Shown here piece by piece: positions 1 through 64,000 of a stretch of 64,000 nucleotides of DNA. Origin of the DNA: Ahrensia sp. GTDB lineage: Bacteria; Pseudomonadota; Alphaproteobacteria; Rhizobiales; Rhizobiaceae. Position 1 is the first letter of the stretch. The number at the start of each line of letters is the position of its first letter. The notes under the pieces are model-generated. The model saw nothing but the letters and a program-made list of their open reading frames with translations, was not told the DNA's origin and did no database searches. Both the position numbers and the translations under genes were made by a program. Location: NCBI GenBank assembly GCA_028817895.1, contig JAPPOQ010000043.1:1-64000 (forward strand), read 5' to 3'.

Positions 1-70
1 CGGTGTTCTCCTTGCCAGATCGAAAAATCCATCCCATCAAACTGCTCCAATCTGGACGAGACTTGCTCTA
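1..70 (-). mobile_element. MITE-like repeat, copy 1 (cut by window edge)
   Basis: The first 70 bases are the reverse complement of the start of the element found whole at 51955-52266 and 59282-59592. They match the copy at 59282 with one visible mismatch. The inverted terminus ends TTGCTC followed by TA at 69-70. The rest of the copy lies before the window. It directly abuts a DUF4260 coding remnant. Confidence 0.85.
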
Positions 71-186
71 GCCTCGCAATTGCGCTCATTTGGGCGGCCC
101 ATATCAGCGGTGACCGGGCGCTGGGCTACGGGTTGAAATATGAAAGCAATTTCAAGCATACCCATCTGGGCAAGATCGGTCGTTGA
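71..186 (+). pseudogene. DUF4260 protein, C-terminal remnant
   Basis: Reading codons from base 73 gives about 37 residues and a TGA stop at 184-186. The peptide contains ALIWAAHI, then DRALGYGLKY and ends THLGKIGR, which is how small DUF4260 membrane proteins end. The family is roughly 115-120 residues long, so about two thirds is missing. The fragment starts exactly where the repeat at 1-70 ends, and the frame runs on into repeat sequence without a start codon. I infer that insertion of the element broke the gene. The N-terminal part may survive on the other side of the element, outside the window. The function of DUF4260 is unknown. Confidence 0.7.
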
Positions 187-414
187 ACTGCTGGACAAAG
201 CCTCCTATTTCCACTAGAGCAACCGCGATTTCGGACAAAACCGAACGACGGATGTATTCGCCCTGACCGTTCAGGTCACCCGGCGGCTGTCGAAGCGCTT
301 TGCTTTGACAAACAGCGACCGGGCGAGGCGCTCTGATCTGCAACAAGCAAGAACAGCGACTGATTAAGGCTTGAGAACAAGTCAGCGTCGGCGCGCAGAA
401 CAAGGTTTTTAGCC

Positions 415-942
415 ATGAACATCATCGCCCAGCTTGAGGCAGAACAAGCCCAATCAATCGAAGAAAAGCGCAAGATCCCATCTTTCTCTCCGGGTGACAC
501 GGTGCGCGTGCTCGTACGTGTGACGGAGGGGACGCGCACCCGCGTACAGGCCTATGAGGGCGTTTGCATCGCGCGCAAGGGATCGGGGCTGAATGAAAGC
601 TTCACCGTACGCAAGATTTCTTACGGCGAAGGTGTCGAGCGCGTTTTCCCGATGTACTCACCGCTCGTTGAGGGTGTGGAAGTCGTTCGTCGCGGTAAAG
701 TGCGCCGTGCCAAGCTCTACTATCTGCGCGGTCGTCGCGGTAAATCTGCCCGTATTTCGGAGAATACTGGGTCGCGCTCACGCAAGCTGAACGAGGCGGA
801 TCGTGCTGCTTTCTTGGCCGAAAAAGAGCGGATTGAAGCTGAAAAGGTCGCCGCTGCCGAGGAACTGGCCAAGGAAAAGGCTGCCGAAGATGCAGCCGCG
901 GCGGCTGAAGCTGAAGCGGCCAAGGCTGACGACAACGCATAG
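415..942 (+). CDS. rplS: 50S ribosomal protein L19
   Basis: L19 is a structural protein of the large ribosomal subunit at the 30S-50S interface. The first 115 or so of 175 residues are the conserved core, including [18 protein letters not shown] and [13 protein letters not shown]. The remaining tail is a highly charged run of Ala, Glu and Lys, absent from the roughly 115-residue E. coli protein; such tails are usual in rhizobial relatives. AAGG at 400-403 precedes the ATG. The common rpsP-rimM-trmD-rplS neighbours are not directly upstream; bases 187-414 hold only the leader and presumably the promoter. A hairpin terminator follows at 1006-1029. Confidence 0.97.
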
Positions 943-1005
943 GCGCCGTTCCATCGCGCCATGGGCGCGGAAGCACTCTCAGAATCCACGATGATTTGTA
1001 AACCG

Positions 1006-1029
1006 CAGCGCATTTCAGTGCGCTGTTTT
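1006..1029 (+). terminator. Rho-independent terminator after rplS
   Basis: A 7-bp stem CAGCGCA/TGCGCTG (1006-1012 and 1019-1025) with a six-base loop is followed by TTTT at 1026-1029. It lies 64 bases after the rplS stop and before the next ORF, so rplS appears to be a single-gene transcript. The T tract is short. Confidence 0.6.
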
Positions 1030-1118
1030 GCATGCTTCTCAGGCGACGCGGCGAAGGCTTTCAAATCGCGAGGCTTTCTGCCAGCATGAAGGTTGAACAA
1101 CCGTTGGAGTTCGACCTC

Positions 1119-1934
1119 ATGCCCAAATTGTCTGTCCTGAAAAATCTCACAACACTCGCCGCATCCTTGTTTGCTGCGGCCGCAATTGCCAGCACTTCAC
1201 TTGCTGCCGAACTGCCCAATCTTGGTGGCAAATCCGTTGTCGTGGTGACGGAGAATGCCTATCCGCCGCTGCAATTTGTTGACCCCAAAACGGGCGATGC
1301 GATCGGTTGGGAATATGATGCGATGGCCGAGATTGCCAAGCGCATCAACATTACCGTCGAATATCAAAACACCTCTTGGGATGCGATGATCCCGGCTGTT
1401 TCCGAAGGACAATATGAAGTCGGCATGACCGGCATCACCATTCGCGATGATCGCAAGGAGAAGGTCGATTTCTCCGACGCCTATATGCGTTCGGAAATGT
1501 TCATGCTGGTGCGCGGTGACGAAGAGCGCTTCACCGATGCCGCGAGCTTTGCCAAGAGCGAGGGAACGCTGGTGGGTGCGCAGGCTGGAACGACACCCTT
1601 CTATGTCGCCGTCTACAATGTGCTTGACGGCAATGAGCAGAATCCGCGCATCAAACTGTTTGAGACCTTTGGTGCGCAGGTGCAGGCGCTCCGCACCGGC
1701 GATGTCGATGTTGTGCTGACCGATGGCACTGCAGGCAAAGGCTATGTCGAAGCCTCCGATGGCGGTCTGAAACTGATCGGCGGTCCGCTTGGCACTGAGG
1801 ATTTTGGTTTCATTTTCCCCAAAGGGTCTGAACTGGTGGAGCCAATCAATGCGGCCATCGCGTCCATGAAGGAAGACGGCACGATTGATGCGCTCAACAA
1901 GAAGTGGTTTCTCGACTACAAGTTCGGTCAGTGA
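1119..1934 (+). CDS. Amino-acid ABC transporter substrate-binding protein
   Basis: This is a 271-residue periplasmic solute-binding protein of the SBP_bac_3 family, which captures polar amino acids and delivers them to a membrane permease. Starting at ATG 1119 puts a signal peptide first (MPKLSVLKN, a hydrophobic stretch, then ATSLAAE-type cleavage region) with GGAG about ten bases upstream. An in-frame ATG at 1086 would place charged residues ahead of the signal peptide. The body shows [23 protein letters not shown] and [18 protein letters not shown], all typical of the family. The permease gene follows after 58 bases. No ATPase gene is next to the pair. The exact ligand cannot be read from sequence. 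Confidence 0.92.
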
Positions 1935-1992
1935 CGGCACGCATTTGCCGCAGGTTTCCGGGCATCGGCCCCGTCTGATCTGAAGTCTTGAC

Positions 1993-2820
1993 ATGCCGCA
2001 GGCGAGCCGAAAGGACGACGACTTTCCCTATTGGCTCGTCGCCATCGCGATATTGGCGGCGGTCGCTGCGGCGTTGATCATCTTCAACGATCTGTACCGG
2101 CAGATTTTCTCAGCGCTCTCAAACGGCATCTGGATCACGGTGTTCGTCACCCTGGTCGGCTTTGCGCTTGCGTCAGCGCTTGGCTTGCTGATCGCGGTGA
2201 TGGCGTTGTCGAACAGCATCGTGCTGCGCCAGATCGCCCGGTTCTATGTGGAAGTCATTCGCGGCATCCCGATTCTGGTACTGCTGTTCTACATCGCCTT
2301 TGTCGGCGCCCCGGCCTTTGTGTGGCTCTGGAATGCCATTACGTCACCGCTGATCGAAGCGGGCCTCATTGAAAAGATGACAGTGCGCGACTTTCCGCTC
2401 ATCTGGCGGGCATCCATCGCGCTGATGATCGGCTACTCGGCCTTTATCTCGGAGGTGTTTCGTGCCGGCATTCAGGCGGTTGATGAGGGGCAGCTTGAGG
2501 CGGCCAAGGCTTTGGGGCTGAACGGCTGGCAGCGTTTTCGCTTCATCGTTATGCCGCAAGCGATCCGCACGATCCTGCCGCCGCTTGGCAATGACTTTGT
2601 GGCGATGGTGAAGGACTCATCGCTCGTATCTGTGCTGGGCGTCGCCGACATCACGCAGATGGGCAAAGTCTATGCGGCCGGGTCGTTTCGCTTTTTTGAA
2701 ACCTATACGATCGTCGCCTTCATCTACCTCCTTCTCACCATCAGCCTGTCGATTGCATTGCGGCGTCTCGAGAAACGTCTCGATGCGCGCAATGCGGCTG
2801 AAGGAAAGTCGGCTAGTTAA
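1993..2820 (+). CDS. Amino-acid ABC transporter permease (HisM type)
   Basis: This 275-residue inner-membrane permease presumably works with the preceding binding protein. The hydrophobic segments start near residue 14 (YWLVAIAILAAVAAALI), and the cytoplasmic EAA loop reads EAAKALGLNGWQRFRFIVMP, which contacts the ATPase. RGIPILVLLF is a family hallmark of polar amino-acid permeases. The stop TAA at 2818-2820 overlaps the 3' end of the convergent M23 peptidase gene by eight bases. No ATP-binding subunit is encoded nearby, so the pair must borrow one from elsewhere or the gene has moved. Confidence 0.92.
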   Translation: MPQASRKDDDFPYWLVAIAILAAVAAALIIFNDLYRQIFSALSNGIWITVFVTLVGFALASALGLLIAVMALSNSIVLRQIARFYVEVIRGIPILVLLFYIAFVGAPAFVWLWNAITSPLIEAGLIEKMTVRDFPLIWRASIALMIGYSAFISEVFRAGIQAVDEGQLEAAKALGLNGWQRFRFIVMPQAIRTILPPLGNDFVAMVKDSSLVSVLGVADITQMGKVYAAGSFRFFETYTIVAFIYLLLTISLSIALRRLEKRLDARNAAEGKSAS

Positions 2821-3802
2821 ACTCGCGGCGAAAAATGGTCTTACCGCGTCGATTGAGAATCACATCGGCAACATAAGCACCCGGTTCATAGCCCGGGGAG
2901 CGTCGCCCGGCATAGGCGGTGTAGGTTGCCTTGGGACTTTCAAGTGGATCGGTCGTGTGGCTTGCGACCGGGTTGCGCGTGCCGCGTTCAAACACATTGA
3001 TGGTGATCGTGTCGCCTTTTTGCAGATTTTTGAAGGATGCATAAAAGACGACCGGGCCGCCCGGGTTAAGCGCTGGCGCCTGACTCTTGCGCAATTGCAG
3101 GCCGGTCACCGGACCGCCGGTAAAGCCGGCTTCGACAAGCGGAGAGTCGCGCTCGGCGAGCAGTTTGGCCTGTCGCGGATCCCACATTGATTTCGCGCCG
3201 GGCGCCTCACATGCCTCGCCAACGGCCTTTCCCGAGAATGGGTCGATTACGGTGTCACCCTGGCGGATCGTCACATGGACATGGGGAAATTCAGTGTCTC
3301 CGGAAAGTCCCATCAGCCCGATCGGCGTGCCCGGTTCAACGCGGTCTCCCGGCGCAACGTTCACACTGCCCATTTTCAGATGGCACGTCTGGCTGCTCCA
3401 GCCATTGCCATGATCAATCACCACACCATTTCCGCATTGCTTGCCTTGAACAGCCTCGCGGTCTGTCGGGGTTTCTATCAATCTGTCTCGCTCCCCATCC
3501 CGCACGCGCTGAACCACGCCCGCGGCGACCGCCAATACGCGCACGCCCGTATTCATCTCCGCGATGTTGCGCACCCGAATGTCTGTGCCACTGTGTCCGT
3601 CATAGGTTGCGGCCTCGCAAAATGCATCGCTGCGCTGCGGCGAAGGGTCGAGATCAACATAGTTCTGTACCAGGCAGGATGGCGCGCTTATGCAGTCGAC
3701 GGGCAAATGCAAGCGTGGCTTGTCCTGCGCTGCGCCGAAAGGTGCGTTCAAAGCCCCGGTGCAAAGGATCAAGACAGACAAAGGAATGTGCTTGCGTTTC
3801 AT
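2813..3802 (-). CDS. M23-family metallopeptidase
   Basis: This is a 329-residue exported protein with a signal peptide (MKRKHIPLSVLILCTGALNA) and a LytM/M23 zinc-peptidase domain in its first half. The expected metal ligands are visible: the His and Asp of GHSGTDIRV and the HVHV motif (FPHVHVTI). M23 enzymes cut peptide cross-links in peptidoglycan, although several family members are inactive regulators. After about residue 200 there is a second region rich in Gly and Thr that I do not recognise; it may be a binding domain. ATG 3802 was chosen because it begins the signal peptide. The ORF stays open upstream but reads as non-coding. Confidence 0.85.
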   Translation of the reverse strand: MKRKHIPLSVLILCTGALNAPFGAAQDKPRLHLPVDCISAPSCLVQNYVDLDPSPQRSDAFCEAATYDGHSGTDIRVRNIAEMNTGVRVLAVAAGVVQRVRDGERDRLIETPTDREAVQGKQCGNGVVIDHGNGWSSQTCHLKMGSVNVAPGDRVEPGTPIGLMGLSGDTEFPHVHVTIRQGDTVIDPFSGKAVGEACEAPGAKSMWDPRQAKLLAERDSPLVEAGFTGGPVTGLQLRKSQAPALNPGGPVVFYASFKNLQKGDTITINVFERGTRNPVASHTTDPLESPKATYTAYAGRRSPGYEPGAYVADVILNRRGKTIFRREFN

Positions 3803-3896
3803 GGATGCAGAACCCCGCTTGAATTGACCATACGCCACGGCTAAGCCATCGCCGATCCGGCAACATCCAGCGCACATATATCGACAGGAACCGACA

Positions 3897-5009
3897 ATGG
3901 CCAACCGTAAACTTTTCCTTCTGCCAGGTGATGGCATCGGCCCGGAAGCGATGGGAGAAGTGCGCCACATCCTCGATTGGATGAATGCCAATGAAGCCGC
4001 GGGCTTCGAGACTGACGAAGGTCTGGTCGGCGGCTCCGCTTATGATGCGCATGGCGAATCCATATCGGATGCCGATATGGACAAAGCCATGGCAGCCGAT
4101 GCGGTTTTGTTTGGCGCTGTTGGCGGACCCAAATGGGATGATGTGCCCTATGAACAGCGTCCGGAGGCCGGTCTTTTGCGGCTGCGCAAGGACATGCAGC
4201 TTTTCGCCAATCTGCGACCAGCCATCTGCTACCCAGCGCTGGCGGATTCATCGTCTCTTCGCAAGGACGTCGTGGAAGGTCTCGATATCCTGATTCTGCG
4301 TGAACTGACGGGCGGTGTGTATTTTGGCGAGCCCAAAGAGATCACCGATCTTGGCAATGGCCAGAAACGTGCCGTTGATACGCAGGTCTATGACACATTC
4401 GAGATCGAACGTATCGCCGCCATGGCGTTTGAATTGGCGCGCACACGCAATAACAAAGTGTGCTCGATGGAGAAGCGCAACGTCATGAAATCCGGCGTGT
4501 TGTGGAACGAGGTCGTCACCGCAACGCACAAGAAGGGCTACGAAGATGTTGAATTGTCCCACATGCTGGCCGATGCTGGCGGCATGCAGCTTGTGCGCTG
4601 GCCCAAGCAATTTGATGTGATTGTGACCGACAACCTGTTCGGTGACATGTTGTCAGACGTTGCCGCCATGCTGACCGGCTCTCTGGGCATGCTGCCCTCC
4701 GCCTCGCTCGGTGCGCCGGATGCGCAGACCGGAAAGCGAAAAGCGCTCTACGAACCGGTCCACGGTTCAGCGCCTGACATTGCCGGAACGGGGGCCGCCA
4801 ATCCAATCGCCATGATCGCATCTCTGGCCATGTGCCTGCGCTATTCTTTCGAGATGGTGGAGCAGGCGGACCGTCTTGAGGCAGCAATTGCCAAGGTTCT
4901 CGATGACGGGCTGCGCACCGGCGATATCATGAGCGACGGCATGACGCAGGTCGGCACTGAAGCCATGGGCAAGGCAGTCTTGGAAGCCTACGCCGCCAGC
5001 GCTGCGTGA
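3897..5009 (+). CDS. leuB: 3-isopropylmalate dehydrogenase
   Basis: This enzyme oxidises and decarboxylates 3-isopropylmalate in leucine biosynthesis, using NAD+ and Mg2+. The 370-residue length is normal. It opens with [14 protein letters not shown], carries the substrate arginines around [14 protein letters not shown], the [10 protein letters not shown] loop, and the metal-binding [11 protein letters not shown] motif, and ends with the coenzyme region [18 protein letters not shown]. The ATG at 3897 follows AGGAAC with good spacing. It is divergent from the M23 gene; the 94 bases between them must hold both promoters. leuC and leuD are not in the window. Confidence 0.97.
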
Positions 5010-5062
5010 GTTTTGCTCCCGACACGCTGGCGAAGGCGCGCGCCAAGTCCTATCTTGCGGCC

Positions 5063-5515
5063 ATGAGACTTGCTCTAGCTTCCATTGTCGTGATGCTCGC
5101 CTCCACGTTCCCGGCCGCGGCCGCCGACCCATTGGCCGGGCTGCAATGGGAGGCGCGGCCACTTTTGCTGTTTGCAAAGTCGCGCAGCGATGCCTCGCTC
5201 GACAAGCAGATAGATCTTCTTCGTGAACGCCGCCCCGATCTTCGTGAACGACAGATGGTGGTTTTTCGAACCGCCGGCAATGAAGATACTCGTGCCGCCA
5301 TCGGATATGTCGATCTTCCGCGCGGTGCAGCACGTTCCCTCCGGCGCCGTTTCGAGCCACGACCCAATGGCCTAACCGTCATTCTGGTCGGCAAGGACGG
5401 TACTGAGAAAGGACGTTGGGAACGGGTTGTCGAGCCAGACGAGATTTTTGAGCTGGTTGATTCCATGCCGATGCGGCAGCGCGAAGCGCAGGGTCAGTCG
5501 GCGACCACCAACTGA
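5063..5515 (+). CDS. DUF4174 exported protein
   Basis: A 150-residue protein with a signal peptide (MRLALASIVVMLASTFPAAA) followed by a DUF4174 domain. WEARPLLLFAKS opens the domain, and it includes RQMVVFRTAG and LTVILVGKDGTEKGRW. The fold is predicted to be thioredoxin-like, but no CxxC pair is present, so a redox role is doubtful. A GTG at 5006 overlapping the leuB stop is in frame, but ATG 5063 places the signal peptide correctly. It may still be co-transcribed with leuB. Its function is unknown. Confidence 0.8.
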   Translation: MRLALASIVVMLASTFPAAAADPLAGLQWEARPLLLFAKSRSDASLDKQIDLLRERRPDLRERQMVVFRTAGNEDTRAAIGYVDLPRGAARSLRRRFEPRPNGLTVILVGKDGTEKGRWERVVEPDEIFELVDSMPMRQREAQGQSATTN

Positions 5516-5533
5516 TGCCAGATTCGGGATGTC

Positions 5534-6097
5534 TCACTCCACATGCATGACCGTTCGTGGCCCGATGCGCGGCAAAAGCCATTCCATATCGCGTTTGCGC
5601 AAAGCCACACAGCCCTCTGTTGGCCGCAGGTCTTCTCGCGCAACGTGAAAAAAGATCGCGCTGCCGCCATGGCTGAGATGGCGTGAAATGTTGTGATCCA
5701 TCACGACTATCATGTCATAGAGATCATCCTGGCGTTTCAAGACTTCATGGCTTTCAGAGAAAGGCAGCGTGACCGGTCGATTGTAGAGACGGTGCCCGGC
5801 TTCGTCACACCAGCCGTCTATGTCCCTGATGGCCCGCCAGGACAGACGCAAGTCTCGCAGCCTCACCTTGTCGGTTCGCAGCATGGCAGAAAGCAGCGCG
5901 AACCGCCCCCGCGGCGTCACACCGTCACCCTCCTTTTTGATGGTGCCGATGCCTGACCGCCCTAGCGCGCAGGGAAAGGCGCGACCAGCGGCCAGGAGCA
6001 GTCCCCTGGAAGTCTGGCCGGGCGCTCTGCGGACATGCAGTGTCGTGATGTCTCCTGCGAAACGAAATCTTGAACAAGAGTGAGATTTCGAGACCAT
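5534..6097 (-). CDS. L,D-transpeptidase family (YkuD-like) protein
   Basis: A 187-residue protein whose C-terminal half carries the YkuD active-site pattern: the His of IFFHVARED, then about ten residues later the Thr-x-Gly-Cys of TEGCVALRKRD. The Cys is the nucleophile in enzymes that make 3-3 peptidoglycan cross-links or attach proteins to the wall. Earlier segments GIGTIKKEGDGVTPRGRF and DHNISRHLSHGGSAIF are typical of the small single-domain group in alphaproteobacteria. ATG 6097 was preferred over GTG 6112. No clear signal peptide is seen, so the true start or the export route is uncertain. It converges with the DUF4174 gene across 18 bases. Confidence 0.85.
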   Translation of the reverse strand: MVSKSHSCSRFRFAGDITTLHVRRAPGQTSRGLLLAAGRAFPCALGRSGIGTIKKEGDGVTPRGRFALLSAMLRTDKVRLRDLRLSWRAIRDIDGWCDEAGHRLYNRPVTLPFSESHEVLKRQDDLYDMIVVMDHNISRHLSHGGSAIFFHVAREDLRPTEGCVALRKRDMEWLLPRIGPRTVMHVE

Positions 6098-6233
6098 GTT
6101 CAGCACTATCACTCGACCAATTAGCGACCATATTGTCTTGCAATTATGTGCTATAGACGGTTAGCGATGCGCAAGTCGCATCACTGGCGCTTTGATGCGA
6201 CAGATTCCAGCACAGCATGCGGAAAGGACGCCC

Positions 6234-6917
6234 ATGACTGAGAGAACGATTTTGCTCGTTGATGATGACACCGATCTTCGGGAAGCGTTGACGGAACAGT
6301 TGGCGCTCTATGAAGAGTTCACGCTTCTTCAGGAAGAAACCGCGACTGCTGGAATCAAGACGGCCAAGGAAAGCCATATTGATCTTCTGATCATGGATGT
6401 CGGCTTGCCGGATATGGATGGTCGTGAAGCCGTCAAGCTCCTGCGCAAGGGCGGTTTCAAGTCGCCCATCATCATGCTGACCGGGCATGACACGGATAGT
6501 GACACAATTCTCGGCCTCGAAGCGGGCGCCAATGACTACATTGCCAAGCCCTTCAAGTTTGCCGTTTTGCTGGCCCGCATTCGCGCGCAGTTGCGGCAGC
6601 ATGAACAGTCGGAAGATGCGGTCTTCACGATCGGCTCTTACTCTTTCCGTCCGGCGCAGAAGATCATGGTGACCGATGATGATCGCAAGGTTCGCTTGAC
6701 CGAAAAGGAAACGTCGATCCTGAAATATCTCTACCGTGCTGACCAGAAGGTGATCACGCGCAATGTGCTGCTGGAAGAGGTATGGGGCTACAATTCCGGC
6801 GTCACCACGCACACTTTGGAGACGCATATTTATCGCCTGCGCCAGAAGATCGAGAAGGATCCGTCCAACGCGACTTTGCTCGTGACCGAGTCAGGTGGTT
6901 ACAAGCTCGTTCCCTAA
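6234..6917 (+). CDS. cenR: OmpR-type response regulator, CenR-like
   Basis: A 227-residue two-domain regulator. The receiver domain has the acidic cluster VDDDTD, phospho-acceptor Asp55 in LIMDVGLPDMDG, and the KPF lysine in YIAKPFKF. A winged-helix DNA-binding domain follows from about residue 130, ending VTTHTLETHIYRLRQKIE and TESGGYKLVP. The sequence and the neighbours (CNB gene, xthA) match the rhizobial and Brucella regulator called CenR, which controls cell-envelope and stress genes. The name rests on recalled similarity, not a search. ATG 6234 has AAGGA eight bases upstream. TTG 6192 and ATG 6195 are in frame but poorly placed. The cognate kinase is not adjacent. Confidence 0.85.
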   Translation: MTERTILLVDDDTDLREALTEQLALYEEFTLLQEETATAGIKTAKESHIDLLIMDVGLPDMDGREAVKLLRKGGFKSPIIMLTGHDTDSDTILGLEAGANDYIAKPFKFAVLLARIRAQLRQHEQSEDAVFTIGSYSFRPAQKIMVTDDDRKVRLTEKETSILKYLYRADQKVITRNVLLEEVWGYNSGVTTHTLETHIYRLRQKIEKDPSNATLLVTESGGYKLVP

Positions 6918-6920
6918 ACA

Positions 6921-7382
6921 ATGTCACTGGAATCGGACATTAGGACGCTGGAGCGCGTACGCCTTTTTGAAGGCTTCGGGGCGGAGCATTTGCGCCTCCT
7001 GGCGTTCGGTGCCGAAACAAAGCACTTCGAAGAAGGTGAGGCTTTGTATCTACAGGGCGATCCTGCAGACGAGGCCTATGTCATCGTGGATGGGCGTGTC
7101 GATCTCATCACCGATGGGGCGGAAGACAAGGCTCAAAGCTACGGTCCGTCCTCCTTGCTGGGTGAACTGGCTCTGATCACACCCACCCATCGACCGGCAA
7201 AAGCGAGGGCAGCACGAAAAACGGTGGTGCTGAAGCTGAGCCGTGCTCTGTTTTTGCGTGTGCTCAACGAGTATCCCGAACTTGCCGAACGCTTGCATGA
7301 ACGGTTCAGCAAGTCGGTGCGGGAAATCGTCAATCGGCTCGATTATGTCCGCACGCGCCTTGCACGTGCCGACCATCTGTAA
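6921..7382 (+). CDS. Cyclic nucleotide-binding (CNB) domain protein
   Basis: A 153-residue protein that is almost entirely a Crp-like CNB domain (residues about 5-120): LFEGFGAEHLRLLAFGAETK, EEGEALYLQGDPADEAYVI and GPSSLLGELALI follow the usual beta-roll pattern. There is no helix-turn-helix after it, so it is not a Crp-type transcription factor. The short C-terminal helix (KSVREIVNRLDYVR) could mediate dimerisation. The ATG lies three bases after the cenR stop, so the two genes are almost certainly co-transcribed, suggesting a role tied to CenR signalling. Whether it binds a nucleotide is unknown. Confidence 0.85.
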   Translation: MSLESDIRTLERVRLFEGFGAEHLRLLAFGAETKHFEEGEALYLQGDPADEAYVIVDGRVDLITDGAEDKAQSYGPSSLLGELALITPTHRPAKARAARKTVVLKLSRALFLRVLNEYPELAERLHERFSKSVREIVNRLDYVRTRLARADHL

Positions 7383-7386
7383 ATCC

Positions 7387-8187
7387 TCAAAGATCGAATA
7401 CGGCAATCACTGGAACATGGTCTGAGGGTTTCTCCCAACCACGCGCTTCCTTCAGCACGTCGACGGATACGAGCTGTTGCGCCAATTGCGGTGCGGACCA
7501 GACATGGTCGAGGCGACGCCCGCGATTGGAGGCCTCCCAGTCGCGTGCGCGGTAGCTCCACCATGTGTACAGCTTCTCGCTGGGTGGAATGTGCTGGCGC
7601 ATGCAATCAACCCAGTCTCCAGCATTCATGACCATGGTTAGCCCCTGTGTCTCTACCGGCGTGTGCGAGACAATTTTGAGCAATTGCTTGTGCGACCACA
7701 CATCGTTTTCCAGCGGCGCGATGTTGAGATCGCCCACCAAAATGTTGGGGACACCATCCTGCACACCGCTCAGGGCTTTCATTCCATCAATGAATTTCAG
7801 CTTGTGATCGAACTTCGAATTGATGATCGGATCAGGTTCGTCGCCGCCCGCCGGCACGTAGAAATTGTGTATCCGCACTGGACCACCGGGCGTCTCTACG
7901 ACGGCCTCGATATGACGTGTGTCACCCATATTGCAAAAGTCGGTCGAACTCGTCTGCGAAAGTGGCGATTTCGATATGATGGCCACACCGTGATAGCCCT
8001 TCTGGCCGTGCACTGCATTATGGGCATAGCCGAGTTTTTCAAAGGATTTGCGCGGAAAGGCGTCATTGACGCATTTGGTTTCCTGCAGGCACAGGACATC
8101 GGGTTGTTGCTCCTTCAGCAAACGCTCCACGATGCCAATGCGCAACCGCACGGAATTGATGTTCCATGTGATGATCTTGAAAGCCAT
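7387..8187 (-). CDS. xthA: Exodeoxyribonuclease III
   Basis: A 266-residue member of the exonuclease III/AP endonuclease family, which cuts DNA 5' of abasic sites and trims 3' ends in base-excision repair. Signatures are the N-terminal ITWNINSVRLR, the metal-binding Glu in LCLQETKC, VGDLNIAP and the C-terminal SDHVPVIAVF. ATG 8187 starts the conserved domain; the open frame extends 24 codons further but that part is Cys-rich and unlike the family. Its stop is four bases from the stop of the convergent CNB gene. Confidence 0.95.
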   Translation of the reverse strand: MAFKIITWNINSVRLRIGIVERLLKEQQPDVLCLQETKCVNDAFPRKSFEKLGYAHNAVHGQKGYHGVAIISKSPLSQTSSTDFCNMGDTRHIEAVVETPGGPVRIHNFYVPAGGDEPDPIINSKFDHKLKFIDGMKALSGVQDGVPNILVGDLNIAPLENDVWSHKQLLKIVSHTPVETQGLTMVMNAGDWVDCMRQHIPPSEKLYTWWSYRARDWEASNRGRRLDHVWSAPQLAQQLVSVDVLKEARGWEKPSDHVPVIAVFDL

Positions 8188-8295
8188 AACCGTCCGCTCG
8201 CCACAAGCCTGTCTGCAATCTGCCGAGCAAGCGGGGTTCGGACAAGCCGTGCAGACCAAATTGCTGCCCTGTTCCCCTAGAAATGTGCGGTGAAA

Positions 8296-9585
8296 TCAGT
8301 CGAGATAGCCACCATGGCCCCGGCCCGTCTCGCGGTTGCCGCCGCGGCCCTGATCTCGGGCCGCCAATGTGCGCAGCCGCAATGCGTTGAGCCGGATGAA
8401 GCCGTTGGCGTCTTGTTGGTCATAGGCACCGGCATCATCTTCAAACGTGACAAGTGCTTCTGAATAGAGCGACTTCTTGGAAGAGCGGCCATTGACCATG
8501 ACATTGCCCTTGTAAAGCGTGAGCCGGACCTCGCCTTCGACGTGGCGCTGACTGTGGTCAATCGCGGCTTGCAGCATTTCCCGCTCGGGTGAGAACCAGA
8601 AGCCATTGTAAATCAGCTCTGCGTAGCGCGGCATCAACTCATCCTTCAGATGCGCAGCGCCACGGTCCAGCGTGATTGATTCCATCGCGCGATGAGCAGT
8701 GAGGAGGATCGTGCCACCTGGCGTTTCATACACGCCACGCGACTTCATGCCCACGAAACGGTTTTCGACCAGGTCGAGCCTGCCAATCCCGTTGTCGTGG
8801 CCGAGCCGGTTGAGTTCCGCCAGCAATTCTGCCGGGGAGAGTTGCACTCCATTGACCGAAACCGGGTCGCCTTGCTCGAAGCCAATTGTAATGTCGGTTG
8901 GCTTGTCCGGCGCATCCATGGGCGAAATTGTGCGCATATGGACATATTCAGGCGCGGGCTCGGCTGGATCTTCCAGCACTTTACCTTCTGACGATGAGTG
9001 CAGCAGATTGGCATCAACGGAAAAGGGAGCCTCGCCCTGTTTGTCCTTGGGCACCTGAATCTGATGCGCCTCCGCGAACTCAAGGAGATTGGTGCGCGAT
9101 TTGAACTCCCATTCGCGCCACGGCGCGATGACGCGAAGATCGGGGTCAAGCGCCCAAGCGGACAGCTCAAAGCGAACCTGGTCATTGCCCTTGCCTGTTG
9201 CGCCATGGGCAATGGCATCTGCGTCTGTTTCACGGGCAATCTCCACCAGACGTTTTGAAATCAGCGGGCGTGCGATCGATGTGCCGAGCAGATAGACGCC
9301 TTCATAGACAGCATTGGCCCGGAACATGGGAAAGACAAAGTCGCGAACGAACTCCTCGCGCACATCCTCGATATAGATCTCTTTAATACCGAGACTTTCT
9401 GCCTTGCGACGCGCCTCCTCCAACTCAGCTCCACCCTCGATCGTCGACTGACCAAGATCGGCAGTGAAGGTAACGACTTCGGCCTCATATTCGGTCTGCA
9501 ACCATTTGAGAATGATGGACGTGTCGAGACCGCCTGAATAGGCAAGCACAACCTTCTTCACGTCGGCCTTGTTAATTGTCGTCAT
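8296..9585 (-). CDS. argG: Argininosuccinate synthase
   Basis: This enzyme condenses citrulline and aspartate using ATP, the penultimate step of arginine synthesis. The 429-residue protein begins near the PP-loop nucleotide motif [13 protein letters not shown] and contains TADLGQ, the [11 protein letters not shown] loop and [11 protein letters not shown]. It is about 20 residues longer than usual because of an Arg/Gly-rich tail that ends in [12 protein letters not shown] 9585 was chosen because it starts the family sequence ([11 protein letters not shown]); the frame stays open for 55 more codons without similarity. It is divergent from the LysE gene. Confidence 0.96.
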
Positions 9586-9728
9586 CGAAAATACCCGTTG
9601 ATGAGTGCGATTTGGGCGGACTCGCCGCCATTTTCCGGCGCACCATAATGTGAGATTTTCAAGGCACAAGACGGCTGGGGAGGCGCTCTTTGCCTCAAAC
9701 CGCAGATTGAACCGGGGCGGTGTCACCC

Positions 9729-10403
9729 ATGAGCGAATTCCTGCCCACACTTCCCGTGCTTGCGACCTTCAGCCTGGCCGGACTTCTGCTCGCTATCACG
9801 CCGGGGCCGGACATGACTTTGTTTCTGGGCCGCACATTGGCGCAGGGTCGCGCGGCCGGGCTTGCGACATTGGCAGGGACATCCTTTGGAACAATGATCC
9901 ACACCGTCCTCGCCGTGGCAGGAATCTCCGCCTTGCTGGCTGCTTCGCCCACTGGCTTCTGGATGCTGAAGATCGCAGGTGCCTTGTATCTTTTGTGGCT
10001 TGCTTTTCAGTCCATCGTCAAACGCTCAACCTTCGCGTTGAACCACGACTCACCTGCAACCGGTGCCCGACCCCAAGCGGAGCCGATGCGCCACATCATC
10101 ATGCGCAACGCCCTGATGGGATTGGGGGTCAATTTGCTGAACCCGAAGGTGGTGATTTTCTACATGACCTTTCTGCCGCAATTCATGGCCGCGGATGATC
10201 CGAATGCCTGGAAGATCATGCTGTTTTTAGGGCTTTTCTACACGCCGCTCACCGTCCCGCCGATGGTGACCATGATTTTGGCTGCGGATCGAGTGGCGCA
10301 TATACTCAAAAGCAAGCCCATCGTCTCGCGGGCCATAGATTGGTTGTTCGGAACAGTGTTCGCAGTCTTTGCCATCCGCATCCTCATGACAGAGGGCCGG
10401 TGA
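9729..10403 (+). CDS. LysE/RhtB-family amino-acid exporter
   Basis: A 224-residue inner-membrane protein with about five or six hydrophobic segments. It carries the N-terminal family signature [22 protein letters not shown] and, in the middle, [18 protein letters not shown]. LysE/RhtB proteins export basic amino acids, homoserine lactone or related compounds; the substrate is not predictable here. ATG 9729 has a G-rich stretch 11 bases upstream; GTG 9720 is the alternative but sits almost on that site. Confidence 0.88.
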
Positions 10404-10484
10404 GGAAGCGACATCCAGCAAAAGTGGTCAAAGCGCAGCAAAGACGCTAGTGATCATCTGTGGCGACGCAGTTTTCGGGGTCCA

Positions 10485-11654
10485 ATGCCGAAGAATCGAG
10501 AAGACCGGGCACGGTCCAATGCGCCGTCAATAGACCAGCTGGAATATCGCCTCGCACAGCAGGAAGCGCTGGTGGATTTCAGCGCTTTCGTGCTGGAAAT
10601 GCCCGGCGAAGATGCATTGTTCAGGGAGGCCTGCCGCATCACAACGGTCGCGCTCAGTGTCGATCATGCCAAGGTGCTGAAATATCGCCCGCAACATAAT
10701 GATCTTCTCATCATCGAAGGAATGGGCTGGCGCGAAGGCGTTATTGGCGAAGCTTCGCTCGGCGCGAATGACGGCTCTCCGGCGGGCTTTGCCTTTTCAA
10801 ATCAAGTCGCCGTTCTGTCGGTCGATCTTGAAAAGGAGAAACGTTTTCGGCGCCCTGAACTGCTGGAACAACATGGCATCCGCCAGGCGATCAATGTGGG
10901 ACTTGAGCGTGGTGACGAACGATTTGGCGTGTTGGAAGCCGACTCAACAAGCGCTGAACGATTTACCGAACCGGATTTCTCTTTCCTGCGATCGCTCGCC
11001 AACATTTTGTGCGCGGCGATGCTGCGCCAAAAGGCGGAAGATGACTTGACTGTATCGCGCAATCAGGAACGCACGCTGCGCGCCGAAATGGAGCATCGTG
11101 TCAAGAATTTGTTTTCGGTTGTCATGGCGCTGATGACGCTTTCCGACCATGAGGCTCGTCAATCGGAACGATCATCCGACGCCATCGCATTGGCTCGTGA
11201 GCGCGTGATGGCGCTGTCGCGTGCCGGCCAGTGGTTCATGTCGTTTGGCCGAAAAGATACGCAAGAGGGATCGATTGCTGAGGACACCACAAGTGCCGTT
11301 CTAGAGCCTTATGGAAAACGCATTCGCATTCAGACACCGCAACCGCCGATTCCGGCCAATGCCGCAACGCCTCTGGCGCTTATTCTGCATGAACTTGCCA
11401 CCAATTCGGTCAAATATGGTGCGCTGAGCACGCAGCGCGGTTTCATCGATATCGAATGGGCTGTTGACCACGATATGATCAGCATGGACTGGCGTGAGTT
11501 TGAGGGCCCAGCCATCGAGGGACCGCCGATCAAAACCGGCTTTGGCCGTCGGCTTATTGAGGGCGTTTTAGCCGAGATTGACGGCACGATCGAACGCGAA
11601 TGGCTTCATACCGGCCTGCACGCGGTTGTGTCCTTCCCGGCAGGAAGAGGGTGA
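10485..11654 (+). CDS. Cytosolic GAF-domain sensor histidine kinase (HWE/HisKA_2 type)
   Basis: A 389-residue protein with no membrane segment. Residues about 25-180 form a GAF-like sensory domain (FREACRITTVALSVDHAKVL ... FTEPDFSFLRSLANIL). The phospho-acceptor is His204 in EMEHRVKNLFSVV, as in HWE/HisKA_2 kinases, and the C-terminal ATPase domain has LILHELATNSVKYGAL (N box) and TGFGRRLIEGVL. These kinases often answer light, redox or general stress. No response regulator gene is beside it, so its partner is unknown. It starts 82 bases after the LysE gene. Confidence 0.87.
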   Translation: MPKNREDRARSNAPSIDQLEYRLAQQEALVDFSAFVLEMPGEDALFREACRITTVALSVDHAKVLKYRPQHNDLLIIEGMGWREGVIGEASLGANDGSPAGFAFSNQVAVLSVDLEKEKRFRRPELLEQHGIRQAINVGLERGDERFGVLEADSTSAERFTEPDFSFLRSLANILCAAMLRQKAEDDLTVSRNQERTLRAEMEHRVKNLFSVVMALMTLSDHEARQSERSSDAIALARERVMALSRAGQWFMSFGRKDTQEGSIAEDTTSAVLEPYGKRIRIQTPQPPIPANAATPLALILHELATNSVKYGALSTQRGFIDIEWAVDHDMISMDWREFEGPAIEGPPIKTGFGRRLIEGVLAEIDGTIEREWLHTGLHAVVSFPAGRG

Positions 11655-11672
11655 GGGCGTGCGTCTGAACGC

Positions 11673-12785
11673 CTATGCGCCGCTCACTCGCTCCCCGGCC
11701 GCTTCACTGAGAAGCGTTACCAAAGGCACATTGATGAAGTAGTTGCTGCGACCGGCTGAAACCTTCTGTACAAAGCCGTTCTCTGTTAAAATATCCAGGT
11801 ATCTTGCAGCCGTTTGTCTCGTTATTCGCAAATCATTCTGAACAAATTCAATACGCGTATACGGATGCCTGAAGAGATTATTGAGCAGATCTTGTGAATA
11901 GAGCTTGGGCAGTTGCGTGCGCATCCTCTGTTTCATCGAATTCATCTGTGCCCGCATTCCTTCCACGATGGACAGCGTGATTATTGCTGTTTGTTCAACT
12001 GCTTCAAGCATGAAGAGTACCCATGCCTGCCAAAAGCCTTGATCGCGGACGTCCTGAAGTAGTTGATAATACTTGTCTTTGTTGGCATTGATGAAACGGC
12101 TGAGGTAGAGCACCGGGATATCGAGCAGATCGTTGAGGCAAAGGTAAAGGACGTTGATGATTCTTCCGATTCTGCCGTTCCTATCAGCGAATGGGTGGAT
12201 GCTTTCAAATTGGTGATGAATGAGAGCCATTTTAATTAGAGGGTCCAAGTCACATAAGTCGGGTTCATTTATGAATTGCTCCAACTCATTCATGTGGTGC
12301 TCAATATCGGCGCGAGTCTGGGGCGGTACGTAGATTATCTCGCCAGTCCTGTCGTTTCGAAGGGTCGTCCCAGGCGCATTTCGGAAACCATCTTGTCTGC
12401 TTTTGAGGACACGGTACATCGAAATGATGGATCGATTTGCGATGGCGCCATGCGCCTGCAGAAACTCATGTCCCAGTCGAAGGGTGTCACGGTATCGCGC
12501 AACTTCTTTTGCGGTAGGAGATTCCGTCATCTCAGACAGTAAGTCTTCTCTGAAAAGCTCGTCCTGAGTTGTGACGATATTTTCGATTTCCGAAGACGCC
12601 TTTGCTTCCTGCAAAGCCAAAGTGTTAATGAGTATCGATTGATTGGGGATTGATACGGCTTTGCCTTTTAGTTCTCCTAATGCGCGATTCGCTTTGGCGA
12701 GCGCTTTTAGAATCGCTACAGATTCTAGGTTGGCATCTGGCGGTAGAGTTGGCAGGTTATAGGTTGGCCTCAGCATGGCGCCCAT
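11673..12785 (-). CDS. fic: Fic-family protein, probable AMP-transferase with inhibitory helix
   Basis: A 370-residue protein: Fic N-terminal region, Fic core and a C-terminal winged-helix-like part (ITRQTAARYLDILTENGFVQ). Fic enzymes usually transfer AMP to protein hydroxyls. The catalytic loop at residues 197-208 reads HPFADRNGRIGR; position 202 is Arg (codon AGG) where the family has Gly, which may change nucleotide binding. The inhibitory motif (S/T)xxxE(G/N) is present at 64-69 as SSEIEN, before the core, so it is a class II Fic. GC is about 43-48% in two lines counted by hand, against about 62% in a line of neighbouring acs. A GAGG lies just before ATG 12785, inside a palindrome. Confidence 0.88.
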   Translation of the reverse strand: MGAMLRPTYNLPTLPPDANLESVAILKALAKANRALGELKGKAVSIPNQSILINTLALQEAKASSEIENIVTTQDELFREDLLSEMTESPTAKEVARYRDTLRLGHEFLQAHGAIANRSIISMYRVLKSRQDGFRNAPGTTLRNDRTGEIIYVPPQTRADIEHHMNELEQFINEPDLCDLDPLIKMALIHHQFESIHPFADRNGRIGRIINVLYLCLNDLLDIPVLYLSRFINANKDKYYQLLQDVRDQGFWQAWVLFMLEAVEQTAIITLSIVEGMRAQMNSMKQRMRTQLPKLYSQDLLNNLFRHPYTRIEFVQNDLRITRQTAARYLDILTENGFVQKVSAGRSNYFINVPLVTLLSEAAGERVSGA

Positions 12786-12789
12786 ATAC

Positions 12790-12826
12790 CCTCATGTTAA
12801 AAAATCCACAGATTTTTAACATGAGG
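12790..12826 (-). promoter_or_regulatory. Perfect 14-bp inverted repeat at the fic start
   Basis: CCTCATGTTAAAAA (12790-12803) is repeated inverted as TTTTTAACATGAGG (12813-12826) with a nine-base spacer. In the fic direction its proximal arm contains the GAGG that serves as ribosome-binding site for ATG 12785. It could be an operator for a dimeric regulator, possibly the Fic protein's own winged-helix domain, or an mRNA hairpin hiding the ribosome-binding site. The repeat itself is certain; its role is inferred. Confidence 0.7.
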
Positions 12827-12916
12827 ACTGGCATATGTTAAGCGAATAGTGGTTTATTTGACCAATCGCGTTCCTTCACGCCCTCCTCGCTGACGGAGAA
12901 AGCGCGCATCGGCCAC

Positions 12917-14872
12917 TCACCCCTTCTTGTTTTGACGGTTTTCGATCAGATCATCCACCACTGCCGGATCGGCCAGTGTGCTCGTATCGCCCAGCGAACC
13001 GAAATCGTCTTCGGCGATCTTGCGCAGGATACGGCGCATGATCTTGCCGGAGCGTGTTTTGGGCAGACCCGGTGCCCATTGAATGGCATCAGGTGAAGCA
13101 ATCGGGCCGATATCCTTGCGCACATGATTGCGCAATTCGGTGCGCAATTTGTCGGTTGGCTCGACACCTTTCATCAGGGTCACATAGCAATAGATGCCCT
13201 GGCCCTTAATGTCGTGCGGGAAGCCGACGACAGCCGCTTCCGAGACCGCTTCATGCAGCACCAGTGAAGACTCGACCTCCGCAGTGCCCATGCGATGTCC
13301 CGAGACGTTGATGACATCGTCAACGCGACCTGTGATCCAGTAATAGCCGTCTTCATCACGTCGACAGCCATCGCCCGTGAAATACTTCCCCTTATAGGTG
13401 GAGAAGTAGGTCTGGACGAACCGCTCATGATCACCATAGACCGTGCGCATCTGGCCCGGCCAGGAATGGGTGATGCACAGATTGCCTGAGGTGGCGCCTT
13501 CCAGCGGATTGCCGTCATTGTCGACAAGCTGCGGCCGAATGCCGAAAAACGGTGTCGTTGCCGAACCGGGTTTCAATCTTGTGGCTCCGGGAAGCGGCGT
13601 AATCATGTGGCCGCCGGTCTCGGTCTGCCACCATGTGTCAACGATCGGGCAGCGCCCGTCGCCAACGACATTGTAATACCACTCCCAGGCTTCGGGATTG
13701 ATGGGTTCACCCACCGTGCCAAGTATGCGCAGGCTGGACCGATCAGTCGCCGTCACCGGATCATCACCATGCTGCATGAGCGCGCGAATGGCCGTCGGTG
13801 CGGTGTAAAACTGATTGACCTGATGCTTGTCGCAGACCTGCCAGAAGCGCGAATTGTCCGGATAGTTCGGTACGCCTTCAAACATCAGCGTTGTGGCGCC
13901 ATTGGCGAGCGGTCCGTAGACGATATAGCTGTGACCGGTCACCCAGCCGACATCAGCCGTGCACCAGTAGATGTCACCATCGTGATAATCGAACACATAT
14001 TCATGCGTCATCGCCGCCCAGACCAGATAGCCACCGGTGGTGTGTAACACGCCTTTGGGCGATCCCGTTGATCCTGACGTGTAGAGAATGAAGAGCGGGT
14101 CTTCCGCATTCATTTCCTCCGGCGGGCACTCGGCATCCGCAGCGCCAACGGCATCGTGATACCAGACATCACGCGCCTCGTCCCAAGCGATGTCTCCGCC
14201 GGTGCGCTTGACGACGAAAACCGTGTCGACGGCCTGACCTTCCTGCGCAGCGATGGCGATTGAATCGTCAGTGTTCTTCTTGAGCGGGATCGACTTTCCG
14301 CCGCGCACACCTTCATCAGCAGTTATGATGCAGTTTGATTTGCAGTCCACAATGCGCTGCGCCAGCGAATCCGGCGAGAAACCGCCAAACACGATCGAGT
14401 GGACGGCACCGATGCGAGCGCAGGCGAGCATGGCATAAGCCGCCTCGGGGATCATCGGCATATAGATGGTGACACGGTCACCTTTCGCCACACCGCGTGC
14501 TTTCAGCGCATTGGCCAGTCGGCAGACATGGTCGTGAAGTTCGCGATAGGTGATCTTGGCATCGTCGGCAGGATCATCTCCCTCCCAGATGATCGCGACC
14601 TGATCTCCACGCGTCTCCAGATGCCGGTCGATGCAGTTGGCGGAGACGTTGAGCGTTCCATCTTCAAACCATTTGATGGAAACGTGGGGATAGTCATAGG
14701 TCCAGTTGCCAGCCTTGGTGTAGGGTTTGATCCAATCAACGCGCTGGCCATGTTCCATCCAGAACGCATCCGGATCGGTCGCACTCAGTTCGTACATCGT
14801 CTGGTATTTTGCTGCATCAATATGCGCGTTTGCCGCGATATCGGCGGGCACATCATAGATCTTGTCGGACAT
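12917..14872 (-). CDS. acs: Acetyl-CoA synthetase
   Basis: A 651-residue AMP-forming ligase that activates acetate to acetyl-CoA through an acetyl-adenylate. The family landmarks are in order: WIKPYTKAG near the start, the P-loop [27 protein letters not shown], the hinge region [20 protein letters not shown], and the C-terminal [10 protein letters not shown], whose Lys is the usual regulatory acetylation site. The length is normal. Upstream (14873-15110) is a non-coding stretch of 238 bases; it contains a GC-rich inverted repeat just before the start codon. Confidence 0.97.
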
Positions 14873-15110
14873 CGAAACTCTCCCCGTATGGCGCGCGTTT
14901 CGCGCCGTCGTCCCAGATTTGGAGCCTTTTATCGCGGCTGCAAAGGCGCGTCCATCAGACGAAAGGCAGACAAATGTTTCAGCCGAGTCGCAATTGTTGG
15001 CTTGTCAAGCCACCCTTGAAACGAAATTGTGGATGTTGTGCTGAATAGCGCGTTCGTTGCGGCGCTTTAAGTAATCGGGGCCACGGCCCCGCGGCAACCG
15101 GTAGCCTGAT

Positions 15111-15806
15111 ATGGCCATCCCGTCTTCGTTTCTGCGTGCTGTTTTCCTCTTTACTTTTCTCCTTGTCCTGTCCGCCTGCGCTCAACTTGCCACGACGTCT
15201 TACAATGGCAAGCTCGGCCCAGAGGCGAGCTCTCTCAGCAAGCGTCAGCAAGCGCTGATTGTGGCCGCGCGCAAAAGGGCCGCGATTAAGCGTCATCGAA
15301 ATGCAACCCGAGCGGCTAAGAAACAGGGCCCGAAGACTGCATTGCTCAAGCGAAGGGCTCAATCTGCGAAAGCAAAAAACACTCAACGAAAGACCGTCAA
15401 AAAATCACGCAAGCTGCGCCGACGCGGAAAGTCAGGTACCGTTAAACACCGCAAGGTCAAACCCAACCGAAAGTCTTCCGCCTTTGTCGGCGGAGCCGCG
15501 CGTCGCATCACTTGGAACGCGCCGAGCCGATGCCTTCCGGCGCGATTGAAGAAAGTGCTGAATCAAATCACACGAAAATATGGGCGTATCACCGTCAACA
15601 GTACACATCGTAGTCGCCGTCGCAATCGGCTGGTAGGCGGAAAGCGGCGGTCCTATCATCTTCATTGCAAGGCGGTTGACTTTCGCGTTCACGGTCGAAG
15701 CCGTGGTCTGACACGCTGGCTGGCACGTCATCCGCTGGTGGGCGGCTTCAAGCGCTACTCTTCCGGGTTTTACCACATAGATACGGGCCCTAAGCGTAGT
15801 TGGTGA
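15111..15806 (+). CDS. Putative lipoprotein with M15-like (D-Ala-D-Ala peptidase-type) domain, longer paralogue
   Basis: A 231-residue protein with a lipoprotein signal (FLLVLSAC lipobox). A very basic linker, rich in Lys and Arg, spans about residues 45-120. The last 100 residues form a domain with the metal ligands of M15 peptidases: His183 and Asp190 in SYHLHCKAVDF and His222-Ile-Asp224 in GFYHIDTGP. Such proteins trim peptidoglycan stem peptides, or have lost that activity. A shorter relative is encoded at 16356-16781, beyond the inverted DUF1761 gene. The basic linker could bind DNA, teichoic-like polymers or LPS, but this is speculation. Confidence 0.8.
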   Translation: MAIPSSFLRAVFLFTFLLVLSACAQLATTSYNGKLGPEASSLSKRQQALIVAARKRAAIKRHRNATRAAKKQGPKTALLKRRAQSAKAKNTQRKTVKKSRKLRRRGKSGTVKHRKVKPNRKSSAFVGGAARRITWNAPSRCLPARLKKVLNQITRKYGRITVNSTHRSRRRNRLVGGKRRSYHLHCKAVDFRVHGRSRGLTRWLARHPLVGGFKRYSSGFYHIDTGPKRSW

Positions 15807-15821
15807 ACTTTAAGACCATCC

Positions 15822-16235
15822 TCACATTCCGAACCAGCCGATGATTGCGCCCTGCGCCAGCAGGACGACGAGGTAGTGTCCCGAATCGATGGCTGTCAGT
15901 GACCAGGGCTTGAATTGGAAGCGATGATTGACTGTCATTGATGTGAGAACGAAGCCGAGCCAGACCAGAAAGCCTGTCAGCAGGCCGTTGGCCAGCGTCA
16001 TCGCTCCTGCATGGAATATGATGCCGGTCAGCACAAACGCCATCACGAGATGCGAGAGCGCGGCAAAGACATAGATGACGGGCGTGTCGTTGGCTTCGAC
16101 GCTCTTGATCTGCTCTTCGCTGAATCCGTTTGCGGCGATCCAGGGTTTCGCCAGCGCACTGTACCATGCCGCCCCGATGCCCATGGAAACCACTGTGGCG
16201 ACCGCAATTGCGACCCAATTGACTGTTGCAAACAT
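15822..16235 (-). CDS. DUF1761 small membrane protein
   Basis: A 137-residue protein with about four hydrophobic segments. It begins MFATVNWVAIAVATVVSMGI and contains the AAWYSALAKPWIAA region characteristic of DUF1761. The function of the family is unknown. ATG 16235 was chosen because it begins the first membrane helix. The gene sits between two related M15-like lipoprotein genes and is transcribed against them. Confidence 0.85.
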   Translation of the reverse strand: MFATVNWVAIAVATVVSMGIGAAWYSALAKPWIAANGFSEEQIKSVEANDTPVIYVFAALSHLVMAFVLTGIIFHAGAMTLANGLLTGFLVWLGFVLTSMTVNHRFQFKPWSLTAIDSGHYLVVLLAQGAIIGWFGM

Positions 16236-16355
16236 CGGTATTTCCCCCTTGCAATGTGAATGGTGGTCAGCAGTTAACCAAACTTTCACACCCATTTTAA
16301 GCAAATTGCAGCGAAACTGATGAGGTTCTGTTAACGCTTTGGGATACCCTCTCCT

Positions 16356-16781
16356 ATGGCCGCGCTCCCCAAACGGGCCTCTTCAGCCATCACAATAATG
16401 CTTGTGGCCGTTGTCTTGACGGGCTGTTCAAGCCTGCCCGGTCTTTACAAGATCGGCGGCAAGGGCACGGTGGACTACAAGAAGATGTCATGGTGCGTGC
16501 CGTGGAGCCTGAAGCGTGTTTTGCGCCGTGTCGCCCATCGCTATGGCGATGTGATCGTGTTCTCCACCTGGCGCAGCCCCTGGCACAATTGGCGCGTTGG
16601 CGGAGCGTCGAGCTCCTATCACAAGACGTGTCAGGCGGTGGACTTCAAAGTGCGCGGAGCCAATATGCGCGAGGTCTACGCCTATGTGAAACGCCAGCCC
16701 GCCGTGGGTGGCCACAAGCTCTACTCACCGCGCAGAGGTGGTCACATCCACATCGATACGGGCCCTCGACGCACGTGGTAA
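16356..16781 (+). CDS. Putative lipoprotein with M15-like domain, shorter paralogue
   Basis: A 141-residue lipoprotein (lipobox VVLTGC) carrying the same domain as the protein at 15111-15806, but without the basic linker. Shared landmarks: W-x-P followed by LKRVLRRVAHRYG, SSYHKTCQAVDFKV with metal ligand His89, and HIHIDTGPRRTW with His132 and Asp134. The ending TGP(K/R)R(S/T)W is nearly identical in the two. A peptidoglycan carboxypeptidase role is plausible. It is convergent with the RND permease gene, 24 bases away. Confidence 0.8.
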   Translation: MAALPKRASSAITIMLVAVVLTGCSSLPGLYKIGGKGTVDYKKMSWCVPWSLKRVLRRVAHRYGDVIVFSTWRSPWHNWRVGGASSSYHKTCQAVDFKVRGANMREVYAYVKRQPAVGGHKLYSPRRGGHIHIDTGPRRTW

Positions 16782-16805
16782 CGTGGCCGCAGATACTCGA
16801 TTTAT

Positions 16806-19800
16806 TCATGCCGGTTCGGCTGCGCTGTCACCGCGCTTTCTTGAGAACAGATCGCCAAGTTGCCGACAAATCACATAGAAAACCGGCGTGAACAACAGCC
16901 CGAAGACTGTTACGCCAAGCATGCCGAAGAACACCGCCGTACCCAGCGCCTGCCGCATTTCTGCTCCGGCTCCGCTTGCAATCATCAGCGGCACGACGCC
17001 CAGAATGAAGGCGAAAGAGGTCATAAGAATGGGACGCAACCGCAACCGCGCGGCCTGAATGGCGGCGTCCTGTTTCGTTCGACCTTCTTCTTCGGCCTGT
17101 TTTGCAAACTCCACGATGAGAATCGCATTTTTTGAGGCCAGCCCTACCAGCACCACAAAGCCGATCTGAACGAGAATGTTGACGTCCAGCCCGCGCGAGA
17201 CGACCCCGGCAATGGAAGCCAGCAATCCCATCGGCACGATCAATATGACCGCAAGTGGCAATGTCCAGCTTTCATACTGAGCGGCCAGCAGCAGGAACAC
17301 GAAAATCACGGCAAAGAGAAATGCGTAGATTGCGGTGTTGCCGCCCAGCTTCTCCTGCAATGCCAGTTCCGTCCATTCGTACTCAAAACCGGCGGGCAAG
17401 CGCTCTTCCAGCATCCGTTCCATAGCCGCGATGGCTTGCCCGGTGGAGAATTGTGGCGTGGTCGCCCCCTGAACGGCGGCAGCTGGAAAGAGGTTATAAC
17501 GTGCCACGCGATAAGGTCCGGTCGTTTCGCGCAGTTCCACCACCGAGCCCAGCGGCACCATATTTCCGGATGTTGTGCGCGTCTGAAGCCGCGTAATGTC
17601 TGAGGCGGTATCGCGGAAGATCCCGTCAGCCTGCGCCGTCACTCGGTAGGTTCGACCAAGGAAGTTGAAATCATTCACGAAGGCGGATCCAAGATAGACT
17701 TCCAGCGTTTCGAACACGTTTTGCGGCGGCACGCCGATCTTTTGCGCTTTTACGCGGTCAATATCGGCAAAAATTTTGGGTGTTGCGGTGTTGAACAGGT
17801 TGAACACACCGACCATGCCATCAATGCCACGCGCGGCCTGCACCACGTCACCAAGCGTGTCTTCCAGTGCTTCCAGGCCGCGACCGCGAACATCCTGAAC
17901 GTAGAGTTTCCACCCGCCACCATTGCCGATGCCGCGCACCGGCGGCGGCGTGATGATGAAGATGTTGGCGTCGAGAATCGACCCGACCGCTCCAAAGGCA
18001 CGTCCAAGTATTGCGTTTGCGGAGAGGGTCGGGCCGACGCGCTCCTCAAATGGGTCGAGTACGGCGAAGATGGCGCCGGCATTGGGTGCCAGCGTAAAGG
18101 TGCCACCATCAAGACCGGAAAAGGCTACTGTGTGGCCGATACCGTCAACCTCGAGCAGTTTGCGCTGCGCCTCCTGGATCACCTGATCGGTGCGCTCCAG
18201 AGATGCGCCAGCCGGCAGTTGCACCACGGTGATGAGATAGCCCTGATCCTGTTCAGGAATGAAGCCTTGCGGCGCGGAGACGAAGAGTTGCCCCGTCAGA
18301 TAAAGCAGGCCCCCGTAAGCGATCATGACGATGAGTGAAACGCGAAGCAGCATGCGCACGGTGAAACTGTAGCCACCCGCCAACCTGTCGAAGAACCAGT
18401 TGAACCCTTTGCCGAACATGCGGAACGGCCACATCAGCGCATGAATGAACTTGGAGATGATGTTTTGAGGAGGGCGCTCCTTGTCTTCCTTTGATTGCAG
18501 AAGAATGGCGGCCAGTGCCGGTGAAAGCGTCAAAGAAACGGTGACCGAGATCAGCGTTGCAGTCGCAATGGTAAGCGCAAACTGGCGGAAAAACTGCCCT
18601 GTAATGCCTTCGATGAAGGCAACAGGAACAAACACAGCGGAAAGCACAAGGCCAATCGCAATCAGCGCACCTGACACCTCATCCATGGTTTTGTGCGCCG
18701 CCTCGCGCGGCGAAAACCCATCTTCAATGTAGCGTTCGACATTCTCAACCACCACAATCGCATCATCGACCACAATGCCGATCGCAAGCACCAGACCAAA
18801 CAGCGACAGATTGTTGAGAGAAAAGCCAAAAGCCGACATCACGAAGAAGGTGCCGATCAACGAAATGGGGATCGCGAGAATGGGGATGATCGACGCGCGA
18901 AGCGACTGCAGGAACACGACCACAACCAGCACCACCAGAGCCACGGCCTCCAGAATGGTGATGTAAACCGCGTTGACCGATTCCTCGATAAACTCCGTTG
19001 GGTTGTAAATGATGTCATGCTCCAATCCTGGTGGAAAGGCCTGTGCGAGGACGTCCATCTGATCGATCACGGCGCTTGCGGTTTCCAGAGCATTTGATCC
19101 GGGCCGTTGGAAAATGGCGATTGGCAGGGCGTTCTTGCCATCCAGATAACCATTGGTCGTGTAGGATTGAGCGCCCAGTTCGACGCGTCCGATGTCGCGC
19201 ACCCTGATCTGCCGGCCATTGGCATCGGTGCGTACGATGACGTCTTTAAATGCGTCTGGCTCGACAAGCCTGCCTTGCGTTTCAACGCTCAGCTGAAAGG
19301 CACCCGGGGACGGCACCGGCGCCTGATTGATAATGCCAGACGCCACTTGCAGATTGTTTGCGCGCAGGGCCGCCACCACTTCTCCGGCGGTGAGGTTGCG
19401 TGCCGCCATGCGGTTGGGATCGAGCCAGACCCGCATCGAATAGGAGCGCTCGCCAAACACGGTCACATTGCCAACGCCTTCCACTCTGGCTAGGCGATCG
19501 ACAATCTGCGTGGTGGCATAATTGGAAATATACAGCTGATCGCGTGACGAATCGGGTGAAATCAGATGCACAACCATCATCAGGTCAGGTGAGTTTTGTT
19601 GCGTAGTAACCCCCAATCGACGCACGTTCTCGGGCAGCCGAGGCTCGGCAATCGCGACCCGGTTTTGAACCAGAACCTGTGCCTCATCGAGATTGGTGCC
19701 CAGCGCAAAGGTAACCGTAATGGTGAGTGCGCCATCGGCGGTGGCCTGGCTGAGCATGTAGAGCATGCCCTTCACACCATTGAGTTCCTGCTCGATGGGC

Positions 19801-19994
19801 GTCGCCACCGTATCGGAGACCACTTCCGCGGAGGCGCCGGGATAAACGGCTCGCACCTGAATCGTTGGTGGCGCGATTTCAGGATATTGCGCCACCGGCA
19901 ATGAGAAATAGGAAACAGCGCCCAAGAGGACGATGATGATCGATACGACCGAAGCAAAGATCGGTCGGCGGATGAAAAAATGCGAGAAGCCCAT
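16806..19994 (-). CDS. RND multidrug efflux permease (AcrB type)
   Basis: A 1062-residue inner-membrane pump of the hydrophobe/amphiphile efflux family; it uses proton influx to expel drugs, bile salts or solvents through a tripartite channel. It starts FFIRRPIFASVVSIIIVLLG, has the proton-relay aspartates of transmembrane helix 4 (GIVVDDAIVVVENVER), and the second-half mirror region ILVQIGFVVLVGLASKNAIL. Length and the two large periplasmic loops fit the family. The adaptor gene is directly upstream in the same operon (eight bases between them). No outer-membrane TolC partner or TetR regulator is adjacent, so these must be supplied elsewhere. Confidence 0.95.
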   Translation of the reverse strand: MGFSHFFIRRPIFASVVSIIIVLLGAVSYFSLPVAQYPEIAPPTIQVRAVYPGASAEVVSDTVATPIEQELNGVKGMLYMLSQATADGALTITVTFALGTNLDEAQVLVQNRVAIAEPRLPENVRRLGVTTQQNSPDLMMVVHLISPDSSRDQLYISNYATTQIVDRLARVEGVGNVTVFGERSYSMRVWLDPNRMAARNLTAGEVVAALRANNLQVASGIINQAPVPSPGAFQLSVETQGRLVEPDAFKDVIVRTDANGRQIRVRDIGRVELGAQSYTTNGYLDGKNALPIAIFQRPGSNALETASAVIDQMDVLAQAFPPGLEHDIIYNPTEFIEESVNAVYITILEAVALVVLVVVVFLQSLRASIIPILAIPISLIGTFFVMSAFGFSLNNLSLFGLVLAIGIVVDDAIVVVENVERYIEDGFSPREAAHKTMDEVSGALIAIGLVLSAVFVPVAFIEGITGQFFRQFALTIATATLISVTVSLTLSPALAAILLQSKEDKERPPQNIISKFIHALMWPFRMFGKGFNWFFDRLAGGYSFTVRMLLRVSLIVMIAYGGLLYLTGQLFVSAPQGFIPEQDQGYLITVVQLPAGASLERTDQVIQEAQRKLLEVDGIGHTVAFSGLDGGTFTLAPNAGAIFAVLDPFEERVGPTLSANAILGRAFGAVGSILDANIFIITPPPVRGIGNGGGWKLYVQDVRGRGLEALEDTLGDVVQAARGIDGMVGVFNLFNTATPKIFADIDRVKAQKIGVPPQNVFETLEVYLGSAFVNDFNFLGRTYRVTAQADGIFRDTASDITRLQTRTTSGNMVPLGSVVELRETTGPYRVARYNLFPAAAVQGATTPQFSTGQAIAAMERMLEERLPAGFEYEWTELALQEKLGGNTAIYAFLFAVIFVFLLLAAQYESWTLPLAVILIVPMGLLASIAGVVSRGLDVNILVQIGFVVLVGLASKNAILIVEFAKQAEEEGRTKQDAAIQAARLRLRPILMTSFAFILGVVPLMIASGAGAEMRQALGTAVFFGMLGVTVFGLLFTPVFYVICRQLGDLFSRKRGDSAAEPA

Positions 19995-20002
19995 TTGTTT
20001 GC

Positions 20003-21127
20003 CTATCGCAGGTCTTGGATCTCAAGCGTTCCCGGCGTCGGCTCGACCGGCGATCCGGGGCGCGCCCTTTGCAGACCGCGAATGATGATCGTGTCATCCT
20101 TGGTGAGACCTGCACGGATGGTGCGCATGTTCTTGAACATGTCTCCTGGCTCGATGCCACGTTCCTGCACAATATTGTCGTCACCCAATACGTAGACGAT
20201 CTTGCGCGATTGGTCCGACAGGATCGCGCTGTCAGGTATGAGGATCGCTTCATACTCGCCGGAGGCCGGGAGCCGCAGCCGCCCGTAGGTCCCCGGTGTC
20301 AGGAACAGGTCGCTGTTCTCGAAGAGCGCTCGCCCCTCAATGGTTCCCGAATTGGGGTCCAGCGAGTTATCGACAAAGCTCATCTTACCCTTCCGGTCCC
20401 AATTATCCTCAAAGGAAAGACGGACAGAAACGGTGTTTGCTGTTTCGCGAGACGATGGCCTGTCGCCTTCGCGGGCGAGCCGGGCATATTTGAGATATTC
20501 GGCTTCCGAAGCCTCAAAACTGAACTCGATCGGGTCGAGTGAGACAATGCGGGTCAGGATACTGCTTGTCGTGACAAGATTGCCGATGTCGAGATTGGTT
20601 GCGGAGACGCGCCCATCGATTGGCGAGGTGATCCGGGTGAATTGCAGGTCGAGCCGGGCAGCCTCAACTTGCGCCTCGGCCAGAGCTATATTCGCCACTG
20701 CCTGGGCAAGTTCGGCCTGGGTGGTATCAGCATCCGCCTGCGAACCGACCTGGCGCTGCAACAATTGGACAGCCCTCTGATTGTTGGCTTCCGCCAGCCC
20801 CCGCGCGGCAACTGCAACCTGTAGTCCCGCTTCAGCTTGAGCAAGTTCGGCCTCAAATGGGCGCGGATCGATCTGAAACAGCAGGTCGCCGGTTTTAACA
20901 AGCGCACCTTCGTCAAAATGGATCGACTGCAAATAGCCGGAAACCCGCGCCTGAATCTGGACGTCCTGCACAGCGCGAAACTGGCCGACATACAAATCAT
21001 AGTCGATGATCATGCGGGTCAGAGGCTGTGCCACCTCAACCGCGGGTGGCTGATTTTGCTGCGCCGAAGCCGCGGTTGCGCCCAGAACTGTGGCAGCCAA
21101 AATCGCAACAAGTCTTTTGAATTGCAC
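20003..21127 (-). CDS. RND efflux periplasmic adaptor (membrane-fusion protein)
   Basis: A 374-residue adaptor joining the RND permease to an outer-membrane channel. GTG 21127 with a GAGG eight bases upstream gives a clean signal peptide (MQFKRLVAILAATVLGATAASA); TTG 21151 adds eight hydrophilic residues and is less likely. The barrel-sandwich motif VSGYLQSIHFDEGALVKTGD, the coiled-coil hairpin rich in Ala, Gln and Glu (about residues 95-160), and ITSPIDGRVS are family marks. First gene of the two-gene efflux operon. Confidence 0.92.
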   Translation of the reverse strand: MQFKRLVAILAATVLGATAASAQQNQPPAVEVAQPLTRMIIDYDLYVGQFRAVQDVQIQARVSGYLQSIHFDEGALVKTGDLLFQIDPRPFEAELAQAEAGLQVAVAARGLAEANNQRAVQLLQRQVGSQADADTTQAELAQAVANIALAEAQVEAARLDLQFTRITSPIDGRVSATNLDIGNLVTTSSILTRIVSLDPIEFSFEASEAEYLKYARLAREGDRPSSRETANTVSVRLSFEDNWDRKGKMSFVDNSLDPNSGTIEGRALFENSDLFLTPGTYGRLRLPASGEYEAILIPDSAILSDQSRKIVYVLGDDNIVQERGIEPGDMFKNMRTIRAGLTKDDTIIIRGLQRARPGSPVEPTPGTLEIQDLR

Positions 21128-21208
21128 TCTATTTGCCTCGCCTGCCCCCAAACTGAGACGGCAAGTGTGTCGTATTTTGCGCAGCCGGAAAAGGGCTCGG
21201 GATTAGAT

Positions 21209-22504
21209 TTAAGAAAGTCGGTTGGCCGATACAGGTGCGCCACTCAGCGCTCTGATTCGCAGCTTGAGGATACGATTGCGCTCGCGCTCCAGCACAACAA
21301 AGCGCTTGTCGTAGAAAGTAAAGGTCTGCTTCTCTTCGGGAATGGTCTGACTTGCATGAATGACGAGCCCGGCCACGGTTGTCGCCTCATCGTCCGGTAA
21401 GTCCCAATCGAGCGCGCGGTTCAAATCGCGGATGGGCAATTGCCCATCAACGATAACCGAACCATCGACCTGTGATTCCAGGCCCATGATCTCTTCATCA
21501 TGCTCGTCAGCAATGTCACCGACGATCTCTTCCAAAATGTCCTCAAGGGTAACAAGGCCTTCCACCTCACCATATTCGTCAACGACCAGAGCGATGTGTT
21601 CCTGGCGTCGCAGAAAGGCGTTGAGTTGATCCTGCAACGTGGTGGATTCCGGAACAAACCAGGCCGGTTTCATGGTCTTGCGAATGTCGAACTTGGTGAC
21701 GCGATATTTGCAGGCCGCCAGTTCGCGCAGCATATCCTTGGCATGAATAATGCCGATGATGTTGTCGGTGTCCTCTGCCCACACCGGTAATCTGGTGTAG
21801 GGCGCACCAAGGATTTGCTCGACCACTTGCTCCGGACGCATGTCGGCATTTACGCTTGTCATAGCTGTGCGATGCACCATCACGTCGGAGAGTTCGAGCT
21901 GATGCAGATCGAGAACGCCGCCGACGCGGTCGCGATCATCCTTGAGCACGGAACCGTCTCGGTTGAGCACATCAACGGTGCCGCGCAATTCATCGTGGCC
22001 TGAAAGCGGGTTAGACGCCTCGTCAAGATCGACGCCAATGCTGCGCAGCAGACGTCGCACGATCCAGCTCACCACTTTGGTAACCGGGCCGAAGACCACG
22101 ACAATGACATTCACCACCGGGGCGACGGTGAGCGCGAACCGGTCGGCATTGGAGATTGCCCAGCTTTTGGGAAGCACTTCAGCAAAGATCACCACCAGAA
22201 TCGTCATCACGATAGTGGCAATGGCAACGCCTCCATCGCCAAACAGGGAGATAAAGAGGCTCGTTGCCAAAGCGGAGGCCAGAATGTTCACCAGATTGTT
22301 CGACAGAAGCAGGGAGCCGATCAGACGCTCCTGAATTTCGATCAGTCTCGACACCAGCGCGGCGCGTAGGTTTCCCGCCTTCTCCATGGAGTGGATTCGG
22401 GCCCGCGATACAGCGGTCAGTGCGGTTTCGGAGCCGGAAAAGAAACCCGACATGCAAATGAGCAGGAAGATGGCCGCAATGGTAAGCCCGATGGAAAGGG
22501 TCAT
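21209..22504 (-). CDS. CorC/HlyC-family membrane protein (DUF21-CBS)
   Basis: A 431-residue protein: an N-terminal DUF21 membrane domain with four hydrophobic segments (from residue 5), a pair of CBS domains (about 205-330, with YTRLPVWAEDTDNIIGIIHAKD and ALVVDEYGEVEGLVTLEDILEE), and a C-terminal CorC_HlyC domain. These proteins, often mislabelled haemolysins, are linked to Mg2+/Co2+ efflux or homeostasis. It follows aroB on the same strand with 54 bases between, the usual order in rhizobia, and may be part of the aroK-aroB transcript. Confidence 0.9.
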   Translation of the reverse strand: MTLSIGLTIAAIFLLICMSGFFSGSETALTAVSRARIHSMEKAGNLRAALVSRLIEIQERLIGSLLLSNNLVNILASALATSLFISLFGDGGVAIATIVMTILVVIFAEVLPKSWAISNADRFALTVAPVVNVIVVVFGPVTKVVSWIVRRLLRSIGVDLDEASNPLSGHDELRGTVDVLNRDGSVLKDDRDRVGGVLDLHQLELSDVMVHRTAMTSVNADMRPEQVVEQILGAPYTRLPVWAEDTDNIIGIIHAKDMLRELAACKYRVTKFDIRKTMKPAWFVPESTTLQDQLNAFLRRQEHIALVVDEYGEVEGLVTLEDILEEIVGDIADEHDEEIMGLESQVDGSVIVDGQLPIRDLNRALDWDLPDDEATTVAGLVIHASQTIPEEKQTFTFYDKRFVVLERERNRILKLRIRALSGAPVSANRLS

Positions 22505-22558
22505 GGCTTTATGAACTGTCTTGGTTGGGGAAGAGAACCGGAGGCTATGACGAGATTA

Positions 22559-23689
22559 TCATCGGTCGCACTTTTTCTCCAGAAAGGAGCGTACGGCATC
22601 GCTGGGTACATCATGGGCAACAAAGGCTTCACCGATCCCCTTGGTCAGAATGAAAGTGAGCGCGCCGCGTTTCACCTTCTTGTCCTGCGCAACGGCGGCC
22701 ATAAGCGTTTCAACCGAAATGGCATCGCCCGCAATTTCGCCAATCGATGTCGGCAGTCCGACCTTTCGCAAATGGGCGATTACCCGTTCAGCCGGTTCCG
22801 GGCCGCAATGGTTGAGATGATGTGAGAACTGATGCGCAAGTACCATGCCGATCGCAACACCTTCTCCGTGTACAAGACGCTGCGGGTCGTACCCCACTGC
22901 AGCTTCCAAGGCATGGCCGAATGTGTGACCGAGATTGAGAAGGGCGCGTTGTCCTCCCTCGAACTCGTCGGCTTTCACAACGTCGGCCTTGGCCTGACAA
23001 CTCACCGCAACGGCCCGCGCGCGCGCTGCACCGCCTGCGAAGACCCGCCGATAATTGACCTCCAGCCACCGGAAGAAATCGGGACGGTCGATCAGACCAT
23101 ATTTGGCAACTTCGGCATAGCCAGCGCGCATTTCCCGGTCCGAGAGCGTGTCGAGCAGACTGGTATCCGCCAGGACCAGGGCAGGTTGGTTGAACAGGCC
23201 GACCAGATTCTTGCCCCGGGGGGAGTTGATGCCCGTCTTGCCGCCAACGGAGGAATCGACCTGCGCCAGCAGGGTTGTTGGCATCTGCACGAAGCCCATA
23301 CCACGGCGCACAATGCCGGCCGCGAAGCCCGCAAGATCACCCACAACGCCGCCACCGAGAGCCAGCACGACATCGCCGCGCTCAAATCCATGCGCAAGAA
23401 CTGCGTCAACTACGTTTTCGAGTGTGGAGAAGCTCTTTGACGTTTCACCCGGGGGGACAAGGATGGTGGCGCTGTCAAGGCTGGCAGTTGAAAGGGCCGT
23501 CCGCAGGGCTGCGCCGTGAAGGCCGTCGACCGTCTCATCGCTGATGATAGCGATGCGAGCGTCGCCGAACGCACCTCTTATGCGCTCACCTGCCTGCCCG
23601 ACGACATCATCACCGATGACGATGTCATAGCCACGCGCTCCAAGATCAACGTGAATGGTCTGCTGAGTTGAATGGGCGTCAGGCGCCAC
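22559..23689 (-). CDS. aroB: 3-dehydroquinate synthase
   Basis: This enzyme cyclises DAHP to 3-dehydroquinate, second step of the shikimate pathway, with NAD+ and Zn2+ or Co2+. The 376-residue protein has the dinucleotide region ALGGGVVGDLAGFAA, MPTTLLAQVDSSVGGKTGIN, and the metal-binding histidines in NLGHTFGHALE and HGEGVAIGM. It lies 14 bases after aroK on the same strand, giving a shared transcript for two consecutive parts of aromatic amino-acid synthesis. Confidence 0.97.
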   Translation of the reverse strand: MAPDAHSTQQTIHVDLGARGYDIVIGDDVVGQAGERIRGAFGDARIAIISDETVDGLHGAALRTALSTASLDSATILVPPGETSKSFSTLENVVDAVLAHGFERGDVVLALGGGVVGDLAGFAAGIVRRGMGFVQMPTTLLAQVDSSVGGKTGINSPRGKNLVGLFNQPALVLADTSLLDTLSDREMRAGYAEVAKYGLIDRPDFFRWLEVNYRRVFAGGAARARAVAVSCQAKADVVKADEFEGGQRALLNLGHTFGHALEAAVGYDPQRLVHGEGVAIGMVLAHQFSHHLNHCGPEPAERVIAHLRKVGLPTSIGEIAGDAISVETLMAAVAQDKKVKRGALTFILTKGIGEAFVAHDVPSDAVRSFLEKKCDR

Positions 23690-23703
23690 GGCCCATACGC
23701 CTC

Positions 23704-24321
23704 CTATTTCCAGCCGCGCTTCTCAGCGATGGCCGGCAGCTCTTCCGCGAGCAAGTCTACCAGTTCTCCGGCGATCACATCACGCGAAACAGTACGCGAC
23801 TCGATCTTCACATCGGCCAGAGCATAAACAGGATTGCGCTCCGCCAGCAGCGCTTTCATCACCGCTTCAGGGTCATCTTCTTTCAGCAGAGGCCGGTCGG
23901 AGCGGCGCTGCACCCGCTTCATAAGGATTTCAAGATCCGCATCGAGCCATACCGAAACACCGCCTTCAGCGATATCCTCGCGGATCTCTTCATTCATGAA
24001 TGCGCCACCACCGGTTGCGAGGATCTTCTGCCCTTCGCCCATCAGACGTTTGATGACTTTCTTTTCACCCGACCGGAAGGCAGATTCGCCAAACTGGTCG
24101 AAAATGTCTTCAATCGACATGCCTGCGGCCTTCTCGATCTCCTTGTCCGCATCGACAAAGGGGATATCAAGATATTGCGACATACGCTTTCCGATGGTGG
24201 ACTTTCCCACCCCCATTATGCCCACAAGAACGATGCTGCGACCGTTCAATGCGCGGCGGATCGTGCTGGATCGGTCCGCAATTACGGCCCGGTTGATGTC
24301 ATGACTGGTTGCTGTGTTCAC
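23704..24321 (-). CDS. aroK: Shikimate kinase
   Basis: A 205-residue P-loop kinase that phosphorylates shikimate at the 3-hydroxyl. Walker A is GIMGVGKSTIGKRM, followed by the shikimate-binding DADKEIEKAAG and GGGAFMNEEIRE, and the lid arginine region RSDRPLL. The first 30 or so residues before SIVLVGIMG are an extension common in alphaproteobacteria; a later start is possible. First gene of the aroK-aroB-CorC block, with a 245-base gap upstream facing the small gene at 24567. Confidence 0.96.
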   Translation of the reverse strand: MNTATSHDINRAVIADRSSTIRRALNGRSIVLVGIMGVGKSTIGKRMSQYLDIPFVDADKEIEKAAGMSIEDIFDQFGESAFRSGEKKVIKRLMGEGQKILATGGGAFMNEEIREDIAEGGVSVWLDADLEILMKRVQRRSDRPLLKEDDPEAVMKALLAERNPVYALADVKIESRTVSRDVIAGELVDLLAEELPAIAEKRGWK

Positions 24322-24566
24322 GGGTTTTTCGTTTTCTTTTTGTCTTTACGGTTGGTGTTTGCGCAGTTCGCGGCCAAACACCCCAAAACAGGCCAAGCGT
24401 CAAGTCCTGCCCAAAGCGTGGTGTTGCGGTATTCGAGGTCTCACCCCGGACCAGGCAGCCAACACATCTTGCCATCTGCCTTTGCGTTAACCATAAAGAT
24501 CGGGGGCGCTTTTGTCATGTATGCAGTGGATGTGGCGAGTGAAACCTCGTCTGAGGAGTGTTGGGC

Positions 24567-24716
24567 GTGCCAAGCCTGTTTCGTTTTCTGATTTTTCTGG
24601 CTGTGCTGGGCGGACTGGCCTATGGCGGCATGTTTGCGCTTGCAACATTTGTTGAACCAAATGATCGCGAAATGCGCGTCAAAATTCCATCCAAGAAGCT
24701 CAATGACCGCGACTGA
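24567..24716 (+). CDS. Small single-span membrane protein upstream of xerD region
   Basis: A 49-residue ORF starting GTG at 24567 with AGGAG nine bases before it. The translation is MPSLFRFLIFLAVLGGLAYG, a second short hydrophobic run (GMFALATFV), then a polar tail with EPNDREMRVKIP. One membrane helix and a short exposed tail are predicted. Similar proteins of about 50 residues occur between aroK and xerD in rhizobia, sometimes mislabelled histidine kinase. This is from memory, not a search. Its function is unknown; the aroK-facing position and clear ribosome-binding site argue that it is real. Confidence 0.75.
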   Translation: MPSLFRFLIFLAVLGGLAYGGMFALATFVEPNDREMRVKIPSKKLNDRD

Positions 24717-24770
24717 CGCGAGAACCAATGACTTCACCACACCCGCATAAGGGGCGCTGAGGGTGTATCG

Positions 24771-26588
24771 ATGAGCGTCGCTGCTCAACTCAGGCGCTTT
24801 GCCGCGTTCACACAACTTACCGACGGCCAACTGGCCTCAATCGAACGCCATGCTCAACGACGTCGCGTGGCTAAGGGCGATCGCCTGATTACATTCAATG
24901 ATCGTGCCAGACGGGTTTTTGTGGTGCTGTCTGGCAAGTTTGTTGTGTTGGCGAAGGGTCAACCTGTTGCTGAAATTCTGCCCGGCGAATCGATTGGCGA
25001 GCTGGCATTCTTTTCCGGCGGACGGCGCACCAGCGATGTCGTTGCGACCCGCGACAGCGAAGTCATCCAGCTTGATCGGCGCACCTATCGGAAGCTGAAC
25101 CGCGAGATTCCGGAACTCAGTGAACTGATTTTGGCCGTGGTGACGCGGCGCATGGCGGAGTTGACCCGCAATGCGATGCCTTTGCCTCCGCGCGGTGCCA
25201 AGACAATTGCGCTTGTTCCGGCGGGTGGCTTGCGTCTGCCCGCCGATTTCATACACGCTCTTGGCGATACATTGCCGCAAGATGGCTCCGTGCGAATTGC
25301 CGATGCGACCAATGCCGGCGACCGAGATGCGCATTGGCTGTTTGACTGCGAGCAGCTGCATAAGCAGGTCTTTCTTCTTTGCGGAGAGATCGAAACGCCC
25401 AACGGTCGGGAATGGTTCGACTTTGCCACACGCAGCTGCGACTGCATCTGTCTGGTCGTCGATAGCACTCACGTCAACGCAAGCTCATCCGCCCCGCATG
25501 AAGAGTCGATACTGGCGAATGCCGCAACCTGTCCCGCTCATGTCGTAATATGGTCGTCGCAATGTCGCGAACGGCCGCGCAATTCGGCCCAGCTTTTGCG
25601 ACACCGCCACAGCCTGCTCCGACATCATGTCTGTTTCGGCAAACCGGAAACGATGGCGCGCTTCTTGCGCTTTCTGTCAGGGCAGGCCTTGGGGGTCGTG
25701 CTGTCCGGCGGCGGCGCCTATGGCACGGCCCATCTCGGCGCGGTCAAGGCGCTGCTGGAGCATGGCTACGACATCGACATTTATGGCGGCACAAGCGTTG
25801 GTGCGGCGATGGCCGGGGCATTAGCGAGTCAAATGCCACCCGACGAGATCATGGCACGCTGCGAGGAGATCTTTGTGCGCAGCAAGGCCATGTCAAAGCT
25901 TGCCGCGCCGCTTTACAGCATTCTGGACCACAATGCCTTCGATGAGCAGATGCGCAAGCATTACGGCCAATGGCGGCTGGAAGACCTGCCACTCAATTAT
26001 TTTGCAGTCTCCACCAGCCTGACCACCAACGACATGCACATCCACCGCACTGGAGAGCTCTGGAAGACCGTGCGCGCGTCAGGGTCGATCCCCGCAATCT
26101 TTCCGCCGATGATCGCCGATGATGGCGAGGTGCTTATTGACGGCGCGCTGATCGATAATTTGCCCGTTGACGTGATGCGCAAAACAAAAGCCGGCCCAAA
26201 CATCATATTGAGCTTTCAGGAACAGCCCGAATGGCGGCTCGCAGCGCGTTATGAAGACATGCCTTCTCGTTTGGCTGCCCTCTGGCAGTGGGTCACGCGC
26301 AGTCGGAACTCCAATCTTCCCACTTTGACCAATGTGCTGGCAAAGACGATGGTTGTTACCGCTCGGCGACGTCAAAGCGCGCTGGAACTGTTGGACGATG
26401 TTATGATCGACATGCCCACCTCTCAGGGCATGGGCACGCTGGACTGGAAACTGGGTCGGCAGCAATTCGATCTGGCCTATCGCAGCATGGGAGATATTCT
26501 CGACAGGGCGGGCAATCATCCCGGCGACAACACCGTCCAGCGCCTTGAAGCACTGCGAGACGCCGCCTCTTCCCTAACCGCGCGTTAG
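24771..26588 (+). CDS. CNB-domain patatin-like phospholipase (NTE family)
   Basis: A 605-residue protein. Residues about 10-130 form a cyclic nucleotide-binding domain (FAAFTQLTDGQLASIERHAQ, ILPGESIGELAFFSGG). A middle region follows, and from about residue 300 a patatin domain has the oxyanion loop SGGGAYGTAHLG, nucleophile Ser342 in GTSVG, and catalytic Asp457 in LIDGALIDN. Neuropathy-target-esterase-like enzymes hydrolyse phospholipids or lysophospholipids, and the CNB domain could gate activity. No membrane anchor is obvious. It lies between the 49-residue gene and xerD, all on the plus strand. Confidence 0.9.
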   Translation: MSVAAQLRRFAAFTQLTDGQLASIERHAQRRRVAKGDRLITFNDRARRVFVVLSGKFVVLAKGQPVAEILPGESIGELAFFSGGRRTSDVVATRDSEVIQLDRRTYRKLNREIPELSELILAVVTRRMAELTRNAMPLPPRGAKTIALVPAGGLRLPADFIHALGDTLPQDGSVRIADATNAGDRDAHWLFDCEQLHKQVFLLCGEIETPNGREWFDFATRSCDCICLVVDSTHVNASSSAPHEESILANAATCPAHVVIWSSQCRERPRNSAQLLRHRHSLLRHHVCFGKPETMARFLRFLSGQALGVVLSGGGAYGTAHLGAVKALLEHGYDIDIYGGTSVGAAMAGALASQMPPDEIMARCEEIFVRSKAMSKLAAPLYSILDHNAFDEQMRKHYGQWRLEDLPLNYFAVSTSLTTNDMHIHRTGELWKTVRASGSIPAIFPPMIADDGEVLIDGALIDNLPVDVMRKTKAGPNIILSFQEQPEWRLAARYEDMPSRLAALWQWVTRSRNSNLPTLTNVLAKTMVVTARRRQSALELLDDVMIDMPTSQGMGTLDWKLGRQQFDLAYRSMGDILDRAGNHPGDNTVQRLEALRDAASSLTAR

Positions 26589-26645
26589 CAAATTGCCGCG
26601 ATCATCAGCGGCAGTGCTGCTGGGAACCCGCTTTGGTTGAAACCG

Positions 26646-27596
26646 ATGAAGAACGCGCTCGCCATTGAAGCCTTTCTGGAGATGATGAGTGTTGAGCGCG
26701 GCGCTGCGGCCAACACGCTGGCAGCCTATGAGCGCGATCTTGCTGCCTTCGACGCCTGGCACAATGCGCGATTGATGAGCGCCACCTGCGAAGATATTCG
26801 CAATTGGCTGGTTGTCATGAATGACGAAGGCATGAGCGCATCCTCGCAGGCCCGCAGACTGTCGACCCTGAGGCAGTTTTATCGTTTTGCCTATGGCGAG
26901 GGGCTGCGCGGCGATGACCCGACAGGTGCGGTGGACTCTCCACGACTCGGGCGGAGCCTGCCCAAAATCATGAGCGAAGGCGAAGTTGACCGTCTTCTCC
27001 AATGCGCTCAGGCGGAAGTCGAAACGGCGGATACGCTCGCCAGGAAAAGACGTGCATCGCGGCTGCTTGCGCTGCTGGAACTGCTTTATGCTTCGGGACT
27101 TCGCGTGTCGGAACTGGTTTCGCTGCCCATCTCCGCAACGAACACCGATCAACGTTTTATCTTGGTCAAGGGCAAGGGCGGCAAGGAACGGCTGGTTCCC
27201 ATGAGCAACAAGGCCCGGGAAGCGGTGTCTATCTTTGTTGCACTGCGCGAGAAGCGCAATGCGGGATCGCCGTGGCTGTTCCCGGCATCGAGTGCTTCCG
27301 GCCATATGACACGTCAGAACTTTGCGCGCGATCTGAAGGACCTTGCGGCGCGGGCCGGGCTTCAACCGTCGAAAGTGTCACCCCATGTGCTGCGGCACGC
27401 TTTCGCCAGCCATTTGTTGCAGAACGGTGCCGATTTGCGCGCTGTGCAGCAATTGCTTGGCCATGCCGACATTGCGACAACGCAAGTCTACACCCACGTG
27501 ATGGAGGAGCGGCTGCGCGCACTCGTGGAAACCGCGCACCCGTTGGCGGCGGCAGGCAAAAATCGCGGGTTCACACCGTCGGCATCATCTGGCTAA
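26646..27596 (+). CDS. xerD: Tyrosine recombinase XerD
   Basis: This is a 316-residue site-specific recombinase that, with XerC, resolves chromosome dimers at dif near the division septum. The SAM-like N-terminal domain spans residues 1-85. Catalytic residues are Arg153 (ASGLRVSEL), the Lys of [23 protein letters not shown] (His-x-x-Arg), the His of [11 protein letters not shown], and nucleophile Tyr282 in VYTHV. ATG 26646 was preferred to TTG 26637. The 3' end overlaps the convergent ymdB gene by 26 bases. Confidence 0.95.
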
Positions 27597-28389
27597 GGAT
27601 GCCGCCGAGGCGAAGCGGTTCGATTGCGGTTGCCAGACCCGTTGCGTCGTCAATCTCAGTCAACACGCCGCAAATGGTTGCTTCGCCGGTCGCGGGCTCC
27701 ATTCTGCCACGCGGCACCTTGGTCAAAAAGCGGTTCAGCGGCTCTTCTTTGTTCATGCCGAGCGAAGAATTGTAGTCGCCGCACATGCCAGCATCGGTGA
27801 TGTAGGCGGTCCCGCCCTCCAGAATGTGATGGTCGGCCGTTGGGATATGCGTGTGCGTGCCAACAACAAGACTGGCACGACCATCGACGAAGTGACCGAA
27901 ACACTGCGCTTCGCTCGTGGCCTCGGCGTGAAAGTCAATCACCACCGCATCCGCCGCCTCGCCTAAGGGTGCAGAACCCAGCACCTGTTCCGCCGCTGTG
28001 AAGGGGTCATCCAGTTCAGGATGCATGAAGACGCGCGCCATGATGTTGGCAACCAACACTCTGGCTCCGTTGGCTGCTTCAACCAGATTTGCGCCGTGGC
28101 CCGGTGTCCCGGACGGGAAGTTCACCGGACGCAGAAAGCGGTCCTCCTCGCCAGCCCAGCTTAGTGTTTCTTTCTGGTCGAAGGCATGGTTGCCACTGGT
28201 CACGATATCAGCACCGGCCTCGAAGGTCTCATGCAGGATCTTGCGTGTGATGCCGAAACCCGATGCGGCATTCTCGCCATTGACGATGGCGAGATCGGCC
28301 GCAAGCTCACGTTTCAGGCCGGGTAGGCGGTCGTAAACGGCGGTGCGGCCCGTGCGGCCCACCATGTCACCCAGAAACAGAATGCGCAT
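27571..28389 (-). CDS. YmdB-family metallophosphoesterase (TIGR00282)
   Basis: A 272-residue metal-dependent phosphoesterase. Metal ligands are in [35 protein letters not shown] and [11 protein letters not shown]. The Bacillus relative YmdB hydrolyses 2',3'-cyclic nucleotides and affects biofilm and RNA levels; the bacterial role elsewhere is unclear. Its start overlaps the end of the fau gene by 23 bases, so the two are translationally coupled. Such an arrangement is usual in rhizobia. Confidence 0.92.
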
Positions 28390-28978
28390 CCAGATAGGCC
28401 CGTTCAGTGATTATGCCGTGCAGATAGGCGTCGTGTTGTTCCATCGGCACAGCATCAACCTCCTGAACGCAAAAAGCCATGCCGAGCAGCGTGGGTTTGA
28501 TGCCCTTGGTCAACAAAGTCTCAACAGCACGGTCGTAATAGCCCGCCCCATACCCCATTCTTCCGCCGCGCCGGTCAAAAGCCGAAAGCGGCATAATCAG
28601 AACCTTTGGGTCAAGAATTCTGGCATCCGGTGGCGGTCCAACGGTTCCAAAACCCGTTTCAACCAGTGGAGCCGTGCGCAGCAGTTCGCGAAAGACGATC
28701 GTTGTCTTATCGATCACGACAGGTAGGCACAGTCTAGCACCAAGCTGCGCCAAACCCGCCAGAAGGGGCCGGGCGTCGATCTCGCTGCGGATCGGCAAAA
28801 AGCCTGAAACCACCGTATCGCCAACAAAAACTTCATCGCTGAAACAGGGGGCTGTCAGACCGTGATCCGCTGCATCCAGCGAAGCCTGGATGCGAAACTC
28901 TGCCGTCAAAGCGTCACGACGCGCAAGCACGGCCTTGCGCAGGTCAGACTTGGCTTGTTTCGTGGTATTATCAGACAT
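28367..28978 (-). CDS. fau: 5-formyltetrahydrofolate cyclo-ligase
   Basis: A 203-residue enzyme that converts 5-formyl-tetrahydrofolate to 5,10-methenyl-THF with ATP, returning a dead-end folate to one-carbon metabolism. The N-terminal KSDLRKAVLARRDAL and the substrate/ATP loop GGRMGYGAGYYDR are family signatures. It sits directly downstream of a probable 6S RNA gene and zapA on the same strand, the same order as in E. coli (zapA-ssrS-fau). It may be co-transcribed with the RNA. Confidence 0.94.
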   Translation of the reverse strand: MSDNTTKQAKSDLRKAVLARRDALTAEFRIQASLDAADHGLTAPCFSDEVFVGDTVVSGFLPIRSEIDARPLLAGLAQLGARLCLPVVIDKTTIVFRELLRTAPLVETGFGTVGPPPDARILDPKVLIMPLSAFDRRGGRMGYGAGYYDRAVETLLTKGIKPTLLGMAFCVQEVDAVPMEQHDAYLHGIITERAYLDAHSVSG

Positions 28979-29011
28979 GATTAGGAACGAGCCGCCGCAG
29001 CCGTCAGCGTT

Positions 29012-29183
29012 TTATCGATCCTGGAACCTACAGCGTAGGTGGGCGCCGTGTGCCCAAGCCCACGAGCGAGGACAGGGACAGCTCCCTTCAGAATCGGTAA
29101 GGCCCCGAGGATGATTGACCAACAAACCGGGCAGCCCGAACGCGGCCAAGATAGGACCGAAGTGCCCCAGGCGCCAGGGATAA
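29012..29183 (-). ncRNA. ssrS: Probable 6S RNA
   Basis: This lies between zapA and fau, the standard place for 6S RNA in proteobacteria. On the minus strand the ends can pair: TTTTATCCCTGG near 29185-29174 with CCAGGATCGATAAAA near 29024-29010, enclosing about 165 bases. The interior includes GGGCTTGGGCACACGGCGCC and the hairpin ACCTACGCTGTAGGT close to the 3' end. 6S RNA binds sigma-70 RNA polymerase as a promoter mimic. No covariance model was run; the exact ends are estimates. Confidence 0.65.
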
Positions 29184-29219
29184 AACTGTCCGAAAATCCG
29201 GCTTCGCAATCTGGACCGT

Positions 29220-29564
29220 TCAATTGCCGCCGCCAAGCTTGCCTGAAATCTTCTCGATTCGATCTGCCGTTTTGTTGAGCGCTTCGGCAATTTGTGCCTC
29301 ACGCGCGGCATTGGAGCCCATGCGCAAATCGGCCAGTTCTGACTCCAGGCCGCGCACCTTGTGCTGCAACTCAACCAGCTCATCCGTCACCATAACACCG
29401 GCCATAACGGTGAGACGCTGATCACCTATTTCGCCAAACGAGCCTTTGAGCGAATTGATGGTTTTGTCGAAGCGCTGCGCCAGGTCGAGCAAATGGGCCT
29501 CCTGCCCCTCGTCGCAGGCCATGCGATAGGTCTTTCCGTTGATCTGAACCGCAACCTGAGGCAT
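29220..29564 (-). CDS. zapA: Cell division protein ZapA
   Basis: A 114-residue protein that binds and bundles FtsZ filaments at midcell. The N-terminal domain begins VAVQINGKTYRMACDEGQEA and continues LAQRFDKTINSLKG, followed by a long coiled coil (about residues 60-108) as in other ZapA proteins. It is in the usual rhizobial order DUF4164-zapA-6S-fau on the minus strand, 82 bases after the DUF4164 stop. Confidence 0.9.
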   Translation of the reverse strand: MPQVAVQINGKTYRMACDEGQEAHLLDLAQRFDKTINSLKGSFGEIGDQRLTVMAGVMVTDELVELQHKVRGLESELADLRMGSNAAREAQIAEALNKTADRIEKISGKLGGGN

Positions 29565-29646
29565 CGCTTTCCTTCGCTATATGGTGGGCCTTCGCTGGAT
29601 GGTAGGGAAAGGTCAGGATGTCGCGGCTCTTGTTGCCAGAGCCATG

Positions 29647-29946
29647 TCACCCGGACTGCGAATCGTCATCCAGAACGTGTCGCACGGTTTCCATAACCCC
29701 TACAAGACGTTTTGAGACCTCGCTGTTCACCTCGGACAATCGATCGCTGCGAGCCTTCTGAGCATCCAACTCCCGGGCAAGGCGTGCGCGATCGGCGCTC
29801 ATGCGCTGCAATTCCTCACCCGGCTGCATGGGTTGCGGCTGGTTCTCGGCTGCCGCTTCCAGCCCATCCAACGCCTGGTTGATGCGCGCAATGGCGGAGG
29901 CGATAGGTGACTTGTAGCCAGAGCTTGATGACTTTTCTTCGGCCAC
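29647..29946 (-). CDS. DUF4164 coiled-coil protein
   Basis: A 99-residue, mostly helical protein with no signal or membrane segment. [15 protein letters not shown] and the repeated Leu/Ala-Arg-Glu heptads [20 protein letters not shown] point to a parallel coiled coil. The DUF4164 family is found next to zapA in many alphaproteobacteria. A role with ZapA in division is plausible from position only. Confidence 0.82.
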
Positions 29947-30267
29947 GTTGCGTTGCTTCCAAGACTTTGTGACCAGCCCAAATCCGGTGAGGGCGGATCA
30001 GCAGATGACCCTTCCACTCATTCACCTAGCCGAATTCGTCAATCCCGCAAATGCGTTGTCCGCATTCTTTTGAGCGATTTGACAGCTTTGCACCGTCACA
30101 AAACAGGTGAATGGCAGGCGAAAGCACCATCACGAATTGTCGCAAGTGCTTTCCAGCCATTTGTGGCAATGCTATGGGACCGCTCCCATACAGTGTTTGC
30201 CTTGGCCTTTTCCGGGTGGTCCAAACACGCTGAACCCCCAAATAACTCGCTGAAATCGATAGCTTTC
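29947..30267. other. Non-coding region between DUF4164 and tkt
   Basis: About 320 bases between divergent genes. I see no convincing gene. It should hold both promoters. Two inverted repeats stand out: AATGCG/CGCATT at 30050-30066 and a perfect 7-bp repeat TATGGGA-CCGC-TCCCATA at 30173-30190, nearer tkt. No known regulator site was recognised. Confidence 0.6.
30173..30190 (+). promoter_or_regulatory. Inverted repeat upstream of tkt
   Basis: TATGGGA (30173-30179) and TCCCATA (30184-30190) are perfect reverse complements with a four-base spacer, 77 bases before the tkt start. This could be an operator or a hairpin in the tkt leader. No T tract follows, so it is not a terminator. The function is inferred. 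Confidence 0.4.
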
Positions 30268-32283
30268 ATGACCCAGATCGAAAAAACGAAACACATGGCA
30301 GATGCAATCCGTTTCCTTTCCGCCGATGCCGTGCAGAAGGCCAATTCCGGTCATCCAGGCCTTCCCATGGGTGCTGCGGACATTGCGACGGTGCTGTTCA
30401 CACAGTTCATGAAGTTTGATCCCAAATCGCCGGATTGGCCGGATCGCGACCGATTTGTGCTTTCCGCGGGTCACGGATCGATGCTGCTTTATTCCGCGCT
30501 CTATCTGCTCGGCTATGACGATATCACCATTGATGAGATCAAGAATTTTCGCCAGCTGGGCTCGCGTACAGCCGGCCATCCCGAATATGGGCATGCCGCC
30601 GGGATTGAGACCACAACCGGACCGCTTGGTCAGGGCATCGCCAATGCAGTGGGCATGGCAATGGCGGAAAAGAAGCTTGCGACGGAATTTGGCGGTGACC
30701 TGGTCGATCACTACACCTACTGTCTAGCGGGCGACGGTTGTCTCATGGAAGGGATCAGCCAGGAGGCAATCTCACTGGCGGGGCATTTGAAGCTCAATAA
30801 GCTCATTCTGTTCTGGGACGACAACAACGTCTCGATTGACGGGCCGATTTCGCTATCGGATTCGACAGATCAGATTGCGCGCTTTCAGGCCTGCCAATGG
30901 AACACGCTGTGCGTTGACGGGCACGACCACAATGCAATTACCGAAGCTATCAAAACTGCACAAGCGTCCGACAAACCCACCATGATTGCCTGCAAAACGA
31001 CGATTGGTTTCGGGGCGCCCACAAAAGCGGGCACGGCCAAGGCGCATGGTTCGCCGCTCGGGCCGGAAGAGATCGAAGGCGCCCGCGAGGCTTTGGGCTG
31101 GGAAGCGCAACCTTTCGCAGTGCCGGAAGGTGTTTTGGATGGCTGGCGGATTGCGGGCTTGCGCTCCGCTCAAAAGCACAAGGAATGGCAGCAACGCCTT
31201 GATGGAACTGACAGCGAGACCCGTGGCGAATTTGTTCGTCGGTTTGCCGGCGAACTGCCAAGCGGTTTTGATGCCGCCGTTGATGACTACAAGGAAAAAC
31301 TTGCCGAAGAACAGCCAAAGAAGGCCACGCGAAAGGCCTCGGAAGCCGCGCTTGAGGTCATCAATGCAGCGATTCCCGAAACGCTTGGCGGGTCGGCTGA
31401 CCTGACCGGCTCCAACAACACGCGCACGTCTGATATGAGCGCTGTGACGGGTGATGATTTCTCCGGCCGGTTCGTCCATTGGGGCATTCGCGAACACGGT
31501 ATGGCGGCGGCGGTGAACGGCATCGCACTGCATGGCGGTATCATCCCCTATTCTGGTGGGTTTTTGATCTTTTCCGACTATTGCCGCCCATCGATCCGCC
31601 TCGCCGCGTTGATGGGTATTCGTGTCATTCACGTGCTGACCCATGACTCCATCGGGCTTGGCGAGGACGGGCCGACCCATCAGCCAGTGGAGCATCTGGC
31701 CGCCTTGAGGGCGATTCCCAACCTCAATGTGTTTCGACCCGCAGACGTGACGGAAACGGTCGAATGTTGGCAGCTTGCCCTTCAGTCAACAAAAACTCCA
31801 AGCGCGCTGGCGCTCACACGGCAAGATCTGCCGTCGGTTCGCACGGAGTTTGAAAAGCGCAATCGCTGTGCGAAGGGGGCCTATGTGGTCGCTGATTGCG
31901 ACGACGAGGCCTCGATTTCGATATTTGCAAGCGGATCGGAGGTCGAAATCGCCCTTGAGGCGAAGCGTGAACTCGACGCCGCAGGACATGCCACCAGAGT
32001 GGTTTCGGTGCCCTGTTTTGAGCTTTTCGAGGCCCAGTCTGAAGAGTATCGAGAGGCGACGATTGGCGGTGCTCCGGTGAAGATCGGCGTGGAAGCTGCC
32101 GTTCGGCAGGGCTGGAACGCCTTCATTGGTCATGATGGGGCCTTTATCGGCATGGACGGGTTTGGTGCTTCCGGCCCGTACAAAGAGGTCTACGAGCATT
32201 TTGGGATTACAGCGCAGTCCGTTGTCGATGCCGCGCTGGCACGCCTTGAGGGAATGGACGTGCAGACCGAAGATCAGCAGTAA
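30268..32283 (+). CDS. tkt: Transketolase
   Basis: A 671-residue thiamine-diphosphate enzyme that moves two-carbon units between sugar phosphates in the pentose phosphate and Calvin-type pathways. N-terminal signatures [16 protein letters not shown] and [14 protein letters not shown], the ThDP motif ([14 protein letters not shown] ... DDNNVSIDG), and the pyrimidine domain with [13 protein letters not shown] and [18 protein letters not shown] are all present. ATG 30268 begins the family sequence; the frame stays open about 105 codons upstream without similarity. The gap/pgk genes often found next in rhizobia are absent; rpmE follows after 205 bases. Confidence 0.96.
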
Positions 32284-32488
32284 TGCGGCCACGCCTGGAG
32301 CGAATGGCATCACCGTCAGCTTCTTGTCTTGTTGGCTGCCTTGTTGTATGGGCCGCGCAGAATTTTCCTGGACGCGCAGGTTTTGTGATGCGGTACGAGC
32401 CGCAAAGCAGGTTTGCGTTGTCCCTCAACACCCAAGATGGGATGTCGCGCCGGACCGGCGGCATCTGACATGCCCGAGGATTTGAACG

Positions 32489-32710
32489 ATGAAAGCCGAT
32501 ATCCACCCAGACTATCACACCATCAAGGTCGTCATGACCGATGGTACCGAATATGAGACCCGCTCCACCTGGGGTTCGGAAGGCGACACTATGAATCTCG
32601 ATATCGATCCGACCTCCCATCCGGCCTGGACAGGCAGTGGCGGGCAGCTTCTGGCGCGAGACGGACGCGTGTCTAAGTTCAACAAGAAATTCGGTGGTTT
32701 GGGTATCTAA
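32489..32710 (+). CDS. rpmE: 50S ribosomal protein L31
   Basis: A 73-residue L31. It starts [20 protein letters not shown] and ends [15 protein letters not shown]. No cysteine occurs, so it is the zinc-independent (C-minus) form. Upstream between tkt and the ATG are two small inverted repeats (32401-32417 and 32441-32465) that might fold in the leader. A strong terminator follows at 32738. Confidence 0.95.
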
Positions 32711-32737
32711 ACAAGACCCAACAGCAACGACTTTTCA

Positions 32738-32765
32738 AAGCCCGCGCAAGTCGCGGGCTTCTTTG
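32738..32765 (+). terminator. Rho-independent terminator after rpmE
   Basis: A 9-bp GC-rich stem AAGCCCGCG/CGCGGGCTT (32738-32746 and 32752-32760) with a five-base loop is followed by a T-rich end (CTTTGT). It lies 28 bases after the rpmE stop. Because it also has A residues on the left, it could act in both directions, against the convergent ABC operon. Confidence 0.85.
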
Positions 32766-32794
32766 TGCCCGGGGCCGATGAGGCAGTTGTGGCG

Positions 32795-34093
32795 CTATTT
32801 GTACGGGTCGGCAGCGTCGCGCAGTCCATCGCCCAGAAAGTTGAAGGCGATGATGACGAAGATCACCGGCACCACCGGGAGCATCAGCCAGGGAAAGACC
32901 GCAACAACATTGATGGATTGCGCTTCATTCAACAGCACGCCCCAAGACGTGATCGGTTCGCGAAGGCCAAGGCCAAGGAACGACAGTGCCGTCTCACCCA
33001 GGATCATGGTGGGGATGGTAATCGTGGCGGAGGCGATCAGATGGCTCATGAAACCGGGAATGAGATGTCGGCCAATGATGCGGGCCGGGTTGGCGCCGAT
33101 CAGTTGCGCGGCGAGGACATAGTCTTCCTCGCGCAGAGACAAAAGCTTGGAGCGCACGGCTCGCGCAAGGCCGGTCCAGTCGAGCAAACCCAGAATGATG
33201 GTGATCCCGAAATAGATCAGAATCGGTGACCAGCTTGCGGGCATGATTGCTGACAGGGTGAGCCACAGCGGAATGGTTGGGATCGACTGAAGCACTTCGA
33301 TCACCCGCTGTACGACCATATCCACCCAACCACCGTAATAGCCTGCGGCCCCGCCGATCACGATGCCCAGCAGGAAGGATACGCTGATGCCGATCAGCCC
33401 GATGGTCAGCGATATACGTGCGCCCTGTAGAATGCGGCTTAGAAGGTCCCGCCCGAGCCGGTCCGTGCCGAGCAGGTAGAAGGGAGCGCCCTTGGGGGCG
33501 CAGACCAGATGGTTGTTCGCCGGGATCAGCCCAAACCAGTTGTAGGGGTCCCCGGAACAGAAGAATGACAGTTTCAGAGGCTTTGTTTCATCGACCGTAT
33601 ATTCGCGCTGCATCGTCTCCAGATTGAGCTTGCGCTTCACGTCATAGACAAAGGGGCCGATGAACTCGCCTTCGTGAAAGAGATGCACACCCTGCGGCGG
33701 CATATAGATGTGTTGCGAATGGCGTGTCTGATAGTTCCACGGTGACAGAAACTCGCTGATGAAAATCGATCCATAAAGGATCAAAAGAAAGACGCCTGAC
33801 CAGACGGCCACCTTGTGCTGACGAAATTTCCACCACATCAGGGTGAGTTGCGAGGCGAAATAGATCTTCTCTTGCTCCGGCGTCAGCTTTTCAACCGAGC
33901 GCAAATCAAACGGGGCTTCGGACACGAAATGGGGCAGTGTTTCAGTATCGGGCGGCGGCAGCGATGACTCGCCCTGAATGCTGCCATCGGCATAGGCGGC
34001 CTTCATGCGCTCCAGAGCGACCTGCTCTTCCGCCGTAATGGTTTCAGCCATGGCGAGTGGCGCATCCGCACTGGTTTTGTCGCTGGCCGTCAC
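32795..34093 (-). CDS. Oligopeptide-type ABC transporter permease (DppC/YejE-like)
   Basis: A 432-residue inner-membrane protein, last gene of a four-gene operon. After an acidic cytoplasmic N-terminus of about 75 residues it has a first helix (VAVWSGVFLLILYGSIFI), a periplasmic insert of about 110 residues, and then the transport domain with GTDRLGRDLLSRILQGARISL and a C-terminal EAA-type loop (AAQLIGANPARIIGRHLIP). The periplasmic insert is longer than in DppC and resembles the microcin-C-type YejE group. The start codon overlaps the preceding permease stop by four bases (ATGA). Confidence 0.9.
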   Translation of the reverse strand: MTASDKTSADAPLAMAETITAEEQVALERMKAAYADGSIQGESSLPPPDTETLPHFVSEAPFDLRSVEKLTPEQEKIYFASQLTLMWWKFRQHKVAVWSGVFLLILYGSIFISEFLSPWNYQTRHSQHIYMPPQGVHLFHEGEFIGPFVYDVKRKLNLETMQREYTVDETKPLKLSFFCSGDPYNWFGLIPANNHLVCAPKGAPFYLLGTDRLGRDLLSRILQGARISLTIGLIGISVSFLLGIVIGGAAGYYGGWVDMVVQRVIEVLQSIPTIPLWLTLSAIMPASWSPILIYFGITIILGLLDWTGLARAVRSKLLSLREEDYVLAAQLIGANPARIIGRHLIPGFMSHLIASATITIPTMILGETALSFLGLGLREPITSWGVLLNEAQSINVVAVFPWLMLPVVPVIFVIIAFNFLGDGLRDAADPYK

Positions 34094-35088
34094 TTCTCCG
34101 CACCCCCTTGCAGGCGGATGCGCGGATCAAGGAAGCCAAGCGCGATGTCTGACAGCAGAACGCCGATCACGGTGAGTGTGGCCAGGAACATCAGAAACGA
34201 CCCGGCCAGATACATATCCTGACTTTGCAGGGCAGCAATCAGAAGCGGTCCCGTGGTTTGCAAGGACAGAACGATGGCCACAATTTCAGCGCCAGAGATG
34301 ATGTTGGGCAACAGCGAGCCGATATCGGCAACGAAGAAATTGAGCGACATCCGCAAGGGATATTTCACCAGCCGCTTGAATGGCGGAACGCCCTTGGCCT
34401 TAGCGGTGACGACATATTGCTTTTGCAATTCATCGAGCAGATTGGCGCGGATACGACGGATCATCGCTGCCGTTCCGGCTGTACCGATGACGATGGTTGG
34501 CACGATGAGATGCTCAAGAATGGACATAAACTTGTCCCAACTCATCGGCTGATCAATGAAGCGCGCCTCCATCAATCCACCGATGGACACGCCAAACAGG
34601 GTCTGCGCGAAATACATCATCACCAGCGCCAGCAGAAAGTTTGGTGTGGCAAGGCCGAGCAGCCCGACAAAGGTGAGCCCGTAGTCGCCCCAGCTATACT
34701 GATGGGTGGCCGAATAAATGCCGATCGGAAATGCGATCACCCAGGTGAGCACGATCGTTGCGAAGGAGACCAGAATGGTCAACCACAGGCGATTGCCAAC
34801 GACTTCTGATACCGGGCGCTCATACTCAAAGGAATAACCGAAATCGCCTGTGACGAAATTGCCGATCCAGAGCAGATAGCGCTTCCACATCGGCTCGTTG
34901 AGCCCGTACTCCTCGCGCAGATACTCCACCCGCGCCATGTCGACAGATTCGCCGGACGCCAGCAACTCACCGATATAGGTCTCGACATAGTCTCCGGGCG
35001 GCAGCTGGATGATCGTGAAAATCACGATCGACGCCAGCACCAGCGTCGGGATCATCACCACACAGCGATAGAGTATATAGCGAAGCAT
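34090..35088 (-). CDS. Oligopeptide-type ABC transporter permease (DppB-like)
   Basis: A 332-residue six-helix permease. It begins MLRYILYRCVVMIPTLVLAS and contains the DppB-type landmarks QLPPGDYV near residue 30, FVTGDFGYSFEYERPV, and the EAA-like cytoplasmic loop with AKAKGVPPFKRLVKYPLR. It pairs with the DppC-like permease to form the membrane channel. The gene is 33 bases after the binding-protein gene and its end overlaps the next start. Confidence 0.92.
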   Translation of the reverse strand: MLRYILYRCVVMIPTLVLASIVIFTIIQLPPGDYVETYIGELLASGESVDMARVEYLREEYGLNEPMWKRYLLWIGNFVTGDFGYSFEYERPVSEVVGNRLWLTILVSFATIVLTWVIAFPIGIYSATHQYSWGDYGLTFVGLLGLATPNFLLALVMMYFAQTLFGVSIGGLMEARFIDQPMSWDKFMSILEHLIVPTIVIGTAGTAAMIRRIRANLLDELQKQYVVTAKAKGVPPFKRLVKYPLRMSLNFFVADIGSLLPNIISGAEIVAIVLSLQTTGPLLIAALQSQDMYLAGSFLMFLATLTVIGVLLSDIALGFLDPRIRLQGGAEK

Positions 35089-35121
35089 GGGCGATCGCCG
35101 GGAGCGCGAAAAGCGGCCCGA

Positions 35122-36951
35122 CTATTCGTCTAGCCAGAACGTGTCTGGCAGGTAATGGCCGAAATACAGTGTCGGCTCAAAACTCCAGATACCTTCACGG
35201 GGAACATTGCGCAGCGCGTTGGAGACAACGATGGGTTGCAACCCGCCCGACACCGTGCCGATGGAATAGACATTATCCGTGAAGAGCGTCAGCATTTCCT
35301 GCCAGATGGCGGCCTGCGCTTGATAGGTTTCGGCCGATTTCCACGAGGCGTAGAGTTCAGCAATGCGCTTCACATCGGGAAGCGTGATGGCCTCACCGGA
35401 TGTGCCGTTGGTTTCATAATGTGCACCCCAGGCCGGCCATTGGCCCTGGACCGGGGAGACCGGCGCAAGCTCTTCGGGGTTCATGTCCGGTGTCGCCAGC
35501 CCGCGGTTGAGCCCTTCCCAAGTGGTCATAACCGCTTCGCCATTTGCCACCCGGCCACGCAAAATGTCGCGCTGCGATGGTTTAATGAACAGTTTCACGC
35601 CGATCGATTTCCAGTGATCTGCAATGAGTTGCAATATATCGGTGTCCTGGCTGTCGCCCTCCGTCTCCACGATGATCTCGAACTCGCGACCATCCGGCAT
35701 CAACCTGGTGCCGTCGGCTGATTTTTTGTCGAAGCCTGCCTCATCAAGCAGAGTATTGGCCTTGCCGACATCAAGCTCAGCCCAGGCATTGGCATGAGCG
35801 TCGGTAAAGAGAGGGCTGGACGGCAATACCGAATTGGCCGAAGGACGGCCCAGACCGAAAAAGATCGTCTCGTTGATTTCGTTGCGATCGATGCCCAGCG
35901 AGAGTGCGCGTCGCACGCGCACATCCTGAAACGCTTCTCGGAACCCTTTGTCAGCGGCGTTCAGATTGGGCAACAGCACCATTTCCGACCCCTTGCCCGT
36001 GGGCCAAAGATAAACATCAAAGCCACCGGTTTCCGCCCCCTGCTTCAGGAAGGCATAATTGTCGAACCGCAAATAGCGCCCCTGCATGGCAGTTTCACCG
36101 GTACCGGCCTTGGCGGCAATGATGTCCTTGGACGCGATGTTCATGTTGACCGTTTGAATGTAGGGCAGTTGGGTGCCGTTCGGGTCAACGCGGTGGAAAT
36201 GCGGGTTGGCCTTGAACACGATGCGTTCAGAGGGCAACTTGGTCGTCGTCATCCAGGGTTGGAGCGTCGGCAGGTCAGGGTTTTCCGGCCTGTACTGGCG
36301 CCCAAAACGTTTGTGCAGAGACGTCCAGTTTTGCACATTTTCAGACTCGATCTTGGCTGCCAGCGTGTCGGCATCAGCATATTTTGAATGCCACTGCTTC
36401 ATGTAGTGAGCGGGCATGTAGATATACATCGGCCGTGCTCCGGCCAGCGCTGTCAGAAACAACGGGTTCACGCTGTCCCAGCTGTAGCGGATTGTGTGGC
36501 TGTCGATGATCTCCACTTTCGGCGGCTTGCCATCTGACATCATTTCGCGAGGAATGCCGCCCGGTTCCAATTCCTCATTGTTGGCAACATCTTCCCACCA
36601 ATAGCGAAAATCCTCCGTGGTGAATGGTGTGCCATCGGACCAATTGTGCCCGCGTCTCAAACGCAGCGTGAAGACCTTGTTCCCTTCATTCTTAACCTCG
36701 GCAAGAATGTCCGGCACCAGCGTGAAGGTCTGATCGTAATGGACGAGACGGGCATTGGAATAGACCGTCATCTGGCGCACATCCTTGGCCTTGGCCATGA
36801 GGATATCGATAGCGCCGCCCTTCTTGCCGATGATCTTTTCCATCGAAGCGAAATCCAGCATGCGCGCTTCTTCAGGCGGTTCGGCATGAGCGGCGGAGAA
36901 CGAATATGCCAATGCGATTGAGCCGATCAGAGCGGTTGCGAGTGTTTTCAT
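35122..36951 (-). CDS. Oligopeptide-type ABC substrate-binding protein
   Basis: A 609-residue periplasmic protein of the SBP_bac_5 family with a signal peptide (MKTLATALIGSIALAYSFSA). Family motifs are FTLRLRRGHNWSDGTPFTTEDFRYWWED near residue 95 and the later DVRVRRALSLGIDRNEIN. The ligand could be a peptide or a modified sugar; it cannot be told from sequence. ATG 36951 was chosen as the start of the signal peptide; it lies one base after the ATPase stop, so the two are coupled. Confidence 0.92.
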   Translation of the reverse strand: MKTLATALIGSIALAYSFSAAHAEPPEEARMLDFASMEKIIGKKGGAIDILMAKAKDVRQMTVYSNARLVHYDQTFTLVPDILAEVKNEGNKVFTLRLRRGHNWSDGTPFTTEDFRYWWEDVANNEELEPGGIPREMMSDGKPPKVEIIDSHTIRYSWDSVNPLFLTALAGARPMYIYMPAHYMKQWHSKYADADTLAAKIESENVQNWTSLHKRFGRQYRPENPDLPTLQPWMTTTKLPSERIVFKANPHFHRVDPNGTQLPYIQTVNMNIASKDIIAAKAGTGETAMQGRYLRFDNYAFLKQGAETGGFDVYLWPTGKGSEMVLLPNLNAADKGFREAFQDVRVRRALSLGIDRNEINETIFFGLGRPSANSVLPSSPLFTDAHANAWAELDVGKANTLLDEAGFDKKSADGTRLMPDGREFEIIVETEGDSQDTDILQLIADHWKSIGVKLFIKPSQRDILRGRVANGEAVMTTWEGLNRGLATPDMNPEELAPVSPVQGQWPAWGAHYETNGTSGEAITLPDVKRIAELYASWKSAETYQAQAAIWQEMLTLFTDNVYSIGTVSGGLQPIVVSNALRNVPREGIWSFEPTLYFGHYLPDTFWLDE

Positions 36952-36952
36952 G

Positions 36953-38905
36953 TCATTTACTTTCCTGAACCAGGGTTGCTGGGTCCGTCCCGACGATGAC
37001 TCGAACAAAATGATCGTCATTAATCCGGATCATTTGCATATCCGACTCATCGCTGAGCGGCGCGAAAGGCGGGCTCCAATTGCGTCCTTCCGACGCCATG
37101 TCACGGTTGATCCTGTCGAAGTCGAGAGGATGGTCAAGACTGGCATGGGGCACAACATCGAGCAGCGCCTTGGTGTATGGGTGGAGGGGATTGTCGAACA
37201 GTTCCTCGCGGGTGGCAAGTTCCACCAGTTGCCCTCGAAACATCACGCCGATCCGATCGGCGATATAGCGCACGACGGCAAGGTTGTGCGAAATGAACAC
37301 ATAGGTGAGGCCAAGCTCGTCCTGCAATTGCTTGAGCAGATTGAGCACCTGGGCCTGCACGGATACGTCAAGCGCTGAAACCGGCTCATCCAAAAAAACA
37401 AGATCTGGCCGCAAGGCGAGCGCGCGTGCGATGCCCACGCGCTGACGCTGGCCACCGGAAAAGGAATGCGGGTAGCGGCCCAGATAGCTGGGTTGCAAAC
37501 CCACAAGCCGCATCAGTTCAGCCGCATATCGCGATCGCCCCCCCTTTTCGCCCTGCAACAGGCCGTGCACTTCCATCGGCTCCTTGAGGATGTTGAGCAC
37601 CGTTTGGCGCGGAGAAAGGGACGAGAACGGGTCCTGAAACACCATCTGCATTTTTGGGCGGAAGCGCTTCAGATCATCGCCGTGGAGCGCAAGCAGATCG
37701 ATTTTGCGGTCTTCCTCGAACCATTCGACGGAACCGCTGTCGGCAGACAAAGCCCGTACCAGCAGCTTTAGCGTAGTGGTCTTGCCGCAACCGGATTCGC
37801 CGACCAAACCAAAGCACTCGCCGCGACGCACGTCAAAAGAGACATCATCGACCGCACGCGTGACGGTTTGTTCCTTGCTCAGCCAACCTTTCTGTTTCTT
37901 GGCAATGAAAGACTTGCACAGATGCCGAACACGCAGGATCACCTCATCGGCATGCGACTTGCGATCTTCGATGTCGCCGCGCATGGAAACCGGGATTTCA
38001 TGATCGATGTCCCGCAACGAATGCAGTTTGGCGCCGTAATCCATGTCGAGATCGGGAACAGCGGCCAGCAGGGCTTTCAAGTAAGGATGGTGTGGATCAC
38101 GGAAGATAGCTTCGCGTGACCCTGCCTCCATCACCTGACCATGATAAAGCACCACCACCTCGTCGGCCATGTTTGCCACGACACCAAGGTCATGGGTGAT
38201 CAGCAGAACCGCCATGCCGAGCTTGTCCTGCAACTCGATTAGCAGACTCAAAATCTTGGCCTGCATCGAAACATCAAGCGCAGTTGTCGGCTCGTCGGCG
38301 ATCAACAACGCGGGATGGCAGATGAGAGCCATGGCGATCATGGCGCGTTGACGCAGACCGCCTGAAAGTTCCATCGGATACATGGAATAGGCCGCGTCGG
38401 GCTTGGGGAAGCCGACAAGATCGAGCATGTCGATGACCGTCTTTTTCACTTCGTCCGGCGCGATCTCATCGCGATGCAGTTCCAGCGCTTCACCGATCTG
38501 ATTGCCGATCGTGTGCAGAGGTGAGAGTGAGGTCATCGGTTCCTGAAAGATGATCGACATCTTGCCGCCGCGCAGCGCCAGTCGCTGGGCCGAATTGTCC
38601 TCCAGCGAAGCAAGATCGATGGCTTCATCTTTTGCGTGTTCGCGATAGTCGATACGCCCGCCGGTGATGCGGGCAACGCTTGGCAATATGCCCAAAATGG
38701 CCTGCGAAATAATCGATTTGCCAGAACCGGACTCACCCACAAGTGCAACCGTTTTTCCAGCGGGTATTCGGAAGGACGCCCCACGGATGACGTTAAGATC
38801 CGTTCCTTTCAGGTCGATCGCGATGTTGAGATCGTCGACACGAATGATATCATGCGTATAGGCGCATTTGCTCGCCCCGCTCCGAGCGTTCGGCTGCGCT
38901 GCCAT
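36953..38905 (-). CDS. Oligopeptide-type ABC ATPase, two fused nucleotide-binding domains
   Basis: About 650 residues: two complete ABC domains in one chain, equivalent to DppD fused to DppF. The first has Walker A GESGSGKS and signature LSGGLRQR with [14 protein letters not shown]; the second has GESGCGKT and FSGGQRQR with [14 protein letters not shown]. Each ends with the oligopeptide C-terminal motif around the HPY(L/T)KALL box. It is the first gene of the operon (ATPase, binding protein, two permeases), an unusual gene order. The start is uncertain: the frame is open to 38989, but ATG 38905 is the nearest to conserved sequence. Confidence 0.9.
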
Positions 38906-39171
38906 GGGCGGTTCCACTTCGGATGCCGTCGTATCGACCAAGCCCAATGCGCTCCCTTGGCTTGCTATCGCGCGGCCGCGCCGCTGCACTTGATGTGCAC
39001 CTTACACAAAAGCGGATCGTGTAAAACAGCGTGGCAACATGAAAAAATTCACCTGCTGCGATATCCCCAAATTGCCCAACGTGGTTGCAACAATTGTCGG
39101 CTCCCACTTTCGTGCAAGTGCAAGTGCGGGCATAGTGACGGCTTCCGATTTCCCACTTGCAGTTGACGGGG

Positions 39172-41601
39172 GTGACTGCCTTGTTGAAACGCTTTGGTTC
39201 CTTCGCCGCGATACGCGCTACGATCTGGATGGTTCTGGCATTGGCGATCGCTCCGGCCCACGCCCAGCTTTTGCCCGGTGCCGGCGGGTCCAGTGAGGCC
39301 AGCAGCGGGCTGGAAGTGTTGTTGGAAGAGGCAAGGCGCGATGGCTCAACTGTCATCGTTGTTCAGCCCAATACCCAACAGGAGCAACCCGAGAAAGATG
39401 TCGTTTCGCGCAGCACGGAGCAGTTTCTGGAATTGCGCAAAAGGTTGAGCGCCATATTTGCCAGTGCTGCCACACTGCCAAAAAACCTCAACGCGACATT
39501 CCGCAAAGCGGACGAGGAACTGGGCTATCTGTGGTTTGCCAAGGCTCTTGGAACGGCTCTTTTGGGTCTGTTCATCGGTTTCCTCCTAACTCGACCTTAC
39601 CTCAATTGGCTGCGGTCTCGTTATGCAGGTGTGTCGCCACCAAATCCGGAAACGACCGCAGACAAAGCCTATCTTTTGTTGTTTCGTGCCGTCATCGCGC
39701 TCACCATAACTCTTCTATATCTTGTCGCAGCTGCGCTTACGGCTGTCATTCTGGACCCCGGCGACACACTGTCTCGCAGCGTCATCTTTGAAGTTGTTGG
39801 GGCCTATATCGTCTACCGCATTTTGCGTTATGCCGTTGGCTGGAACCTCTTTGTTTATGACGCGCCCCAAAACAGCCTGTTCAACCTAACCGCCGAGGAG
39901 GCAAAGAGCCTCTACACGAAATGGTGGGTGAGCGCGGCTGTGCTGATGGCGCTGGTCGCGTTTTTCCGGTTGACAATCAGCGTCGGTTTCAGCGCACCGG
40001 CGATTGGCTTTGAAGGCAACGGACTTCTGCCGCGGGCCAATGCACAACTGCTTTTGGTGATCCTGGCTTTTCTCGCCATTGCTGTCATGGTTTGGCTGAT
40101 TTTTTCAAACCGCCAATTGTTGAAGTCAGCTTTCACGCCCCGCGAGCCCGTTGGCGTGTATGGCCGATTTAAAGTCTGGCTGGCAAAGATCGTCCCAGAT
40201 TTCTTGCTTGTTTACGGCGTCGCGGCTTTCTTCATGTTTGTGTACCGCGTTGCGATGCTCATTCCCGGGGCATCGGCGGTCATCATCGCACCCATCGTGA
40301 TCTTTTATGTGTGCTTGATCATTATCGGCCTAGCCTTCATCGGCATTCAGATTTTCTACAAGCGAAGACTGAAGCTTTATCAGGAACGTGCGGAAGCCGA
40401 GAGGCAGGCGCAGGCCCGCGCCCGCGCCGAAAGGGAGGCCATCCGGTCGGCTGCCTCCGATGATGGCGATGAGGATGATGCAACCGATCTAGCTCCGCTC
40501 GAATCCGAAACCGAGCTGACCGATCCGCAGGTGTTTGAGTTCAAGCCACGCTTTCGCAGTTTCTTTGAAAATGCAGTGGTGGCCGTTGTTGCGACGCTTG
40601 CTGTTGGTCGCTTGGCCCAGATATGGGGCGTGCCGCTGGCGCAGGAGGATAATGTCTGGGCCATTCTTTTCGACATGCTTCCGATCACAGTATGCCTGAT
40701 CCTGGCCTACAATGCGGTGAAGATCTTCATCGACGCCCGCATGGAAGAGGAAGGCGGTCCTGTTGAAGTGGAGATGGGTGGGGACGGCGGCGGGGCCGGT
40801 GTGTCACGCATGGCAACGCTGCTGCCAATTGTGCGCTACGTGTTGATCGCGATCATCTTCGTCGCTGCCGCAATCGTTATCCTTTCAAGGCTCGGTATCG
40901 ATATCGGCCCGCTGCTCGCATCGGCGGGCGTCATTGGCATTGCCGTTGGTTTTGGCGCGCAGAAGCTCATCCAGGATATCTTTTCGGGCGCCTTTTTCCT
41001 GCTCGATGACGCGTTCCGGCGCGGTGAATATATCGAGATCGAGGGCATCAAGGGCACGGTGGAGAAAATCTCCATCCGTTCCTTCCAGCTGCGTCATCAT
41101 CTGGGTGCGCTGCACACCATTCCCTTCGGCGAAATCAAGCAGCTGACAAACTATTCGCGTGATTGGGTGCTCATGAAGCTGCCCCTGCGTGTGACCTACG
41201 ACACGGATGTTGATCGCGTGCGCAAGCTCGTCAAGAAGCTGGGTCAGGAGTTGCTGGAACATCCGCAGGTCGGACACACCTTTATGCAGCCACTGAAGTC
41301 GCAGGGCGTTTACAAGATGGAAGATTCCGCGATGATCATTCGCGTGAAATTCATGACAAAACCTGGCGAACAGTTCGTCACGCGCAAAGTGGTGTACGAG
41401 GCCATCCAGGATCTGTTTGCTCGCGAAGACATTCATTTCGCACACAAGGAAGTGACCGTGCGACTGGCGGACGATCAACGAACCGACGAATTGGACGAAA
41501 GAGAAAAGAAAGCCGTGACCGCCGCTGCCCGCAGCGTGATTGATCAGGAAGCGGAAGAGGCCGCCCAGGCCGGCGGCTCCGCGAGCGATAATGGCCGCTG
41601 A
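39172..41601 (+). CDS. Mechanosensitive ion channel, MscS family (large)
   Basis: An 809-residue inner-membrane channel that opens under membrane tension to release solutes during osmotic downshock. A signal-like N-terminus (ATIWMVLALAIAPAHAQ) is followed by a short periplasmic part and several hydrophobic segments. The MscS core begins about residue 550: pore helix GVIGIAVGFGAQKLIQDIFSG, then FFLLDDAFRRGEYIEI and the beta domain. A very acidic cytoplasmic loop near residue 430 (DDGDEDDATD) is notable. Start codon uncertain: TTG 39157, GTG 39172 and TTG 39181 are all possible. The last 11 bases overlap the FkbM gene. Confidence 0.85.
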   Translation: MTALLKRFGSFAAIRATIWMVLALAIAPAHAQLLPGAGGSSEASSGLEVLLEEARRDGSTVIVVQPNTQQEQPEKDVVSRSTEQFLELRKRLSAIFASAATLPKNLNATFRKADEELGYLWFAKALGTALLGLFIGFLLTRPYLNWLRSRYAGVSPPNPETTADKAYLLLFRAVIALTITLLYLVAAALTAVILDPGDTLSRSVIFEVVGAYIVYRILRYAVGWNLFVYDAPQNSLFNLTAEEAKSLYTKWWVSAAVLMALVAFFRLTISVGFSAPAIGFEGNGLLPRANAQLLLVILAFLAIAVMVWLIFSNRQLLKSAFTPREPVGVYGRFKVWLAKIVPDFLLVYGVAAFFMFVYRVAMLIPGASAVIIAPIVIFYVCLIIIGLAFIGIQIFYKRRLKLYQERAEAERQAQARARAEREAIRSAASDDGDEDDATDLAPLESETELTDPQVFEFKPRFRSFFENAVVAVVATLAVGRLAQIWGVPLAQEDNVWAILFDMLPITVCLILAYNAVKIFIDARMEEEGGPVEVEMGGDGGGAGVSRMATLLPIVRYVLIAIIFVAAAIVILSRLGIDIGPLLASAGVIGIAVGFGAQKLIQDIFSGAFFLLDDAFRRGEYIEIEGIKGTVEKISIRSFQLRHHLGALHTIPFGEIKQLTNYSRDWVLMKLPLRVTYDTDVDRVRKLVKKLGQELLEHPQVGHTFMQPLKSQGVYKMEDSAMIIRVKFMTKPGEQFVTRKVVYEAIQDLFAREDIHFAHKEVTVRLADDQRTDELDEREKKAVTAAARSVIDQEAEEAAQAGGSASDNGR

Positions 41602-42451
41602 CACACAGCTTGATACGACCAGCACCTTTGGCAGCCATCGGCACAAGTTTCAGGAGCGTCTCATTTGGCAGCTGGCTGACTGGAAGTTCCTGCCGCAAAG
41701 CTTGCGACAACGCCTGCGCAAACGTTTCGCACGTGCCGTCGCCGGACCTTTTGACATCGAGCACGATGCTATGCGGTTTCGCCTCTATCCGGCTGAAAAC
41801 TACTGCGACCGGATCCTCTTCGGTCGTCGCCAATTGCCCGAGCAAGCCGAGCATCAGGCGCTTGACGAGATCATCAAACCGGGCATGGTCTTCGTCGATA
41901 TCGGCGCCAATGTTGGTTCATACAGCGTCTATGTGGGCGTTCGGTCGCAGGGAGCGACGCTGATCGGTTTTGAACCTCACCCCCGCACCTTTCAAAAGCT
42001 TCTATTCAACCTGAGTGCCAATCACCTTCCGGTTGACCACATCGTCAACGCTGCGGCTGGCGAAGCGCATTCGTCGCTCAGCCTGTGGTCGGACGGGGGT
42101 AGCAATATCGGCCATACTTCCTTGCTGCGAGAGGGAACAACAAACCCCAAAAAGAGCGTGGAGGTTCGCGTCGTTCCCTTAGCGGACAGCTTGCGTGCAT
42201 GGTGCATCGAGCGCATCGACCTGCTTAAGATCGACGTTGAGGGCTATGAGGATCGCGCCCTTGTGCCCTTCTTGGAAACGGCGCCCGACACACTTCTTCC
42301 CGGCCATGTTTTGGTTGAAACTGACCACAAGCATCTTTGGCAGCAGGATCTGCTGGCGAAACTGAAAGAGCGCGGCTACGCACCACGCTTTTCGACCGGA
42401 CAGAATCTGTTGCTGAGGCGCGGTCCTCATCACAATCGAACCCGTGGGTGA
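41591..42451 (+). CDS. FkbM-family methyltransferase
   Basis: A 286-residue SAM-dependent methyltransferase. SAM-binding motif I is FVDIGANVGSYSVYVG, followed by GFEPHPRTFQKLLFNL and the later motif LLKIDVEGYEDRALVPFLE, which is diagnostic for FkbM. Members methylate sugars on polysaccharides or antibiotics. It overlaps the MscS gene by 11 bases and is likely co-expressed, although no functional link is apparent. Its stop abuts the stop of the convergent cpdR-like gene with no base between. Confidence 0.9.
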   Translation: MAADTQLDTTSTFGSHRHKFQERLIWQLADWKFLPQSLRQRLRKRFARAVAGPFDIEHDAMRFRLYPAENYCDRILFGRRQLPEQAEHQALDEIIKPGMVFVDIGANVGSYSVYVGVRSQGATLIGFEPHPRTFQKLLFNLSANHLPVDHIVNAAAGEAHSSLSLWSDGGSNIGHTSLLREGTTNPKKSVEVRVVPLADSLRAWCIERIDLLKIDVEGYEDRALVPFLETAPDTLLPGHVLVETDHKHLWQQDLLAKLKERGYAPRFSTGQNLLLRRGPHHNRTRG

Positions 42452-42838
42452 TCAGCAGGCATCACGCAGCGGTTCGGTTCCCAAAGCATCACGCACGCGT
42501 TGGCGGATCTGCGCGAGCGTGAAGGGTTTTGACACAACATCAATGACGATTCTGGAAAGTGGGTCGGCCCGTTCACGCTGCTCTGCGTAGCCGGTCATCA
42601 TGAGAATTTTCAGTTCAGGCCAGGCAGCTTTGGCAGTGTACGCCAGCTCAATTCCGTCCATGAAGGGCATCTTGATGTCGGACAGCAGTAGGTCAAAATC
42701 GCCATCATGCTCCTGAAGGCAATCAAAGCCCTCTTCGCCGTCACCAGCTTCGATGATCTCATGACCATCCATGGTGAGCGCACGTCCGACGAAAGCGCGA
42801 ACCGCATCATCGTCTTCTGTGAGGAGAATCTTTGCCAT
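42452..42838 (-). CDS. Single-domain response regulator, CpdR-like
   Basis: A 128-residue receiver domain with no output domain: acidic pocket TEDDDA, phospho-acceptor Asp54 in LLLSDIKMPFMDG, MMTGYAEQRERA and the KPF of VVSKPFT. This fits the second CpdR (CpdR2) of rhizobia. CpdR proteins switch ClpXP-dependent turnover of CtrA and other cell-cycle proteins when unphosphorylated. The name is by recalled similarity. A perfect CtrA-type box (TTAA-N7-TTAA) lies 55 bases upstream, supporting cell-cycle control. Confidence 0.75.
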   Translation of the reverse strand: MAKILLTEDDDAVRAFVGRALTMDGHEIIEAGDGEEGFDCLQEHDGDFDLLLSDIKMPFMDGIELAYTAKAAWPELKILMMTGYAEQRERADPLSRIVIDVVSKPFTLAQIRQRVRDALGTEPLRDAC

Positions 42839-42892
42839 TGGTCAGTGCAAATCGCTCGCCCGCGTCTACAAAGGGAGTTGGCGCTTAGATGG

Positions 42893-42907
42893 TTAACAAA
42901 ACGTTAA
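42893..42907 (-). promoter_or_regulatory. CtrA-type box upstream of cpdR-like gene
   Basis: TTAA-N7-TTAA is exact (42893-42896 and 42904-42907). On the minus strand it reads TTAACGTTTTGTTAAC, matching the CtrA consensus TTAA-N7-TTAAC. A GACTC (GANTC, CcrM methylation site) abuts it at 42908-42912. It lies 55-69 bases before the start codon at 42838. Confidence 0.65.
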
Positions 42908-42957
42908 GACTCAACGACGTTGGCATGACACTTTGGTCATAGTCCAACTGCGCTTGA

Positions 42958-43521
42958 TCAGGCTGCTTTTGAGGCGTCTCCTTCGACAACACCGACAAAT
43001 GGCAGTTCACGAAAGGCATGACCGACATCCATGCCGTAACCAACGACGAAATGGTCCGGACAGTCAAAGCCAACATAGTTCGCAACAACCTGCGCCTTGC
43101 GCCTCGAATGCTTATCCAGCAGTACCGCAATTTCGACGCTGCCGGCCCCGCGCTTGAGCATCAAATCGCGGGCAAAGGCCAGCGTGTTGCCGGATTCCAA
43201 AATATCGTCGATCAGAAGAACGTCGCGCCCCCGAACATCGCTGTCAACGTCGCGCAAAATTTTCACATCACCCGACTCCGTTCCTGCGCCATAACTCGAC
43301 AGCGTGATGAACTCGACTTCCGGCTCGATCCCGGATGCGTGCATTGCGCGAATGAGATCTGCCGCGAAAACGAACGACCCCTTGAGTACCGCAATCACGA
43401 GCGGATTGGATTTGAACTTTCCGCGCATCTGTGCGGCCATTTCCGCATTGCGCTCATCAATCTGGCGGGCCGAAAACAGTGTGGAAATACGTTTGCCACG
43501 AACTGTGATTGAACCAGCCAT
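42958..43521 (-). CDS. hpt: Hypoxanthine phosphoribosyltransferase
   Basis: A 187-residue purine-salvage enzyme that joins hypoxanthine (or guanine) to PRPP. The PRPP-binding loop is VLLIDDILESGNTL, preceded by VLKGSFVFAADL and the flexible catalytic loop FITLSSYGAGTESGDV. The 187-residue length is normal. It follows the zinc-ribbon gene by 15 bases and probably shares its transcript. Confidence 0.92.
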   Translation of the reverse strand: MAGSITVRGKRISTLFSARQIDERNAEMAAQMRGKFKSNPLVIAVLKGSFVFAADLIRAMHASGIEPEVEFITLSSYGAGTESGDVKILRDVDSDVRGRDVLLIDDILESGNTLAFARDLMLKRGAGSVEIAVLLDKHSRRKAQVVANYVGFDCPDHFVVGYGMDVGHAFRELPFVGVVEGDASKAA

Positions 43522-43536
43522 GATGTGCCTCGAAAC

Positions 43537-44298
43537 TTACTGCACGAAAGTGACCTCCACATGCACCGCATCTTCGGGAAAACCCTTCGTGATCGCGGTG
43601 AAGCGGCTGGTCTCGCCCGCTTTCAGTTCGTTCTTAGCCGCGGCTGCGGTCCATTCATAGAGCCTTGCTTGTCCTTCACCACGCATTGTGAGCTGGAGAT
43701 GGGGGACTTCGACCGTATGATCGGCGTTGTTGGCGATCTCTCCGCGAACGATCAATTGCCGCAAACCGTCACTCTGGCGATGCTGCGTCTCGATGTTGGA
43801 GATCTTCAAGGGCTGAGGGCGCAGATCTATACCGGCCGTGTCGTAATATTTTTGTGTCTGCGGGAAGGCCGACACGATCACCGGTTGCAGGACGATCGCG
43901 GCGCATATCGCAGCAACCGTGCTCAAACCTAACAGTGTGAGCGCGGAACGACCGAGACGGTTTGGCGCGGGAGCGGTGTCTTCACGATCCACATAAAGCG
44001 GCACGATCGTTGGAGGTTCTTTCTCAATGTCGATGGTGGGGGCCGCAATGACAACGGGCAAGCTCGTGTGAATCGGCTCTTCGACATCACCGATCACATC
44101 GTCAATATCGGGAACGATGGATGGCGCCTCCACCTTCGGCAGTTCTATCGTCGCCGGATCGGCCCCAACGGCGGCTTCTGTATCGTCAGAAGCGTTCCAG
44201 ACATGGTCGCACAATCCGCATCGCAACGCTTTGGTTGCAAGGATCTCGGGTGGCGGGTCCTGGAAACGAGCTTCGCAGGATGGACAGATGATGGTCAT
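43537..44298 (-). CDS. Zinc-ribbon (MJ0042-type) membrane protein with DUF3426-like tail
   Basis: A 253-residue protein. It opens with the zinc ribbon TIICPSCEARF ... LRCGLCDHVW (two CxxC pairs), then an acidic, Pro-rich linker, one membrane helix (LTLLGLSTVAAICAAIVL, about residue 133), and an extracytoplasmic FxLYD/DUF3426-like domain with RGEIANNADHTVEVPHLQLT. Function unknown; the family is near ftsE in rhizobia. ATG 44298 is the start of the zinc ribbon. It diverges from ftsE across 210 bases that hold both promoters. Confidence 0.85.
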   Translation of the reverse strand: MTIICPSCEARFQDPPPEILATKALRCGLCDHVWNASDDTEAAVGADPATIELPKVEAPSIVPDIDDVIGDVEEPIHTSLPVVIAAPTIDIEKEPPTIVPLYVDREDTAPAPNRLGRSALTLLGLSTVAAICAAIVLQPVIVSAFPQTQKYYDTAGIDLRPQPLKISNIETQHRQSDGLRQLIVRGEIANNADHTVEVPHLQLTMRGEGQARLYEWTAAAAKNELKAGETSRFTAITKGFPEDAVHVEVTFVQ

Positions 44299-44508
44299 GA
44301 TGCGTCGCCGTAAACGGCCGGAACGCAAAACCAGGGCCGTCTCTTTGGTATGATGAAAACTTTCCTAACCTTGGGGCAAGAGAGTTAACGCTTTGCTTAC
44401 CGCCAACGATTTGCGGCGCACTCCAAGCGGTGTCATTAAGGCGCTTGACCGATTCTGATTGGCGGCCAAACCGACCGCCTCAAAACCGCAGGCTGATTTA
44501 CGAAAGCG

Positions 44509-45168
44509 ATGATCCGGTTCGATAATGTCGGGGTGCGATACGGGATTGGCGAGGAGGTTTTGCAAGACCTTACCTTCCGCCTTGAGCCTGGTTCGTTTCA
44601 GTTTCTCACCGGCCAGTCCGGTGCGGGCAAAACCAGCCTACTGCGCCTGCTGTTTCTTTCGCTGCAACCAACACGGGGTCTGATCGAAGTTTTTGGCCGA
44701 GATTCATCTGCGCTGGAACCGGGTGAGCTTCCCGCAGTGCGCCGACGCATAGGCATTGTTTTCCAGGACTTTCGTCTGCTGGACCACCTCACCCTTTACG
44801 AAAATGTCGCGCTGCCCTTGCGCGTGCGCGGCCAAGAAGAGCGTACCTACCGGCGTGATGTCATCGATCTGCTGAAATGGGTCGGATTGAAAGACTGTAT
44901 CGACGCGCATCCCTCAATCCTTTCAGGCGGCGAGCAGCAGCGCGCAGCGGTGGCGCGCGCCTTGATTGACCAGCCTGAACTGCTTTTGGCGGATGAGCCG
45001 ACGGGCAATCTTGACCCCGTTCTGGCGCGCCGCCTGTTGCGTCTGTTTATCGAACTGAACCGATCGGGCACATCTGTGGTCATTGCGACGCACGACCACA
45101 CGCTTATGGAGCAGTTTGATGCGCGTCGCATGATTCTGGATCAGGGGCACCTGCATATCCATGAGTGA
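44509..45168 (+). CDS. ftsE: Cell division ATP-binding protein FtsE
   Basis: A 219-residue ABC ATPase that with FtsX controls peptidoglycan hydrolases at the division site. Walker A is [11 protein letters not shown], the signature [11 protein letters not shown], and Walker [14 protein letters not shown]. The first residues [12 protein letters not shown] are typical. The 3' end overlaps the ftsX start by eight bases. Confidence 0.95.
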
Positions 45169-46150
45169 TACGGCTGACGTTCCAGGCGCGGATCAACCTG
45201 TCGATCCCGATATGCATTTGATGCGGGAGCGCAAGCTCGCCCCCATCGTTCCAACCGCATCAATCGCCAGCAGTGCTCTGACACTGGTGATCGCCATCAT
45301 GACTTATCTGGCCAGCCTAACCCTGGGTGCGGTGACGATCATCGGCGACACGGCAAGAGGTTGGCAGTCAGACATCGCCCGCGAGATCACCATTCAGGTG
45401 CGCCCGGTGGAAGGGGTCGACCTTGCACAAAGCGTGTTGGAGGCCAGCCGCATTGCGGAGGGCTTTGAGGGTGTAACGGGTGTGACCGTTATTGGCGAAG
45501 AGGTAATGAAAGATTTGCTGGAGCCATGGCTCGGGAGCGGGCTTGATCTGGAGGAACTGCCTGTACCGCAATTGCTGACGGTCGCCATCGATGACGACGA
45601 TCCGCCCGATCTAGAGACTCTGAGACGTAAATTGATCGAAAATGTTGCCGGGGCCAGCATGGATGATCACCGCGCCTGGCTCGACCGGCTGGTCGCAATG
45701 GCACAAACAACGGTCGTTGCCGGATTTCTGATCTTCCTTCTTATGATGGCGTCAACAGTCCTTACGGTCATCTTTGCCACGCGCGGTGCGATGTCTGGCA
45801 ACGCACACATTATCGAGGTGCTGCACTTTGTTGGCGCGGAACGGCGATTCATTGCAGGGGAGTTTCAGCATCATTTCATGATGCTTGGTCTGCGCGGTTC
45901 CGCGGCTGGTGGGGTTCTGGCCCTTCTTACCTTCGTGGTCTTTGCGATCTGGATCTGGTGGCGTGGCAATGATCCGTCCGCCGAACAGGCGGCCACTTTC
46001 TTTGGCTCCTTCTCGATGAGCCTGACGGGATATATCGGCACAATCCTGTTGATCTTTGCGATTGCGGCGCTCACAGCGGTGACATCCCGCTTTACGGTGT
46101 TGCGATTTCTGGGCACGCTTGACCGCAATTCGGACGAAATTGAAGGCTGA
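45161..46150 (+). CDS. ftsX: Cell division protein FtsX
   Basis: A 329-residue membrane partner of FtsE with four membrane segments: one near residue 40 (ALTLVIAIMTYLASLTLGAV) and three after residue 180. A periplasmic domain of about 120 residues (EITIQVRPVEGVDLAQSVLE) lies between the first two and would touch hydrolase activators. HIIEVLHFVGAERRFIAGEF is the conserved cytoplasmic loop. It overlaps ftsE by eight bases, and ydcF follows. Confidence 0.93.
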   Translation: MSDTADVPGADQPVDPDMHLMRERKLAPIVPTASIASSALTLVIAIMTYLASLTLGAVTIIGDTARGWQSDIAREITIQVRPVEGVDLAQSVLEASRIAEGFEGVTGVTVIGEEVMKDLLEPWLGSGLDLEELPVPQLLTVAIDDDDPPDLETLRRKLIENVAGASMDDHRAWLDRLVAMAQTTVVAGFLIFLLMMASTVLTVIFATRGAMSGNAHIIEVLHFVGAERRFIAGEFQHHFMMLGLRGSAAGGVLALLTFVVFAIWIWWRGNDPSAEQAATFFGSFSMSLTGYIGTILLIFAIAALTAVTSRFTVLRFLGTLDRNSDEIEG

Positions 46151-46317
46151 GATCACAGAAATCGGGGTCTATGTGACCTGGAGTTCGTGAATCCGGCTGA
46201 TTTCGATGCAGTGCCACTTCTGTTGGTGATGTTTGCTGTGTTGAAGGAGTTCGAACGATTGGCGATGAATGGCGGCATCGCATGGCGGTAATGAACAGGG
46301 CGACTCATGAAGGTGCC

Positions 46318-47025
46318 ATGACGATGGCAGATCAAGACAATAAGCGTTTAACGGTAGGGCGCACGGTTGCCGGTACAGGTCGCGTTTCGGCCTCTGTTCT
46401 GCGCGGCATTGCAAGGCTGGTCATCATTCTGGCCATCATCACAGGCGGCTTTCTTGCTGGCGGTTTCTTCTATTTCAGCAATGCGGTGCTGAGTGACATG
46501 CCGCCCAGTGAAATTACTGCGGTGGATGGCATCGTTGTCTTGACGGGTGGACCTGCGCGCATCGAACGCGGGCTGGAACTTTTGAAGCAGAACAAAGGCA
46601 AAAGGCTGCTGATTACAGGCGTCAACGAAGCCACCAAGGAAGGCGATCTTCAGGCGATCAATCCACGTCGCGAAGATCTGTTTGCCTGTTGTGTCGATCT
46701 TGACCATGCCGCACTCAACACGGTCGGCAATGCGCTGGAAACCGGCAAATGGCTGCGCGGCAAGGGCTACACATCGATCATTCTGGTGACCAGTGCGCAA
46801 CACATGCCGCGCAGTCTGCTTGAGTTTGAGCGTGCGCTGGATGATGTGGAGATCACAGCTTACCCGGTTCACAGCGACGGCATGTTGCAGGACGGTTGGT
46901 GGCGACGGCCCGAATTGTTGCGACCAATGATCTCGGAATATCTGAAGTTCCTCGGCGCGCGATCGCGAGACTATCTAGAGCCCTCAACGCTCCAGGCATT
47001 GCGTGCCAACGTGTTGGGCAGCTAG
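46318..47025 (+). CDS. YdcF-family (DUF218) membrane protein
   Basis: A 235-residue protein with one N-terminal membrane helix (LRGIARLVIILAIITGGFLAGG) and a DUF218 domain: IVVLTGGPARIERGLELLKQ, RLLITGVNEATKEGD and NTVGNALETGKWLRGKGY. Family members are thought to act on envelope polymers; ElyC (DUF218) in E. coli affects peptidoglycan/ECA balance. ATG 46318 (GAAGG just before) was chosen; 46282, 46291 and 46324 are alternatives. It sits between ftsX and plsC, the rhizobial order. Confidence 0.87.
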   Translation: MTMADQDNKRLTVGRTVAGTGRVSASVLRGIARLVIILAIITGGFLAGGFFYFSNAVLSDMPPSEITAVDGIVVLTGGPARIERGLELLKQNKGKRLLITGVNEATKEGDLQAINPRREDLFACCVDLDHAALNTVGNALETGKWLRGKGYTSIILVTSAQHMPRSLLEFERALDDVEITAYPVHSDGMLQDGWWRRPELLRPMISEYLKFLGARSRDYLEPSTLQALRANVLGS

Positions 47026-47056
47026 AGCAAGGGGCTGTCTCAACAACAAGCTCGTC

Positions 47057-47857
47057 ATGCTCTATCTGCGATCATTTGCATTCAACCTCGCGTGGTATCT
47101 CAATCTCATCGTCCAGATGGTGGTGCAATCGCCCTATTATTTTGCGGCGAGTAAGCCCGGCTATCTGGGAGTTGTCCGCCGCTGGGCCTGGAGCTGCCAT
47201 TGGCTTCAGCGTGCTCTGGCGGGCACGAAAATCGAGATCTCCGGGCTGGAAAACGTGCCCGAGGGCGGTTGCATCATCGCCTCCAAACACCAATCGATCT
47301 GGGAGTTCTATGCGCTGTTTGCCGAGCTGGATGATCCGGCTTTCGTGTTGAAGGATGACCTTTTGAAGATACCCTTGTTCGGGTGGTATGTCGCCAAGGC
47401 CGATCAGATACCCATAAGGCGTGGCGACAAGGGCAAAGCGCTGCGTCACATGCTCAAAAGGGCTGGTGAAGCCTTGGCAGATGGGCGGCAGATCCTGATC
47501 TTTCCAGAAGGAACACGCAAGGCACCGGGTGCAGAGCCGGACTATCGATACGGCGTCACGCGCATGTATGTTGAACTGGATTGTCCCGTTGTTCCCGTCG
47601 CGCTTGATTCTGGCCTGTTTTGGCCGAGGCGGCAGTTTCTGCGCTATCCCGGCATATTGCGTGCGCAATTTCTCAAGCCCATCAAGCCGGGGTTGGACGC
47701 AGAAGCGTTCTCGGCCCGTTTGCAAAAAAGCATCGAAGATGCCTGTGATGACCTCTATGCGCAGACAGTGCATGACCCCATCGTGCCGCCGCTTTCCGAC
47801 AAGGTGCGCGCCGCTATCGAGCGCTCAAAGGCACGACGGCATGTGGAAAAATCATGA
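47057..47857 (+). CDS. plsC: 1-acyl-sn-glycerol-3-phosphate acyltransferase
   Basis: A 266-residue inner-membrane enzyme making phosphatidic acid from lysophosphatidic acid. The catalytic HxxxxD block is KHQSIWEF, where Glu takes the Asp place; the family shows both forms. It also has FPEGTRKAPGA (substrate motif III) and IPIRRGDKG. Hydrophobic stretch near residue 5-25. The frame upstream is open to 47003 and overlaps ydcF, but ATG 47057 starts the conserved part. Tandem LexA-type boxes follow after seven bases. Confidence 0.9.
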   Translation: MLYLRSFAFNLAWYLNLIVQMVVQSPYYFAASKPGYLGVVRRWAWSCHWLQRALAGTKIEISGLENVPEGGCIIASKHQSIWEFYALFAELDDPAFVLKDDLLKIPLFGWYVAKADQIPIRRGDKGKALRHMLKRAGEALADGRQILIFPEGTRKAPGAEPDYRYGVTRMYVELDCPVVPVALDSGLFWPRRQFLRYPGILRAQFLKPIKPGLDAEAFSARLQKSIEDACDDLYAQTVHDPIVPPLSDKVRAAIERSKARRHVEKS

Positions 47858-47864
47858 AACGTTT

Positions 47865-47879
47865 GTTCTGGTAATGTTC
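47865..47879 (+). promoter_or_regulatory. LexA-type SOS box 1
   Basis: GTTC-N7-GTTC, exact (GTTC at 47865 and 47876). This is the alphaproteobacterial LexA operator (GAAC-N7-GAAC on the other strand). It lies seven bases after the plsC stop and 45 bases before the ATG at 47925. LexA binding is inferred. Confidence 0.65.
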
Positions 47880-47888
47880 TCTTAACTT

Positions 47889-47903
47889 GTTCCTCCTACG
47901 TTC
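47889..47903 (+). promoter_or_regulatory. LexA-type SOS box 2
   Basis: A second exact GTTC-N7-GTTC (GTTC at 47889 and 47900), nine bases after the first box and 21 bases before ATG 47925. Two perfect boxes in 39 bases are very unlikely by chance and suggest tight SOS repression of the next gene. Confidence 0.65.
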
Positions 47904-47924
47904 TCCCCAAGCATGGAGAGCCCA

Positions 47925-48308
47925 ATGCAACACGATCTTTTCGATAACATCGCTGAAAAAGCGCAGGTTACCGCCTTGCCGGTGACCTCAAATGCGGCCA
48001 GTAAGCCGGTCGCGATCGATCTCACTCCCAGTGCGGTCGGGCAGGTTGGACTTGATGGATACGCGATGGCACTCGCTCGATCTGGCAGACGCTGTGTGTT
48101 TCGACAAACCACCGTCCGCGAGGCGATGTTTTACGATAAGGCGATTTTTGCTGTGACGAACACCAGCACCGGCGAGGTTCTGGCGGGAACCGATGTGTTG
48201 ACGCTGTGGTGCGGTGGCGATGTACACAAAGGAGGCCTGTTCGTCCATCTGCTTGACGCTGATCAGGACGCGTCTCTCATTTTAGCTGATCTGGCGAGCG
48301 GGTTTTGA
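47925..48308 (+). CDS. Unrecognised protein, SOS-box-preceded, with N-terminal clamp-binding-like motif
   Basis: A 127-residue protein not recognised as a known family. ATG 47925 has GGAG six bases upstream; ATG 47913 lacks one. The first residues are MQHDLFDN: QHDLF fits the sliding-clamp (DnaN) binding pentapeptide QL(S/D)LF, and a motif at the extreme N-terminus also occurs in Hda. An Ala/Val/Thr-rich linker follows (residues 12-40), then a compact domain with DGYAMALARSGRRCVFRQTT, TDVLTLWCGGDVHKGG and LFVHLLDADQDASL. There is no signal or membrane segment. Two perfect LexA-type boxes precede it. A DNA-damage-induced, clamp-interacting role is inference. Its 3' end overlaps chaC by 32 bases. 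Confidence 0.75.
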   Translation: MQHDLFDNIAEKAQVTALPVTSNAASKPVAIDLTPSAVGQVGLDGYAMALARSGRRCVFRQTTVREAMFYDKAIFAVTNTSTGEVLAGTDVLTLWCGGDVHKGGLFVHLLDADQDASLILADLASGF

Positions 48309-48828
48309 GTTCGGAAACCACGCGTTCGAGAGCGTGGTCTCGGATGCCCATCTGTTTCATATGATCCACCGTATTGGCGAAATAGGTGATATTGTCTCCG
48401 GACTGGCCTTGCGCCTTTGCGATGCGCTCAACCAGAGCGTCGTGATCCAGCCGCCCGGCATATTGATCGTGATTGCGGCGCACCACGAACACGGTGCAGG
48501 CGACGATCTCGCCGGTGTCGAGTTGAGCAGGGCGTGACGTTTCACGATAGACATTGGTAACCAATTCGCGCTCTCTCAAATAGTCCATCACCCGCGCACG
48601 ATCGTGGTCGGCAACTTTGAAAGCCATGCCACGGCAGGAACCACCCTGGTCCAATCCCAAAACGATGCCGGGATAGTCTTGTGTGCCGCGATGAACCCAG
48701 GAATAGATGCAGGGTGAACGATGTACACCGGACATGCGAGCAGGAACCGCCGCATCGTGCTGAAAACCCGGTTTCCACATCAAGGAACCGTAGCCAAAAA
48801 CCCAAAAATGCTGATCCGGATTGTTCAT
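48277..48828 (-). CDS. ChaC-type gamma-glutamylcyclotransferase
   Basis: A 183-residue enzyme that likely cuts glutathione to 5-oxoproline and Cys-Gly. The substrate-binding VFGYGSLMWKPGF and RGMAFKVADHD motifs, and the conserved acidic region YLRERELVTNVYRE, match ChaC. ATG 48828 begins the domain; the open frame runs to 48900. The DUF2125 gene starts 87 bases away in the other direction. The 3' end overlaps the gene at 47925 by 32 bases. Confidence 0.9.
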   Translation of the reverse strand: MNNPDQHFWVFGYGSLMWKPGFQHDAAVPARMSGVHRSPCIYSWVHRGTQDYPGIVLGLDQGGSCRGMAFKVADHDRARVMDYLRERELVTNVYRETSRPAQLDTGEIVACTVFVVRRNHDQYAGRLDHDALVERIAKAQGQSGDNITYFANTVDHMKQMGIRDHALERVVSELKTRSPDQLK

Positions 48829-48914
48829 GACAACGGGCCTGCAATCGCTCCCTTGTTTTGAAGGAAGCCAGCCCGTAACAAGCACACAAGAACAGCGCAA
48901 CGGTTCCGGCGCTC

Positions 48915-49907
48915 ATGAAAGTTCTCTACGGTCTTGTTGCGACGCTTGCCCTGCTGTGGACAGCAGGATGGTTTGGTCTGTCATATTGGGTTGACGCGCA
49001 GCTTGATCGCGTGATCGATGTCCAACGCCAGAACGGAATGACCATCGCGTGTTCTGATCGCAGCATGCGAGGTTTCCCATTCTATCTCGGCCCCGCCTGT
49101 GATTCGCTGTCTATTGAAGGTGCTGACGGCTCGACGGTCATTTCCGGCGCCGTCCGCAGTTCGGTCAGCCTAACAGCGCCGGGTGAAGCGATGCTGGAAT
49201 TGGACGGTCCGGTTCAAGTGCAGAGTGGTGCAACAACACTTTTGGCAGATTGGAACTCGCTGTCGGCTTTCATCGACGCCACATTTGATGGCGGTTTCGA
49301 TCTGGCGTCATTTGCCGTGGCCGATCTGAAGGTTCAATCCAATGCAGCACAAGTTTCAGCCGTATCAGGCCATGGTGACGTCAAACCGACGACACCCGGT
49401 GACGCCAATCCTCGCCGCGATCTGACGCTCGCTCTTGCGCTCAAGGGGCTGTCGACCGAAATTTCTGAAACCACGACCTCTCCGGTCGATCTCGACATCA
49501 ATGCAACGCTTGATGACGCCTATCGTGATCTGGTGGAGCGCAGACTGCCATGGCAATTGGCGCTTGCTGACGGCGCTTCTGCGGACATTCAGCAAATCCG
49601 TCTGGTGGTTCCGGGTGAGGGCGTGCTCTCGCTGGCGGGGCCTTTGCAGATTGGGGCTGATGGATTGGTGTCAGGCACCGTCAGCGTCGGACTGTCCAAT
49701 CCGCAGACGCTTCAGAACTGGGCACTGTCCGTATCACCCGCGCTGGAACAATCCTTTGCACTGCTGGCTCAAAGTGTTGCCGGTATGGGAGTGGAACGCA
49801 ATGTCTTGGGCATGCAACTGCGTGCCATTGATTTGACCATTGATCGCGGTGCGGTTCGCCTTGGCTTCATCAAGCTTATCGATCTGCCGCCGGTCAACCT
49901 TCGCTAA
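48915..49907 (+). CDS. DUF2125 exported/membrane-anchored protein
   Basis: A 330-residue protein with one N-terminal hydrophobic helix (LYGLVATLALLWTAGWFGLSY) that is either a signal peptide or an anchor. The rest is beta-rich: RQNGMTIACSDRSMRGFPF and SLSIEGADGSTVISG are typical of DUF2125. Function unknown; an envelope role is likely. Its stop TAA shares CTAA with the TAG of the convergent tyrC gene. Confidence 0.88.
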   Translation: MKVLYGLVATLALLWTAGWFGLSYWVDAQLDRVIDVQRQNGMTIACSDRSMRGFPFYLGPACDSLSIEGADGSTVISGAVRSSVSLTAPGEAMLELDGPVQVQSGATTLLADWNSLSAFIDATFDGGFDLASFAVADLKVQSNAAQVSAVSGHGDVKPTTPGDANPRRDLTLALALKGLSTEISETTTSPVDLDINATLDDAYRDLVERRLPWQLALADGASADIQQIRLVVPGEGVLSLAGPLQIGADGLVSGTVSVGLSNPQTLQNWALSVSPALEQSFALLAQSVAGMGVERNVLGMQLRAIDLTIDRGAVRLGFIKLIDLPPVNLR

Positions 49908-50827
49908 TCCTCGATGGTGTAGCGGCCGAAATTCGGCGCATCCGTCTCCTGTCCGGCTTCAATGATGCCGCGACGGATTGCGCGTGTTTTGGTGAAATGG
50001 TCGAACAGAAGGTCGCCATCGCCCCAGCGGATAGCGCGTTGCAGCGCGGACAAATCCTCTGAGAACCGCCCAAGCATCTCCAGTACGGCATCCTTGTTGT
50101 GCAGGAAAACGTCGCGCCACATCACGGGATCGGAGGCGGCTATGCGGGTGAAATCGCGAAAGCCGGAGGCGGAAAACTTGATCACTTCCGACTGGGTGAT
50201 CTCTTCCAGATCGGACGCCGTACCCACGATGTTGTAGGCGATCAGATGCGGGATGTGCGAGACAACGGCGAGCACCCGGTCATGGTGGTCCGGTTCCATC
50301 ACATCCACGTAGGATCCAAGCGCTTTCCAAAAGGCTGTGAGCCGCTGAATCGCGTCTGCGTCGGCGCCCGCGTCCGGCGTGAGCAGGCACCAGCGCTCGT
50401 CAAACAGTGTTGTGAAGCCTGCCTCCGGGCCGGAATACTCCGTACCTGCGATTGGATGGCCGGGCACGAGATGAACGTGATCCGGCAAATGTGGGCGCAA
50501 TTGGTCAATGACAGATCGCTTGACCGAGCCGACATCGGAGACGATCGCTTCCTTTGCTAAATGTGGACCCATGCGTTCGCCAACCTGGCTGAACGCGCCG
50601 ACGGGAATGCACAGGATCACACAATCGGCGTCCTTGACCGCCTCGGCGACGCTGTCGGTGTAGACATCGCCAAGATTGCGAGCTTTCGCCTTCTCCAGCG
50701 TTTCCTTGCGCCTTGTCTGAACGACGATGGTTTCAGCCAAGCGATCGCGCCGCGCGCGCAAGGCAATGGACGAGCCGATCAGCCCGATCCCGATCAGGCA
50801 GAGCCGTTTGAAGATCGCCTCAGCCAT
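49904..50827 (-). CDS. tyrC: Prephenate/arogenate dehydrogenase
   Basis: A 307-residue NAD(P)-dependent enzyme of tyrosine synthesis. The Rossmann motif is [29 protein letters not shown] and the catalytic His of [10 protein letters not shown] follow. The choice between prephenate (tyrA) and arogenate or dual specificity (tyrC) cannot be made from sequence. It is coupled to hisC (8-base overlap), an aminotransferase able to act on the same pathway. Confidence 0.9.
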
Positions 50828-51917
50828 TGAGAAACTCCGTCAACGCGGCAACCGTGCCACGACAGGCCTCTTCGGTTCCAATTGACATGCGCAGGGCGTT
50901 GGGAAAACCGTAGGGGACCACGCGGCGCAGAACGAAGCCGCGCCGTGTCAAGAAGCTGTCGGCTTCAGCCGCACCCTTACCCGGTTCGTCACCAAAATGG
51001 ATGAGGATAAAGTTTCCGACACTTGGCGTTACGGTCAGGCCAAGGTCACGCAGGGCATCGCTGGTCCAGGTGAGCCATTCGTCGTTATGTGCAACCGCCT
51101 TGTCGAGCGCCTCCCGGTCCGCGACAGCTGCAGTTGCGGCGGCCAAGGCCGCGGCGTTCACGTTAAATGGACCGCGCACGCGGTTGAGCACATCGACGAT
51201 TTCCGCCGGTGCGAACATCCAACCGACGCGCAATGCGGCAAGGCCATAAATCTTTGAGAATGTACGAGTCATGACCACGTTGGAGGCACTCGCGACAAGC
51301 TCGATACCGGCTTCATAGTCGTTGCGCCGCACATATTCTGCATAGGCTGCGTCCAGGACCAGCATGACATGAGCAGGCAGGCCTTCATGCAGGCGGCGCA
51401 CTTCGCTCATCGGCACATAGGTGCCGGTTGGGTTGTTGGGGTTGGCGAGAAAGACCATTTTGGTCTTCTGCGTCACGCAAGCCAGAACGGCATCCACATC
51501 CGTGCGCTGGTCCTGCTCCGGCGCGACAATTGGCGTTGCGCCATTGGCCTTGATCTGGATGGGATAGACGAGAAAACCGTGCTCGCTGTAAATCGCCTCA
51601 TCACCCGGTTTCAAATAACATTGCGCCAGAAGGCCGAGCAGTTCGTCGGATCCGTTGCCGCACACGATGCGCTGCGCATCCAGCCCATGAGCGCTCGCAA
51701 TCGCCTCACGAAGAATGGTGGCGCTGCCGTCTGGATAGTCTTCCAAAAGTCGCGTGGACTGTTCCACCGCAGCCTTTGCTGCCGGGCTTGGGCCGAGCGG
51801 CGATTCATTGGCCGATAATTTGTGCAGCTTCACGCCCTCCGGCGCGGACGAAAGACCGGGTACATAGGCTGCAATATCCAATATGCCCTGATTGGGCTGA
51901 GGGCTAGATGCGCTCAT
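50820..51917 (-). CDS. hisC: Histidinol-phosphate aminotransferase
   Basis: A 365-residue PLP enzyme of histidine synthesis, also able to transaminate aromatic keto acids. [27 protein letters not shown], the Schiff-base lysine in [17 protein letters not shown], and [11 protein letters not shown]-type loop are present. Its start is close to the repeat copy at 51955. With tyrC it forms a two-gene unit for histidine/tyrosine synthesis. Confidence 0.93.
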
Positions 51918-51954
51918 GGCATATACTCATTCGGGTAAGGATTGAGGCGCGTTC

Positions 51955-52266
51955 TAGAGCAAGTTTCGCCCGGATTGAAGCAGTTTGATGCGATGGATTT
52001 TTCGATCTGGCAAGGAGAACACCGCAGAGCGATGCTGAGCATCGCGCGAGGATTTCGACACCGCCAGAGCGACAAAAGACACCCAAGCATTTTCGCAACA
52101 TACATCTGAAATAAAAAGATTTTCTGCAATCGCTTTAGCTTGATTCTTTGCACCCGGACTGCATCGCGCACGAGCTTGCGGTGCCCGCACCACGGCGTCG
52201 CACGCTCTTTGTCAGGCCACAAACTCCCTGCGCTCAAACGATTCAATCGGGGCGAAATTTGCTCTA
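51955..52266 (+). mobile_element. MITE-like repeat, copy 2
   Basis: A 308-base core (51957-52264) flanked by TA on both sides. The ends are imperfect inverted repeats of about 32 bases: GAGCAAGTTTCGCCCGGATT on the left and its near-complement at the right end (AATCGGGGCGAAATTTGCTC). It is about 75-80% identical to the copy at 59282 by eye. It carries no transposase. Flanking C and G restore CTAG, which is what IS630-type transposases target. This copy sits in the stop codon of the methyltransferase gene. Bases 51918-51954 are otherwise empty. Confidence 0.85.
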
Positions 52267-53031
52267 GATCGGCTTTCGCGACTTGGGAAGGGCGCGTCTG
52301 TCTCCGCTGACTTTGCCGGCACCCTGGGGTGCCAGAACGGGCACGAACACGCGCCGCGATTGCCTTTGCCGCACAGGCAGGCCCTGATAGACCTGTTTGG
52401 TCGCCTCCACCACCACCACACCGGCGAAGACAGGCGCGAAGCGGCGTCCGAACCGTTCAAAGGTGGGCGCAAAGCCGCGCAGAAATTTGCTCTCGCTTGG
52501 CGGAAAATGCAGCGCATCAGCCCAGGCCGTTGGCGTGAACGTGTTCTCACGAAGCAAACGCGACAATTGACCACCGGAATAAGGTTTTCCTGAGCCGAAT
52601 GGTGTATGCTCCATGCGTGCCCAGACGCCGCGACGGTTTGGTGCAACAATAACCAGCTTCCCGCCAGGTGCCAGAACGCGCCATGCGTCATTGAGCACCT
52701 CACCGGCATCTTCGCTGTGTTCCAGCGCGTGCACCATCAGCATGCGGTCGATGCTGGCATCCGGTAGCGGCAGTTCCTCATCAAACACGAGCGCAGATGC
52801 ACCGGGCTCACCATAGGGCCAGCCGACGGCGCCCTGGCGCGCTGGCATAAAGGCGAGAGTGCGTTCCGTGTCCGAGCGAAACGCATCGAGCCATGGCGTT
52901 GCATAACCCAGACCGACCAGCCTTTCGTTGCTCATCGGACGCCAGACCGCCTGCAACGCTTGCTGGATCGAGCGTTGTGCAAGCTTGCCCAAAGGCGTCG
53001 CATAGAACTGGCGAAGATCGACAATATCCAT
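52264..53031 (-). CDS. SAM-dependent methyltransferase (type 11)
   Basis: A 255-residue protein. The methyltransferase core is recognisable in MVHALEHSEDAGEVLNDAWR, LAPGGKLVIVAPNRRG and SIDRMLMVHAL, though motif I is poorly conserved (VGLGYATPWLDAF). Similar proteins lie upstream of gloB in rhizobia; the substrate is unknown. ATG 53031 or 53037 begins the natural sequence. The stop TAG at 52264-52266 is formed by the TA at the edge of the repeat plus the first base of the element, so the gene ends exactly at the insertion. It diverges from gloB over 62 bases. Confidence 0.87.
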   Translation of the reverse strand: MDIVDLRQFYATPLGKLAQRSIQQALQAVWRPMSNERLVGLGYATPWLDAFRSDTERTLAFMPARQGAVGWPYGEPGASALVFDEELPLPDASIDRMLMVHALEHSEDAGEVLNDAWRVLAPGGKLVIVAPNRRGVWARMEHTPFGSGKPYSGGQLSRLLRENTFTPTAWADALHFPPSESKFLRGFAPTFERFGRRFAPVFAGVVVVEATKQVYQGLPVRQRQSRRVFVPVLAPQGAGKVSGDRRALPKSRKPI

Positions 53032-53093
53032 CTGCATGGATAAGAGGTTAGCGATTAAGCCACAGCTTCGAAAGCAGGGATCGGCACGCAATC

Positions 53094-53864
53094 ATGGGCA
53101 AGTTGCAGATATTTCAGTTTCCCTGCCGGGACGACAATTATGGGGTCATTCTACACGATGCGGAAACGGGACTGACGGTCAGCATCGATGCGCCGGAAAC
53201 GGAAGCGATCGCCGATGTTTTGGAGGACCAGGGCCTGACGCTGACCAATATCGCGACAACCCATCACCATGGCGATCATGTTGCCGGGAATATGGCGCTG
53301 AAAAACGCCCATAGTTGCACGATTGTCGGCCCGCAGGCGGAACGCGAAAAAATTCCAGGTATCGATGAGAGGGTCGAACATGGCGACAGCGTCGATTTGC
53401 TTGGCCATCGCTTCAATGTCATCGCAACGGGCGGGCATACACTTGGCCATATCGCTTACCATCTGCCGAATGATAACCTGCTATTTGCCGGTGATTGCCT
53501 GTTCGCGATGGGATGCGGCCGCATCTTTGAAGGCGATGCGCCCATGATGCACGAAAGCCTGCAAAGACTGGCTGCGCTTCCTGAAGAGACGATCGTCTAT
53601 GCGGGGCACGAATATACGCTTGCCAATGCGAAGTTCGCGCTGTCTGTCGATGGCGACAATGAAGAGCTGAAGGCGCGCGCGCGCAAGGTCGAATATCTTC
53701 GCGACGATGGCAAAGCCACCCTTCCCACAACAATTGGGATCGAGAAGGCCACCAATCCATTCTTACGCTGTGGCGACCCAGCCATCCGCAAGACACTCGA
53801 CATGGAGAGTGCAACCGACGCGGAAGTATTTGCCGAATTGCGCGCGCGCAAGGATCGGTTCTGA
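53094..53864 (+). CDS. gloB: Hydroxyacylglutathione hydrolase (glyoxalase II)
   Basis: A 256-residue metallo-beta-lactamase-fold enzyme that frees lactate and glutathione from S-lactoylglutathione, completing methylglyoxal detoxification. The metal site is THHHGDHVAGN; further ligands are in GHTLGHIAYH and FAGDCLFAMGCGR, and YAGHEYT. The C-terminal substrate domain is complete. Its stop overlaps the DUF985 start (TGATG). A GST and a ChaC enzyme also occur nearby, but linkage is not proven. Confidence 0.95.
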   Translation: MGKLQIFQFPCRDDNYGVILHDAETGLTVSIDAPETEAIADVLEDQGLTLTNIATTHHHGDHVAGNMALKNAHSCTIVGPQAEREKIPGIDERVEHGDSVDLLGHRFNVIATGGHTLGHIAYHLPNDNLLFAGDCLFAMGCGRIFEGDAPMMHESLQRLAALPEETIVYAGHEYTLANAKFALSVDGDNEELKARARKVEYLRDDGKATLPTTIGIEKATNPFLRCGDPAIRKTLDMESATDAEVFAELRARKDRF

Positions 53865-54295
53865 TGCAGGGCGTCACAGCGGCAAGCCTGATTGAAACGC
53901 TCAAGCTGCAACGTCATCCCGAGGGTGGGCATTATGTCGAAACCTTTCGTGACGAGGCGGGAGCGTCCACCGCGATCTACTATTTGCTGGAAGCAGGCGA
54001 TTGTTCGGCCTGGCATCGCGTGCACGGGTCTGCGGAGGTTTGGCATTTTTATGCAGGCGCGCCTCTCGCGCTGACACTTTCACCAAATGATCACGACGCG
54101 CAGGCCTTCCGACTTGGGGCAAATGTTGCGATGGGCGAGAAGCCGCAAGTCGTGGTCCCGGCGGGGTGCTGGCAGACAGCAGAGAGCCTAGGATCTTGGA
54201 CGCTTGTGGGCTGCACCGTCGCTCCGGCCTTCGACTTTTCCAATTTTGAGATGGCACCCGACGATTGGCGCCCAACGCCGCGCAGCACGTCGTGA
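53864..54295 (+). CDS. DUF985 cupin protein
   Basis: A 143-residue cupin. LKLQRHPEGGHYVETFRDEA opens the domain; IYYLLEAGDCSAWHRVHGSAEVWHFYAG and the later VPAGCWQTAESL hold the likely metal-binding His and Gln/Glu residues. Proteins of this group may bind sugars or metal; function unknown. ATG overlaps the gloB stop, so it is translated with gloB. Confidence 0.87.
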   Translation: MQGVTAASLIETLKLQRHPEGGHYVETFRDEAGASTAIYYLLEAGDCSAWHRVHGSAEVWHFYAGAPLALTLSPNDHDAQAFRLGANVAMGEKPQVVVPAGCWQTAESLGSWTLVGCTVAPAFDFSNFEMAPDDWRPTPRSTS

Positions 54296-54320
54296 CATCA
54301 ACACTTTTCGAGAGACGCAA

Positions 54321-55811
54321 ATGAGCAACCCGAAAGCCTATGACGAATTTCTGGAATACGCCAAATCGCTGCGTGCTCTTTCAGAGATCGCCGCCAACCT
54401 GTCCTGGGATCAGGAGGTGATGATGCCGCCTGCCGGGGGAACGGCGCGTGCGGAACAGATGGCTGTGCTCGCAGCAGTTGCGCATGAAAAGCAGACCGAT
54501 CCGGCGTATGGTGACCAGTTAAGCGAACTGATCGACATGCCGCTCGATCTGCTCGCCAAGCGCAATGTCGAACTGGCCAAACGAGATCATGACCGCGCAA
54601 CGAAAGTGCCCGCCCGATTGGCAAGCGAAATCGCCCGCATCACAAGTCACGCAAACACTGTCTGGGCGCAGGCGAGGTCTGACGACGATTTCTCCGCCTT
54701 CGCACCAACGCTTGAAACCATCATCGCGCTAAAGCGTGAGGAGGCTGATTGCATCCGCGTCGATGATCAATCGCGCTACGCAGCGCTTCTCAACGACTTC
54801 GAGCCGGGCATGCGTCTTGATGTGCTGCAACCTTTGCTGGAGGGACTGCGCCCGCGTCTGGCTGCTTTGCGGGAAGCCATTGCAGGGTCTGCACACCGCC
54901 CTTCATCTCTTTCTGGTGATTTCGATACGCAGGCGCAGATGACACTCGCGCGTGAAATCGCCGATGTTCTGAATTATGACTGGAATGCCGGACGGCTCGA
55001 TCTGTCGGTGCATCCCTTCTCAACCGGCATGAGCGGCGATGTGCGCATCACGACGAGATTGGATCCAGCCAATCCGCTGGATTGTCTGTATTCCACCATC
55101 CATGAAATCGGCCACGCGCTCTATGAGCAGGGCATTTCATCGCAGGAAGCCTTCATGCCGGTTGGTCATCATGTGTCCATGGGTGTGCATGAAAGCCAGT
55201 CTCGGCTTTGGGAAAACCAGATCGGACGCTCGCAGGCCTTTTGTTCCTGGTTGCAGACGCATTTTGCGTCTGCTTTCCCTGATTCTGGACTGAAGGACCC
55301 CACCGCACTCTACCGCATTGTGAACAGGGTGGAGACAGGGTTCATTCGCACGGAAGCGGATGAAGTGCATTACAATCTCCACATTTTGCTGCGTTTCGAA
55401 CTGGAACGGGAACTGATCGCGGGTGAACTTGATGTTGGCGACCTTGAAGCCGAATGGAACCGCCGATTTGAGCGTGATTTCGGCATCGCGGTACCGAAGG
55501 CCAGTCAGGGTGTCTTGCAGGACATTCACTGGTCGGCGGGGCTGTTCGGCTATTTCCCGACCTATGCACTGGGCAACATCTATGCCGCACAATTGATGGA
55601 TGCGATGATCGGGGAAATCGGTCCCATTGATGACGACATAGCTAATGGCCGCACCAAAGCCGTGCTCGATTGGTTGCGTTCAAACATTCACGAGAAAGGC
55701 AGCCGCATGGCGCCCGATGCGCTCATCGAATCCTGCGTCGGTGCGCCTGTTTCCAGCGAACCGCTGCTCAACTATCTGGAGCAAAAGTTCGCTGCGCTAT
55801 ACGAGCTATGA
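54321..55811 (+). CDS. Carboxypeptidase M32 (thermostable carboxypeptidase 1 type)
   Basis: A 496-residue zinc carboxypeptidase that removes C-terminal residues from peptides. The M32 signature HEIGHALYEQG carries the metal ligands (HExGH); also present are HESQSRLWENQIGRS, HYNLHILLRFELERELI and the C-terminal GYFPTYALGNIYAAQL. ATG 54321 was chosen as start of the family sequence. It follows the DUF985 gene by 25 bases and overlaps the convergent GST gene by six bases. Confidence 0.94.
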   Translation: MSNPKAYDEFLEYAKSLRALSEIAANLSWDQEVMMPPAGGTARAEQMAVLAAVAHEKQTDPAYGDQLSELIDMPLDLLAKRNVELAKRDHDRATKVPARLASEIARITSHANTVWAQARSDDDFSAFAPTLETIIALKREEADCIRVDDQSRYAALLNDFEPGMRLDVLQPLLEGLRPRLAALREAIAGSAHRPSSLSGDFDTQAQMTLAREIADVLNYDWNAGRLDLSVHPFSTGMSGDVRITTRLDPANPLDCLYSTIHEIGHALYEQGISSQEAFMPVGHHVSMGVHESQSRLWENQIGRSQAFCSWLQTHFASAFPDSGLKDPTALYRIVNRVETGFIRTEADEVHYNLHILLRFELERELIAGELDVGDLEAEWNRRFERDFGIAVPKASQGVLQDIHWSAGLFGYFPTYALGNIYAAQLMDAMIGEIGPIDDDIANGRTKAVLDWLRSNIHEKGSRMAPDALIESCVGAPVSSEPLLNYLEQKFAALYEL

Positions 55812-56429
55812 CAACAGACGCTCTTCCACCTTGTGGGCACGCGACAAAGCGGGACGGGAAAGCACGCGATCAAAATAGGCGTTCACGGCGTCGCTGTTGA
55901 TCTGAAACTTGCCGCCGCGTGCCCACTGGCCACAATGCCCCAGAATGATATCGGCTGCCGAAAACTGATCGCCCAACGCAAATTGCCCGTCACCAAGGCG
56001 GGCTTCCATGGCAGCGATCGCGGCATCAAATTCGCGCTTCGGATTGTCCTTCAGATCGCAGCGCAAGGTTTCCGGGAGCAGGAACTTGTGCTTGAGCTTC
56101 AGCCAAAGCGGACCTTCAAGATCAAGCTGGGCAAACATCATCCAGGAATCGAGGCTTGCGCGCTCGGCTGTGCCTGGTGGGGCGCAGAAACCCTTGTCGG
56201 CATGCTTGTCGGCCAGATACAGACAGATCGCGGCGGAATCGATGACCACCACATCGTCATCGACAAGAACCGGGCCCTTTCCGGCGGGATTTAGCGCTTT
56301 CAGTGCGTCTGAATGCGGTTTGGCCGCCACGATATCATAGGCGATGCCCAGTTCTTCACACATCCAACTTGCGCGTGTGAGCCGGGATTGCGGACTGCCG
56401 TAAAGCTTGACAGGCGTTGTGATGGTCAT
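55806..56429 (-). CDS. Glutathione S-transferase family protein
   Basis: A 207-residue protein: a thioredoxin-like N-terminal domain (VKLYGSPQSRLTRASWMCEE, with NPAGKGPVLVDDDVVVIDSAAI) and an all-helical C-terminal domain (FALGDQFSAADIILGHCGQW). These enzymes conjugate or reduce with glutathione; the substrate is unknown. It converges with the M32 gene and diverges from the DegT aminotransferase. Confidence 0.9.
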   Translation of the reverse strand: MTITTPVKLYGSPQSRLTRASWMCEELGIAYDIVAAKPHSDALKALNPAGKGPVLVDDDVVVIDSAAICLYLADKHADKGFCAPPGTAERASLDSWMMFAQLDLEGPLWLKLKHKFLLPETLRCDLKDNPKREFDAAIAAMEARLGDGQFALGDQFSAADIILGHCGQWARGGKFQINSDAVNAYFDRVLSRPALSRAHKVEERLLS

Positions 56430-56478
56430 GATGTAGCAGGCTCGCCATTTGCGTCATTTGTGGGCCTGTCCCTGTGCC

Positions 56479-57669
56479 ATGAAAACGAACTTCAACAAAC
56501 CCTTCACACAGCAAGAGCCGATCGATGAGGCGACGATTGCCGAAGCTGCTGAGATTATGCGTTCGGGCCGCCTTCACCGTTACAACACGTTGCCCGGTGA
56601 GGCGTCGGAGGCGTCGGCGCTGGAGCGCGATTATGCGCAATGGCAGGGTGCGCGCTATTGTCTCGCCTGTTCCTCGGGAGGCTACGCGCTCAGCGTTGCC
56701 TTGCGTGCCGCCGGGCTAAGACCGGGAGACAAAGTTCTCGCCAATGCCTACACGCTGGCGCCGGTGCCCGGTGCGATCCACAATGCAGGCGGCGAACCCG
56801 TATTCGTGGAGATCGATGAACACTGGCACATCGACGTTGAGGATTTGCGATCCAAGGCCGAAGAAAGCGGCGCAAGGTTTCTGATGCTGTCGCATATGCG
56901 AGGCCATATCGGCGATATGGATGCCATCTGCGCAGTCTGTAAAGACTTTGACATCACGATGATCGAAGACTGCGCTCACACAATGGGCGCGCGCTGGAAG
57001 GGTGTCAGATCTGGAAATTTCGGGAAGGTCGCCGCCTTTTCGGCGCAGACCTACAAGCATATCAATTCCGGCGAGGGTGGTCTTTTGACCACCAACGATG
57101 CGCAAATCGCAGCGCGCGCCATCATCATGTCGGGTTCCTACATGCTTTACGGGTCACATGGGGCAGCACCAGATGATGCTGTGTTCGAGGACATTCGTCT
57201 GGACACGCCAAACTACTCCGGACGCATGGACAATCTGCGTGCCACCATTCTGAGAGGGCAGTTGGCCAGCCTCGAAGATCGGGTTCATCGGTGGAGCGAA
57301 CTCTATCGTGTGCTCGAGGTTGGCATCGGAGCAAGCACCGCTATTGATGTTTCTCGTCGCGCCCAGCATGAAGCCTTTGTCGGATCTTCCTTCCAGTTTC
57401 GACCGCGCCTGGCGTCAAATCAGTTTGAGAAGCTCATCGCCAATTGCGCAGCGCGTGGTGTGGATATCAAATGGTTCGGTGCGAAAGAGCCCAGGGCCTT
57501 CACCAGCCGGTTTGACAGCTGGCGCTATCTCGGCACCCCTCAGGGCCTGCCACGCACTCTCGCAGTGCTTGAACGGACTTGCGACATTCGCGTGCCCTTG
57601 ACCTTTGACAGCGACGATTGCGCCCTCATCGCATCGATCATTGTCGAAGAAGTCGAAGGACTGCGCTGA
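56479..57669 (+). CDS. DegT/DnrJ/EryC1/StrS-family aminotransferase
   Basis: A 396-residue PLP enzyme of the sugar-aminotransferase family, usually making amino sugars for surface polysaccharides. ACSSGGYALSVALRAAG is the cofactor region, MIEDCAHTMGARWKG the Asp that contacts pyridine N, and the Schiff-base Lys is in FSAQTYKHINSGEGGLLTT. ATG 56479 begins the conserved sequence. An SGNH protein follows after 81 bases; a flippase and a GNAT protein lie beyond. Confidence 0.9.
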   Translation: MKTNFNKPFTQQEPIDEATIAEAAEIMRSGRLHRYNTLPGEASEASALERDYAQWQGARYCLACSSGGYALSVALRAAGLRPGDKVLANAYTLAPVPGAIHNAGGEPVFVEIDEHWHIDVEDLRSKAEESGARFLMLSHMRGHIGDMDAICAVCKDFDITMIEDCAHTMGARWKGVRSGNFGKVAAFSAQTYKHINSGEGGLLTTNDAQIAARAIIMSGSYMLYGSHGAAPDDAVFEDIRLDTPNYSGRMDNLRATILRGQLASLEDRVHRWSELYRVLEVGIGASTAIDVSRRAQHEAFVGSSFQFRPRLASNQFEKLIANCAARGVDIKWFGAKEPRAFTSRFDSWRYLGTPQGLPRTLAVLERTCDIRVPLTFDSDDCALIASIIVEEVEGLR

Positions 57670-57750
57670 GTCCGGCCCCTTCCGTTCAGATCATCTTAAC
57701 CCTGTTTGTGTACAAGCCGTTAACGCATCGGTCGCCATGCGCGACCGCCA

Positions 57751-59277
57751 ATGACGGGCGTGCATATCTTGGTTTTCCTGAAGTCTGCTGCAAAAGTTGG
57801 AATGCTTGCCGGAGCGGCTCTCGCTCTGGCTGGAACAACCTTGGCGATCTGGGAAAATATGCCAATTGCTCCCGCTTCCACGCTTTCCTCCAAACTCGAT
57901 CAGACACGCAACGAGGCCCTGTTGCGATCTCAAGAGTGGTCGGAATCAGGACATTCGACACAGCCTGCGGCGGCCCCGGATGTCGGCGACAGTGTTAGTC
58001 ATATTCGTCAGTCCGACGATTTTCTTGAGGCCACGCGCGTCGCAGACATGGCCAGACTTCTGGCCATGGAACCAGTGTTAACGATGGCGATGCTCAATGC
58101 GGACCCAAATATGGATCACACAGCAACCGGCTCCGTGACCGTGCTCAAGACCAGGCGGCTAACGGGATATCGTCCTGGTCTGGAGCGGTTCCACGCGAGG
58201 CTGGATGCTCTGCTTGCTGGTCGCCGTGAGCGCCCATTGACCGTTTTGCACATCGGTGGGAGTCACGCAGAACATGCTGACTTCGCTTCACAAATGCGCG
58301 CTCAGTTGCAAAGCCGTTTTGGCGATGCCGGTCGTGGCATGATGATGCCGGGCAGCTTTGAGACGTCCGGTCGCGATGAAACGGCAACAGTTGCGTTGAG
58401 CGGAGATTGGAAGCAACGCGATATCACGCAGCAGCGCCGCGGTCGTTTCGGCCTGTCCGGCCGTTCTATGGCAACCAGCGCAAAAGGGGCCTCCATGCGC
58501 CTGGTAGCCAATGGGGACGTCTTTGATTGGGCCGCTGTAACGGTCGCGACCGGTCCGCAACAGGGGCTGGTCACACTTCGGGTAGGGGATACGACAAAAA
58601 CCGTGTCGGCTCGTGCGCCGAAGAAGGGGTCGCGCAAATTCAGGATTGATGCGAAGGGCACCCAGTTTCAGATCAGCGCGTCCGGTGAAGGCGAGACAAC
58701 CGTGCTCAATTGGGCAACCGGTCGCAACAAGCCGGGTGTTCGTTTTGTGAGCTTCGGTCGCTCAAATGCAACTGCGGACAGCCTGCACCGGTACAATGCC
58801 CGACTTCTTGAAAATGACATTCGCCGTTTGGCTCCCGATCTCGTTATTCTCAGCTACGGCACTGAAGAGGCGTTGGACCCGCAACTCGACCTTTCCGGCT
58901 ACAAATCACGTTTTGAAAAGTCTCTGAAGCGCCTCAAGAGATGGGCCTATGACGCCAATTTCGTGTTTGTGGGCGCACCCTCAACCCTGGTCCAAGCGCA
59001 AAATGGTGACGGACCCTGTAATGGCTGGTCGCCACCCGCAGGCAAAGGTCCGGTGCAGCAGATCATCATGGACCTGGCTGATCGGCACAATGCCGCTTAC
59101 TGGGATTGGACAAAGGCGATGGGTGGGCCCTGCAGCGCCCACAGTTGGGCCTTGTCCGGGCTGGCCAGTCAGGATCGCAGCGCGCTCACCAAGGATGGAT
59201 ACGGTCACAGTGCAAAATTGCTGACCGAGTGGCTTTCCCGCAAGTCCTTGGACGCAGTGGCAAGCAATCAACGCTAA
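57751..59277 (+). CDS. SGNH/GDSL-type hydrolase-like protein, membrane-anchored
   Basis: A 508-residue protein with an N-terminal signal or anchor (KSAAKVGMLAGAALALAGTT) and, after a linker of about 90 residues, an SGNH-like domain. The nucleophile block reads VLHIGGSHAEH: Ser171 is kept but the Asp of GDS is Gly170. The catalytic Asp482 and His486 are in KDGYGHSAKLL. QLQSRFGDAGRGMMMPGS is typical of envelope GDSL proteins. It might deacetylate or acetylate surface polysaccharide, or the Gly170 change may alter activity. It follows the DegT gene and is followed by a repeat copy. Confidence 0.78.
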   Translation: MTGVHILVFLKSAAKVGMLAGAALALAGTTLAIWENMPIAPASTLSSKLDQTRNEALLRSQEWSESGHSTQPAAAPDVGDSVSHIRQSDDFLEATRVADMARLLAMEPVLTMAMLNADPNMDHTATGSVTVLKTRRLTGYRPGLERFHARLDALLAGRRERPLTVLHIGGSHAEHADFASQMRAQLQSRFGDAGRGMMMPGSFETSGRDETATVALSGDWKQRDITQQRRGRFGLSGRSMATSAKGASMRLVANGDVFDWAAVTVATGPQQGLVTLRVGDTTKTVSARAPKKGSRKFRIDAKGTQFQISASGEGETTVLNWATGRNKPGVRFVSFGRSNATADSLHRYNARLLENDIRRLAPDLVILSYGTEEALDPQLDLSGYKSRFEKSLKRLKRWAYDANFVFVGAPSTLVQAQNGDGPCNGWSPPAGKGPVQQIIMDLADRHNAAYWDWTKAMGGPCSAHSWALSGLASQDRSALTKDGYGHSAKLLTEWLSRKSLDAVASNQR

Positions 59278-59281
59278 GGGC

Positions 59282-59592
59282 TAGAGCAAGTCTCGCCCAG
59301 ATTGGAGCAGTTTGATGGGATGGATTTTTCGATCTGGCAAGGAGAACACCGCAGAGCGATGCTGGGCATCGCGCGAGGATTTCGACGCCGCCAGAGCGCA
59401 AAAGACACCCAAGCGAATCGTATGCAAGGTTATGAAAACGAAGAACAATCTGCAATCGTTTGAACTTGTTCCTCTGCACCCTGACTTCGTTGCGTACGAA
59501 CTTATGGTGCCCGCACCACGGCGTCGCACGCGCCTTGTCAGACCGCAAATTCCCTGCGCTCAAACGATTCAATCTGGGCGAGATTTGCTCTA
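59282..59592 (+). mobile_element. MITE-like repeat, copy 3
   Basis: A 307-base core (59284-59590) flanked by TA. The inverted ends are GAGCAAGTCTCGCCCAGATT and AATCTGGGCGAGATTTGCTC (reverse complement of the former in 19 of 20 positions). It has the same orientation as copy 2. It lies between the SGNH protein (stop 59277) and the GNAT protein (stop 59638), so the flanking genes are not interrupted. Bases 59593-59637 add nothing I can identify. Confidence 0.88.
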
Positions 59593-59637
59593 ATTGGAGC
59601 GCACGCGGGCTCTCATCGCGATGGCTCAACGGACGCT

Positions 59638-60909
59638 TCAATTCCGTCTCAACCACCCTTTGATAACGTCCTTCCACCTCTGTTCCCGCTCCTTTGCACC
59701 AACTAAATCGGCAACGTTCAATCGACGCGAGGACGTCAGTTGAACCGCAAGATCGGTCACTGTTACCCGGTCGGGCCAAAGTCGATTTATCATCCAATGG
59801 TTTTCATGCGCCAGACTGTCGGCGCCAATGAAGTTGTCGCGCTCCAACAGGCTGCGCGTCGCATGGAGCATGATCTGAACGCCTGGCGAGAATCGTGCCA
59901 GTTCTTCATCGAAGCAGATCTTCCAGGGCACCACATGGCCTTCGCTGTGGAACAGGATCAGTGCCGAAACAAGGCGTTCGCCGCTGACAAGTGAATGAAT
60001 TTCGCAGCGACCACGAGCCGCCAGTTCAACGACCACTTGCCGGGAGAACGCCGCAATCTTGCGATGGTTGTAAAGCGCGGTGCCGCGCCTGCCTTTCCAA
60101 CCTTGAAGCTCCAAAGCGAGGAAGCGTTCGAAGGCGTCCAGCACCTCTTCGGTCTTGCGTGCGGTGTGAAATACGATCTCACCTTGATCGCCCAAGCGCC
60201 GCAGCAGCCTTGCATACTCATCGAGGCTTTTTTTCTTGAGCACGTTTCGGGGGTAGTCCGCATGTCCGCTCGCGGCGCGGATTGCAGCGCGTTGGTGCGT
60301 CGCGGATTCAGCCTGCTCAAGACCAAGCCTCTTTGCCGCTGTCTTCATGGTTTCGAATGTCGAGCGCCCGACAATCTGATGTGTGAAATCGATGACAGTC
60401 GGCATTTTGAGCACGGGATCAGCCAACAGGCGCAGCAATGTTTCGGTGGCCTCTTCCGCGCATTCCGCGTCAATGAGCGGCGTGCCGTTGGGCATGAACT
60501 CGTTGGAAAGCGGCTGGAGCACTTTGCGTCTTGGCAGACCTACAAAAGCGAGACGCACCGGCATGAACAGGCGCAGCATACGAACTTCGCCGATCGTCTC
60601 CCACAAACACAGCATCCAGCAGCCCTTTGGCGCCAGCAGGCTGGTCAGGCGCGGCCAGGCAGAGTTCACGACATCAGCTTCGAAAAATACGTTTCGATCA
60701 AGTGACCGCTTGGCAAGCGCGTCGATGTCATTGGTCAATCGTACAAGGCCGAAAGCGGGAATGAACTCCAGGTCCCATCGATTGGATGTCAGCCCGGCAT
60801 GGCTGGCGCGTAGCATCGGCAGGCGCTTGGTCTTTCGGCGTTCGATGACGCCGGGCAGTCCTTCCGGCTTTCTGCTGGACTGTGTGATGACCTGTTCAAA
60901 GATACCCAT
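59638..60909 (-). CDS. GNAT acetyltransferase, BioF2-like (CelD-type)
   Basis: A 423-residue protein of the acetyltransf_6 / BioF2-like group, found in cellulose and exopolysaccharide clusters. The GNAT half is in the C-terminal part: LELQGWKGRRGTALYNH, VSGERLVSALILFHSEGHVVPW and KICFDEELARFSPG, as in other CelD proteins. It may acylate a polysaccharide precursor. It follows the flippase by three bases on the minus strand (operon). Confidence 0.83.
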   Translation of the reverse strand: MGIFEQVITQSSRKPEGLPGVIERRKTKRLPMLRASHAGLTSNRWDLEFIPAFGLVRLTNDIDALAKRSLDRNVFFEADVVNSAWPRLTSLLAPKGCWMLCLWETIGEVRMLRLFMPVRLAFVGLPRRKVLQPLSNEFMPNGTPLIDAECAEEATETLLRLLADPVLKMPTVIDFTHQIVGRSTFETMKTAAKRLGLEQAESATHQRAAIRAASGHADYPRNVLKKKSLDEYARLLRRLGDQGEIVFHTARKTEEVLDAFERFLALELQGWKGRRGTALYNHRKIAAFSRQVVVELAARGRCEIHSLVSGERLVSALILFHSEGHVVPWKICFDEELARFSPGVQIMLHATRSLLERDNFIGADSLAHENHWMINRLWPDRVTVTDLAVQLTSSRRLNVADLVGAKEREQRWKDVIKGWLRRN

Positions 60910-60912
60910 GTG

Positions 60913-62355
60913 TCATCCGCCCCTCAAGGACGAGGCCGTGTTGAAGAAGATGAACATGTGCAGATCCAGCCGCCGACGGGCGAGGGAGTATAGAGCGAGC
61001 GCTTCAAATATCATGGCGCATGTTGTTGCCCAGGCAGCGCCATATAGGCCGAACAACGGAATGAGTGACACGTTGAGACCAACATTGACCAGCAGCGCCA
61101 GAGCATAGACTGCAGCACAGGTCTTTTGTTGCCCAGACATGGTCAAAACGCTTTCGGCCGGACCGACTGACGACCGCGCAACAATGCCGATCACCAAGAT
61201 GAAAAGTAGCGGATAGCCATTGGCAAAGCCTTCGCCGAACAACATCAGCAAGAACTGACCCACAGCCAGAATGATGACGGCCATGCCGAGGGAGGGCCAG
61301 AAGGTCCATTGTACCGTGTTGCGCACATAGTCCTGATAGGCCGCACGATCCCCGGCATTGAAGAAATGGGCATAGCGATGCGCAGACGCCGCGCGGACGG
61401 CATAGTAGACGAAATGCACCAGGGCGAGTGTCTTGACCGCCGCGAAATAGACCGCAACCTCCTCGGCGGGCAGATAGAATCCGGCAATCAGAATATCGAC
61501 ATTGGTGAGAAGAACGTAAAAGCCCTCGACCAGAAAGATGGGCAGCGAGATCAGCACCCATTTCTTGGGAGACATGCGGCGTGGGCCGGCTTCAACGACC
61601 TTACTCAGCTTCATGTTGACGGCGATCATCTGACCGACCGACGTCACCCATACTGCAACAATGGTTGCGCCCATAGCTGTCGTGGCGGTGGCTGGCCAGC
61701 CAAGCGCCAGTGCCCCAACCATCGCGACCAGAATGAGCACAGGGCGGATCAGAAATTTTGGCGAAAGGGCCAAATTCATCCAGTTGAAAGCGCGCGCAAC
61801 GCCTTCCTGCACGTCTCCCAAAGCCAGCACAGGCAAACAGACTGCGGCCAGAAAGAAGGGCATCACATAGTCCGCGGTGACCATGTCCTGGAAGGCAACC
61901 AAAGCCAGCAATCCTAGTGTTGCAAGGCCTGTTGCTGCCATAAAGGCATAGAATCTGGAGCCGAAGATCACCCCTCGCAGGGAATCGGAGTCTTTTGCCA
62001 GCCGATATTCGGGAATGAAGCGAACAATGGCGGAGGGAAACCCGATACAGGCCAACCCGCCACAGATCACGGCCATGGTCCAAACCCATACAAACACGCC
62101 ATATTCGTAGCTGCCCAGCCATCGTGCCATCAGGACCTGACTGACATAAGCGATGAGTGCGCTGACAATTCTCAAGGCAAATACGAACACTGCGGTGCGC
62201 TGTGACACCGCGGTTTCATCGCGTCCGGTTGCCACAGCATCTGCCTTTGCAAGCAGGGATGCGATTTTGTCCCCGTGGCGCTCCTGCAGGGCGCGCGGCA
62301 TCGCAGGTCCGATGACCTGACCGTATATCTGCGATGGCACAAGACGCTGGAACAT
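60913..62355 (-). CDS. Polysaccharide flippase (Wzx/MVF-type)
   Basis: A multi-spanning inner-membrane protein (about 480 residues) with roughly 12-14 hydrophobic segments. The first is AVFVFALRIVSALIAYVSQV; MARWLGSYEYGVFVWVWTMA right after it and GIVARSSVGPAESVLTMSGQ later fit the polysaccharide-biosynthesis flippase family, which turns lipid-linked oligosaccharides across the membrane. The cytoplasmic N-terminus is about 60 residues. The start is uncertain: TTG 62415, ATG 62355 and ATG 62301 are all in frame. The GNAT gene is immediately downstream. Confidence 0.85.
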   Translation of the reverse strand: MFQRLVPSQIYGQVIGPAMPRALQERHGDKIASLLAKADAVATGRDETAVSQRTAVFVFALRIVSALIAYVSQVLMARWLGSYEYGVFVWVWTMAVICGGLACIGFPSAIVRFIPEYRLAKDSDSLRGVIFGSRFYAFMAATGLATLGLLALVAFQDMVTADYVMPFFLAAVCLPVLALGDVQEGVARAFNWMNLALSPKFLIRPVLILVAMVGALALGWPATATTAMGATIVAVWVTSVGQMIAVNMKLSKVVEAGPRRMSPKKWVLISLPIFLVEGFYVLLTNVDILIAGFYLPAEEVAVYFAAVKTLALVHFVYYAVRAASAHRYAHFFNAGDRAAYQDYVRNTVQWTFWPSLGMAVIILAVGQFLLMLFGEGFANGYPLLFILVIGIVARSSVGPAESVLTMSGQQKTCAAVYALALLVNVGLNVSLIPLFGLYGAAWATTCAMIFEALALYSLARRRLDLHMFIFFNTASSLRGG

Positions 62356-62435
62356 GGGCGGACGGAAACCTGATCGAGTGCGCACCGGTGCGCACGCGCC
62401 CCACAATGCTTCCAACCCATTAAGATTTTATAAGA

Positions 62436-62978
62436 TTATCCCTTGAAGCCACCACCATCCAGAAACGCTTGTTCTTCTGGCGTTGTTGTGCGGCCGAGCA
62501 GGGAATTTCGATGCGGGAAGCGACCAAAGCGCTCGATAATCTGCGCATGTTCACGCGCTGCCTTCATGTTTGCCTCGACGCCAAAGGATCGCATCTTTTC
62601 AAGGCACAACTGCTGATCGACCGGGTGTTCGCTGTGCATCAGGGGCAGGTAACAGAAGGCGCGCAGATCATCGGGCATCTGCTCGTCAATCTTGCGCGCA
62701 AGCACGCTTCGCACCAGATGCGCACAGCGCGTGTCCTCCGCAAAGGCCAGAGCGCTGTTTCTGTTGAGATTTCGGGAAAACTGATCCAGTAAGATGATCA
62801 GCGCCAAAGCACCCTGCGGGTCGTCGAGCCAATCGTCGAGCTTGCCCTGTCTTGCCTGTGCATGGGTTTCGCCAAAGCGTTCCCTGATCGCCGCATCGAC
62901 CTTTGCATCCTTGCGCCACCACTTCTTCGGGCCGATCTCGCGCCAGAAGCTGAGAATCTCATCGGGTAAATCATTCAT
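62436..62978 (-). CDS. DUF924 family protein
   Basis: A 180-residue all-helical protein. DEILSFWREIGPKKWWRKDA opens the domain, and LIILLDQFSRNLNRNSALAF and CYLPLMHSEHPVDQQLCLEK are its typical motifs. Function unknown (TPR-like fold). ATG 62978 is the start of the family sequence, although the frame stays open to 63482. Confidence 0.9.
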   Translation of the reverse strand: MNDLPDEILSFWREIGPKKWWRKDAKVDAAIRERFGETHAQARQGKLDDWLDDPQGALALIILLDQFSRNLNRNSALAFAEDTRCAHLVRSVLARKIDEQMPDDLRAFCYLPLMHSEHPVDQQLCLEKMRSFGVEANMKAAREHAQIIERFGRFPHRNSLLGRTTTPEEQAFLDGGGFKG

Positions 62979-63074
62979 GGGCGTGTCGCCGATACCGATT
63001 GCAATTGGCGCAGGATAACGCCATCTGCCGTTCGGAGTGAATGCCACCGTGACTGAGCGCGAAACAATAACGTT

Positions 63075-63320
63075 ATGACAGCCAGTGACTTTGAAACCAT
63101 CGACCTGCGTGGCTATCGCTGCCCGCTTCCCGTGTTGAAGACACGCAAGCGCATGATTGCCCTTGCGGAAGGGGAACGCATTTGCGTGCTTGTTGACGAC
63201 CCGCTTGCCGGCATCGACATTCCCAATTTCTGCCGCGAGACGGGGCAGGTGTTGATCGAGCAGACCGCGGGTGATGGGGCTGAAATCACCTTCATTCTTG
63301 AACGAAGAAGCGCGTTCTAA
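63075..63320 (+). CDS. TusA-family sulfurtransferase
   Basis: An 81-residue protein with the TusA core: DLRGYRCPLPVLKTRKRM, where the Cys of CPxP is the sulfur-carrying residue. LAGIDIPNFCRETGQ follows. TusA-like proteins pass persulfide sulfur to tRNA thiolation or other pathways. Its stop TAA shares CTAA with the TAG of the convergent CobW gene. Confidence 0.92.
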   Translation: MTASDFETIDLRGYRCPLPVLKTRKRMIALAEGERICVLVDDPLAGIDIPNFCRETGQVLIEQTAGDGAEITFILERRSAF

Positions 63321-64000
63321 AAGAAGCCCGTCGGCGCGAGCGGGTTCTGCGTCAAGGCCTGGCGATCTGCTGTGTCCGGGCGAGGCGTTCTGCAAAGGCT
63401 CGAAAACAGATCGCGGACAGCGCGTTCGTCGAGATTGCGAGCGATGACGACGAGTCGAGTCTTGCGACTTTGATCTGGCCATTGCTGTAATGCATAGGGC
63501 TGCTCGAAAACCGTGCCAACGCCCTGAACGACCAGCGGTCCTGCTTCATCCACCAGCTGCACCAGACCTTTGACGCGCAGAAGATCATTGCCCCATCGCA
63601 TCACTATGCCGTGCAGAAATATGTCTAAATCAGCGCGATGAAGCGGGTGTTGCGCGGTCAGGCTGACGGAGCCCACCGATTGCGCGTGCGTATGGTTTCG
63701 TATCGCCGATCGGCCATCCAATTGCAAACCACTCCCTCTATCGGCTTGCAGCCATACAGTGGGAGGCTTGCTCACAGAATTGACGTCGTGGATCGGCGCG
63801 CTGGGATTGAGGCTGGCAAGGGCTTCCGGCAGGTTCTGTTGAGGGGCGGCGATGTCGGTCTTGGTCAGCAAGATACGGTCGCTCAAGGCGATTTGCTGTC
63901 TCGCTTCACCATGTTCTTTCAAAATGGCCTCGCCCTTGCCTGCACTCACCAGAGCGATGATGGCCTCAAGTTCGAAATACGTCTGACAGACCGGATGTGC
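63317..64000 (-). CDS. CobW-family GTP-binding protein (N-terminus outside window)
   Basis: The C-terminal part (about 227 codons) of a CobW/COG0523 metallochaperone-type GTPase. The frame is open to the window edge and includes the G4-type motif DRILLTKTDIA and the CobW C-terminal domain with SLTAQHPLHRADLDIFLHG and WPDQSRKTRLVVIARNLDE. These proteins insert or traffic zinc, cobalt or iron. The first codons and the P-loop lie past base 64000. Confidence 0.9.
   Translation of the reverse strand, partial: AHPVCQTYFELEAIIALVSAGKGEAILKEHGEARQQIALSDRILLTKTDIAAPQQNLPEALASLNPSAPIHDVNSVSKPPTVWLQADRGSGLQLDGRSAIRNHTHAQSVGSVSLTAQHPLHRADLDIFLHGIVMRWGNDLLRVKGLVQLVDEAGPLVVQGVGTVFEQPYALQQWPDQSRKTRLVVIARNLDERAVRDLFSSLCRTPRPDTADRQALTQNPLAPTGFF

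Follow-up and report, generated by a model that had tools for sequence, protein, structure and literature searches.

A small gene at positions 47925 to 48308 (forward strand) of the window, the 64,000-nucleotide stretch of Ahrensia sp. DNA analyzed here, is best explained, and on balance probably correctly, as a LexA-regulon gene that belongs to an old, unnamed family of the Hyphomicrobiales and encodes a small, short-lived effector. LexA control of the gene is very probable, being strongly supported by twin operator boxes at all 12 loci of the genus, by a box at 108 of 136 loci across the order, and by the presence of the same boxes at SOS genes. The alphaproteobacterial LexA regulon is usually described via repair genes that are common to other bacteria. 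An operator-tied gene that occurs in at least 220 of 397 genomes of the order and lacks any family or fold match is a real gap in that picture, and a part of the bacterial damage response that is both old and common may have gone unnoticed.

Two exact matches to GTTC-N7-GTTC precede the gene on the forward strand, box 1 (GTTCTGGTAATGTTC, 47865 to 47879) and box 2 (GTTCCTCCTACGTTC, 47889 to 47903), both where the original prediction had placed them. A likely ribosome-binding site, GGAGA (47915 to 47919), lies 5 nt 5′ of ATG 47925, from which the frame runs to a TGA ending at 48308 and encodes, as had been claimed, 127 residues beginning MQHDLF. An alternative in-frame ATG at 47913 would give 131 aa; alignment supports 47925 as the more plausible start, since the 12 homologous upstream regions share a conserved GGAG and start at 47915 to 47927 (GGAG aligned in 10 of the 12 genus loci). 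The clamp-motif-like peptide QHDLF, in the N-terminal tail, is encoded at 47928 to 47942, and a conserved core, delimited by the genus alignment and by block means of pLDDT, spans codons 42 to 123 (48048 to 48293).

Exact boxes by themselves are no proof of a LexA site, because their counts are near chance in both the window (three matches against 2.1 expected, with 36 of 100 shuffles reaching three) and the genome. A genome-wide scan, suggested with the original prediction as a check, returned 110 sites against 127 for the reversed pattern and hence no enrichment, while it did place recognized SOS genes among the sites. What stands above chance is the tandem pairing together with the conservation of the pair. 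Among 100 listed of the 110 genome sites, the twin boxes are the only pair within 50 bp of each other. When the same 100 are scored with a matrix derived from the family's own order-level promoters, a basis that favors boxes containing a −10, box 1 comes 12th and box 2 comes 30th. Box 2, whose spacer has diverged in the window, is thus a weak variant here. The −35- and −10-like hexamers of the window are degraded relative to the genus pattern, and a promoter scan of the gene's own upstream region found no sigma-70-like site.

Homologues are present in 12 of 15 genus genomes, including the source genome itself (best E value 0.001 or better, bar rounding); of the three without one, two are less complete (77% and 61%) and the third measures 0.9 Mb. 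Conservation of the boxes, another of the proposed checks, was found throughout: all 12 genus loci (L009 to L020) keep the twin arrangement 24 bp apart, with both boxes exact in 11, a single mismatch in box 1 of L018, and the half-sites of box 2 exact in all 12. The box 1 sequence shared by 9 of the 12 loci is GTTCTTGTAATGTTC, with TTGTAA, by eye a possible −35; that of box 2, shared by 8 of the 12, is GTTCTATnTATGTTC, with a −10-like TATnTA inside (also by eye). The genus promoter would thus consist of two boxes laid over TTGTAA-N18-TATnTA, followed by a ribosome-binding site. Twin boxes, here 23 bp apart, also precede the gene at L095, which represents the only other genus of the family Rhizobiaceae in which we found it.

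The genome encodes LexA (PF01726, 3.3e-16), and the box occurs at lexA itself (TIGR00498, reverse orientation) and at radA (TIGR00416), a PA0069 radical SAM gene (NF033668), recN (TIGR00634, just below the cut-off, with a frame that ends at the locus edge), ssb and uvrA (PF00436 and PF17760), a comM-like Mg-chelatase gene (PF01078) whose longest frame begins upstream of the box, and a parE-like gyrase B gene (PF00204). Reverse-oriented boxes stand at two imuA-like genes (NF033429, well below the cut-off), at L070 on contig C38 and L075 on contig C28; at the former the box ends 2 nt before the ATG and a Y-family polymerase-like frame comes next. In the relevant part of PMC12700426, GTTCN7GTTC is given as the Caulobacter LexA consensus, and a single box is ascribed to about 97% of that bacterium's SOS promoters. 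The promoter of the small gene therefore carries the same operator as the alphaproteobacterial LexA regulon, an operator also found here at lexA and several repair genes, and differs in having two tandem boxes 24 bp apart, an arrangement made unusual by the prevalence of single boxes in that excerpt. It differs further in that its product falls in no named family among those searched.

Across the order, a profile built from the 12 genus members matched at least 80 of 397 genomes at an E value of 0.01, and one built from 32 members matched at least 220 of 397 at 0.001 (189 of 341 good-quality genomes; 81 of 142 genera). These counts are lower bounds, since few candidates per genome were scored (11 in the 397-genome search with the 32-member profile). 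At the level of the class, at least 4 of 385 genomes matched, three of the four within the order. Searching the order with the single protein recovered its own genome alone (1 of 199), and a first contig scan for homologues found nothing; a later, alignment-based scan gave nine loci, all already among the genus loci.

We examined 136 order-level loci from the 220 matching genomes, drawn from the better-scoring listed matches, so that weak relatives are undersampled. An exact box lies within 400 bp upstream of the match in 108 of these loci, whereas the reversed pattern does so in 2 of the 136 and a box in the opposite orientation in 11, and 46 of the 52 genera examined have at least one locus with an exact box; an earlier, overlapping count found a box within 300 bp at 27 of 29 loci. 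In a subset of 46 loci out of the 108, spanning 21 genera and 12 families, the end of the box lies 1 to 2 nt 5′ of the ATG, and every locus of the subset has TTG at −35 spacing, 16 to 18 nt upstream of the spacer hexamer of the box. TTGACA is matched there at five or six positions in 36 of 46 loci, against 1 of 46 in a control of one shuffle of the upstream DNA per locus, and the hexamers seen most often in the spacer follow TATnTT and could plausibly serve as a −10. The operator thus clearly overlaps the promoter in these 46 loci. Their mRNAs are probably leaderless, because transcription would start at or near the ATG.

The 28 order-level loci that lack an exact box are distributed by clade: all 13 in f34, all 7 in f2, 3 of 9 in f28 (all from genus g31), 2 of 3 in f13, the single f15 locus, and 2 of 18 in f44. 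Two f42 loci, read separately, and the single relative outside the order also lack it. The original prediction had named homologues devoid of both the N-terminal motif and the boxes as evidence that would count against it; the genus holds none, and they do occur in distant clades (f34, f2, f15, some loci of f28, f13, and f44, and both f42 loci that were read). LexA is nevertheless present in all of the 8 box-less genomes considered, in 7 of which a reverse-oriented box stands no more than about 130 bp 5′ of the lexA match; since lexA mostly still has its box, the operator appears to have been lost or replaced at the small gene and not genome-wide. Upstream regions in f34 (for example, L160 and L177) often show, by eye, a CTTGAC...CCCCTA-like layout, possibly a heat-shock-type or other promoter, that is, a rewired regulation of the same gene.

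The protein has a conserved core with no convincing match in the libraries searched. Invariant residues among the 12 genus members include G42, L43, S53, G54, R56, F59, H108, and D122, and in an alignment of 68 members H95 and D110 (numbering of member L099) are the sole invariant residues; the recognizable features are an SGxRYxF hairpin, a strand reading YVHLL, and a helix at the end that contains DL. AlphaFold2 models the window protein with a pLDDT of 79, with values below 50 at residues 1 to 8 and 11 to 19 and block means of 78 to 94 from residue 41 onward, and models L099 with a core pLDDT of 89 and a pTM of 0.83. That the protein matches nothing recognized, as first noted by inspection, held up: its Pfam and NCBIfam searches were empty and the best PHROG match had an E value of 0.25. 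Pfam searches of 12, 32, and 68 members and NCBIfam and PHROG searches of members returned only single-member matches, all taken as chance, such as PF22039 (1 of 68, 0.0016), PF24170 (1 of 68, 0.004), and TIGR03280 (1 of 68, 0.0039). Sequence searches of the PDB gave a best E value of 0.72, and Foldseek gave no match at 0.001, either for two models against the PDB (best 0.15 and 0.17) or for one model against BFVD (best 0.062). We rejected a relation to ImuA, which rested on one similar strand seen by eye, and also fusion proteins suggested by long open frames, since in the cases read the frame simply extends upstream of the box and start. Literature searches within an open-access library found no title or abstract start describing the family. 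We accordingly rate the family as absent from all libraries searched and rate the gene as one that would be of the LexA-regulated SOS type.

RecN and SulA are short-lived SOS effectors cleared by proteolysis, and the family resembles them in its LexA-type operator and in the C termini of about a third of its order-level members. Ala-Ala ends 46 of 135 order proteins (L186, whose chosen frame is 3 aa, was omitted from the 136), compared with one each of the 94 acyltransferases and 99 ChaC proteins encoded at the same loci (2 of 193 pooled); by genus, the figures are 25 of 51 against 1 of 27 and 1 of 40, respectively. The window protein, in contrast, ends in SGF, none of the 12 genus members ends in Ala-Ala, and no relation to RecN or SulA was found in sequence or fold. 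According to a portion of PMC7652416, the ssrA degron depends above all on its terminal Ala-Ala; this suggests a ClpXP-type degron in these order members, outside the genus of the window.

The other tail bears on an alternative role for the protein, as a sliding-clamp-binding SOS factor whose tail pentapeptide, at the N or the C terminus depending on lineage, docks on DnaN and whose core tunes replication or translesion synthesis; we regard this as unlikely. The original prediction had likened MQHDLF to the DnaN-binding pentapeptide. The peptide is indeed there, in a tail that is probably disordered, a likeness to clamp binders with terminal docking peptides such as Hda and Pol IV, which are named in the part of PMC11139829 drawn on here, but it fails the consensus given in the same part (Q-phi-x-[L/M]-[F/L], with phi aliphatic and position 2 described as tolerant), having His at position 2 where an aliphatic residue is expected. 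Conservation in homologues, which had been proposed as a check, failed to appear: QxxLF is found in just 3 of 12 genus members and is missing from the other 9. Even the relaxed Q..[LM][FL] is confined to the tails of 12 of 147 proteins in 5 genera, a mild enrichment (281 of 5,000 shuffles reach 5 genera) that leaves 135 proteins without it there, and the published hexamer occurs in 0 of 147 proteins; no polymerase or Hda domain was matched either. Clamp association is consequently weak for the window protein and unsupported as a family-defining feature, and we rejected the motif as a definition of the family. Several counts do exceed chance. The published pentamer is present in 7 of 147 proteins in 4 genera (31 of 5,000 shuffles reach 4 genera), although one of the seven, QAGLF in L109, overlaps the core helix at its end. 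Q.[SD]L[FL], a pattern picked after the matches were seen, occurs in 8 proteins in 5 genera (0 of 5,000 shuffles), with reversed-motif controls below expectation (0 and 1 matches). Another pattern picked in the same way, Q[^PG][SDTE]L[FWL], matches 13 of 143 proteins, the remaining four being indivisible into core and tails (the count of 147 used a fallback). Tails in f36 (QIDLF, QVDLF) and f23 (QL[DES]LL) have canonical forms, and a clamp peptide at the N terminus has a precedent in Hda, as given in the cited part of PMC11139829, so that some lineages may indeed dock on the clamp.

A Hyphomicrobiales counterpart of the SOS division inhibitors, one that is small and short-lived and blocks septation in damaged cells, is an explanation that we likewise think improbable. 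SulA, YneA, and SidA are such inhibitors, and these are usually LexA controlled, small, lineage restricted, low in identity, and equipped with a degron-like C terminus. The family fits this description in its LexA-type control, its small size, its confinement to one order, the low identity among its members, and its frequent degron-like C terminus, but none of the Pfam and NCBIfam matches of the 68 members is to an inhibitor family, no membrane segment is seen by eye, no link to FtsZ or FtsW was found, and the gene was not found in most of its own family. Far less credible still is that the gene is an ordinary housekeeping gene whose boxes are due to chance or belong to another regulator, to which we give hardly any weight. 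The lack of genome-wide enrichment and the clades in which the gene lacks an exact box would agree with it, but a box that is kept throughout the genus and at 108 of the 136 order-level loci examined, stands at a fixed position relative to promoter and start codon in 46 of them, and is common to lexA and repair genes argues strongly against it, and the conservation at order level led us to reject pure chance.

Under the preferred reading, a LexA-regulon gene for a short-lived small effector, LexA in an undamaged cell would sit on two tandem operators over the promoter region and keep the gene off. Upon damage, RecA-stimulated cleavage of LexA would release the operators and yield a burst of the small protein, which is probably a short-lived damage-response effector. 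It would consist of a compact, beta-rich core (the SGxRYxF hairpin, the YVHLL strand, and the C-terminal helix) with variable, probably disordered tails, and the core most likely binds a cellular partner rather than catalyzing a reaction. As for the target, our likeliest guess is a replication or cell cycle checkpoint. After repair, the Ala-Ala C terminus found outside the genus of the window would allow ClpXP-like removal of the effector, and in a few lineages a clamp-docking peptide in the tail would direct its action to the replication and repair machinery. SocB of Caulobacter docks on the clamp. Its turnover by ClpXP is described in a section of PMC5422525, and the family would share both traits with it. 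The C-terminal bias and the scattered clamp peptides offer testable mechanisms.

The gene lies between an upstream PlsC-like acyltransferase gene (47057 to 47857, forward strand; PF01553, 7.8e-23), a syntenic neighbor to which we claim no functional tie, and a convergent ChaC-like gene downstream (48277 to 48840, reverse strand; PF04752, 8.3e-41), with which its 3′ end overlaps by about 32 bp (48277 to 48308). Among 148 homologous loci (136 from the order and 12 from the genus, with about 1.5 kb of flank read), a same-strand upstream acyltransferase is present in 94 and a convergent ChaC in 99. Within its own family, the Rhizobiaceae, the gene was found at an E value of 0.01 in 3 of 101 sampled genomes (its own, another of the genus, and one of another genus), the other 98 giving no match. 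The locus is otherwise similar there: among 29 other genera of the family with ChaC, 25 have an acyltransferase close by, no more than 66 bp from the ChaC match in 22 of them, and a profile search of the ChaC flanks found the gene in none of the 29. Three Rhizobiaceae loci, L253, L257, and L259, have 1,057, 608, and 283 bp between acyltransferase and ChaC, with no profile match in that interval. The gene looks like an old orthologue that is cleanly absent from most sampled Rhizobiaceae, and because 98 of the 101 genomes gave no match, its function would appear to be dispensable in the family. These absences provide ready-made comparisons. The Rhizobiaceae are the family of the best-studied rhizobia. 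A bolder reading, tentative and in our estimation more doubtful than not, is that this is a major overlooked SOS effector of the Hyphomicrobiales, with a new small fold, LexA-repressed and often leaderless mRNAs, and clamp and degron tails swapped between lineages, and that it is mostly missing from the Rhizobiaceae; if that were true, its absence from most of them would explain why the family went unnoticed.

The box also adjoins further genes in the Ahrensia sp. genome. On contig C7, a small ORF that looks GIY-YIG-like by eye (L079:1023-1442; no NCBIfam match) adjoins a high-scoring reverse-oriented box, GTTCATGTTTTGTTC, at C7:111061. A 209-aa frame on contig C15 (L078:870-1496), which has no Pfam or NCBIfam match, begins 26 nt after the box GTTCTGCTTTTGTTC at C15:88522 and is a candidate for a second unnamed SOS gene. 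On the same contig, at L076 (C15:98400-101400), the high-scoring box GTTCATTGTTTGTTC at C15:99894 lies 57 nt before a DncV-like cGAS gene (PF21654, 1.6e-24; PF21713, 3.2e-22), which suggests that a CBASS-type defense gene is under SOS control.
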